In this document: positions 1 to 38,193 of the stretch, piece after piece | Layout of the letters: each line of letters starts with the position of its first letter | How positions within the stretch are numbered: position 1 is the first letter of the stretch | From: Olleya sediminilitoris | GTDB lineage: Bacteria; Bacteroidota; Bacteroidia; Flavobacteriales; Flavobacteriaceae | Length of the DNA stretch: 38,193 bases | NCBI RefSeq assembly: GCF_016785945.1 | Contig: NZ_JAEMEF010000019.1 | Span: 1-38,193, forward strand | Direction of reading: 5' to 3' | The notes under the pieces: model-generated | What the model saw: the letters and a program-made list of their open reading frames with translations, nothing else | Databases searched by the model: none | Told to the model about the DNA's origin: nothing | Translations under genes and position numbers: made by a program

Positions 1-87
1 GAGCTCTTTTTTGTATTCCGGTCTTTATTATATAAAATTATACTTTTAATATGGAAATAGACCTTTAATGTTGCCATCTACTTTAAT

Positions 88-128
88 AAAAAAAGCGAGT
101 AGTGATAGCCCGACCCTTGGGGAACGCT
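88..128 (-). terminator. Possible terminator of the porin gene
   Basis: A GC-rich patch directly downstream of the porin stop. Outer AGCG (94-97) pairs with CGCT (125-128) and CCC/GGG pairs can form inside. On the minus strand it is followed by seven T (94 down to 88). This fits an intrinsic terminator for the porin, but the stem is interrupted. The remaining bases 1-87 hold no gene I can support. Confidence 0.4.
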
Positions 129-137
129 ATTATTAAA

Positions 138-2105
138 CTATAAAAAGAAGTTCCAAACTAATCCAAACCTAATCTTGAAGTCTCGAAATGGTTGGTTGGG
201 TGCCGAATAATAATTAGGATCGGTGAAAAGCGCATTGAAATGTTCGGCTTTTAGAAAAATTCTTGTTTGACGGATTTTTGCGTTTACAAAGAAGTCTAAT
301 CTAGAGAATCCTCCTAACTCTTGATCATTTTGGGTGTAAAACTCGGATAACAATGGATCGTAACCATCCATATTATATGATGAGAAGTAATTAAAGATTA
401 CTCCTGTTTGCAAATACATGGCTTTTTTGAATACATGATTTGAGTAATAAAGCGTATTTCTAGTTACTATTTGTGGTACATTTAATGTATTTGAATCGTC
501 TTGAACGTTTTGATATAATATGGTATTGTCTAATGCAAAGTTTTTGTATTTAACTTCTTTTTCTAATTTAGCTTTTAGGTAGGTTATCTGATCTGTGTTT
601 TGAAAGGGGTTGACTGATCCATTTTCGTCTTTTGCAAAATAAACATAATCTTGTATTGTACTTAGGTCTAATGTTAGACTGACATATTTATTAGATTTTA
701 CATTAAATACAAGTTGTTGCGTTTTTACATTACTAAATTGATTGGTCCAATTATAGTTTTTGTAATCACTTTGATATAATAATGTATTAAAATTTGGCGC
801 AACCGAATTTACATTAATAGATGCATTGGCTAGGATGTCTTTATTTAATTGATAGGATGCAGAACCTTTTATATAATTACCATCAAAATCTCCTGATATG
901 TTTAATCCTGCATCTCCTATTATATTAAACCCTTTATAGTGTTTGTTATATTTTGCACCTACGGATAACACATCTCCTTTTAAACGATTGGGTATTGTTG
1001 CTTGATTTAATACTACTACTTGATTATAACCATAATTATAATTATTGTGAGTTGCATTAAATTGTAGTTTACCTAATATGGCATTACTATAATTTAATTG
1101 TAGCTGATTTGAAAACTGCTCCAACTCGGTTCTATCAGACAAGCTTGTAGATTTAAAAGCTTCGCCAAAATAATCTTCGTCTATACTAGTTTGATCAAAT
1201 GTATATATTTTATCTTCTAGAGTCATGACGTGTGCTAATTGAAGACGGTTTGAACTTACAGAGTCTTTAGGTCTTATTATATCATAACTCTGGTTTAGAT
1301 AAAAACGCTTACCTAATAATTTGTTTTCTGCATTTTCAAAATTCACTTCTAAAACACCTCTGTCTGTAAAGTCAGGATCATCAGACTCGAAAAACTCAAG
1401 GTTATCGTCTTTTAAACCTCCATTTTCTTCATTAAAAATATCCTGAGACGTAAAATGTGTGTTTAACACGTAACGCTTATTTTTAGTTTTATAACTTGCT
1501 GTTAATCTTAAATTACCTGTACTAGTTAATGAGTTTTGATAAAACCCAAGAGACCTCATACCTTTATAGCCTATAGATAGGTTAAATTGCCTTGAGGTAT
1601 TTGTTGTAAAAAACGCATCTAATTGTTGACCTTGTGTGAAGGCTGTCTTATAATACAACTCAGTTAATGGTGTTGGTACATGATAGTAATTAACATCATT
1701 TACCTTTAAATAATTAAAGTGTTTTGCTTTTGCACCATATCCAGGAAGCAAATTAGTGTTGTCAAAATTATAGGTTAATCTATTATAAGTTTGTCCAACA
1801 TTAGCAAAAGGCATTAAACCAAAATTATCACGTCTTAGGTAATTATATTTATATTCTTTTTTTATACTTAATGTAGTATCTAAATAAGTTGTGTCTCTTG
1901 CGGCAGATATTATTAGATAATCTGTAATGACAGCTTTTTTGTCTTTTCCTGATTTGATATTAGCAGACTTTGTACTATCTGTAGCGACTGAACCATCCTT
2001 TTGATTAGTAGTATTAGGTTTATTAAGTTGTTTTAATGTTGGCTTTTGTGCATATGTTATACTTGTAAAAGCAAATAAAAGAAAGAAGAAAATTATTTTT
2101 TTCAT
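138..2105 (-). CDS. Putative outer-membrane porin (Porin_10-like)
   Basis: 655 aa. A Sec signal peptide ends at ...ITYAQ (about residue 19). A low-complexity, Lys/Thr/Ser-rich linker follows to about residue 60, then a long series of alternating polar and aromatic strands rich in Tyr and Asn. The C-terminus ...LVWNFFL ends in an aromatic residue as expected for an outer-membrane beta-barrel. Length and style match the family annotated as 'putative porin' in Flavobacteriia. It probably sits in the outer membrane; the substrate is unknown. It is divergent from rnhB, and a GC-rich hairpin downstream may end transcription. The family call is from memory of its general look, not from an alignment. 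Confidence 0.75.
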   Translation of the reverse strand: MKKIIFFFLLFAFTSITYAQKPTLKQLNKPNTTNQKDGSVATDSTKSANIKSGKDKKAVITDYLIISAARDTTYLDTTLSIKKEYKYNYLRRDNFGLMPFANVGQTYNRLTYNFDNTNLLPGYGAKAKHFNYLKVNDVNYYHVPTPLTELYYKTAFTQGQQLDAFFTTNTSRQFNLSIGYKGMRSLGFYQNSLTSTGNLRLTASYKTKNKRYVLNTHFTSQDIFNEENGGLKDDNLEFFESDDPDFTDRGVLEVNFENAENKLLGKRFYLNQSYDIIRPKDSVSSNRLQLAHVMTLEDKIYTFDQTSIDEDYFGEAFKSTSLSDRTELEQFSNQLQLNYSNAILGKLQFNATHNNYNYGYNQVVVLNQATIPNRLKGDVLSVGAKYNKHYKGFNIIGDAGLNISGDFDGNYIKGSASYQLNKDILANASINVNSVAPNFNTLLYQSDYKNYNWTNQFSNVKTQQLVFNVKSNKYVSLTLDLSTIQDYVYFAKDENGSVNPFQNTDQITYLKAKLEKEVKYKNFALDNTILYQNVQDDSNTLNVPQIVTRNTLYYSNHVFKKAMYLQTGVIFNYFSSYNMDGYDPLLSEFYTQNDQELGGFSRLDFFVNAKIRQTRIFLKAEHFNALFTDPNYYSAPNQPFRDFKIRFGLVWNFFL

Positions 2106-2251
2106 TAAATGGTGACTATTTTAGACCTTTAATTTTAAAGCTGAATCATTTATGTTTGCCAAAAATAGCAAATATCTTTATGGTTTTATGCTTTTAGTTA
2201 AGAAAGGCACAAAATTGAAATACTATAACGCAAAACATTCCTTTTTATTTA

Positions 2252-2851
2252 ATGTTGAAATTAAAACATTCCGAGTATAATTTAGAATGCGGAACTGATG
2301 AAGCTGGTCGTGGTTGTCTTGCTGGTCCTGTTACTGCAGCTGCTGTTATTTTAAAACCTAATTTTAAAAATACAGTACTAAACGATTCTAAGCAAATTAG
2401 CGAAAAAAAACGAGACTTATTAAGACCTATTATCGAGAAAGAAGCTTTATCCTTTGGCTTTTGCCACATACATGAAACTGAAATAGATAGTATTAACATA
2501 TTAAACGCCTCTATTTTAGCAATGCATAAATCTATAGATGCTATGGATACGACACCAGAATTTATTATTGTTGATGGTAATAAATTTAAACCCTATAATA
2601 ATATTGATTTTGAAACTATTATTAAAGGTGACGGTAAGTATCTAAGCATTGCTGCTGCTTCGGTTTTAGCAAAAACTTACAGAGACGAATACATGAATAA
2701 AATTCATGAAGAGTTTCCGATGTATAACTGGAAACAAAACAAAGGGTATCCAACTAAACAACACCGAGAAGCCATTAAAAAATATGGCATTACAAAATAC
2801 CACCGAAAAACTTTTAGACTATTACCAGAACAATTGACATTAAAACTGTAA
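2252..2851 (+). CDS. rnhB: Ribonuclease HII
   Basis: 199 aa, the normal length for RNase HII. It cleaves the RNA strand of RNA-DNA hybrids and starts ribonucleotide excision repair in the cytoplasm. The N-terminal motif GTDEAGRG holds the first two catalytic acids (D16, E17). D108 in IIVDGN and D127 in KGDGKY complete the DEDD metal site, in nearly the same positions as in the E. coli enzyme. The motif [12 protein letters not shown] is also typical. The start at 2252 gives a short leader before the first strand; no clear Shine-Dalgarno is seen, which is usual in this phylum. The next gene starts 32 bases after the stop but has its own promoter within the end of rnhB. Confidence 0.97.
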
Positions 2852-2864
2852 CTTATTATATTTG
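2834..2864 (+). promoter_or_regulatory. Bacteroidota-type promoter for the 2884 gene
   Basis: TTG at 2834-2836 (in TTGACA) and TATATTTG at 2857-2864, separated by 20 bases. This fits the Flavobacterium -33/-7 consensus TTG-N17-23-TAnnTTTG. It lies across the stop codon of rnhB, so the downstream lipoprotein need not depend on rnhB transcription. Confidence 0.55.
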
Positions 2865-2883
2865 CCTAAATCTTGCACTATCT

Positions 2884-5301
2884 ATGAAACATCTGTGTTA
2901 CAGTTTATTTATCATTTTATTATTTTCTTGCAACTCTAAAACTTCAAAAAATACTGTTGAAGATTTTATTTATAGTAAAGCAGATGTTGTATTAACCATA
3001 AACAATACAGATAATTTTAAAAGTAATACTGCTAACAACCATTTTATTGAACAATTATCCAAAACAAAACCCTACACTGACATAACTAATACGCTGGAAG
3101 TCTTAAGTAGATTTAATTTTAACCAACGACTTTATATTAGTTTATTTAAAAACAAAGAAGATAGTTTAGATTACAGTTTTACTACTAAAGTTAACGACTC
3201 AACATTTAGTCTAGATAGTCTTGAGCTAACCAAAACTGCAGTTAAATTAAAAAACATTAATGCTCAAAAAATCACGACTAAACAACACACACTATATGTA
3301 GCATTACAAAACAATATACTTGTTGGGTCTAATAATAAACAACATTTAGAGTACCTATTTAACCACAAAGAAAAAACCGAAGGCTTAAAAAAAATAATAG
3401 CTACACAGGATAAAGACGCATCATTTTCGGTTTATACAAATAACACTGTTTTACAAAGTCCATTTTACAATCCTGATTTACCATTTAAATCATTTAGTAA
3501 ATATTTGACTTTTGATACAGAAGTCAATCAAAACAAATTAGTTTTAAATGGATTTACAAAATCCAATGACAGCTCTAGCTTGATTAATGTGTTTAAAAAC
3601 ACATTACCACAAGACAACCAATTAGCACAAATTACACCCTCTAATAGTAATGGTTTTTTGAGTATAACTTTTGATCAGTTTACTACTTTTAAGTCTAATT
3701 TAAATACTATCTATCCAAGTGATTCCGTAGCAATAGACCAACCTTTATTTAATAATATTATTGAATTTGGTGAAATCTACACTAACTCGTCAAATGCTGT
3801 AGTATTAAATAGTCTTGATATAATTGAAACCAATGAAGCTTTGTTAAGTCAGAAGGATCTTATCGAAACTTTTAGAGGTGTCTCTATATTTAAATTTACC
3901 AAGCCTAAATTGTTTAATCAGCTATTAAAGCCATTTGTTACATTAGACAATGCTAGCAACTATTGTATTATAGACCAGTTTTTAATTTTTGCTTCCAATA
4001 CAGAAACCTTAGAAAATATTATTGTTAATTATCAAAACCAAACAACCTTAAATGATCGTGATTATTATAATGACATCAAAAAAGGATTAAGCAGCCAAGC
4101 TTCGGTATTACAAGTTATCAATCCGTTTGGACTAGAACAATTGGTGCAAAACAATAGTCAATCAAAACAAAAATTCGACTTTAAAAACTACAAATCTTCA
4201 GCATTACAATTTATATATGATACAGATTTTGCTCATTTTAATGCTATTATAAATCAAAGTAAAACTTCTATTTCAAACAATTCAATCACCGAAATGTTTA
4301 ATATTAAATTAGACCATGATGTTTTAAACCAACCTCAGTTTGTAAAAAATTACCGTAGTAAACAGATGGATATTATGGTTCAAGATGTTAGTAACACACT
4401 TTATCTAATATCTAATGATGGTAAAATTATCTGGAAAAAGCAATTACATGGGCCTATTTTAGGGCAAATAGACCAAATAGACATCTATAAAAATGGACGT
4501 TTACAATATGTATTTGCAACTCAAAACCGTGTGTATGTAATTGATAGAAATGGTAATGACGTCAGTCCTTTTCCTAAAAAATTTGATGATAATATTACAC
4601 AGCCTTTAGCTGTGTTTGATTACGATAACAAGAAAAAATATCGCCTTTTTGTTATACAAGATAACAACGTATTATTGTATGATGCTAAAGCCAAACCTGT
4701 ACCTGGTTTTAAATTTAATAAAACAGAAAAAACTATAAACACACCTCCAAAACATATTAGAATTGGACGTAAGGATTATTTAGTTTTTAAAACCAATGAT
4801 AAGCTACACATACTAAACAGACGTGGTAAAACAAGAGTGAAAGTTAAGATTGATTTAAATTGGTCAGACCAACCTGTGTTTGAGTATAACTCTAATTTTA
4901 TTACATCAACAACGGATGGAAAAATAGCTACAATTACTGAAAAAGGGAATGTATCTGTTGGTAGTTTAAACATCACAGACAAACATACTTTAGCATCTAC
5001 TACTAAAACTTTAATTAGCCAATACAATAACAAGCTTAATATTAAACACCATAATCTAGAGCTTGATTTTGGTAACTATACGCCTGCTAAATTATTTTAT
5101 GTTAACAACAAAATATATGTATCGACTACAGATACGCAAACGCAAAAAGTACTACTTTTTGATAGTAATGGTGTGTTACAAGATCATTTTCCTGTATATG
5201 GTACCTCTGCAATAGATCTTGATAATATTGACACAGATAATAATCTGGAGTTTGTAACTAAAGGCGAAAGTAATTCTGTTTTAGTTTATAAAATAAATTA
5301 G
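2884..5301 (+). CDS. Large lipoprotein with C-terminal beta-propeller-like region
   Basis: 805 aa. The N-terminus is a lipoprotein signal with lipobox ...LLFSC (Cys16), so the product should be lipidated and held in the outer or inner membrane. Residues about 30-480 have no motif I recognise. From about 490 to the end there are repeated short strand motifs such as DVSNTLYLISNDGKIIWKK, VYVIDRNGNDVSPFPKKF and LHILNRRGKTRVKV, which resemble blades of a PQQ/WD-type beta-propeller. The gene follows rnhB closely, as is common in flavobacteria, but has its own promoter. No enzymatic function is visible; a scaffold or envelope-assembly role would be a guess. Confidence 0.7.
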   Translation: MKHLCYSLFIILLFSCNSKTSKNTVEDFIYSKADVVLTINNTDNFKSNTANNHFIEQLSKTKPYTDITNTLEVLSRFNFNQRLYISLFKNKEDSLDYSFTTKVNDSTFSLDSLELTKTAVKLKNINAQKITTKQHTLYVALQNNILVGSNNKQHLEYLFNHKEKTEGLKKIIATQDKDASFSVYTNNTVLQSPFYNPDLPFKSFSKYLTFDTEVNQNKLVLNGFTKSNDSSSLINVFKNTLPQDNQLAQITPSNSNGFLSITFDQFTTFKSNLNTIYPSDSVAIDQPLFNNIIEFGEIYTNSSNAVVLNSLDIIETNEALLSQKDLIETFRGVSIFKFTKPKLFNQLLKPFVTLDNASNYCIIDQFLIFASNTETLENIIVNYQNQTTLNDRDYYNDIKKGLSSQASVLQVINPFGLEQLVQNNSQSKQKFDFKNYKSSALQFIYDTDFAHFNAIINQSKTSISNNSITEMFNIKLDHDVLNQPQFVKNYRSKQMDIMVQDVSNTLYLISNDGKIIWKKQLHGPILGQIDQIDIYKNGRLQYVFATQNRVYVIDRNGNDVSPFPKKFDDNITQPLAVFDYDNKKKYRLFVIQDNNVLLYDAKAKPVPGFKFNKTEKTINTPPKHIRIGRKDYLVFKTNDKLHILNRRGKTRVKVKIDLNWSDQPVFEYNSNFITSTTDGKIATITEKGNVSVGSLNITDKHTLASTTKTLISQYNNKLNIKHHNLELDFGNYTPAKLFYVNNKIYVSTTDTQTQKVLLFDSNGVLQDHFPVYGTSAIDLDNIDTDNNLEFVTKGESNSVLVYKIN

Positions 5302-5309
5302 TTTAAAAG

Positions 5310-5338
5310 TTAACCTTCTTAATTTTTAAACATTAATA
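5310..5338 (+). promoter_or_regulatory. Predicted ECF sigma promoter (site E)
   Basis: TTAACCTTC at 5310-5318, 13 bases, then ATTAATA at 5332-5338. It differs from the three perfect copies (10239, 12239, 12704) by one base in the -35 half and keeps the exact spacing and -10 half. Transcription would start near 5345, leaving a leader of about 97 bases before the ATG at 5442. Confidence 0.65.
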
Positions 5339-5441
5339 ATAAAAATGCAGTAAATCAACCAACTGTAATTTATTAATAATTAGTTGTGTAGGTTATGCAT
5401 TATCTATAATTTTAAACTAAATACATATAAATTAATTACTT

Positions 5442-6035
5442 ATGACACTAAAACAAACTTTTTTAATCGCTATATGTTTGCTTTTTATTACAAGCTCATG
5501 CGAAGAAAACGATGATAATACAGAACCAACCAATAGTATTACACTTACAGAAACCAATTATTTTTATGAAAACGACGCTTACGTATATGCTTTAAATATT
5601 GAAAGAGATCAATTAATTGAATCTATAGAAAATGGCACTTCTAATGATCCAGATGCAGACCAAACTAGAATTGAAACCATAAATTTAATTATTGAAACTA
5701 CTACAACCAGTATTGGTTTTGGTTTACCTCCATTACCAATCCCTCCAGCTCCTTGTCTTTGTTGGGATATATGGAACGAACAAAAATTTTTAATTGCTGA
5801 TAATACTGTTTTTGCTATTGAAGCAACTATAATTTCTGAAAATGAAGAACTAATTTACAATGCTAACACTTTAGGAGAAAGTCTTAATATTAATGGTTTT
5901 GATATTCCTGCTAAAGCCTATTCTTTTTCAGTAGAGCAAAACGCATATTCTGGTCCAGCTACTTTAAGTATTACTAAAATAAACACGGAAGGAGAACAAC
6001 CAATCACTTATTCTGTACCTATTTTTATTGAATAA
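5442..6035 (+). CDS. Small acidic lipoprotein of unknown function
   Basis: 197 aa. Lipoprotein signal with lipobox ...FITSSC (Cys20), followed at once by acidic residues EENDDN. An acidic run after the lipid cysteine resembles the lipoprotein export signals of Bacteroidota, so surface exposure is possible. The middle holds a proline-rich stretch with two cysteines (PPLPIPPAPCLCW, about 97-109). No domain was recognised. It is preceded by a copy of the shared ECF-type promoter at 5310-5338. A strong hairpin lies between it and the CHAT gene 71 bases downstream. It is probably first in a two-gene unit under the sigma factor encoded at 9593-10162; that is inference. Confidence 0.7.
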   Translation: MTLKQTFLIAICLLFITSSCEENDDNTEPTNSITLTETNYFYENDAYVYALNIERDQLIESIENGTSNDPDADQTRIETINLIIETTTTSIGFGLPPLPIPPAPCLCWDIWNEQKFLIADNTVFAIEATIISENEELIYNANTLGESLNINGFDIPAKAYSFSVEQNAYSGPATLSITKINTEGEQPITYSVPIFIE

Positions 6036-6064
6036 ATATATCTTTAAAATAAAAACTTTAAATT

Positions 6065-6093
6065 TAAGCCTAACTATATGATAGTTAGGCTTA
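6065..6093 (+). terminator. Strong hairpin between lipoprotein and CHAT gene
   Basis: A perfect 13-bp stem (6065-6077 with 6081-6093) with a 3-base loop, ending 13 bases before the CHAT start. Only four T follow after ATG, so it may be a partial terminator (attenuator), an mRNA-stabilising 3' end for the lipoprotein message, or a structure acting on CHAT translation. Confidence 0.6.
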
Positions 6094-6106
6094 ATGTTTT
6101 AATGAA

Positions 6107-8872
6107 ATGATAGTATTCAAAAAAAAAATAACTTTTTTAAATTTAATTATTTGTCAATTTATATTTATTTCGGCTTATAGTCAAATTCAGACTAATACAG
6201 CTGAATCTTATTTTAATAGTCTATACAAATTCATGTATACTAATCAAGATTCAACCCAACTATATAAACAAAAACTATTAGATCTTTCTGTTAATCAAAA
6301 TAATGTAGAACAACTTATATACACCTACATAGTTAGTAATAAATCGACATTGATTTTTAATAACATGGACGAACTAGAAAATAATCTTAAAAAATTAGAT
6401 AGTTTATTTCCTGTAGCAGAAAAAGAGATTGAAGTTTTTAATGACTTTCATGAAGTTAAAAACTCATATTTTCATGATAAAGCTGTATTCAATATAAAAA
6501 CTTACAATTATAAAAAAGCAAAAATAAATCTTGATAAAATTTTTAAGTATGCTAAAAAAACTCCTGATTCTTTATTAACAGATTCGCATAGAGGTCTTAT
6601 AGATGTGTCTTACAAAGTAATGGCTAAAATGTATAGTAACAATAAAGAATATGAATTAGCAATACAGTATTTAGATAAAAGTATCCGATTTATTAATTCA
6701 AAAAACACAGACCACAAAGAGTACTTGATTAATGGTGTTAATAGGCAAAAAGGCGATATTTATAAAAAATTAAAAGACTATAAAAAAGCGACTTATTTTA
6801 CAACTAAAGCCTTAAACTATACGCTTAAGCATAATAAATCTAATACTAATCAACTAATTAATGAAGTTTATAATACCGTTGACAACTACCTAGCACTAAA
6901 ACAATACGATAGTGCTTCGTATTATTTAGAGCAAATCAAACCACTAGCAGACACCAATATACCTTATGGCTTTTTATATTATAAATCTAGAGCAAAACTT
7001 AATGAAGCTTTAAATAATACCGAGTCTATTCAGGAAGATTATGATAAAGCATTAGAACTATTAAACAGAAAATGGAACGGTTTAAAACAAGTTGAAATTG
7101 CTGAAACACTACAATCATACTCTAATTTTTTGATAAGCAATAACCAATACAATCAAGCTTTAAAGCAAAATGCTGCTGCAATAACTCATGTTTCGGGTAA
7201 AGACGTTGTAAATTCTTCCATAAATCAAATTACCTTATTTAAATTATTACAACAAAAAGCATTAATAGCAATGCGTCAAAATCAATCTGATTCAGTAATT
7301 AAAAACACATATCAAGCGACACGATTATTAGATACATTAAAGCCTCATTTTAAAAATAAAACAGACAAACTATTACTAATAGAAAATGCCTATTCTGTTT
7401 TTGAAAACGGTCTACAAGCCACTTACAACAATTATAAATCCAATAAAAAGAATGCTGTAAATGATGCCTTTTTCTTTTTAGAGAAAAGCAAAAGCACACT
7501 TCTACTTGAAGCATTATTGAGTGTTAAAGCAGAAAAATTTGGCGCTATCCCAAATGAGATAATAATTAAAGAAGACATTTATAAAAACACCATTACTAAC
7601 TTAGAAAAACAATTAAACCAAAAACAAAACGACGTCTTTAAAGACCAATTATTTGAGGTTAAATCAAATTATCGCACATTTTTGGACACTTTAGAAAACA
7701 AATACAAAGACTATTATAACTTAAAATACAATGCAGAAGTTACTACTATTAAAACGGTTCAAAAAGAATTAAAACCTAGTACAGCTATGTTATCATTTTT
7801 TTACGGAAATGATGCTATTTATGGAGTAATCCTAGATCAAGACAATACTTACTTTGAAAAAATAGAATTAAACCAAGCCTTAGAACAACAATTGAAACTT
7901 TTTCAAAAACAAATTAGCAACCCTAAAACCGACATTTTATCATTAAAAAACAATGCTGCTAAACTTTACACTATTTTACTTGCTCCTTTTTTAGATAAAG
8001 TTAACCAACCTAATCTTATAATACTAACAGATGGATTACTAAACTATATTCCGTTTGAAAGCTTAGTAAAAGACAACCATTACTTAGTTGAAAATTATGC
8101 TGTAAGCTACATAAACTCGGCAACACTTTTAAAAGAATTAGAAAATAAAAAGAGTAGAAAAAACAATTTGTTAGCTTTTGCACCAGAGTTTGAAGGTGAT
8201 ATTTATAATAGTGTTAGAAGTAAAAGTTTACAACCTTTACCACATAGTAAAGTCGAAATACAAAACATAAACCAGTATTACAAAGGAAACCTTTTAATAA
8301 ATAAAGACGCTAGTCTAGAAAGTTTTAAAACCAATGCTTCAGATTATGGTATTATACATTTAGCGACACATGCTATTTTTAATGATACAAATCCAGAATA
8401 TTCTTATTTAGCTTTTGGAAACGAAGCGTCTGATTTACTCTATACAGCAGACTTATACAACCTAAACCTTAATGCCAATCTAGTTACACTTTCTGCTTGT
8501 GAAAGCGGAATAGGAAACCTTAAACGTGGCGAAGGGTTATTAAGTTTAGCCAGAGGGTTTTACTTTAGTGGTGCACAAAGTATATCTAGCACACTATGGA
8601 AAATTAACGATGCTTCTTCTGCAACATTAATGTCAGATTTTTATAAAAACCTTTCTAAAGGACAATCTAAAGACTTAGCCTTACAACAAGCTAAGCTTAA
8701 TTTTATGAAACAAAATAAAGACAATGCATTATCACATCCATATTATTGGTCTGCATTTATAATATCCGGAAATACTGAGCCTTTAACCTCTACACACTAT
8801 TGGTTATGGGTTTTAGCAGGAATATTGCTATTAGTCACATTAGGTATACTATTAAAAAAGTATAAAAATTAA
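6107..8872 (+). CDS. Exported TPR-CHAT domain protein (caspase-like peptidase)
   Basis: 921 aa. A Sec signal peptide ends at ...ISAYSQ (about residue 26). Helical TPR-like repeats fill about 40-470, with clear units such as KEYELAIQYLDKSIRF and KDYKKATYFTTKALNY. A coiled-coil-like stretch spans about 480-560. The CHAT domain covers about 570-885. The probable catalytic dyad is His755 (HLATHA) and Cys798 (LSACESG), followed by the conserved GEGLLSLARGF and A..SSTLWKI motifs. One C-terminal helix (about 899-916) ends in KKYKN, so the peptidase domain should face the periplasm. It converges on the anti-sigma candidate and shares its TTAA stop. Clan CD peptidase activity is family knowledge; the target is unknown. 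Confidence 0.9.
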   Translation: MIVFKKKITFLNLIICQFIFISAYSQIQTNTAESYFNSLYKFMYTNQDSTQLYKQKLLDLSVNQNNVEQLIYTYIVSNKSTLIFNNMDELENNLKKLDSLFPVAEKEIEVFNDFHEVKNSYFHDKAVFNIKTYNYKKAKINLDKIFKYAKKTPDSLLTDSHRGLIDVSYKVMAKMYSNNKEYELAIQYLDKSIRFINSKNTDHKEYLINGVNRQKGDIYKKLKDYKKATYFTTKALNYTLKHNKSNTNQLINEVYNTVDNYLALKQYDSASYYLEQIKPLADTNIPYGFLYYKSRAKLNEALNNTESIQEDYDKALELLNRKWNGLKQVEIAETLQSYSNFLISNNQYNQALKQNAAAITHVSGKDVVNSSINQITLFKLLQQKALIAMRQNQSDSVIKNTYQATRLLDTLKPHFKNKTDKLLLIENAYSVFENGLQATYNNYKSNKKNAVNDAFFFLEKSKSTLLLEALLSVKAEKFGAIPNEIIIKEDIYKNTITNLEKQLNQKQNDVFKDQLFEVKSNYRTFLDTLENKYKDYYNLKYNAEVTTIKTVQKELKPSTAMLSFFYGNDAIYGVILDQDNTYFEKIELNQALEQQLKLFQKQISNPKTDILSLKNNAAKLYTILLAPFLDKVNQPNLIILTDGLLNYIPFESLVKDNHYLVENYAVSYINSATLLKELENKKSRKNNLLAFAPEFEGDIYNSVRSKSLQPLPHSKVEIQNINQYYKGNLLINKDASLESFKTNASDYGIIHLATHAIFNDTNPEYSYLAFGNEASDLLYTADLYNLNLNANLVTLSACESGIGNLKRGEGLLSLARGFYFSGAQSISSTLWKINDASSATLMSDFYKNLSKGQSKDLALQQAKLNFMKQNKDNALSHPYYWSAFIISGNTEPLTSTHYWLWVLAGILLLVTLGILLKKYKN

Positions 8873-9591
8873 TCTAGACTATCAAGTAACGTTTTAGCTT
8901 CCTTCTTTTTATAATTATAATTTGCAATTAAAGTTTCTAAATATTTAGTAGCTTCGGTTTTATTTTGCTGTTTCAAATTAATTAATGCTAAATACCAATT
9001 AGCTTCCGCTTTAAATTGACTCTCGTTGATAGTTGTTTCATGTAGAAACAAATCTTTAGCTTTTTCTAATTCATCCAAACCTAAATACGATTGTGCTTTA
9101 TAAAAATTAAAATAAGGTTGCTGGTGTTGTACTTCATTAAATTTTTGAATTGCTAAAGTATAGTCTTCGGTTTCATAAGCGACAAAAGCATCTCGTTCAA
9201 GACTGCTTGTATCTTCTCCTCTTGTGATAGTATAAACTGTATTTGGATAATTTTTATAATTGGTAGTATATAAATCATTATAATTTACTCCAAAAAAAGC
9301 ATCGTAACCAAACCAACCAGCTGCTATAAAAAAGACAATAGATGCTGCAATACGCCAATTAAACCAGGATTTGTTACTATGTTGTACAGCACTTCTGTTA
9401 TTTTCAAAACCTTGTAATTTAGATTTTAAAATCTCACTTTGTTCTGCTTTTATGACTTGCTTAATATTATTTTCAAAATTAAATTGAGCTTTAAATTCAG
9501 AGTCCGTTTTTAATAAATTACTAAACATCTGTTCTTGCTCTGGAGTCAAAGTATTAGAAAAATATAGATATAAAAGTTGTTCTTTATCCAT
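8869..9591 (-). CDS. Membrane TPR protein, candidate anti-sigma factor
   Basis: 240 aa. A cytoplasmic N-terminal part (1-78) begins with MDKEQLLYLYFSNTLTPEQE, typical of small anti-sigma-like domains next to ECF genes in Bacteroidota. One transmembrane segment lies at about 79-100 (IAASIVFFIAAGWFGY). A periplasmic TPR-like region covers about 131-235 (YTLAIQKFNEVQHQQPYFNFYKAQSYL). It starts one base after the sigma gene stop, so the two are translationally coupled. Its stop codon uses the same TTAA as the convergent CHAT gene. The anti-sigma role is inferred from topology and position; no ZAS-type zinc motif is present. Confidence 0.75.
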   Translation of the reverse strand: MDKEQLLYLYFSNTLTPEQEQMFSNLLKTDSEFKAQFNFENNIKQVIKAEQSEILKSKLQGFENNRSAVQHSNKSWFNWRIAASIVFFIAAGWFGYDAFFGVNYNDLYTTNYKNYPNTVYTITRGEDTSSLERDAFVAYETEDYTLAIQKFNEVQHQQPYFNFYKAQSYLGLDELEKAKDLFLHETTINESQFKAEANWYLALINLKQQNKTEATKYLETLIANYNYKKKEAKTLLDSLD

Positions 9592-9592
9592 G

Positions 9593-10162
9593 TTATTTGG
9601 GATTGCTATTAATACGTTCTTTTAGGGTTTTAAGACATCTAGACTTAGCACTTTTTATAACATTTTCGCTATTGTAGTTACTATGGTTTAAAATGTCTTT
9701 AATGGTAAATCCTCTGTAATAAAATAAGTTTAGCAATTCTTGACATTGCTTACCTAAATCTTTAAAATGCTGTTTTAGTAGCTTTTGTTCTTGGGTTAAA
9801 TCTTCATTTTCAACATCTAAAGTACTTACTAAATCATCAGAATCCTTAACCAAGGATAAACCAAAATTAGAACTTACTTTTTTGTTGTTTTTTTTCATCT
9901 TATCAAAGATTAAGTATTTACCAATACTAAATAAATAGGTAGAAATACTGCTTGTAAAACTTTCAATTTTACCGCTCATTACATTGTTATAAAACACGAT
10001 ATAAGCATCTTGGTAGATATCTATAATGTCATCGGTTTCCAAATTATAACGTCTAGCAAAATTTATAAACTTATCTCTATTGTCTTCATACACCTGTTGA
10101 AGCGCTTGATCTGAGCCTTGCTTTAAACTTTGAAGCGATATTTCTTCTTGGTTATTTGCCAT
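9593..10162 (-). CDS. ECF-type RNA polymerase sigma factor
   Basis: 189 aa, the normal ECF size. Region 2 lies at about 25-92, with DDIIDIYQDAYIVFYNNV and STYLFSIGKYLIFDKMKK for core binding and -10 recognition. A variable linker runs from about 93 to 125, and region 4 at about 127-183 (CQELLNLFYYRGFTIKDI, then a recognition helix to NVIKSAKSRCLKTL). A stop codon TAA sits in frame directly before the ATG and no later start keeps region 2, so 10162 is the start. It is divergent from the operon at 10291 and coupled to the anti-sigma candidate. Likely targets are the TTAACCTTT-N13-ATTAATA sites in this window. Confidence 0.93.
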   Translation of the reverse strand: MANNQEEISLQSLKQGSDQALQQVYEDNRDKFINFARRYNLETDDIIDIYQDAYIVFYNNVMSGKIESFTSSISTYLFSIGKYLIFDKMKKNNKKVSSNFGLSLVKDSDDLVSTLDVENEDLTQEQKLLKQHFKDLGKQCQELLNLFYYRGFTIKDILNHSNYNSENVIKSAKSRCLKTLKERINSNPK

Positions 10163-10190
10163 TTAATAATTGGTTTGGAGAAAAGGTTAA
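10163..10190 (-). promoter_or_regulatory. ECF -35 motif upstream of the sigma gene (site D)
   Basis: On the minus strand TTAACCTTT runs 10190-10182, preceded by ATG exactly as at 10239, 12239 and 12704. An ATTATTA element follows after 11 bases rather than ATTAATA after 13. It abuts the sigma ATG, so any transcript would be leaderless or start inside the gene. Autoregulation is plausible, but the fit is poorer than at the other sites. Confidence 0.4.
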
Positions 10191-10238
10191 CATGTAAAAG
10201 TAAAATTAACTTTTTTTTAAAATAAAAAGCATCTAATG

Positions 10239-10267
10239 TTAACCTTTTTAAAATCAAAATATTAATA
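10239..10267 (+). promoter_or_regulatory. Predicted ECF sigma promoter (site A)
   Basis: TTAACCTTT at 10239-10247, 13 bases, ATTAATA at 10261-10267. Transcription would begin near 10274, about 17 bases before the ATG at 10291. The AAC core in the -35 half is typical of ECF promoters. It is divergent from site D, 48 bases away. Confidence 0.7.
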
Positions 10268-10290
10268 AGCGTATTTATAAACTTAAAAAA

Positions 10291-10641
10291 ATGAAAACGC
10301 TTCAATTATCAATTATTGCACTATTAACATTTACTATTAATAGTCAAGCACAAAACAATCCAACTAAAACCAAAGATTCGACTACTATTAATTCTAATAA
10401 CTTCTTGGATAAAGGTACCGAAACATTGACCAGCATTTTTGGCGAAAACCTTGATGGCAACTCTACTGGAAAAACTTTAGGATATATAGAGTTATTAGAA
10501 AAATCTGACTTACCAGAAAAACAAAAAATAGAGCTTAAAAATCAATATTACTTATTAGCTAAAGATTTAACTCAAAAACAAAAAGACTCATTAGGTCAAG
10601 CTATTGGAAAACAAATAAAGGAAGCTAAAAAAGACGAATAA
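10291..10641 (+). CDS. Small secreted protein of unknown function
   Basis: 116 aa. Signal peptide ends at ...TINSQAQ (about residue 21). The mature protein is polar and Lys/Thr rich. A helical C-terminal half contains two similar segments, SDLPEKQKIELKNQYYLL and LTQKQKDSLGQAI. No family was recognised. It is first in a tight three-gene operon (gaps of 22 and 26 bases) behind ECF-type promoter site A and divergent from the sigma gene. This position suggests it is a main target of that sigma factor. Confidence 0.7.
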   Translation: MKTLQLSIIALLTFTINSQAQNNPTKTKDSTTINSNNFLDKGTETLTSIFGENLDGNSTGKTLGYIELLEKSDLPEKQKIELKNQYYLLAKDLTQKQKDSLGQAIGKQIKEAKKDE

Positions 10642-10663
10642 TTAATCCATTAAAAATAAAACA

Positions 10664-11503
10664 ATGAAACTTTTAAAACCATTACTAATAATATTAATAT
10701 GCTGTTTTACAACACAAAGCAATGCACAAATCTGGAAAAAACTAGCTAAAAAAGCTGAGAAAGCTGCAGAAAAAACTTTAGAAAAGAAAGTTGAACAAAA
10801 AACAGAACGTGAAACTGAAAAAGCTTTCGATTCTACATTTAATAATAGTAGTGATTCTAAAACTGCTAATAACAAAAATAATTCACCTTTTGGAACTAGC
10901 AAATCTGCCCAAACACCTTCAAGCACATACACCTTTTCTCATAAATATGTTATGCAAATAGAGGATGGAAAACGCACAACAAACTTAGTCTACTATTTAA
11001 CCAATACTGGAAATTATTTCGGGACTAGTATTCCTGATAAAAAAGGTAAAAATAACATGATAAGTGTTATGGATATTGACAAAAAATCCATGTACATGTT
11101 TATGGATAATAAAGATGACAAAACACTTATGTCAATGCGTTTAAATTTTGAAGACACTAACAACGACGCTATTGAGCAATCCGATATTAGCATAATTGCT
11201 ACCGGAAACACAAAAACCATATTAGGTTATAACTGTGAAGCTTTTAAAGTAAAAGGACAAGACGTGCAAGGTACGGTTTGGGTTACTCAAAACGCAGGAA
11301 TAACCTTTGTAAAATCCATGTATAATATAAAAGGAAAAAAAAGCAATAATCAATCTTGGATGAAAATGATAGATGGACTAACTCTAGAAATGGATATGGT
11401 GGACACCACTAAACGCAAACCTAAATCCATTAAAATGACCTGTATTGCTCTAGATAAAACCACTAAAACTATAACGTCATCTGACTATAAAAAACTAATG
11501 TAA
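10664..11503 (+). CDS. Secreted DUF4412-like protein
   Basis: 279 aa. Signal peptide ends at ...TTQSNAQ (about residue 23). A strongly charged helical segment follows at about 24-60 (KKLAKKAEKAAEKTLEKKVE), probably a coiled coil. A beta-rich domain from about 90 contains KTILGYNCEAFKVKG and VWVTQNAGI, the pattern of DUF4412 proteins of Bacteroidota. The molecular role of that family is not known. It is the second gene of the operon behind promoter site A, 22 bases after the previous stop. Confidence 0.7.
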   Translation: MKLLKPLLIILICCFTTQSNAQIWKKLAKKAEKAAEKTLEKKVEQKTERETEKAFDSTFNNSSDSKTANNKNNSPFGTSKSAQTPSSTYTFSHKYVMQIEDGKRTTNLVYYLTNTGNYFGTSIPDKKGKNNMISVMDIDKKSMYMFMDNKDDKTLMSMRLNFEDTNNDAIEQSDISIIATGNTKTILGYNCEAFKVKGQDVQGTVWVTQNAGITFVKSMYNIKGKKSNNQSWMKMIDGLTLEMDMVDTTKRKPKSIKMTCIALDKTTKTITSSDYKKLM

Positions 11504-11529
11504 ACTATTAATTATAAACCAATAACAAA

Positions 11530-12141
11530 ATGAACATTTTTAAAACACTAAGTATTTTACCATTAATTATTTTAAGCTTAAACTGTCAAGCTCAAGACAG
11601 TTTTCAAGCTAAAGAAAAAGGCACATTTTTAACTAACGGAAGCATATTAGTTTACAATACTACCCGAAAAATTAACGATAACAAAGCCACAGCTTTTACA
11701 ACTAATATTACACCAAAAGCAGGTTATTTTATAGCAGACAACCTTGCTATAGGTTTAGAGCTTTCCATTACTACTAATAAAGAAAAACAAGAAGACGAAT
11801 TTTTTGGAGATATCGAAACCACTACCAATGGGTTTGCAGTACTTCCTTTTGCTAGATATTATTTAGATAATGGTCTTTTTGCCGAAGCTGTTGTTGGCTT
11901 TGGATCTCAAAAAACATCTACTGAAAGTGATTTTAGCGAATTAGGAACTTTAGAAACCAAAGCGTCTTCCTTTGGATTTAGAGTTGGTGTTGGTTATTCT
12001 TTTTTCTTAGGAGATCATGTCGCTATAGAACCTTCTATAAATTATTCATGGGAAGATATAAATCCAGAAGATGCACCTTCAGAATACAAAGAAAGCTTAT
12101 CATCCATATTTTTGGGTATTGGGTTGTCAGCCTATTTTTAA
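11530..12141 (+). CDS. Outer-membrane beta-barrel protein (OmpA/OmpW-like size)
   Basis: 203 aa. Signal peptide ends at ...LNCQAQ (about residue 22). The mature part alternates hydrophobic and polar residues with repeated glycines and aromatics (AGYFIADNLAIGLEL, LPFARYYLDNGLFAEAVVGFG, FGFRVGVGYSFFLGDHVAIE). It ends in ...GIGLSAYF with a terminal Phe, as expected for an eight-stranded outer-membrane barrel. It is third in the operon behind promoter site A and is followed by a clear terminator at 12197-12228. Partner and substrate are unknown. Confidence 0.78.
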   Translation: MNIFKTLSILPLIILSLNCQAQDSFQAKEKGTFLTNGSILVYNTTRKINDNKATAFTTNITPKAGYFIADNLAIGLELSITTNKEKQEDEFFGDIETTTNGFAVLPFARYYLDNGLFAEAVVGFGSQKTSTESDFSELGTLETKASSFGFRVGVGYSFFLGDHVAIEPSINYSWEDINPEDAPSEYKESLSSIFLGIGLSAYF

Positions 12142-12196
12142 TCAATAAATATCCCTTAGACTGATTGATAGATTTTTCATTATTTAAGTTAGTTTT

Positions 12197-12228
12197 AAAA
12201 AGCCGAAACAAATGTTTCGGCTTTTTTT
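12197..12228 (+). terminator. Intrinsic terminator of the 10291-12141 operon
   Basis: GCCGAAACA (12202-12210) pairs perfectly with TGTTTCGGC (12213-12221), followed by seven T. Confidence 0.9.
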
Positions 12229-12238
12229 ATTTTACATG

Positions 12239-12267
12239 TTAACCTTTACATTGTCAAACCATTAATA
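12239..12267 (+). promoter_or_regulatory. Predicted ECF sigma promoter (site B)
   Basis: TTAACCTTT at 12239-12247, 13 bases, ATTAATA at 12261-12267. It lies just after the preceding terminator and 30 bases before the ATG at 12298, so this gene is an isolated unit with its own copy of the motif. Confidence 0.7.
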
Positions 12268-12297
12268 AGTGTTATTAATCTAAAAAAACAATTAATT

Positions 12298-12642
12298 ATG
12301 GCAACAAAACAATTTACAGTTAACACTTACAAAATGGCATTAGGTTACCAAAGTTCTGCAACATGGAATGGTAAAAAAATTAAAATTCAAGGCTACATTA
12401 CTTGTTATGGTAAAGATCACAGATTTATTATATACTTCTTACATGACTCAAGTCCTGTACCTGATCCAACCTATATTCCTGCTAACAAAGTAGGAGCCAT
12501 TTTTTTACCATTTAAAGACATGCCAATATATGTAGATATGGTTAGAAACGAAAAACCCGTTTATGCTTACTTAAATTCTACTAATCCAGAATGGAATAGC
12601 ATAAAAACCTCTAACGAGCCTGTTGGCGAGGAAGAAAGCTAG
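12298..12642 (+). CDS. 114-aa protein of unknown function, ECF-controlled
   Basis: No signal peptide or membrane segment is seen, unlike its neighbours, so it is probably cytoplasmic or leaves by another route. The sequence is beta-rich with many aromatics (SSATWNGKKIKIQGYITCYG, HRFIIYFLHDSS, VGAIFLPFKDMPIYVDM) and ends in an acidic tail (GEEES). It resembles no family I recognise. It has its own promoter (site B) and terminator (12663-12693), forming a monocistron. The protein's compact beta pattern would fit a small binding domain, but that is a guess. Confidence 0.65.
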   Translation: MATKQFTVNTYKMALGYQSSATWNGKKIKIQGYITCYGKDHRFIIYFLHDSSPVPDPTYIPANKVGAIFLPFKDMPIYVDMVRNEKPVYAYLNSTNPEWNSIKTSNEPVGEEES

Positions 12643-12662
12643 AATTAGTCGCTTTAGTTTTT

Positions 12663-12693
12663 AAAAACCGAAAATTTTTTTTCGGTTTTTTTT
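12663..12693 (+). terminator. Intrinsic terminator of the 12298 gene
   Basis: AACCGAAAA pairs with TTTTCGGTT (stem from about 12666 to 12687), followed by further T. It is AT-rich apart from the CCG/CGG core. Confidence 0.8.
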
Positions 12694-12703
12694 ATCACTT
12701 ATG

Positions 12704-12732
12704 TTAACCTTTCTGTTTTAGATCTATTAATA
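12704..12732 (+). promoter_or_regulatory. Predicted ECF sigma promoter (site C)
   Basis: TTAACCTTT at 12704-12712, 13 bases, ATTAATA at 12726-12732, with the shared ATG triplet just before. The transcript would begin near 12739, about 30 bases before the ATG at 12770. Confidence 0.7.
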
Positions 12733-12769
12733 GGAAAACAAAAACTATTAATCATTTAAAAAAAACACA

Positions 12770-13339
12770 ATGAAACATTTATTATTGAAATCAAAATTTA
12801 TCCTTGTAGCAATTATAATTGCTTTTAACTTTTCATGTTCAACAGAAGATGGTGCTGAAGGTCCTGCAGGTGCAGACGGAATTGATGGAGTTGATGGTAC
12901 AGATGGTGTGGACGGAAATGCTAATGTACAAACAATTACTATTGATGCTTCCACTTTTTCAGGTAACTACACCTCTATATCAGTACCAGAAATAACACAA
13001 GAAGTCCTAGACAATGATGTTATACTTACCTATTTAACAGATAGTCCTAATTATTGGGTTACAATACCATGTCCTTATGATAGTGTTGCATTTAACTTTT
13101 CTGTACACGTAATACACTATTTAGAAGGTGTCGATCTAGATTATAATGATGCATCAGGATCATTTTACAATATTTCTGCAGGAGACCTAACATCTTTAAA
13201 AGTTGTAATTATAAAATCTTCATCTGACGCTAGATTTGCAAACAACAATAAACAGCAAACTTATAATCAACTAAGTCAAGCCGGAGTTGACATTACCAAC
13301 TATTACGAAGTCTGTGATTATTATGGTATCAAATACTAA
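12770..13339 (+). CDS. Lipoprotein with collagen-like Gly-X-Y stretch
   Basis: 189 aa. A lipoprotein signal ends at ...FNFSC (Cys23). A run of about seven Gly-X-Y triplets follows at about 28-50 (GAEGPAGADGIDGVDG and on), rich in Asp in the Y position. After that comes a compact beta-rich domain to residue 189 with no recognised family. Collagen-like runs directly after the lipid anchor are known in Bacteroidota surface lipoproteins, where they probably act as stalks. It is a monocistron with ECF promoter site C upstream and a terminator at 13362-13389. Confidence 0.75.
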   Translation: MKHLLLKSKFILVAIIIAFNFSCSTEDGAEGPAGADGIDGVDGTDGVDGNANVQTITIDASTFSGNYTSISVPEITQEVLDNDVILTYLTDSPNYWVTIPCPYDSVAFNFSVHVIHYLEGVDLDYNDASGSFYNISAGDLTSLKVVIIKSSSDARFANNNKQQTYNQLSQAGVDITNYYEVCDYYGIKY

Positions 13340-13361
13340 TATTCATATCAAATCACAAAAT

Positions 13362-13389
13362 AAACCGAAGCAAAGTCTTCGGTTTTTTT
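13362..13389 (+). terminator. Intrinsic terminator of the 12770 gene
   Basis: ACCGAAG (13364-13370) pairs with CTTCGGT (13377-13383) over a 6-base loop, followed by T to 13389. Confidence 0.85.
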
Positions 13390-13449
13390 ATGCATTATTA
13401 TAGCTATATTTAGTAACATTGTATTTTAAAACAAACACCATTTTTAATA

Positions 13450-14499
13450 ATGATTAACCGTAACAAAGCCTCTATTTTAAAGTGTATTATCCACAAAGTA
13501 GGAAATAAACATAACGACACTAAAAATGCCTTTTCTGAAAAAGAAATCATTTTTGATGAAGCCAGTTATGAGCTAATGGTTCCTTTTTTATTAAGACCAT
13601 TTACAAGTTTAGTGCAAAGTCACAGATTTAGTCATCATGCTAATATCGAGTTAAACGAAATCAATGCGTACGCCAAATCCATTTTTGCAGACGACGAAAC
13701 TTTTGTGGATGTCTCCAAAAATGTAGTTAAGCATTTATATGAGCAATCCACCTCTGCACAAATCAAAACAGGAGATGTTATTGTAGCCTATTTTGAAGGT
13801 ATTGAACATAACGAAATGGTAATTGATGCTGTTGGTATATTTAAAATAGAAAATAAAACTAACTTTTTCCAAACCTATCTAGAAGACAACAGCTATGATG
13901 TATTAGTCCAAAAAGGGATTAACGCAAAAAAAGTAGATAAAGGATGTTTAATTTTAAATACAGGTGATGCAGAAGGTAAAGTTGTTTTAACCGTTGATAA
14001 TAACAATTATGACGCAGCCTATTGGACAGATAAGTTTTTAAATATCAAATATGCAGATGACTATAATAGTCACACGCAAAACTACCTAGAATTATGCAAA
14101 GAGTTTTCTACTGAAATTATTAAAACAACTTACGGAGCCCAAGAGCAAAATACTTTTTTAGCCAAAACAGTTGACTTTTTTAAAGAAAATGAAATTGTTA
14201 ATGTCGAAAGATTTAAAGATGAAATTTTTGAAGAAGACAAACATTTAGAGCTTTTTGAAAGTTATAAAAAAGAGTTTGAAAGCGAGCAAAATGTCTTAAT
14301 TAGAAACCAATTTGATGTTTCTGAAAAAGTATTAAATAAAGAAAAAAAGAAAATTAAAACAGACATCAAGCTAGACACAAATATCCAAATTAAATTAGAT
14401 ATAGATGCACCAGATGCTAGTGCAGAATATCTAGAACGTGGTTATGACGAAGACAAAAAAATGCATTACTACAAAGTGTTTTTTAACGCAGAAAATTAA
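13450..14499 (+). CDS. Nucleoid-associated protein (NdpA/YejK family)
   Basis: 349 aa, the usual size of the 37-kDa nucleoid-associated family (PF04245). The start INRNKASILKCIIHKVGNK and the segment FVDVSKNVVKHLYEQSTSAQIKTGDVIVAYFEG are characteristic. It is soluble, with no signal or membrane segment, and has a charged C-terminal third. E. coli YejK associates with the nucleoid; its precise role in flavobacteria is unsettled. It lies in its own plus-strand unit, after the terminator of the ECF-regulated cluster and just before a secreted unknown protein. Confidence 0.85.
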   Translation: MINRNKASILKCIIHKVGNKHNDTKNAFSEKEIIFDEASYELMVPFLLRPFTSLVQSHRFSHHANIELNEINAYAKSIFADDETFVDVSKNVVKHLYEQSTSAQIKTGDVIVAYFEGIEHNEMVIDAVGIFKIENKTNFFQTYLEDNSYDVLVQKGINAKKVDKGCLILNTGDAEGKVVLTVDNNNYDAAYWTDKFLNIKYADDYNSHTQNYLELCKEFSTEIIKTTYGAQEQNTFLAKTVDFFKENEIVNVERFKDEIFEEDKHLELFESYKKEFESEQNVLIRNQFDVSEKVLNKEKKKIKTDIKLDTNIQIKLDIDAPDASAEYLERGYDEDKKMHYYKVFFNAEN

Positions 14500-14592
14500 G
14501 CTTAAATTCAACAAGTGATTATTAGATAAACATTAAAATTTAGGGTATTTTAGTTGCTATATTAACCTAACTTAAACTCTATAATTTTTAAA

Positions 14593-16092
14593 ATGAAAAA
14601 ACTATTAATCACTTGTTTGCTATTATTAACCACAGTAGCGCAATCACAAACCTCAACCACATCACTAAAAGTTACCCAAAGCCAAGAGTACAAAGACAAA
14701 GTAAAATCTATTGACGTTATAGCCATTAACACTTCTAATTCCGGAAAAACAGGAATTGTACGTAACGGAAAAAGAGATTTTCTATTTGATGTATTTGACA
14801 CTTCTTTAAACAAAACATTTTCTAAAATTGTAGAAAGTAGTAAAAAGGAAACCTATGTTGGAGACTTATTTTATGACAATCAACTAAAAGTATTTACGGT
14901 CTATGCGCCTAAAAAAGACAAACGTATTATTTATTGTCACACTTTAAATTTAGAAACAGAAGCTTATACTAAAACAACCATTTTTAGTACTGAAGTAGAA
15001 AAAAAGCAAAGCTTATTTGGTTCAAGAAAAAAACACAACACTAGTTTTGCATTATCTCCAAACGGAAACTACTTTGCTATAGCGACAGACAATATCCGTA
15101 AAAATAAAAACTCATATACCATACGTGTTTTTGATGCCAAAACTGAAAAATTAATTTTCACTAAAGCATACCAAGAAGACGTTAAACGTACTTTTAATCA
15201 CAACGATTTATATATAGATGACCAAGCCAACGTGTACTCTCTTGGTAAATTGTTTTTAAATGGTAAGCGTAATAAAAAAATAAATGGAGATGCCAACTAC
15301 CAGTTTTCGTTAAATAAAATAACCAAAGACAAAAACACTGAGCTATTACTTGATTTAGAAGATGAGCACATTCAGTCTTTAAATATTTCAGAAAACAAAA
15401 ACCAATTACATCTTATTGGATTTTACTCAGAATTAAATGTTGGAAGAATTAAAGGTGGATGTGATTTTGAAATAGACACAGATAATTTAACCGTTAAATC
15501 TAAAAAAGTACAGGCTTTACCAAAACAAGTGTATGAAGACTTATATGGTTACAGAACTGCAAAACGCAAAAACAAGAAGAAAAAAGAATTAAGAAATTTT
15601 GATGTTGACTATGTATTAAAAGATAGTAAAGGTGGTACATTTTTAATTGCTGAAGAGTTTTATATCACACAAACCTACGTTCAAACAGGTACAGCAGGTG
15701 GTTATTGGCAGACTGTTTTTCATTATGACGACATCTTAATTTTAAAGTTTAATCCTGATGGTGACCTTACTTGGGGAAGAAGTGTTTTTAAAAGATCTAC
15801 CTCTCCTTCATACAATGCGTTTTTAAAAGACGATCAATTGCATATTATATTAAACTCTGGTAAAAATCTAACTGAAAAAAATGATGGAAGAACTAAAGTG
15901 TCTAAAGGATGGTTTGAATCTTCATCTTTATATGATTTTGAATATAGTAATAATGGAGACGTTAAGTACAACAAAATTCAAGATAACAGAGGCAACGAGT
16001 TTTACTTACCGTATTACGGAACATACCAATTAGATAAATTTATCATGATGAGTGATGGACGTCGTAAAAAAACGTTTATGACTTTAGAGTAG
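14593..16092 (+). CDS. Secreted protein of unknown function
   Basis: 499 aa. Signal peptide ends at ...TTVAQSQ (about residue 19). Repeated beta-strand segments look like propeller blades, for example HNTSFALSPNGNYFAIAT, YTIRVFDAKTEKLIFTK and DDILILKFNPDGDLTWGR. No catalytic motif was found. A partial copy of the ECF motif (TTAACCTAA, 13 bases, ATTTTTA) sits just upstream at 14562-14590 but is a weak match. The gene is convergent with lipB, and the two share a large hairpin at 16117-16165. Confidence 0.65.
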   Translation: MKKLLITCLLLLTTVAQSQTSTTSLKVTQSQEYKDKVKSIDVIAINTSNSGKTGIVRNGKRDFLFDVFDTSLNKTFSKIVESSKKETYVGDLFYDNQLKVFTVYAPKKDKRIIYCHTLNLETEAYTKTTIFSTEVEKKQSLFGSRKKHNTSFALSPNGNYFAIATDNIRKNKNSYTIRVFDAKTEKLIFTKAYQEDVKRTFNHNDLYIDDQANVYSLGKLFLNGKRNKKINGDANYQFSLNKITKDKNTELLLDLEDEHIQSLNISENKNQLHLIGFYSELNVGRIKGGCDFEIDTDNLTVKSKKVQALPKQVYEDLYGYRTAKRKNKKKKELRNFDVDYVLKDSKGGTFLIAEEFYITQTYVQTGTAGGYWQTVFHYDDILILKFNPDGDLTWGRSVFKRSTSPSYNAFLKDDQLHIILNSGKNLTEKNDGRTKVSKGWFESSSLYDFEYSNNGDVKYNKIQDNRGNEFYLPYYGTYQLDKFIMMSDGRRKKTFMTLE

Positions 16093-16116
16093 TCTCACTT
16101 ATATTTATTATAAAGT

Positions 16117-16165
16117 AAAAGGATGTTTTTACGGTGAAAATTCACTTAAAAAAACATCCTTTTTT
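16117..16165. terminator. Composite bidirectional terminator
   Basis: GGATGTTTTT (16121-16130) pairs with AAAAACATCC (16150-16159). A second small stem GTGAA/TTCAC (16134-16138 with 16141-16145) sits inside the loop. A and T runs flank both sides, so it can end both the plus-strand 14593 gene and minus-strand lipB. Confidence 0.85.
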
Positions 16166-16191
16166 ATTCTAGTCAATAATATTGCTAATTG

Positions 16192-16893
16192 CTATTTTAC
16201 AAAAGTAGCTTCAAACAAATTACTAAAATGTTTTAATATTTTAGCTTTAACTTCAGCTTCATCAACTACTTTAACACCTAATTCTACATTTAAGGATGCA
16301 ACCGCTTTTCCTCTAATTCCGCAAGGTATTATATTATCAAAATACCCTAAGTTAGCATTTACGTTTAATGCAAAACCATGCATTGTTACCCAACGACTAG
16401 CTCTAACACCCATTGCACAAATTTTACGTGCAAAAGGTGTCCCTACGTCTAACCATACACCAGTTTCTCCTTCACTACGTGTTGCTTTTAAACCGTATTC
16501 GTCAAGTGTTAAAATTATAACTTCTTCTAAAAAACGCAGGTATTTATGGATATCTGTAAAAAAGTTATCTAAATCTAAAATAGGGTAACCAACAATTTGT
16601 CCTGGACCATGATAAGTAATATCACCTCCTCTATTAATTTTATAAAATGTAGCTTCCTTTTGTTTTAGTTGCGCTTCATCTAAAAGTAAATTGGACAAAT
16701 CACCACTTTTACCTAAAGTATAAACATGAGGATGTTCTACAAATAAAAAAAAGTTATCGGTTTCTAAACCTGCAGCTTCTCTCCTATTTTTTATTTTGGT
16801 ATCTAAAATTGCTTTAAATAATTCCTCTTGATAATCCCAAGTCTCTTTAAAGTCTTTTGTACCTAAATCTTGTAATGTTATTGCTTTATTCAT
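16192..16893 (-). CDS. lipB: Octanoyl-[acyl-carrier-protein]-protein transferase
   Basis: 233 aa, the normal LipB length. It moves octanoyl groups from ACP to lipoyl domains of 2-oxoacid dehydrogenases and the glycine cleavage H protein. The sequence has [18 protein letters not shown] (about 88-105), the catalytic Lys157 in RKICAMG and catalytic Cys191 in [14 protein letters not shown]. Cytoplasmic. A promoter with a perfect -7 box lies at 16911-16943. No lipA is seen in this window. Confidence 0.97.
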
Positions 16894-16910
16894 CTAAAAA
16901 AATAATATAG

Positions 16911-16943
16911 CAAAGATACAATTTATCTTTCAGGATTATTCAA
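16911..16943 (-). promoter_or_regulatory. Bacteroidota-type promoter of lipB
   Basis: On the minus strand TTG (16943-16941), 22 bases, then TATCTTTG (16918-16911), a full match to TAnnTTTG. The site overlaps the 3' end of the upstream YqaE gene, so lipB can be transcribed on its own. Confidence 0.65.
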
Positions 16944-17081
16944 TATTATCAAAGCTGCTAACACTCCAGGAATCCATCCTAAACACCATAAAATAAAAAC
17001 AATTAAAATAGAGCCACAACCCTTACCTATTACAGATAATGGAGGACAAATTACACACAATAAAACGCGCCAAAAAGACAT
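16923..17081 (-). CDS. YqaE/Pmp3 family small membrane protein
   Basis: 52 aa (53 codons with stop). It begins MSFWRVLLCVICPPLSVIGK and continues with GCGSILIVFILWCLGWIPG and VLAALIILNN. The ICPP segment, the second helix with LGWIPG and the overall two-helix layout are the hallmarks of the Pmp3/YqaE family (PF01679). Those proteins sit in the inner membrane and are often linked to salt or membrane-potential stress. The gene lies 29 bases upstream of lipB on the same strand and could form an operon with it. It fills the gap between lipB and lysS. Confidence 0.9.
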   Translation of the reverse strand: MSFWRVLLCVICPPLSVIGKGCGSILIVFILWCLGWIPGVLAALIILNNPER

Positions 17082-17149
17082 GATTAAAATTTTAATAGAT
17101 TGATGATATACTTATTTGACGTTAACACTTATTTTTTGTTACAAACCAT

Positions 17150-17157
17150 TATCTTTG
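17150..17157 (+). promoter_or_regulatory. -7 box of the lysS promoter
   Basis: TATCTTTG matches TAnnTTTG fully. No TTG with ideal spacing is found upstream (candidates are 11 or 31 bases away). The box lies downstream of the ATG at 17116, so that ATG would not be in the mRNA. This supports the start at 17185. Confidence 0.5.
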
Positions 17158-17184
17158 TGCCTTAAATTTATTTACAATAAAACT

Positions 17185-18879
17185 ATGTCACAATTATCTG
17201 AGCAAGAGCTCGTACGTAGAGAAAAACTTGCCAAGTTACGCGAGTTAGGTATCAATCCTTATCCAGCAGATTTATTTCCTGTAACAGAAAATTCTAAACA
17301 GATTAAACAGGAATTTAAAGAGGGCAAACAGGTTGTTATTGCTGGTCGTTTGATGTCAAGACGTATACAAGGTAATGCTAGTTTTGCCGAGTTGCAAGAT
17401 AGCGAAGGACGTATTCAAGTCTACTTTAACAGAGACGAAATCTGTACAGGTGAAGACAAAACACACTACAACACTGTATATAAAAAGCTTTTAGATATTG
17501 GTGATTTTATTGGTATTGAAGGTGAGTTATTTACAACTAAAGTTGGAGAAAAAACAGTTTTAGTAAAAGACTTTAAAGTATTAAGTAAAGCCTTAAAACC
17601 ATTACCTCAACCTCGTGTTGATGCAGAAGGTAAAGTGCATGATGCTTTTACAGATCCAGAACAACGTTACAGACAACGTTACGCAGATTTAGTAGTTAAT
17701 CCACATGTAAAAGACGTGTTTATTAAACGTACTAAATTGTTTAACGCTATGCGTGACTTTTTTAATACTTCTGGTTATTTTGAAGTAGAAACTCCTGTTT
17801 TACAACCTATTCCTGGAGGTGCAGCAGCAAGACCATTTGTTACTCATCATAACAGTTTAGACATACCATTATATATGCGTATTGCTAATGAGTTATATTT
17901 AAAAAGATTAATCGTTGGTGGTTTTGATGGTGTTTATGAGTTTTCTAAAAACTTCCGAAATGAAGGAATGGATAGAACACACAATCCTGAATTTACAGCA
18001 ATGGAAATTTATGTAGCCTATAAAGACTACAACTGGATGATGGATTTTTGCGAAAAACTTTTAGAGCATTGTGCAATTGCAGTAAACGGAACATCTGAAG
18101 CAACTTTTGGAGAACACAAAATTGACTTTAAGGCACCATACGCAAGAGTGACTATGGCAGACTCTATTAAACATTTTACAGGTTTTGATATAACAGATAA
18201 ATCTGAAGATGAAATAAGAACTGCTGCCAAAGACATGGGAATTGAAGTTGATGCAACCATGGGTAAAGGAAAGCTTATTGATGAAATTTTTGGTGAAAAA
18301 TGTGAAGGTAACTACATACAACCTACCTTTATTACAGACTACCCAAAAGAGATGAGTCCTTTATGTAAAGAGCACAGAGATAATCCAGAATTAACTGAGC
18401 GTTTTGAACTAATGGTTTGTGGTAAAGAAATAGCAAATGCTTATTCTGAGCTTAACGATCCAATTGACCAACGTCAACGTTTTGAACACCAATTAAAATT
18501 AGCCGAAAAAGGAGATGACGAAGCTACAGAGTTTATTGATCATGACTTTTTACGTGCTTTAGAATACGGAATGCCTCCTACATCAGGAATGGGAATTGGT
18601 ATGGATAGATTAATCATGTTTTTAACAAACAACCAATCTATTCAGGAAGTTTTATTTTTCCCACAAATGAGACCAGAGAAAAAAGCATTACCAATGACTG
18701 ATGAAGAAAAAGCTGTATTTGCATTACTTAAAGCCAATAATCCAATTGATTTAAATACTTTAAAACAGCAATCTGGATTAAGTAATAAAAAGTGGGATAA
18801 AACCATAAAAGGTTTAACCAAATTAGGCGTTGCCAAAGTAAACAAAACTGACGATGAACTATTTGTAGAAGTTGTTTAA
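17185..18879 (+). CDS. lysS: Lysine-tRNA ligase (class II)
   Basis: 564 aa from the ATG at 17185, which begins MSQLSEQELVRREKLAKL. An in-frame ATG at 17116 adds 23 residues lacking family character and lies upstream of the -7 box, so it is rejected. An OB-fold anticodon-binding domain covers about 50-165 (VVIAGRLMSRRIQGNASFAEL). The class II core has motif 2 (FRNEGMDRTHNPEFTAME) and motif 3 (GMGIGMDRLIMF). A C-terminal extension of about 65 residues looks like a small winged helix, common in Bacteroidota LysRS. It ends at a clear terminator. Confidence 0.97.
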   Translation: MSQLSEQELVRREKLAKLRELGINPYPADLFPVTENSKQIKQEFKEGKQVVIAGRLMSRRIQGNASFAELQDSEGRIQVYFNRDEICTGEDKTHYNTVYKKLLDIGDFIGIEGELFTTKVGEKTVLVKDFKVLSKALKPLPQPRVDAEGKVHDAFTDPEQRYRQRYADLVVNPHVKDVFIKRTKLFNAMRDFFNTSGYFEVETPVLQPIPGGAAARPFVTHHNSLDIPLYMRIANELYLKRLIVGGFDGVYEFSKNFRNEGMDRTHNPEFTAMEIYVAYKDYNWMMDFCEKLLEHCAIAVNGTSEATFGEHKIDFKAPYARVTMADSIKHFTGFDITDKSEDEIRTAAKDMGIEVDATMGKGKLIDEIFGEKCEGNYIQPTFITDYPKEMSPLCKEHRDNPELTERFELMVCGKEIANAYSELNDPIDQRQRFEHQLKLAEKGDDEATEFIDHDFLRALEYGMPPTSGMGIGMDRLIMFLTNNQSIQEVLFFPQMRPEKKALPMTDEEKAVFALLKANNPIDLNTLKQQSGLSNKKWDKTIKGLTKLGVAKVNKTDDELFVEVV

Positions 18880-18910
18880 CTAAAATAAATAACCAAATTG
18901 GTTTAAACAA

Positions 18911-18945
18911 AAAAAAGGAACTACAGTTATGTAGTTCCTTTTTTT
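18911..18945. terminator. Terminator after lysS
   Basis: GGAACTACA (18917-18925) pairs with TGTAGTTCC (18930-18938), loop GTTA, followed by seven T. An A run on the left lets it work on the minus strand too, for the small gene at 18960-19139. Confidence 0.92.
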
Positions 18946-18959
18946 ATTATAATGCCTAT

Positions 18960-19139
18960 TTACGAGGGTAAATTCTTTATAAAATTTTTAGATAAGAATT
19001 TATAGTACCAATTTTTATTAGAAAGTTTTATCCCTATTTGCCTTGATGTTTTAATTTTAGACACAATGTAAATACTTCTTATAATTACTACAAATACAAG
19101 TACTAGAATTAAAAATATCATCAAATTTGAAAACGTCAT
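18960..19139 (-). CDS. Small one-helix membrane protein, hypothetical
   Basis: 59 aa. An open frame begins MTFSNLMIFLILVLVFVVII, giving one strong transmembrane helix at about 5-20. A basic tail follows (RSIYIVSKIKTSRQIGIK, ending NFIKNLPS). Composition is like other small flavobacterial membrane proteins, and the lysS hairpin provides a terminator just downstream. No clear promoter or ribosome site was found. It may be real or a chance frame in AT-rich DNA. Confidence 0.45.
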   Translation of the reverse strand: MTFSNLMIFLILVLVFVVIIRSIYIVSKIKTSRQIGIKLSNKNWYYKFLSKNFIKNLPS

Positions 19140-19278
19140 AGATTTGCATTCTTAATTATCTTTAATAAAATTAACACACCAACAACTAGTTACCTATTAC
19201 AAAACTATTAATGTTACTTAAATTCGATGATTGGTTGTTTTTACAGACCCAAAAACACCAAGCAAAAAAACGAATCAA

Positions 19279-19851
19279 TTAATCAGGGCTTTTTTGTAAA
19301 TCGACATAAGTTCCTATTGGTACGTCATTAATAAACACATCTTCTAGTACAGAATATCCATTTTTAACATAAACCAACGCATAAGTATTATTTACCAAAG
19401 CTTGTCTGCTAGCTTTTCTGTAAGCCACTTCAGCTGGATATGCTTTACTTTCTTCCATATAAAATCTTTTAAAAGGCAACATAAATTTAATAATATTACT
19501 TTTTTGATAATAGCCATAAGTTTGAGCTATTACAAAATCGTCATCGGTATTTATTTTAAATGGACTTACAGTTTTTACAGCAGCATAACCTAAACTATCC
19601 GTTTTTAGATACACATAAATATCGCTATTATTTTCCCATATTGTATCTGTTGTTTTAGCTTTATTCATATCAAAAGACAAAGTAATGTACTTCCCTCTAA
19701 AAGGATCTGTTGGATCAATTGGACGTGTTTTAAATTTATAAGCTGTTCCTGAATTTAAGACAGATTGGTTATTAAAAACCATGGTAGCTGGCACACTTAA
19801 TTGAATTAAAGCCAAAACCACAAAAAGTATAAATAGATATATTGTTTTCAT
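19279..19851 (-). CDS. GDYXXLXY domain protein
   Basis: 190 aa. One N-terminal transmembrane helix or uncleaved signal (about 3-20), then a small beta-rich domain. Its key segment RPIDPTDPFRGKYITLSFDM matches the family motif GDYxxLxY with Lys in place of Asp. It sits one base after the DUF2157 gene, the normal pairing for this family, so the two are probably translated together and act in the inner membrane. The function of the pair is unknown. A homologous domain is fused to DUF2157-like proteins in some bacteria. Confidence 0.85.
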   Translation of the reverse strand: MKTIYLFILFVVLALIQLSVPATMVFNNQSVLNSGTAYKFKTRPIDPTDPFRGKYITLSFDMNKAKTTDTIWENNSDIYVYLKTDSLGYAAVKTVSPFKINTDDDFVIAQTYGYYQKSNIIKFMLPFKRFYMEESKAYPAEVAYRKASRQALVNNTYALVYVKNGYSVLEDVFINDVPIGTYVDLQKSPD

Positions 19852-19852
19852 C

Positions 19853-21142
19853 TTAATTGTTTAAAGATTTATTATGATTTGATTTCTGCTTTTTAAGCAT
19901 GAAGTAATTTGTACTAAAAAAACCGACACCTATAGTTATAAATAATAAACCACGAATAACAAAGCTCATGTCTGTATCAAAAAACCTAAAACTTATTAAA
20001 GCGGTAATAATTAGCAAACCATAGTTTAAGATTCCGAAATGAGATTTATCCACTCCTACCTTTACTGTCGCAATACCTAAACCAAGTATTAAAAAGTTTA
20101 TTAAGACTAGTCCTACAGTTGCATAATAGCTATTTACAATAAAAATAATTAAGTATAACACAAATACATATCTAAACAAGTTAAATGGTTTTAAGCTATC
20201 TTTTATATAACTATAAACTAGAATTACTACTGTAAGTATGATTAAAAGTATTGGTACATAAAAACTTGAGACCTTGTAATACTCATAATTAAAGTCTCCT
20301 GACCAATACCTATAAAAAGAAGCTAAAAGAAGTGTAACAACTACACCAAAAGACCCCATCGCTAAGTAACCGTTTTGTCTAAGTTTTAGAATTTTTAAAT
20401 AAGGTAATTGTCCAATATTATAAAGCAATCCAAAAAACAATATATAAATTAGATACAAAATACTACTTGAAACCTCTATAAAAGCACCAAATGTAATGGT
20501 CAAACTTAATGGAAATAACCAATTAAGTAAAGAAAACCCGTTAGAAGCTACTTCGTTTTTAATGACGTTGTAATAAAAAGGAAGTAAACCAACTAACATA
20601 ACCAAATACATCCATGGTATCTGTGCACTTTCAAAATACCCTACTAAACAAGCATAATAAGTTGCAAAAACAAGATGTAATATTGCCAACACTTTTGATT
20701 TTAGTAAATAAACTAAAGGTAAACATAGTGCAATCCATGTTAATAAATACCCTTTTAAGCTACCTGGCACATTATAAATCTGACCAATTAAAGCAATTGC
20801 AGCTCCTACACCAAAAAACAGAAAGACACCTGATGCTTCTTTCCATATCTGACTCTTCTTTTTAAAAATCGAAAAGCCAACTAACAATTGTCCAATCACC
20901 AAAGGGATAAAAGCCAATACCGTTTTGATCATCTTAGGCAAATAGTCCCAATTATGGGCAAATAATAATATTATTCCAGATCCTATTAATAAAGATCCTA
21001 AAACACCAAATACTACAAATAACTTATTAGACGTGTTGGCTTCTTTAGACTCAAAGTAGCGTTCAATGCGCAATGCAGTGTCTTTGGATATGATCTGATT
21101 TTGTATTAATTCTGGTAATGTATTTACAAATTTTGTACTCAT
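19853..21142 (-). CDS. DUF2157 multi-spanning membrane protein
   Basis: 429 aa. A soluble N-terminal helical segment (about 1-40; LPELIQNQIISKDTALRIERYF) is followed by about 12 hydrophobic helices, starting with LFVVFGVLGSLLIGSGIILLFAHNWDYLP at about 42-70. This N-terminal pattern, including the AHNWDYLPK motif, is that of DUF2157 (PF09925). The downstream GDYXXLXY gene starts one base after its stop. A terminator at 21175-21201 separates it from the YiaA/B gene. The role is unknown; transport or envelope sensing is only speculation. Confidence 0.88.
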   Translation of the reverse strand: MSTKFVNTLPELIQNQIISKDTALRIERYFESKEANTSNKLFVVFGVLGSLLIGSGIILLFAHNWDYLPKMIKTVLAFIPLVIGQLLVGFSIFKKKSQIWKEASGVFLFFGVGAAIALIGQIYNVPGSLKGYLLTWIALCLPLVYLLKSKVLAILHLVFATYYACLVGYFESAQIPWMYLVMLVGLLPFYYNVIKNEVASNGFSLLNWLFPLSLTITFGAFIEVSSSILYLIYILFFGLLYNIGQLPYLKILKLRQNGYLAMGSFGVVVTLLLASFYRYWSGDFNYEYYKVSSFYVPILLIILTVVILVYSYIKDSLKPFNLFRYVFVLYLIIFIVNSYYATVGLVLINFLILGLGIATVKVGVDKSHFGILNYGLLIITALISFRFFDTDMSFVIRGLLFITIGVGFFSTNYFMLKKQKSNHNKSLNN

Positions 21143-21174
21143 TTTTAATGGTTTTAATTAATTCAGTTTTGATT

Positions 21175-21201
21175 AAAAACCTCGTAACACAAGTCACGAG
21201 G
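21175..21201 (-). terminator. Terminator of the YiaA/B gene
   Basis: On the minus strand CCTCGT (21201-21196) pairs with ACGAGG (21185-21180), followed by five T. It lies between the YiaA/B stop and the DUF2157 start, so these are separate transcripts. Confidence 0.75.
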
Positions 21202-21244
21202 CTTTGGGTTAACCATCACATTAACCAATCATCAAAACAAAACA

Positions 21245-21727
21245 TTAAATAGTGTCCGTTTTCTCATTTACTAAAAAGGCAATATCACGCGTATTTTTTT
21301 GCACTGCAATAGCAGCAAAAAGACTTAAAGTAAATGACATACCATAAAACCCTTTTTCGCTAAGTTCTAAATCTGCATTCCACAATCCAATAACTAATAA
21401 CGCGATTGCTGCCACAGACGTAAACCAGCTTATGCCATAATAAATTTCTGTAACTGGTACATTTTCTAGCTTATCTCTCACTGATTTCTGTACAGATATT
21501 ACAGAGAATAAACCAAAAAGTAAGATGGTAAAATAATATCCTTTTTCATTTAGAAGTATATCTGCGTTCCATAATCCAATAGAATAAGAAACCATACCAA
21601 GACATAAAGCTGTCCAAGATGCTCCCACAAATGCTGGCGTAGGTTTAGTATTATAAGTTGTTGCCTTCGTTTTAGGCTTTTTAGACTTTTGGTCTTCATT
21701 AATTGAAGTTGTTGTTTGATAATCCAT
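21245..21727 (-). CDS. YiaA/YiaB family inner-membrane protein
   Basis: 160 aa. A cytoplasmic, Lys/Thr-rich N-terminus (1-30) is followed by two copies of a two-helix unit. Copy 1 is about 32-88 with SWTALCLGMVSYSIGLWNAD and LNEKGYYF. Copy 2 is about 96-150 with SWFTSVAAIALLVIGLWNAD and LSEKGFYG. The repeated IGLWNAD-x3-L-EKG signature is that of the YiaAB domain (PF05360). Four transmembrane helices are predicted. Function is unknown. It is a single gene ending at the hairpin 21175-21201. Confidence 0.9.
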   Translation of the reverse strand: MDYQTTTSINEDQKSKKPKTKATTYNTKPTPAFVGASWTALCLGMVSYSIGLWNADILLNEKGYYFTILLFGLFSVISVQKSVRDKLENVPVTEIYYGISWFTSVAAIALLVIGLWNADLELSEKGFYGMSFTLSLFAAIAVQKNTRDIAFLVNEKTDTI

Positions 21728-21823
21728 ATTATTTTGTTTTTGATAATTATTATATAAAATAAAGCTTGAGACCCTTTGTCTCTAATTTGATAAGGTGTAT
21801 AATGCTAAATTGTTTTAGACACC

Positions 21824-21973
21824 TTAATAACTCACTTTACTTCCTGTATGATTACTTAAGTCTGCTACATAAGATTGATAGCTGTTTATTAAATAATTCT
21901 GAATCTCCATTCTATTAGCTAGTAATACACTAAAAAATAAAACGATAAGTGTTGCTTTAAAAAATGTTTTCAT
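21824..21973 (-). CDS. Small exported peptide, hypothetical
   Basis: 49 aa. Begins MKTFFKATLIVLFFSVLLAN, a good Sec signal, followed by a mature peptide of about 30 residues (RMEIQNYLINSYQSYVADLS... ending SKVSY). Upstream on the minus strand CATCTTTG (22007-22000) is one base off the -7 consensus, about 27 bases before the ATG. An 8-bp inverted repeat (21791-21798 with 21819-21826) overlaps the stop and may end the transcript. No family was recognised. Confidence 0.55.
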   Translation of the reverse strand: MKTFFKATLIVLFFSVLLANRMEIQNYLINSYQSYVADLSNHTGSKVSY

Positions 21974-22125
21974 GATGTTTTGATTTGTTGATTACACGAC
22001 AAAGATGCAACAGGCAGAGAGTTATATAAAAACAGATTTAAAATAAAACTGACGATATATTTTATGTTAAAAAATAAAATAAACCTTATTTAAAAGGTTA
22101 CTTTTAACAAAATAATGACGATTAA

Positions 22126-23640
22126 ATGACTGATTTAAATAACCTAATTTCTACATTTTCTAATGAAGAACAACAACAGTTTATAACGTTTCTAGAAAAA
22201 AAGAACAAAAGAAGTGATACCAAAAACATACAGCTTTACAAGTTACTTCAAGATAAAGACTTAGACACATTTACCATTTGTAATACACTTTATGGCTGTC
22301 AGAAAAAAGGAGCATATCATGCCTTAAGAAAACGTTTATATCAATCTGTTATAGATTTTATAGCTAACAAACACCTAGCAGACGAGAGTACTGTAGAAAT
22401 GCAATTAATAAAACTACTCATCACTGCCAGAGCCTGCCTTACCAAAAAGCAATACAAAACAGCCTATAAATTATTAGCTAAAGCTGAAACTATAGCAACA
22501 GAACATGCTTTATTTTCTATTTTGAATGAAATTTATCATACAAAAATTCAATACTCCTACTCACAACCACAAGATAAACTAGAACATTATATTACTGCTT
22601 TTAAAAATAACCAACATAATGCCTATTTAGAAGACCAACTAAACATCGTCTATGCAAAAATTAGACAAACACTTAACAACATAAACTATAAAGGTGCTGT
22701 CTTAGATCTAGATACATTATTAAACAATACGCTAGAAGAACATAATATAAATCTAGAAAATGCTATTACATTTAAAGCACTATATCAAATTATAAGTATT
22801 GTTAGCTTATCCGCTTTTGTAACTAATGACTATTATAAAATAGAATCCTTTTTATTAAAACATTACACTTCTATAAAATCATACAAAAATCGAGTCAAAC
22901 AAACTTATTATCATATTCAGATATTATACATGATTGCTAATACTTTATTTAGGAACAAAAAATTTAACGAAGCTTCGCAGTACTTAAATGCAATGGAAAC
23001 ACAATTAAAAAGCAATCAAAAAAAACATTATAACACCTTTATATTAAAACACAACCTTTTAAAAGGTTTAACATATAATTACACCAACCAACAAACAAAA
23101 GCTATTGCTATACTAGAAAAAAGCACTAAACTTAAACATCAAGATATAGAAAGCCAATTAGACATACACTTGTGCTTAATCATGACACATATACAACATA
23201 ACGACTATAAAAAAGCTAATCAAGTTATAGCCACCTTTTATCATACAGATACTTATTACGAAACTAAAGCTGGTAAAGATTGGGTTATTAAAAAAAACTT
23301 AATAGATATTATAATACAAATAGAATTAGAGAATATTGAATTAGTAGACTCTAGACTACGTAGCTTTAAACGCCAATACTACTCCTATCTAAAACAAATT
23401 AATCAAAATCGAGTAATCACATATTTAAGCTTTGTCCAATTATATTTTAAAGACCCAAATATTGTTACAACAGCAACCTTTAAAACTAAAGTAGAAAATG
23501 CTTTTGTGTGGATTGATGCCCAACAAGAAGATATTTTTGTAATGAGTTTTTATGCTTGGTTAAAAAGCAAAATGGAAAATAAACCACTATACACTATCAC
23601 TTTAGAACTTGTAGAAATGGCTAAAACCAATGTTAATTAA
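22126..23640 (+). CDS. Helical-repeat protein of unknown function
   Basis: 504 aa, with no signal or membrane segment, so cytoplasmic. The whole length is helical with TPR-like spacing, for example KKQYKTAYKLLAKAETIA and NKKFNEASQYLNAMETQL. The N-terminus (LNNLISTFSNEEQQQFITFL, then QLYKLLQDKD) resembles a small domain seen at the start of many uncharacterised flavobacterial proteins. No catalytic motif was found. It is monocistronic by spacing. A protein-protein adaptor is the most that can be suggested. Confidence 0.7.
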   Translation: MTDLNNLISTFSNEEQQQFITFLEKKNKRSDTKNIQLYKLLQDKDLDTFTICNTLYGCQKKGAYHALRKRLYQSVIDFIANKHLADESTVEMQLIKLLITARACLTKKQYKTAYKLLAKAETIATEHALFSILNEIYHTKIQYSYSQPQDKLEHYITAFKNNQHNAYLEDQLNIVYAKIRQTLNNINYKGAVLDLDTLLNNTLEEHNINLENAITFKALYQIISIVSLSAFVTNDYYKIESFLLKHYTSIKSYKNRVKQTYYHIQILYMIANTLFRNKKFNEASQYLNAMETQLKSNQKKHYNTFILKHNLLKGLTYNYTNQQTKAIAILEKSTKLKHQDIESQLDIHLCLIMTHIQHNDYKKANQVIATFYHTDTYYETKAGKDWVIKKNLIDIIIQIELENIELVDSRLRSFKRQYYSYLKQINQNRVITYLSFVQLYFKDPNIVTTATFKTKVENAFVWIDAQQEDIFVMSFYAWLKSKMENKPLYTITLELVEMAKTNVN

Positions 23641-23717
23641 AAGCTAAAAACCAACTTGCTTTTAAACTATTTTAATTTTATCAGGTCTTAGAAGTATAAC
23701 ATTTAAAATTTATAAAA

Positions 23718-24212
23718 ATGAAAAAATTAGCAATTATAGCTTTAGCCTTGATAACATTTCAAGCTAATGCGCAAGACAAAAAAGAACAGCGTCAAGACAA
23801 CAGAAAAGAAAAAATGGAAAAACGTATGCAATTAGAACCAGAAGAAATGGCTGAATTGCAAACCAAAAAAATGACACTTCATTTAGATTTAACGGATGCC
23901 CAACAGAAAAAAGTAATGGCTTTAAATTTAGAACACGCTAAAAAGCGTAAAGAAGCGATGAAATCACGTCTTGAGGCAAAAGATAAAGAAGAAAAAGTAA
24001 AACCTACTAAAGAGGAAAAACTTAAAAGAGCTAACCAAAGATTAGATGATCAGATAGCTACTAAAAGAGAAATGAAAAGCATTTTAAGCGCTGAACAATA
24101 TGAAAAATGGGAAAAGTCTCAAACTAAAAGAAAACACGGAAGAAAAAAAGGTGATAAAAAAAGAAAAGATCACCATAATAAAAAAGATAGAGATTTAGAA
24201 ATGGAAGATTAA
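23718..24212 (+). CDS. Secreted, highly charged helical protein (DUF4890/Spy-like)
   Basis: 164 aa. Signal peptide ends at ...ITFQANAQ (about residue 19). The rest is almost all helix and charge. A central segment (MTLHLDLTDAQQKKVMALNLE, about 50-70) and the later LSAEQYEKWEK match the LTxxQ patterns of CpxP/Spy-like and DUF4890 proteins. The C-terminal 30 residues are very basic (KRKHGRKKGDKKRKDHHNKK). Related proteins are periplasmic stress chaperones or metal binders; here that is only suggested. A strong terminator follows at 24235-24270. Confidence 0.75.
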   Translation: MKKLAIIALALITFQANAQDKKEQRQDNRKEKMEKRMQLEPEEMAELQTKKMTLHLDLTDAQQKKVMALNLEHAKKRKEAMKSRLEAKDKEEKVKPTKEEKLKRANQRLDDQIATKREMKSILSAEQYEKWEKSQTKRKHGRKKGDKKRKDHHNKKDRDLEMED

Positions 24213-24234
24213 CATCAATTTTCATTTCAAAGAC

Positions 24235-24270
24235 AAAAAAGCACTGATTATCTATTCAGTGCTTTTTTTT
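24235..24270 (+). terminator. Terminator of the 23718 gene
   Basis: GCACTGA (24241-24247) pairs with TCAGTGC (24256-24262), flanked by six A and eight T. Confidence 0.92.
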
Positions 24271-24331
24271 GATCGCTAATTAAACAAAAAGTATTACATT
24301 TAAAATCATAACTTAATTAATTCTAACACCA

Positions 24332-24682
24332 ATGAAAAAAATATTTACAATTTGTCTTTTTGTTTTTGGTTTATTTTTAGCGACTAATACTGCTAATGCA
24401 CAACAAAGTTTTAGTGCAGAAGTTAACACTGCTGCACAAACAAAAACAGTTGAGATGGGTAGACTTGTTAAAGCCAATAAAACAACTCAAGAATCAATGT
24501 ACATTGCATACCAAGAATTTTATGCAAAGTCAGAAACACTTAATAGCTTGCACAAAGTAGGCACTAGTGAATATGCTGATTTAGAGAAGAAAATTAATGA
24601 CCGTTTAGCTTCACAAATGCAAGAAGCACTTAACGAAGAACAATTCAATAAGTTTTTAGAGACAACAGAGGTTAAACTTTAA
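24332..24682 (+). CDS. Small secreted helical protein, hypothetical
   Basis: 116 aa. Signal peptide ends at ...TNTANAQ (about residue 23). The mature part is helical (VEMGRLVKANKTTQESMYIAYQEF, then DLEKKINDRLASQMQEAL) and ends with LNEEQFNKFLETTEV. The last segment resembles the end of Spy/DUF4890-type proteins, so it may be a distant relative of its upstream neighbour at 23718. It is a single gene with its own terminator at 24696-24731. Confidence 0.7.
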   Translation: MKKIFTICLFVFGLFLATNTANAQQSFSAEVNTAAQTKTVEMGRLVKANKTTQESMYIAYQEFYAKSETLNSLHKVGTSEYADLEKKINDRLASQMQEALNEEQFNKFLETTEVKL

Positions 24683-24695
24683 TTACTCAATAACT

Positions 24696-24731
24696 AAAAA
24701 AGCCGATTATAAATTTATAATCGGCTTTTTT
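24696..24731. terminator. Perfect palindromic bidirectional terminator
   Basis: A 24-base perfect palindrome (24702-24725) starting GCCGATTATAAA, flanked by six A and six T. It separates the convergent 24332 gene and hemL and can end both. Confidence 0.92.
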
Positions 24732-24750
24732 ATGCTTTAATTTTATTCCA

Positions 24751-26028
24751 TTAACTAAACACAGCATCACATGCTGCTATGGTTTTATCTAAATCATCAT
24801 AAGACAATGCATCATTTAAAAACCAACTTTCAAATGCACTTGGTGCTAAATAAACACCTTGTTTTAGCATACCATGAAAAAAGGTCTTAAACGTATCGTT
24901 GTTACCTTTTGCAGACGTTTCAAAATCTACAACTTCATTGTCACAAAAATGTACAGATATCATAGAACCTACTCTATTAATAGTATGTGTAACATTTCGT
25001 TTTTCTAAAACCTCAGCAATTCCTTTGTGTAAGTATTCTGTTTTTTTAGCTAAACTTTCAAAAACATCTCCAGTATTTAGTTCGGTTAACATTGCTAAAC
25101 CAGCAGCCATAGCTAATGGATTTCCGCTTAATGTTCCTGCTTGATACACTGGACCTAAAGGCGCTAAATGATTCATGATTTCAGCTTTAGCTGCAAAAGC
25201 TCCAACTGGTAATCCTCCTCCAATTACTTTACCAAAACAAACGATATCTGCTTTAATACCTAATAACTCTTGAGCACCTCCTTTAGCTAACCTAAACCCT
25301 GTCATTACCTCATCAAAAACTAATAAAATATTATTAGCATCACATAATTGCCTTAACCCTTCTAAAAATCCTTTTTTAGGAGGAATACAACCCATGTTTC
25401 CAGCAACAGGCTCTATAATAATACAAGCAATTTCGTTTTTATTAGCTTCTATTAAAGCTTCAACATTTGCTAAATCATTATATTTTGCAAGCAAAGTATC
25501 TTTTGCTGTACCTTGAGTCACTCCAGGACTATTTGGAGTACCAAAGGTTACTGCTCCACTTCCTGCTTGAATTAAAAAAGAATCTGAATGTCCATGGTAG
25601 CAACCAGCAAACTTAATTATTTTGTCTTTTTTAGTATATCCTCTTGCTAATCTAACAGCACTCATACAAGCTTCTGTACCAGAATTAACAAAACGTATTT
25701 TATCAATATTTGGAACCATTGACACAGCTAATTCTGCTATCTGAGTTTCAATTTGAGTTGGCATACCAAAGGAAGTTCCTTTTTTTGCTTTATCAATTAC
25801 TGCATCTACTACAGGCTGATGTGCATGACCTAAAATCATTGGTCCCCAAGATGCGATGTAATCTATTAGTTTATTATCATCTTCATCATACAAATAAGCG
25901 CCTTTTGCTTGTTTAACAAATATTGGTGTTCCGCCTACTGCTTTAAAAGCTCTTACAGGAGAGTTTACTCCTCCAGGTATTACTTGCTCTGCTTCTGCAA
26001 ACAAAGCACTACTACGTTTATAAATCAT
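24751..26028 (-). CDS. hemL: Glutamate-1-semialdehyde 2,1-aminomutase
   Basis: 425 aa, full length. A PLP enzyme of the C5 haem pathway that converts glutamate-1-semialdehyde to 5-aminolevulinate in the cytoplasm. The sequence has [18 protein letters not shown] at the N-terminus, [25 protein letters not shown] and the PLP lysine K267 in [14 protein letters not shown]. It is last in a four-gene minus operon, 5 bases after the glucosaminidase gene. Its neighbours have no haem role; no other hem gene is in the window. Confidence 0.98.
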
Positions 26029-26033
26029 AAACT

Positions 26034-26840
26034 TTAATAATCTTTAGGTATTGGTTTTACAAATAAAATCTGTCCGACAAATAAATCGTTGTTTTCTAAA
26101 CTGTTTAACGCCTTTAACTCGTTTACAGAGAGATTGTATTTTCTTGAAATGGAATATAAAGTATCACCTTTTATAACAGTATGTTTATCATTGTTTGCTG
26201 CTTGTTTACCTAAAACATCTGCATCAAACCTGTATAGTTGGTAACGCTCTATTAAACTTATTAACTTACTTGGATATTTTCTATCTGTTGCATAACCTGC
26301 TGCTCTTAAACCTTTTGCCCAACCAGAATAGTCATCTTTTTCTAAATTAAATAATTTAGAGTAACGTTTACGTCCTGTTAAAAATAACGAATGGTCTCTA
26401 AACGAATATTTTGCATTTTTATATTTTCTGAAACATTCTTGAGACGCGTCATCGTCATGATATATTTTGGCTCCTGTCCAATTATGACATTTAATTCCAA
26501 AATGATTATTAGCCTCAACAGATAATCTTCCTTTACCTGAAGCAGACTCTAGAATACCTTGTGCTAAAGTGATACTTGCAGGAATACCATATTTTCGCAT
26601 TTCGTCTTGAGCAATATCACTAAATATGGCAATATATTCTTCCGTTTTATTAGCATATACTTCTGGAGTTTCTTTTACAGTTTCTTCAGCGACTATAACT
26701 TCTTTTTCCTTTGTCGTATTCTTTTTTGTTCTATCTACCTTAACTGTTCTAGGTTTTGCTTTTTTTGTTTGTACTTTTTTTGAAGTACCACAACTAACAA
26801 TTAAAAGCGTTATACAAAGTATGGTTATTATTTTTTTCAT
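26034..26840 (-). CDS. Lipoprotein N-acetylglucosaminidase with LysM domain
   Basis: 268 aa. Lipobox ...LIVSC (Cys17), followed by a Lys/Thr-rich linker to about residue 65. A glucosaminidase (FlgJ/GH73-like) domain covers about 66-205, with [29 protein letters not shown] and the likely catalytic Glu in ILESASG. A LysM peptidoglycan-binding domain covers about 218-264 ([20 protein letters not shown]). It should be membrane-anchored and cut peptidoglycan. Spacing is 3 bases from the upstream ACC-deaminase-like gene and 5 from hemL. Confidence 0.93.
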
Positions 26841-26843
26841 TAA

Positions 26844-27755
26844 CTATATTATTAATTGTTGTTGCTTTTGTTTTAAACGTTTGTTCATACCTTCAATACC
26901 TTGTATGCCTCCTGTATGAATTGCTAAAATTTTGGCATTGTCTTTAAAAAAACCGTTCTGAATTAATTCAAAAATACCAAAAAGCATTTTACCAGTATAA
27001 ACAGGATCTAATGCAATTTGCTGCGCAGTTTTAAATTGATTTATAAACGTAACTAAATCTCCATTTATTTTAGCATAACCTCCAAAATGATAATCAGTTA
27101 GCAATTGCCAATTATTTTGTGTTGCAAATTTACTAATATCTTCTTTTAAAAAGTCGCCTTTTAAGGCAGAAAAACCTAAAACTTGTTGACTTAAACTTGA
27201 ACTATTAATTAATCCAGAAAGCGTACCTCCTGTCCCAACCGAAGCGCATATGCAATCATACTGCTTATCGTTGGGAGTTAAAATTTCTTGACATCCTTTA
27301 ATTGCTAAATCATTAGTACCTCCTTCTGGTATTTGATAAAAATCACCAAACTCGCGTTTTAATTTTTCAATTAAAGACTGTGTAGATTTTAATCTAAATT
27401 GCTCACGACTTATAAACTTAAATTGCATTCCGCAGGATTGTGCAAATTTTAATGTTGGATTGTCCTGAATTTTATCATGTAACTCTTCTCCTCTAATTAT
27501 ACCAATGGTTTTAAATCCATAGACGCGACCTGCTTCGGCTGTTGCTGCAATATGATTAGAAAACGCACCTCCAAAAGTAAGTAGCGTATCATGATTATGG
27601 GCTTCCGCGAAAGCGATATTATATTTTAATTTGCGGTATTTATTACCAGAAATAATGGGATGTATTAAATCTTCACGTTTTAAATGCAAAGTCACCTTAG
27701 TTTTAAAAGGGAGTTGTATGTTTTGATTAACACTAAGTTCTGGCCTAAATTTCAT
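26844..27755 (-). CDS. 1-Aminocyclopropane-1-carboxylate deaminase / D-cysteine desulfhydrase family
   Basis: 303 aa, a PLP-dependent fold-type II enzyme. The PLP lysine is probably K39 in ISGNKYRKLKYN. Other family features are TFGGAFSNHIAATAEAG and the phosphate-binding SVGTGGTLSGL. True substrate (ACC, D-cysteine or another beta-substituted amino acid) cannot be told from sequence; D-cysteine desulfhydrase activity is common in bacteria. The start overlaps the upstream gene by 11 bases, which implies translational coupling. Cytoplasmic. Confidence 0.93.
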   Translation of the reverse strand: MKFRPELSVNQNIQLPFKTKVTLHLKREDLIHPIISGNKYRKLKYNIAFAEAHNHDTLLTFGGAFSNHIAATAEAGRVYGFKTIGIIRGEELHDKIQDNPTLKFAQSCGMQFKFISREQFRLKSTQSLIEKLKREFGDFYQIPEGGTNDLAIKGCQEILTPNDKQYDCICASVGTGGTLSGLINSSSLSQQVLGFSALKGDFLKEDISKFATQNNWQLLTDYHFGGYAKINGDLVTFINQFKTAQQIALDPVYTGKMLFGIFELIQNGFFKDNAKILAIHTGGIQGIEGMNKRLKQKQQQLII

Positions 27756-28083
27756 GCTTGCTAAGATACTTTAAAAATTGCCAAAAACGTCTAGTTTTTA
27801 TATACTGTAAATTTGAATCGTTACAGTACGCCTCACGCTCAAAACTAATATTTTTATATGCCTTTTGCCAATTGTTATGCTTTAAATATCTAATCAAAAA
27901 CTCTAAAACATACCAAATATAAAAAGGAAGTACTAATAATTCGAGTTGCTGTTTAAGATGAATTTTTTCATGATTAACCAAACTAACACTTTCTTTTAAA
28001 TGTTTGTTTTTAAGAAAAATAAAAGGATAAATAGTTAATCCTGCGTACCCTTTTGGCACTAAGTATTTAGAAACAATGATCAT
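27745..28083 (-). CDS. Small HExxH protein, putative mini metallopeptidase
   Basis: 112 aa. The motif VNHEKIHLKQQ carries a zinc-type HExxH (H38, E39, H42). A hydrophobic helix at about 50-66 (LVLPFYIWYVLEFLIRY) follows, then ISFEREAY with acidic residues E82 and E84 as possible third ligand. This order, with a membrane-like helix between zinc box and third Glu, resembles the cores of M48/M56-type peptidases in miniature. Catalysis is unproved. It is first in the minus operon leading to hemL. Confidence 0.75.
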   Translation of the reverse strand: MIIVSKYLVPKGYAGLTIYPFIFLKNKHLKESVSLVNHEKIHLKQQLELLVLPFYIWYVLEFLIRYLKHNNWQKAYKNISFEREAYCNDSNLQYIKTRRFWQFLKYLSKHEI

Positions 28084-28118
28084 AGTTTATACATCACAAA
28101 ATGTACACCAATTTACGT

Positions 28119-28126
28119 TATCTTTG
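28119..28126 (+). promoter_or_regulatory. -7 box of the DUF5522 promoter
   Basis: TATCTTTG matches TAnnTTTG fully and lies only five bases before the ATG at 28131. The transcript would be leaderless or nearly so. An ATG at 28101 lies upstream of the box and is rejected as the start. Confidence 0.55.
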
Positions 28127-28130
28127 TGAT

Positions 28131-28298
28131 ATGAAGAAGATAATTCCTATTGAAGAAGGCGATTACTACTTAACACCTGAAGGGTATCGTTGTTTTACAG
28201 AACAATATCACTTAAAACGTGGCTATTGCTGTGAAAGCGGTTGTAGACATTGTCCTTATGGATACAACACAAAAACTAACACAACTAATAAAAAATAA
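28131..28298 (+). CDS. DUF5522 small cysteine-rich protein
   Basis: 55 aa from ATG 28131 (MKKIIPIEEGDYYLTPEGYR). The C-terminal half is KRGYCCESGCRHCPYGY, with four cysteines and a histidine that could bind iron-sulfur or zinc. The pattern GYCCxSGCRHCPYGY is that of DUF5522. The upstream ATG at 28101 would add ten residues before the promoter box and is not preferred. The urocanate hydratase start follows 13 bases after the stop, suggesting co-transcription. Confidence 0.88.
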   Translation: MKKIIPIEEGDYYLTPEGYRCFTEQYHLKRGYCCESGCRHCPYGYNTKTNTTNKK

Positions 28299-28311
28299 AG
28301 TCTACTTTTTT

Positions 28312-30297
28312 ATGACATTTAAAGACCAGATATTAGAGGGTATTCCTGACCAATTACCACAACCAAAACCTTTTGATGCTAGTATTAATCATGCACCAAA
28401 ACGAAAAGCAATTTTAAGTAAAGTTGAAGAGAAATTAGCTTTAAAAAATGCACTTAGGTATTTTGATAAAAAACATCACAAGACATTATTACCCGAGTTT
28501 AAAACCGAATTAGATACTTATGGCCGTATTTATATGTATCGTTTTAGACCTGATTACAAAATGTATGCTAGACCAATACATGAATATCCAGCTCAGTCAC
28601 AGCAAGCTGCTGCTATCATGTTAATGATACAAAATAATTTAGATTATGCTGTTGCACAACATCCACATGAGCTAATTACTTATGGTGGTAATGGAGCAGT
28701 GTTTTCTAATTGGGCACAATACAGATTAACCATGAAGTATTTAGCCCAAATGACCGATGAGCAAACCTTAACCATGTATTCTGGTCATCCAATGGGATTA
28801 TTTCCGTCACACAAAAACGCACCAAGAGTAGTCGTTACTAACGGAATGATGATACCTAACTACTCTAAACCCGATGATTGGGAAAAATTTAATGCTTTAG
28901 GTGTTACACAATATGGACAAATGACTGCTGGTAGTTATATGTACATTGGTCCACAAGGTATTGTACATGGTACAACTATCACTGTTTTAAATGGATTTAG
29001 AAAAATTAACAAAGAACCAAAAGGGCATTTATTTGTAACTTCTGGGTTGGGCGGAATGTCTGGAGCACAACCTAAAGCTGGTAATATTGCAGGTTGTATT
29101 ACTGTTTGTGCAGAAGTTAACCCAAAAATAACTCAAGTACGTTTAGATCAAGGTTGGATTGACGAGAAGATTACAGATCTAGATCAATTAGTTAAACGTG
29201 TTATACAGGCTAAAGCCGAAAAAGAAACGGTTTCAATAGCCTACCTAGGAAACATAGTTGATGTTTGGGAAACTTTTGATAAACATAATTTACATATCGA
29301 TTTAGGAAGCGATCAGACCTCTTTACATAATCCTTGGGCTGGAGGATACTATCCTGTAGATATTACTTTTGAAGAAGCTAATATTATGATGGCTAATCAA
29401 CCTGATTTATTTAAAGAAAAAGTGCAAGAAACACTGCGTCGTCATGCTGAAGCAATTAATAAACATACAGCAAAAGGGACTTACTTTTTTGACTATGGTA
29501 ATGCTTTTTTATTGGAAGCCTCACGTGCAGGTGCAGATATTATGGCAGATAACGGTATAGATTTTAAATACCCAAGCTACGTACAAGATATCATGGGGCC
29601 AATGTGTTTTGATTATGGATTTGGACCATTTAGATGGGTTTGTGCTTCTGGAAAATCAGAAGATTTAGCCAAAACAGATGCAATAGCTTGTCAAGTTTTA
29701 GAAGAAATAAAGCAATATTCGCCTGAAGAAATCCAACAACAAATGTCTGATAACATCCAATGGATTAAAGGCGCACAAGACAATCAATTAGTAGTTGGAT
29801 CACAAGCTAGAATATTATATGCAGATGCAGAAGGTCGTATGAAAATTGCTGAAGCTTTTAATCAAGCCATAGCAAATGGAGAGATTGATACCGTTATATT
29901 AGGTCGTGATCATCACGATGTTTCTGGTACAGATAGTCCTTATCGCGAAACGTCTAATATTTATGATGGATCACGCTTTACAGCAGATATGGCTATCCAA
30001 AATGTTATTGGAGATAGTTTTAGAGGTGCCACATGGGTAAGCATCCACAATGGTGGTGGTGTTGGTTGGGGTGAAGTTATAAATGGTGGATTTGGTATGG
30101 TTCTTGATGGTAGTATAGAAGCATCAAAAAGATTAAAACAAATGTTGTTTTGGGACGTTAATAACGGAATATCAAGACGTAGTTGGGCTAGAAATGACGA
30201 AGCTATTTTTGCTATTAAGCGCGCAATGGATATTGAACCTAATTTAAAAGTAACCTTACCTAATCTGGTTGATGATGATTTATTAGAACAATTATAA
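28312..30297 (+). CDS. hutU: Urocanate hydratase
   Basis: 661 aa from ATG 28312 (MTFKDQILEGIPDQLPQPKP). Converts urocanate to 4-imidazolone-5-propionate in histidine breakdown, using NAD+ as electrophile. The family's GGNGAVFSNWAQYRL, the Gly-rich TSGLGGMSGAQPKA and the active-site Cys444 in GFGPFRWVCASG are present. An upstream ATG at 28219 would add 31 residues inside the DUF5522 gene and is rejected. No hutH, hutI or hutG lies nearby, so the pathway is dispersed. DUF5522 and a DUF4136 lipoprotein flank it on the same strand. Confidence 0.97.
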   Translation: MTFKDQILEGIPDQLPQPKPFDASINHAPKRKAILSKVEEKLALKNALRYFDKKHHKTLLPEFKTELDTYGRIYMYRFRPDYKMYARPIHEYPAQSQQAAAIMLMIQNNLDYAVAQHPHELITYGGNGAVFSNWAQYRLTMKYLAQMTDEQTLTMYSGHPMGLFPSHKNAPRVVVTNGMMIPNYSKPDDWEKFNALGVTQYGQMTAGSYMYIGPQGIVHGTTITVLNGFRKINKEPKGHLFVTSGLGGMSGAQPKAGNIAGCITVCAEVNPKITQVRLDQGWIDEKITDLDQLVKRVIQAKAEKETVSIAYLGNIVDVWETFDKHNLHIDLGSDQTSLHNPWAGGYYPVDITFEEANIMMANQPDLFKEKVQETLRRHAEAINKHTAKGTYFFDYGNAFLLEASRAGADIMADNGIDFKYPSYVQDIMGPMCFDYGFGPFRWVCASGKSEDLAKTDAIACQVLEEIKQYSPEEIQQQMSDNIQWIKGAQDNQLVVGSQARILYADAEGRMKIAEAFNQAIANGEIDTVILGRDHHDVSGTDSPYRETSNIYDGSRFTADMAIQNVIGDSFRGATWVSIHNGGGVGWGEVINGGFGMVLDGSIEASKRLKQMLFWDVNNGISRRSWARNDEAIFAIKRAMDIEPNLKVTLPNLVDDDLLEQL

Positions 30298-30314
30298 ACC
30301 TAAATATTATCGCC

Positions 30315-30860
30315 ATGAAAAAAATTATTAAACTATTACCTATTGCATTAATTGCAATTGTGCTAACATCTTGTAGCTCTGTTAAAGTTGCTGCAGATTA
30401 CGACAAAGCTGTAGATTTTAATAACTACAAAACCTTTGCCTTTTTTAAATCAGGAATAGACAAAGCTGAAATTAGCGATTTAGATAAACGAAGAATACTT
30501 CGTGCTATTGAAGCTGAGTTACTAGCAAAAGGCTATACAAAATCTGAAAATCCTGATCTTTTAGTTAGTATTTTTACTAAATCTAATCAACGTGTTGACA
30601 TATACAACAACTCTTGGGGAGCAGGAGCTTGGGGTTGGGGAGGACCACGTTGGGGATGGGGTTGGAACTCTGGATCTAATGTTACAACATCAACTCAGGG
30701 ACTTTTGTTTGTTGACTTAATTGATGCTAATAAAAAAGAATTAGTGTGGCAAGGACAAGGTTCTGGTTACTTATCAAAAAACATGGATAAAAAAGAAGAA
30801 CGCATCAAGGAATTTGTTGCTAAAATCATGGAAAAATATCCTCCTGGAATGGAGAAATAA
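30315..30860 (+). CDS. DUF4136 lipoprotein
   Basis: 181 aa. Lipobox ...VLTSC (Cys20). The family start VAADYDKAVDFNNYKTFAFF is present, followed by a helical segment (KRRILRAIEAELLAKGYTK) and a Gly/Trp-rich loop at about 100-117 (GAGAWGWGGPRWGWGWN). The later strand LFVDLIDANKKELVWQGQGSG is typical of DUF4136. Probably anchored in the periplasmic or outer membrane; role unknown. It follows hutU by 17 bases but is functionally unrelated. It ends at the hairpin 30895-30930. Confidence 0.92.
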   Translation: MKKIIKLLPIALIAIVLTSCSSVKVAADYDKAVDFNNYKTFAFFKSGIDKAEISDLDKRRILRAIEAELLAKGYTKSENPDLLVSIFTKSNQRVDIYNNSWGAGAWGWGGPRWGWGWNSGSNVTTSTQGLLFVDLIDANKKELVWQGQGSGYLSKNMDKKEERIKEFVAKIMEKYPPGMEK

Positions 30861-30894
30861 TTTGATGATAAATTTATATCAAGGATTAATTATT

Positions 30895-30930
30895 AAAAGC
30901 GACTACTTTAAAATAAGTAGTCGCTTTTTT
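30895..30930. terminator. Bidirectional terminator
   Basis: GCGACTACTT (30899-30908) pairs with AAGTAGTCGC (30915-30924), flanked by A and T runs. It separates the convergent DUF4136 and nuclease genes. Confidence 0.92.
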
Positions 30931-30933
30931 ATT

Positions 30934-31263
30934 TTATATCAAGTAGGGCTTAGCGTGACCATTATCTACTAACCATTGGTTTAACTCTAAACCATCCTCT
31001 AATATGATATTAGCTAAATAGCGTCCATATTTACCTTGTTTATCCTTGTAAGAACGTATTGTGACTTCTTTATCCAATATCATACTTCTAACAATGTCTC
31101 TAACCTTTTTACCTTCCTCCTTTTCTTCTCCTCTCAATTCAGGAGTATCAATTCCGTAAAGACGTAATTTCATTTCTTGAGAATGTAAAAACCCTAAATC
31201 TACTACAGCAGTTACTGTATCTCCATCATAAACTGCTATTATTTTTGCCTTATATGTATACAT
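30934..31263 (-). CDS. Thermonuclease (SNase) family protein
   Basis: 109 aa. The staphylococcal-nuclease fold is complete in miniature. It has VYDGDTVTA (D13/D15 calcium site), RLYGIDTPELRGEE (R34, D39, T40, E42) and GKYGRYLA (R81), matching the catalytic residues of the S. aureus enzyme. No signal peptide is seen, so it probably stays in the cytoplasm or leaves by another route. Substrate is likely DNA or RNA. It is a single gene between two terminators. Confidence 0.95.
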   Translation of the reverse strand: MYTYKAKIIAVYDGDTVTAVVDLGFLHSQEMKLRLYGIDTPELRGEEKEEGKKVRDIVRSMILDKEVTIRSYKDKQGKYGRYLANIILEDGLELNQWLVDNGHAKPYLI

Positions 31264-31298
31264 AACATTATTTTATATAGTTCTAAATATACAAAATA

Positions 31299-31332
31299 AA
31301 AAGTCCTTAAAACTTTTGCTTTAAGGACTTTT
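31299..31332 (-). terminator. Terminator of the M1 peptidase operon
   Basis: A 13-bp perfect stem (31299-31311 with 31320-31332), loop of 8. On the minus strand it is followed by T-rich sequence, 25 bases after the peptidase stop. Confidence 0.88.
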
Positions 31333-31356
31333 AAATATTAAAAACTAAACTAATAT

Positions 31357-33669
31357 TTAGTTTTTATTTTTCTTTTTAAAGTTATCAAACTCACTAGCCT
31401 TCATTTCTCTTGGCCAAGAATTGTTAGAGGTATCAACATCTGCTGTTTCTAATTTAGGGTCAACAGTAATGCTTACAATCTCTTTTTCTGTTGCTAACGT
31501 TTTGCTTACTTCTTTATCATTAAGTCTCCAGATTTGTGCTGGATACGTTTCTGTTTTAGAAGTACCATCAGCGTAAGTATACTCTACAATAATAGGCATC
31601 ACTAATCCTCCTGGCTTTTCAAAAGTAACATTGTAAAAGAATTTTGGTTCTTTAATATTAGCTCTTTCAGCTGGAGTAAAGTTATCCATGATGTATTCGT
31701 TTAGAGTTGCTGAATTTTCTAACGCAGATTTTCCTTTTAAATCAGCATTAAAATCTTCACTACCTTCTTCAACAAAATACACTAAAGGAGGTAAATCACT
31801 TAATTTCATACCTCTTTGCTCTGCTACTTTTTTAATTTCAGCATTAGGTTCATTTGAAACAAAATACTTTTTAACGTCTTTTACACCAATGTCAACATAA
31901 TCTGTTGTGTAAAACCATCCTCTCCAGTACCAATCTAAATCTACTGCCGAAGCATCTTCCATTGTACGGAAAAAATCTTCTGGTGTTGGGTGTTTAAACA
32001 TCCAACGTTGTGCATATTCTCTAAAAGCATAATCAAACAACTCCTCTCCCATTACAGTTTCACGAAGTATATTTAATGCTGTACCTGGTTTACTATAAGC
32101 ATTGTTACCAAATTGGTAAGTATTTAATCCTTTTGTCATAATTGGAGCAATGTAATCTTGATCTCCACCCATATATCTTACAATATTAGCTGCAGGACCA
32201 CGACGTGATGGATAAGCTGTTTGTCCTTCAGATAATGCTGCTGGATACCATTTACCAAAATCTTGCTCTGCTACATATTGTACAAATGTATTTAAACCTT
32301 CATCCATCCAAGTCCATTGACGCTCGTCACTATTTACAATCATTGGAAAAAAGTTATGTCCTACCTCGTGAATAATTACGGACATCATTCCAAATTTAGT
32401 TCTATCACTATAGTTTCCGTCTTTATCAGGACGACCATAATTCCAGCAAATCATTGGATATTCCATTCCTTGCTCTTTAGCATGAACAGATATTGCTTTG
32501 TGGTAAGGGTAATCAAAAGTCATACGAGAGTAAGACTTTAATGTACTTGCTACAGCTTTAGTAGACCAGTCTTCCCATAATGGGTTTCCTTCTTTACCAT
32601 ACAATGATACTGCCATAACATCTTTACCACCAATCTTAACACTCATCATGTCCCATATGTAACGTCTTGAAGTAGCAAAACCGAAGTCACGTACATTTTC
32701 CGCATATAACTTCCATGTTTTTGTTTTTGTTGACTTTGTGCTTAATTTTGCAATTGCCTCATCTTGAGTTACAATAACTACAGGCTCATCGTAAGATTTT
32801 TTAGCTTGCTCATAACGTTTCATCATTTCTTTTGAGAAAACGTCTTTTCTATTTGTTAATTTCCCTGTTCCATCTAAAATATGATCTGCAGGTACTGTTA
32901 TATTTACTTCAAAATTACCAAATGGCAAAGCAAACTCATCACGTCCCCAAAATTGAGAATTTTGCCATCCTTCAACATCATTATAAACAGCCATTCTTGG
33001 GTAAAACTGTGCAATTACATATGCTCTATTATCGTCTTCAGGAAAATACTCGTATCCAGAACGACCTCTTCCATTAACATGATCGTTAATATTATACCAC
33101 CATTTAATTGAAAATGAAAAAGAATCACCTGACTTTAATGCTGTTGGCATTTCAACACGCATCATCGTACGGTTTATCATATGTGGTAAAGCACGTCCTT
33201 TAGAATCTTTAACTTCTTGGATATTAAAACCACCATCAAAAGCTTCTGTCAAATAGCTATTAGCAAAACGTCCTGGTGTTGTTGCTGGTTGTGCAGAGTC
33301 ATCGCTAATTAAAGGTGTTTTAGAATCTTTAGCACGCATATTTTGATCTAACTGTACCCATAAATAATTTAAGTTATCTGGAGAGTTGTTAGTATATGTT
33401 ATGGTTTCAAAACCTGATAATTTTGCATTTACATCATCAAGTACTAAGTCCATTTTGTAATCTGCCTGTTGTTGGTAGTAGGCAGCACCTGGAGCACCTG
33501 AAGCTGCTCTGTACATATTAGGTGTTGAAAACTCTTCATACAACTGCTTAAACTTATTGTTGTTGCTGTGACCTTGTTGAGGTTCTTTTTTGTCTTCCTT
33601 TTGGTCTTGCGCAAAGGCACTAACAGACACAAAAAGTGCCGAAAGAAATAGATACTTTAATTTTTTCAT
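31357..33669 (-). CDS. M1 family zinc metallopeptidase (aminopeptidase N-like)
   Basis: 770 aa. Signal peptide ends at ...VSAFAQ (about residue 21), so it is exported. After a Lys/Gln-rich linker come N-terminal beta domains (about 70-300). The zinc site is HEVGH, 18 residues, Glu (in WMDEGLNTF), the M1 layout HEXXH-X18-E. C-terminal beta-strand domain follows from about 600. The exopeptidase motif GxMEN is not clearly present (GMEYP before the zinc site), so specificity is open. It is last in a minus operon with DUF6702 and two CarboxypepD_reg-like genes. Confidence 0.93.
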   Translation of the reverse strand: MKKLKYLFLSALFVSVSAFAQDQKEDKKEPQQGHSNNNKFKQLYEEFSTPNMYRAASGAPGAAYYQQQADYKMDLVLDDVNAKLSGFETITYTNNSPDNLNYLWVQLDQNMRAKDSKTPLISDDSAQPATTPGRFANSYLTEAFDGGFNIQEVKDSKGRALPHMINRTMMRVEMPTALKSGDSFSFSIKWWYNINDHVNGRGRSGYEYFPEDDNRAYVIAQFYPRMAVYNDVEGWQNSQFWGRDEFALPFGNFEVNITVPADHILDGTGKLTNRKDVFSKEMMKRYEQAKKSYDEPVVIVTQDEAIAKLSTKSTKTKTWKLYAENVRDFGFATSRRYIWDMMSVKIGGKDVMAVSLYGKEGNPLWEDWSTKAVASTLKSYSRMTFDYPYHKAISVHAKEQGMEYPMICWNYGRPDKDGNYSDRTKFGMMSVIIHEVGHNFFPMIVNSDERQWTWMDEGLNTFVQYVAEQDFGKWYPAALSEGQTAYPSRRGPAANIVRYMGGDQDYIAPIMTKGLNTYQFGNNAYSKPGTALNILRETVMGEELFDYAFREYAQRWMFKHPTPEDFFRTMEDASAVDLDWYWRGWFYTTDYVDIGVKDVKKYFVSNEPNAEIKKVAEQRGMKLSDLPPLVYFVEEGSEDFNADLKGKSALENSATLNEYIMDNFTPAERANIKEPKFFYNVTFEKPGGLVMPIIVEYTYADGTSKTETYPAQIWRLNDKEVSKTLATEKEIVSITVDPKLETADVDTSNNSWPREMKASEFDNFKKKNKN

Positions 33670-33732
33670 TTTGAGTGATTGTTACTTTAAGAATGTGAAT
33701 TTAACAAAAATTAACGTTGTCTAAAGGCTTTG

Positions 33733-34233
33733 TTAAAAGTTTAACAAACCTTTATCTTTTTCAGGAATTAAAACAAAAGTCTTGTTTTTTCCGTTAATAT
33801 TATTTCTGACAATATTTTTTTGATCTGGAAACACATCAAATAACACAGTGTTTTTAACCTCAAAACTATTGATTGCTTTGACATTTTCGATTTCTAGATA
33901 ACAATACACGATGTCATCATCATACTCTTTACCAATAAAAGCTAAGGTTTTTGGAGTGTTATTAATGTTTATCTCCAGTTTTTGAAGTAAGTACTTTTTA
34001 ATATAACCATCTATTAAAGTTTCATCTTTACCATCATTTAAAACAATAGTTTTATCGTAACGTTTACGTAACAATTTTTCAAAATCATCTACAAATATTC
34101 TTGTTATTATCTGAACAGATTGTTTGTCTTTAACATACTCTATTTGAGTTATACTAACATAATATTTATGTACTGCAGTAAATGAAAACAGTGTAAATAA
34201 ACTAAATATTAAAAGGTGTTTTACGGGCTTCAT
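33733..34233 (-). CDS. DUF6702 family protein
   Basis: 166 aa. Signal peptide about residues 1-20 (LLIFSLFTLFSFTAV). The mature start HKYYVSITQIEYVKDKQSVQI and the segment ITRIFVDDFEKLLRKRYDK are the hallmarks of the DUF6702 family of Bacteroidota. The protein is beta-rich and probably periplasmic. It lies 63 bases upstream of the M1 peptidase gene, a conserved neighbourhood in flavobacteria as far as I recall. Function unknown; a helper of the peptidase would be inference. Confidence 0.88.
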   Translation of the reverse strand: MKPVKHLLIFSLFTLFSFTAVHKYYVSITQIEYVKDKQSVQIITRIFVDDFEKLLRKRYDKTIVLNDGKDETLIDGYIKKYLLQKLEININNTPKTLAFIGKEYDDDIVYCYLEIENVKAINSFEVKNTVLFDVFPDQKNIVRNNINGKNKTFVLIPEKDKGLLNF

Positions 34234-34293
34234 GAAGGGTTATTTTGTTACAAATTTAACGGAATAGAAACAAAAAGCATTCCAATTATTGCT

Positions 34294-35082
34294 TTATTCT
34301 TTTTCTGATAAATTTTGTTTGTATTGCTTTAATTTCAGTTTAAAAAAAGCTAATGCTTCTAGGTTACTCTTACCACACTTCTCTTTAAATAATGGATCTT
34401 CTTGTACAAAATAAAAGAACTCGACATGGTATTTTTTATCCAATGGATTAGTTTTAAAAAAATCTTCAGCTAAATCATTTTTCAATCTTACTAATAAAGC
34501 ATCATTATTTTCAAGTTTCACCATCTGCTTTAGCTTTTTAGTACGACCTGTTATAGTATTTAAAAGTTTATAAAAATTAACTGCTGCTCCTAAACCGACA
34601 TATACAAATTTTCCATGATCGGCTTCATATAGTTGTTTTTGAACATGTGTTTTTTGTTTTCCTTGGTAACCAGGTATACCAACATCATAAAAGTTGATTT
34701 TTGGTTTTGCTGTTGAATTTGAAATATCGTCGCTTAAATTCCCTGACAAGGGTTTAGTTATAAAGACCTCATCTAATTGATTGGTAAAAACCTCTAAAGT
34801 TACATTTAATGTTTTTGAAAGTACATCCTGTTTTGTTACCACTTTAACCAACATTTTGTATTGTACGGAAGTAAAAACTATGGTATCATTTAATTTAGCT
34901 TTTATTTTAAACGCACCTTGTTTACCAGACGTTGCATTAGTTAATGCTGTTTTATTAAGTATATGAATATTTTCTACATTATCTTCACCAGTTATAACAC
35001 CAGACAACTCTACTGTTTGAGCTAGTAAAGTTGAATTAACTAACAACACTAAAAGACCAATTATTAGTTTAGTTTTTTTCAA
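34294..35082 (-). CDS. CarboxypepD_reg-like secreted protein (copy 2)
   Basis: 262 aa. Signal peptide ends at ...STLLAQ (about residue 21). A carboxypeptidase-regulatory-like beta-sandwich covers about 22-110 (VELSGVITGEDNVENIHILN, QGAFKIKAKLNDTIVFTSVQYK). A second, mostly helical half includes the motif NFYKLLNTITGRTKKLK and ends basic. It is a paralogue of the gene just upstream, whose 3' end it overlaps by 14 bases. The two are probably co-translated. The beta-sandwich half is like the N-terminal plug-extension domain of TonB-dependent receptors, but no receptor follows. Confidence 0.8.
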   Translation of the reverse strand: MKKTKLIIGLLVLLVNSTLLAQTVELSGVITGEDNVENIHILNKTALTNATSGKQGAFKIKAKLNDTIVFTSVQYKMLVKVVTKQDVLSKTLNVTLEVFTNQLDEVFITKPLSGNLSDDISNSTAKPKINFYDVGIPGYQGKQKTHVQKQLYEADHGKFVYVGLGAAVNFYKLLNTITGRTKKLKQMVKLENNDALLVRLKNDLAEDFFKTNPLDKKYHVEFFYFVQEDPLFKEKCGKSNLEALAFFKLKLKQYKQNLSEKE

Positions 35083-35881
35083 TAGTAGCCTTTAAAAATT
35101 GCTTACTTTGACCGTTTAAATGCTCTATTAATTGCATTTCTTTACCTTTTACTAATAAATCAGTATCAAAATTATTTTTTTGAACAAATGCAATAAAAGC
35201 TTCTACTTGATCTTCAGGAATTTTAAAATTAACAGTATAATATTCGTGTTTATACATATCACTTAAATCCTTTGAAGTTTCAATTGTTTGTATCTCTGCC
35301 GAAGACTTCTTTTTATCTTTCTTTTTAAAAATTAAATTGACCAATCCACCAATAATAGCCATTCCATCTGCTTGATATCTAATTCTTTCGTTTTGATTCA
35401 TTGCTGCTAAGTTTTCAACTTTACTATATTCATCGTTAGAAAACTCATAAAAACTTATATCATTGACTCCAAAATAGATAGCGTCTAAATCTGGATTAAA
35501 CGTTTTTACATTAGCTACGTCTTCATTTAAAACACCTGTTAAATCATAGGGTAAGATCACAACCTCGTCTAATTTATTTACTTGCTCTACTAAATAAACA
35601 TTCATTTGCTTATTTTCAATAACTTCTTGAGCTATAACGACGTTAAAATCTTTAAACTGTAATGCAGATACATTAATCCTGTCGTTTAACATGACTTTAA
35701 TTTTAAACTCCCCTTTTTGGTCAGTGACTGCACCTCTATTTGAAGAGGAATTATAAACTGTAATCCCTTCTAAATCGGGAGAATCTATAATAATTTTACC
35801 TGTAATTTCGACTCTAGTTGAGTCTTGAGCGTAAGAAAAACCTACAATTAACGTAAAGAATGCTAGTAATTTTAATTTCAT
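35069..35881 (-). CDS. CarboxypepD_reg-like secreted protein (copy 1)
   Basis: 270 aa. Signal peptide ends at ...GFSYAQ (about residue 19). The beta-sandwich (about 23-110) has VEITGKIIIDSPDLEGITVYN and QKGEFKIKVMLNDRINVSALQFK, aligned with copy 2 over the same positions. The second half differs more but keeps the order: FNPDLDAIYFGVNDISFYEF, then a short hydrophobic-basic segment IIGGLVNLIFKKKDKKK. It is first in the minus operon ending with the M1 peptidase. Function unknown. Confidence 0.8.
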   Translation of the reverse strand: MKLKLLAFFTLIVGFSYAQDSTRVEITGKIIIDSPDLEGITVYNSSSNRGAVTDQKGEFKIKVMLNDRINVSALQFKDFNVVIAQEVIENKQMNVYLVEQVNKLDEVVILPYDLTGVLNEDVANVKTFNPDLDAIYFGVNDISFYEFSNDEYSKVENLAAMNQNERIRYQADGMAIIGGLVNLIFKKKDKKKSSAEIQTIETSKDLSDMYKHEYYTVNFKIPEDQVEAFIAFVQKNNFDTDLLVKGKEMQLIEHLNGQSKQFLKATIEKN

Positions 35882-35947
35882 AATGGCTGATTTTAAGTAA
35901 AATAAAAACTTTTACTCTTAATTTTAATCTAATTGCTATATAATCTT

Positions 35948-35976
35948 TTGTTAAAAGCTTCGATTAATTAAATTTA
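35948..35976 (+). promoter_or_regulatory. Possible pepE promoter
   Basis: TTG at 35948-35950, 18 bases, TAAATTTA at 35969-35976, which differs from TAnnTTTG in its last base. It lies 15 bases before the ATG. Confidence 0.35.
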
Positions 35977-35990
35977 CAAAAACTATTTTT

Positions 35991-36698
35991 ATGAAGCAAT
36001 TACTAATTGCAAGTACCTCTACCCTTCATTCAGGATCATATTTAGACTACTTAATGGAGGACTTAAAAATTCATTTTAAAAATATAAATGAAATTGTTTT
36101 TATACCCTATGCAAGACCAGGAGGCATCTCTCATGATGCTTATACAAAAAAAGCAAATGAAGCTTTTAATACCATAGGAATTACTGTAAAAGGGTTACAT
36201 CAATTTGAAAATCCAATTGAAGCTATTAAAAATGCTAAAGGGATTTTTACAGGAGGCGGAAACACTTTTGTATTGGTTAATGCTTTATATAAACATAATT
36301 TATTAAATACCTTAACTAGTATTATTAATGATGGTATACCGTATTTAGGGACAAGTGCAGGAAGTAATATTTGTGGCCTAACCATGCGCACTACTAATGA
36401 CATGCCTATTGTTTATCCTCCTAATTTTAAAACTTTAGGATGTGTGCCTTTTAATATAAATCCACATTATTTAGATCCTGACACCAATAGTAAACATATG
36501 GGTGAAACTAGAGAAACGCGTATAAAGGAGTTTCATAAATTTAATACTCAACCTGTTGTTGGTTTGCGTGAAGGTAGTTGGTTAGAAGTTAAAGGCGCTT
36601 CAATACAATTAAAAGGAACGCTAAATGCTAGAATTTTTGAATATGAAAAAGAACCTTATGAAGTAGAAACTGGTATTTTTTTAAACGAATTAAAATAA
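35991..36698 (+). CDS. pepE: Dipeptidase E (alpha-aspartyl dipeptidase)
   Basis: 235 aa, normal length. A class-I-glutamine-amidotransferase-like serine peptidase (S51) that cuts N-terminal Asp dipeptides in the cytoplasm. The nucleophile elbow is GTSAGSN with Ser122; Asp137 and His159 (NPHYLDPD) complete the triad. These are each offset by two from Salmonella PepE S120/D135/H157. The family's GGGNTF motif at about 88-93 is also present. A single gene by spacing. Confidence 0.95.
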   Translation: MKQLLIASTSTLHSGSYLDYLMEDLKIHFKNINEIVFIPYARPGGISHDAYTKKANEAFNTIGITVKGLHQFENPIEAIKNAKGIFTGGGNTFVLVNALYKHNLLNTLTSIINDGIPYLGTSAGSNICGLTMRTTNDMPIVYPPNFKTLGCVPFNINPHYLDPDTNSKHMGETRETRIKEFHKFNTQPVVGLREGSWLEVKGASIQLKGTLNARIFEYEKEPYEVETGIFLNELK

Positions 36699-36800
36699 AA
36701 CTCTAAAAATTAACCGTTTACTATTTTAATTTAAATTCATCCCTCTTTTGACAATACTTACACTTCCTACACTTTTCAAAATTTAACTTTAACCCACAAA

Positions 36801-36829
36801 AAAAGCTTCATCGTTATGATGAAGCTTTT
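36801..36829. terminator. Terminator downstream of tRNA-Gly
   Basis: GCTTCATC (36805-36812) pairs with GATGAAGC (36818-36825), flanked by A and T runs. On the minus strand it ends the tRNA transcript two bases after the tRNA. It may also serve pepE on the plus strand. Confidence 0.88.
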
Positions 36830-36830
36830 G

Positions 36831-36903
36831 AGCGAGAGACCAGGTTCGAACTGGCGACATTCAGCTTGGAAGGCTGACGCTCTACCAACTGAGCTACTCT
36901 CGC
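36831..36903 (-). tRNA. tRNA-Gly (anticodon TCC)
   Basis: 73 bases, full cloverleaf on the minus strand. Acceptor GCGAGAG pairs with CTCTCGC. The D arm is GCTC/GAGC and the anticodon stem TCAGC/GCTGA with loop CTTCCAA (anticodon TCC, reading GGA). The T arm holds TTCGAAC. The discriminator base is T and CCA is not encoded. Confidence 0.96.
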
Positions 36904-37073
36904 ATTTCCGTGGGCAAAAATAGTAATTATTTACAATCTACAACTATAAAACAGAAATTTTATTTCTCTTTTAATCGATTATTTTAACACTTTATCGATA
37001 ACCAAAACCTAACCACCTGTTACAACGTAAATTATATTAAATCCATATTATTTTAGAGAAAATTCCCCTTATT

Positions 37074-38193
37074 ATGAAAAAATTATTATTAATATTAACT
37101 ATCCTACTGACTACCAATTTAATGGGACAGGTTAAGATAGGAGACAATCCTCAGACCATTGATCAAAATTCTTTACTAGAATTAGAAAGTGCTGATAAAG
37201 TTTTAGTAGTTACTAGAATTTCTAACGCTGAAATGATTGCCTTATCCCCTTTAAATGGTGCCATTATTTATAACACAGACGAAAACTGCTTGTTTCAATA
37301 CAATAATTCTACATGGACAAGTTTATGTGTTGATGTTATGGCAAATGAAACCATAACTGCTTTAATGGATAATAATGATGGTACGATTAGTTATACAAGT
37401 GAAGATGGTTCGGTTACAACAATTATTAAATCAGCATTAACGGATAATGGAGATGACACTTATACATTTAATAATGGTAACGGAAACCCTATTACTTTGG
37501 ATGTCTCTGCATTAGAAACATTAACAACTTTAGTTGACAATGCTAATGGTACATTTACTTATACCTCTGAAAATGGTACTACAACAATAATAGATACAAA
37601 TAGTGCGGAAACACTAACAACAATAGCCTTTAATGCTGACAACACTAATATAGATTATACTGACGAAGATGGTGTAGTGACTCAATTAGATTTATCTAAC
37701 ATTGTTGATAATCTAGAATCTATAACAACTATCATTGATAATAACGATGGCACTTTTACTTATACTGACGAAGAAGGAGTAACAACAACCCTTGATGTTG
37801 CTAACATGGAATCTCTAACTTCTGTTGCTTTAAACATCGACAACACTAACATCGATTATATTGATGAAGATGGTGTTGTAAGCCAATTAAATTTATCAGC
37901 TATCGTTGCTAACTTAGAAGCCTTAACAACTATTGTTGACAACAACAACGGAACGTTCACCTATACCGACGAAGATGGTCAAACGACTATTATTGATGTT
38001 TCAAATCTAGAAACTTTAACTTCTATTGCCTTAAATTCGGATAATACCAACATAGATTATACAGACGAAGATGGTATTATAACTCAATTAGACTTATCTG
38101 CTATCGTTGCTAACTTAGAAGCATTAACAACTATTGTTGACAATAATGATGGAACTTTCACTTACACTGATGAAGATGGTCAAACGACTATTA
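37074..38193 (+). CDS. Repeat-rich exported protein, truncated by window end
   Basis: 373 codons visible, open at the window end. Signal peptide ends at ...NLMGQ (about residue 19). The head (VKIGDNPQTIDQNSLLELES, then NGAIIYNTDENCLFQYNNSTW, about 20-82) is a motif common at the start of large Bacteroidota surface proteins. From residue 149 a tandem array of alternating 31- and 36-residue units runs to the edge. The whole would be a large acidic Thr/Asp/Asn-rich protein, possibly an adhesin or type IX secretion cargo; the C-terminal sorting domain would lie outside. Confidence 0.85.
   Translation, partial: MKKLLLILTILLTTNLMGQVKIGDNPQTIDQNSLLELESADKVLVVTRISNAEMIALSPLNGAIIYNTDENCLFQYNNSTWTSLCVDVMANETITALMDNNDGTISYTSEDGSVTTIIKSALTDNGDDTYTFNNGNGNPITLDVSALETLTTLVDNANGTFTYTSENGTTTIIDTNSAETLTTIAFNADNTNIDYTDEDGVVTQLDLSNIVDNLESITTIIDNNDGTFTYTDEEGVTTTLDVANMESLTSVALNIDNTNIDYIDEDGVVSQLNLSAIVANLEALTTIVDNNNGTFTYTDEDGQTTIIDVSNLETLTSIALNSDNTNIDYTDEDGIITQLDLSAIVANLEALTTIVDNNDGTFTYTDEDGQTTI
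37518..38193 (+). repeat. Coding tandem repeat, 201-base period
   Basis: Alternating units: A, 31 residues, like LTTIVDNNDGTFTYTDEDGQ; B, 36 residues, like LTSIALNSDNTNIDYTDEDG. One A+B pair is 67 aa or 201 bases. For example AACTTAGAAG at 37911 recurs as AACTTAGAAGC at 38112. Three full pairs and part of a fourth are visible. Sequence similarity rises toward the window edge, suggesting recent duplication. Confidence 0.88.

Follow-up and report, generated by a model that had tools for sequence, protein, structure and literature searches.

A flavobacterial ECF-type promoter motif that touches the start codon of its sigma gene, beside an anti-sigma candidate and a TPR-CHAT protein

ECF regulation with a membrane anti-sigma factor is already known, and so is a link between CHAT proteins and anti-sigma factors, from Craspase (in the available part of PMC10028731) and from DdvA in the PDB. 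Like systems of the sigmaE-RseA type, the locus described here has an ECF sigma gene, an adjacent gene for a membrane protein with one helix, and -35 and -10 elements at ECF spacing, but it differs from them in having a TPR part beyond the membrane helix, a TPR-CHAT neighbour and a sigma site that touches the sigma start codon. Craspase (Csx29 TPR-CHAT, Csx30 and CASP-sigma of type III-E CRISPR) likewise has a TPR-CHAT protease-like protein, and was reported to combine it with a sigma inhibitor and an ECF sigma whose promoter motifs lie within the same locus (PMC10028731, available part). In contrast to Craspase, both the CHAT protein and the anti-sigma candidate studied here look membrane-bound, with main domains that, judging from signal-like and hydrophobic segments, would lie outside the cytoplasm. 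No Cas protein, including a Cas7-11 partner, was found among 20 proteins scanned with Pfam in the window (the whole stretch of 38,193 nucleotides from Olleya sediminilitoris that was analysed), and PADLOC gave 0 matches for the sigma factor, the anti-sigma candidate and the CHAT protein.

In the DdvS/DdvA system of Myxococcus, DdvA is a transmembrane anti-sigma factor whose PDB chain is named as a CHAT domain-containing protein. There CHAT and anti-sigma parts are joined in one chain, whereas here they are encoded by two genes; PddvS was furthermore reported to need DdvS (PMC4374960, available part), which also differs from what we propose below. ECF54 factors have CHAT-domain proteins in their gene neighbourhood but are described, in the part of the account available, without an anti-sigma factor (PMC8999054); the present group, in which an anti-sigma candidate directly follows the sigma gene in 79 of 80 named loci, is set apart from ECF54 by this gene context. 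The SM6 promoters of Flavobacterium psychrophilum are also flavobacterial and ECF-type (PMC9723704, available part), with the difference that the -10 element here is CATWAA, and EcfO of Bacteroides fragilis is another Bacteroidetes ECF factor with a published motif (PMC7366714, available part).

The cluster in the window comprises the following features.

5309 to 5338, plus strand: ECF-type site 1, GTTAACCTTC...ATTAATA, 133 nt before a lipoprotein-like gene
5442 to 6035, plus strand: lipoprotein-like protein, behind site 1 and directly upstream of the CHAT gene
6107 to 8872, plus strand: TPR-CHAT protease-like protein with a signal-peptide-like N-terminus, a His755/Cys798 dyad and a C-terminal hydrophobic helix
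8869 to 9591, minus strand: candidate anti-sigma factor, modelled with a three-helix N-terminal part, a membrane helix (77-100) and a TPR part (131-239)
9593 to 10162, minus strand: ECF sigma factor of 189 aa, recognition helix SENVIKSAKSRCLK at residues 165-178
10236 to 10267, plus strand: ECF-type site 2, ahead of the run of genes for a small secreted protein, a DUF4412 protein and a beta-barrel protein
10291 to 10641, plus strand: small secreted-looking protein of 116 aa, behind site 2
10664 to 11503, plus strand: DUF4412 protein (PF14371), in the same gene run
11530 to 12141, plus strand: outer membrane beta-barrel protein (PF13505), in the same gene run
12236 to 12267, plus strand: ECF-type site 3, ahead of the gene for a 114-aa protein
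12298 to 12642, plus strand: 114-aa protein with no Pfam match, behind site 3
12701 to 12732, plus strand: ECF-type site 4, ahead of the gene for a lipoprotein with GxxGxx repeats
12770 to 13339, plus strand: lipoprotein-like protein with GxxGxx repeats, behind site 4

The 114-aa protein has no signal peptide by the crude rule applied below, unlike most other targets, and a similar sequence (MATKQFTVN...) stands behind the motif in the relatives L140 and L141. Perfect 14-nt hairpin arms at 6064-6094, past the end of the lipoprotein gene and ahead of CHAT, are perhaps a terminator or attenuator; an inverted-repeat search of the window gave nothing helpful beyond them.

Promoters that are cognate to ECF factors have an AAC-type -35 element spaced about 16 nt from the -10 element, a geometry represented by the sigmaW promoter TGAAAC-N16-CGTA. 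An earlier note on this DNA had read four sites of the form TTAACCTT[T/C]-N13-ATTAATA as such a promoter, shared by a local regulon. All four were recovered (5310, 10239, 12239 and 12704, each on the plus strand with a spacer of 13), as was the ATG that precedes the three "perfect" ones (10236, 12236 and 12701), and their spacers in the window are indeed unrelated in sequence, as are the downstream genes. The genome-wide scan that the note had proposed returned these four exact matches only in 3.42 Mb, all in the cluster, and 0 for the reversed pattern. The sites do lie upstream of genes, the G of GTTAAC being 133, 53, 60 and 67 nt from the next start codon, so that a long leader is expected at site 1. 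The ECF sigma gene said to lie in the middle of the cluster is there: its product scores 51.6 bits against TIGR02937 (sigma70-ECF; cut-off 42.9), 22.5 against Pfam Sigma70_r2, slightly below the cut-off of 24, and 39.8 against NCBIfam Sig70_bacteroi1 (TIGR02985), for which the cut-off is 126.4. With up to three mismatches allowed, the motif was found 21 times in the host genome and its reversal 16 times, about equally, so that within a single genome near-exact matches alone are informative. One such match, which the earlier note missed, lies in trans with a single mismatch (G000:C12:311393-311424 of the host genome), 59 bases before a gene for a 622-aa protein.

A matrix was built from 14 syntenic loci (the window and L061-L073), using 49 of 58 intergenic non-sigma candidate sites and leaving out nine; as sites were chosen for containing GTTAACC, its invariance in the matrix is by selection. 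The consensus of the 49 sites is TGTTAACCTTT, 13 free bases, CATWAA, a purine/G position and A-rich positions at 33-35. Judged by sequence, GTTAAC-N16-CATWAA is an ECF-type -35/-10 geometry, with an AAC-type -35 element at a spacing of about 16 nt, conserved and, as described below, covarying with the sigma factor. In 80 named loci, including those of Lacinutrix, Bizionia, Maribacter, Zobellia, Arenibacter and others, the matrix found 239 upstream sites, of which 16 at sigma genes were removed; the remaining 223, spread over 72 of the loci, stand no more than 250 nt ahead of a gene, at a median of 56 nt from the start, with 185 at 44-70 nt. The same scan gave three sites inside genes, 13 intergenic sites that lack a gene start in the next 250 nt, and one match of the reversed matrix. 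Calling ORFs from ATG only shortened GTG-started sigmas (L067, L069 and L072) and gave a few falsely short distances (e.g. 15, 17 and 28), which were spotted by reading. Transcription starting near base 34-36 would give these targets a leader of about 20-25 nt, close to the median of 24 nt given for F. psychrophilum (PMC9723704, available part).

The targets appear to be mostly lipoproteins or secreted proteins: a lipoprotein/signal rule held for 217 of 223, as against 883 of 1306 ORFs, a modest enrichment by a crude rule, and GxxGxx repeats were found in 61 of 223 as against 94 of 1306. This content would point to the cell surface. In many loci (e.g. L107, L127, L147 and L166) seven or eight separate motif-headed genes lie near the sigma gene, mostly lipoprotein-like and some with GxxGxx repeats. 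A site ahead of the gene just upstream of CHAT, as in the window, was present in only 10 of 74 loci. Outside the cluster, 24 scattered sites were examined in 23 stretches; 12 have a gene 43-83 nt downstream, in most cases one that looks exported, nine stand at other distances, two have no downstream gene that was found, and one, a two-mismatch site of the host genome, lies inside a gene. None of the three scattered sites from genomes without a sigma match stands 43-83 nt before a gene start. Ten genes behind scattered sites were scanned with Pfam: matches above cut-off include Kelch, FGE-sulfatase and LGFP, together with CarboxypepD_reg/transthyretin-like matches in the 622-aa protein of the host genome, while C1q, collagen and Por-secretion matches fell below cut-off and three of the ten had no match.

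The motif occurs together with the sigma factor. Within the genus, a sigma orthologue (81-100% identity) is found in three of ten genomes (G000, G004 and G008), the same three that hold exact motif matches; the other seven have sigma paralogues of about 30% identity or none. In the family, 41 of 199 genomes have a sigma match at E<=1e-15. The pattern TGTTAACCTTT-N12-14-ATTAA is present in all 13 genomes that have a close orthologue of 62-100% identity (38 matches), in 4 of the 28 whose sigma match is weaker (eight matches) and in 3 of the 158 that have no sigma match (three matches); the reversed pattern has 18 matches across the 199 genomes, two of them within the 13. These counts come from related sequences and are not independent, and the named loci overlap with the family genomes as samples. 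A sequence-only model, R1 (an alignment of 63 of 70 sampled sites, drawn from 222), was uninformative, with matches at E<=1 in all ten genus genomes, including those without the sigma. Four of its matches in sigma-less genomes were read: L231 and L234 are the leadered own promoter of a paralogous ECF factor, and L233 and L240 hold the same paralogue-promoter sequence on the other strand. This paralogue (L231 in G003 and L234 in G001, with similar ones at L233 in G002 and L240 in G007) has CATTAA as its -10 and GGAGACC as its -35, with its start at 44.

A fifth site, also missed by the earlier note, stands ahead of the sigma gene itself, its spacer being one base longer than that of the other four, and a candidate promoter of the primary sigma factor lies upstream of it.

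10163 to 10191, minus strand: fifth site, GTTAAC-N17-TATTAA, ahead of the sigma gene, with a -10 that abuts the start codon at 10162
10201 to 10208, minus strand: TAATTTTA, candidate -7 box of P1, a putative primary-sigma promoter, with a predicted start near 10196 and a leader of about 34 nt

The same contact was found in 74 of the 80 named loci (71 distinct sequences), in which the G of the best match lies 27-30 nt before the sigma start; the best matrix match was sought from -150 to +20 and its position was not imposed. Five of the 74 sites score low (12 or less), most of them with a 17-nt spacer. When the other six loci were read, four (L152, L159, L165 and L171) showed GTTAAC-N17-CATTA(A) immediately ahead of the ATG; no such site was read ahead of the sigma gene in L174 and L176. 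The start codon at the 74 contact loci is ATG in 48 and GTG in 26. An in-frame stop stands directly before it in 41, and no other start codon is listed in 51; alternative in-frame starts lie upstream in six and downstream, at scattered positions, in 21, so that the true sigma start is not certain everywhere. Targets are placed differently, the 49 matrix sites having a median of 59 nt to the start and none at 27-30. Contact at a non-sigma gene was seen in 1 of 223 targets (L105) and in 2 of 24 scattered sites (L179 and L188, at 27 and 29); for L105 and L179, at 27-29 nt before the called start, later Met codons exist. An A at -3 is present at 37% of the 74 sigma starts; its share is 81% among the 223 targets and 55% among 953 ORFs. 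The figures look as if the -10 box overrode the Kozak-like start context (PMC6847099, available part) at the sigma gene. The GTG starts in 26 of 74 loci and the rare A at -3 look as if the promoter limits initiation of sigma translation.

The contact reaches beyond close relatives to a certain depth only. Of 25 further sigma loci from a class search, seven have a recognisable start-touching site (L202, L221 and L226 in the same family; L204, L205, L223 and L224 in other families), with sigmas of 30-40% identity and a weak score at L226. In L214-L219 and L225 (28-36% identity) the site lies 37-47 nt before the start, some scores being weak; L220, a KYKC sigma, is an ambiguous case with a TTG at 28 and a GTG at 31; and no clear site was found at the remaining class-search loci. 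As the GGAGACC paralogue of the genus is leadered as well, start contact seems, from these comparisons, typical of this sigma branch and not of distant relatives.

Upstream of the sigma-gene site a stretch resembling AAAAAA...TTAAATTAGC is conserved. The pattern TAnnTT[TA][GA], starting 10-22 nt upstream of GTTAAC, occurs at 63 of 71 distinct sigma sites as against 5 of 49 targets, and resembles the -7 box TAHHTTTG of F. johnsoniae (PMC6847099, available part), T-6 or G-5 of the box being often changed at sigma genes and the window 8-mer lacking the final G. Alternatively, this stretch may serve the ECF site as an UP element. Since the -10 touches the sigma start codon, a transcript from the sigma's own site would lack that codon: the A-rich region at bases 33-35 implies a beginning in codons 2-3 (in the window at about 10154-10156, inside codon 3), and an RNA begun there, at the usual distance, could not encode full-length sigma. 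The sigma factor itself would then probably be made from P1. Active sigma at its own site would block P1, and the resulting transcript would at most serve the downstream anti-sigma gene. We give about even chances to this self-limiting loop, in which sigma blocks P1 and yields at most an anti-sigma transcript.

Many ECF factors switch themselves on, and the own site could also be read as positive autoregulation, with a leaderless mRNA that begins at the ATG or immediately ahead of it. A site does stand ahead of the sigma gene in nearly all loci, flavobacteria do have leaderless mRNAs (5.5% of those in F. psychrophilum; PMC9723704, available part), and in Myxococcus xanthus PddvS depends on DdvS as cited above (PMC4374960). 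Autoregulation of this kind would, however, need transcription to start 0-1 nt past the -10, whereas the targets are A-rich at 33-35 with gene starts mostly at 44-70; the paralogue carries its own site 44 nt before its start, and a separate upstream element is conserved at the sigma genes. We therefore regard it as unlikely. To a similar extent we doubt that the site over the start codon is a pure roadblock, by which sigma would repress P1 without any productive transcript. It does overlap the predicted P1 start region, and the gap between the sigma and anti-sigma genes is small or negative (-46 to +10), so that their translation may be coupled, in which case little anti-sigma may be made from a transcript on which sigma is not translated; against this, the -35, the -10 and the bases that follow are kept much as they are at targets.

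The motif and the sigma factor are also tied through the -35 element. Each sigma's own site was located by the -10, the AC of the -35, the leading G and the T-run, with -35 bases 2-4 left free; 116 of 142 sigma homologues had an own site above the score used and 26 were dropped. Sigmas with a KSRC helix have GTT[A/T]AC at their own site (103 of 103), those with KYKC have GG[A/T][G/T]AC (12 of 12) and a single KYQC sigma has GTTTAC. Within the KSRC group, E, D or Q at residue 166 goes with A at -35 base 4 (96/96), and K or T goes with T (7/7). By parsimony on a tree of 105 tips, base 4 changed five times and the residue-166 class six times, with GTTTAC at L163, at L084, at L078/L221/L226 and at L203/L205, with weak support at some nodes. 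The targets show this covariation in part: at the seven loci with K or T at 166, T stands at base 4 in 9 of 13 non-sigma sites, the exceptions being L163 (K166; three GTTAAC against one GTTTAC) and one GTTAAC in L247. Base 4 is A in 229 of 231 sites of L098-L162, and in all 35 sites with a gene start nearby in 27 second-tier loci (T in 0/35), sigma sites being included in both counts; the second-tier loci were taken as an E166 group with helices not each checked. Residue 166 is thus likely, on this covariation, a specificity residue for -35 base 4.

It is very improbable that the motif is instead an operator for an unrelated DNA-binding protein. GTTAAC is palindromic and TTAA often occurs in both blocks, which a dimer could use, but the second block varies as CATAAA or CACTAA, breaking the symmetry, the blocks and spacing fit ECF geometry, changes in the -35 go along with changes in the sigma recognition helix, and the paralogous ECF factor has the same -10 with a different -35. 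Still less credible are copies of a duplicated promoter or mobile element spread by recombination, which the clustered location and several near-identical spacers in some loci (e.g. L067) might recall, since spacers, flanks and downstream genes in the window are unlike and it is the motif rather than the spacer that is conserved across genera. We are highly confident, on sequence grounds, that the sites are promoters for the ECF sigma encoded at 9593-10162 (minus strand) and drive a local, partly scattered regulon. The shared ECF-type promoter of the earlier note is thereby upheld by its co-occurrence with the sigma, its intergenic placement at a fixed distance and the covariation of -35 and recognition helix, except that its -10 core is CATWAA and not ATTAATA; the local regulon is supported as well, and also includes the sigma-gene site and at least one gene in trans. 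The sigma holoenzyme would read GTTAACCTTT-N13-CATWAA and transcribe mostly lipoprotein and secreted-protein genes. Taken overall, with its feedback and protease parts graded separately, this explanation is in our view very probably the right one.

What restrains and releases the sigma may be read from its neighbours. A CHAT gene is nearby in 79 of the 80 loci, convergent and adjacent in 74, and L119, one without it, is a 3.2-kb contig. In the model of the anti-sigma candidate (pLDDT 89), three helices at the N-terminus are followed by a membrane-type helix and a TPR domain; the matches listed for it in the PDB are weak, concern the TPR part only and are uninformative on sigma binding. From position, fold and topology, this membrane TPR protein is likely to be the anti-sigma factor. 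The CHAT model (pLDDT 85) has a TPR-CHAT fold with the His/Cys dyad and matches Craspase TPR-CHAT, separase and DdvA, with low full-length TM-scores, the best PDB match being Craspase TPR-CHAT (7y8t_B, E 1.8e-13). Both His and Cys are kept in 78 of 78 aligned proteins (77 loci and the window, shorter ones left out). That this probably periplasmic protein cleaves or senses the anti-sigma factor and so releases sigma is a suggestion to which we give slightly less than an even chance.

Two further ECF modules were seen in the host genome, at G000:C22:1-14000 (L254) and G000:C22:312500-327136 (L255), where an ECF gene is followed by a membrane protein gene, TPR-like by reading, and a TPR-CHAT gene lies no more than a few kb away. 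Such a pair stands near each of the three CHAT genes that were found in the genome. No clear site could be assigned, by reading, upstream of the L254 and L255 modules.

Drawn together, an ECF promoter that starts inside sigma codons 2-3, shuts the primary promoter and makes anti-sigma mRNA, wired to a periplasmic caspase-like TPR-CHAT protease as a non-CRISPR counterpart of Craspase logic, is a picture that we put forward tentatively. Neither a flavobacterial ECF motif GTTAACC nor a sigma promoter on its own start codon turned up among the papers listed in searches of the open-licence literature, which omits most subscription papers and gives no proof of absence; the apparent novelty lies in a promoter placed over the sigma start codon together with a separate, probably periplasmic TPR-CHAT partner. 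TPR-CHAT proteins would then be possible partners of membrane anti-sigma factors outside CRISPR. The start-codon arrangement, if true, would be an unusual self-limiting circuit, and its being kept across many genera suggests a switch that limits itself. Now that the promoter of this flavobacterial ECF family is defined, and a residue that likely sets its specificity has been picked out, the family's regulons may become readable in many genomes.
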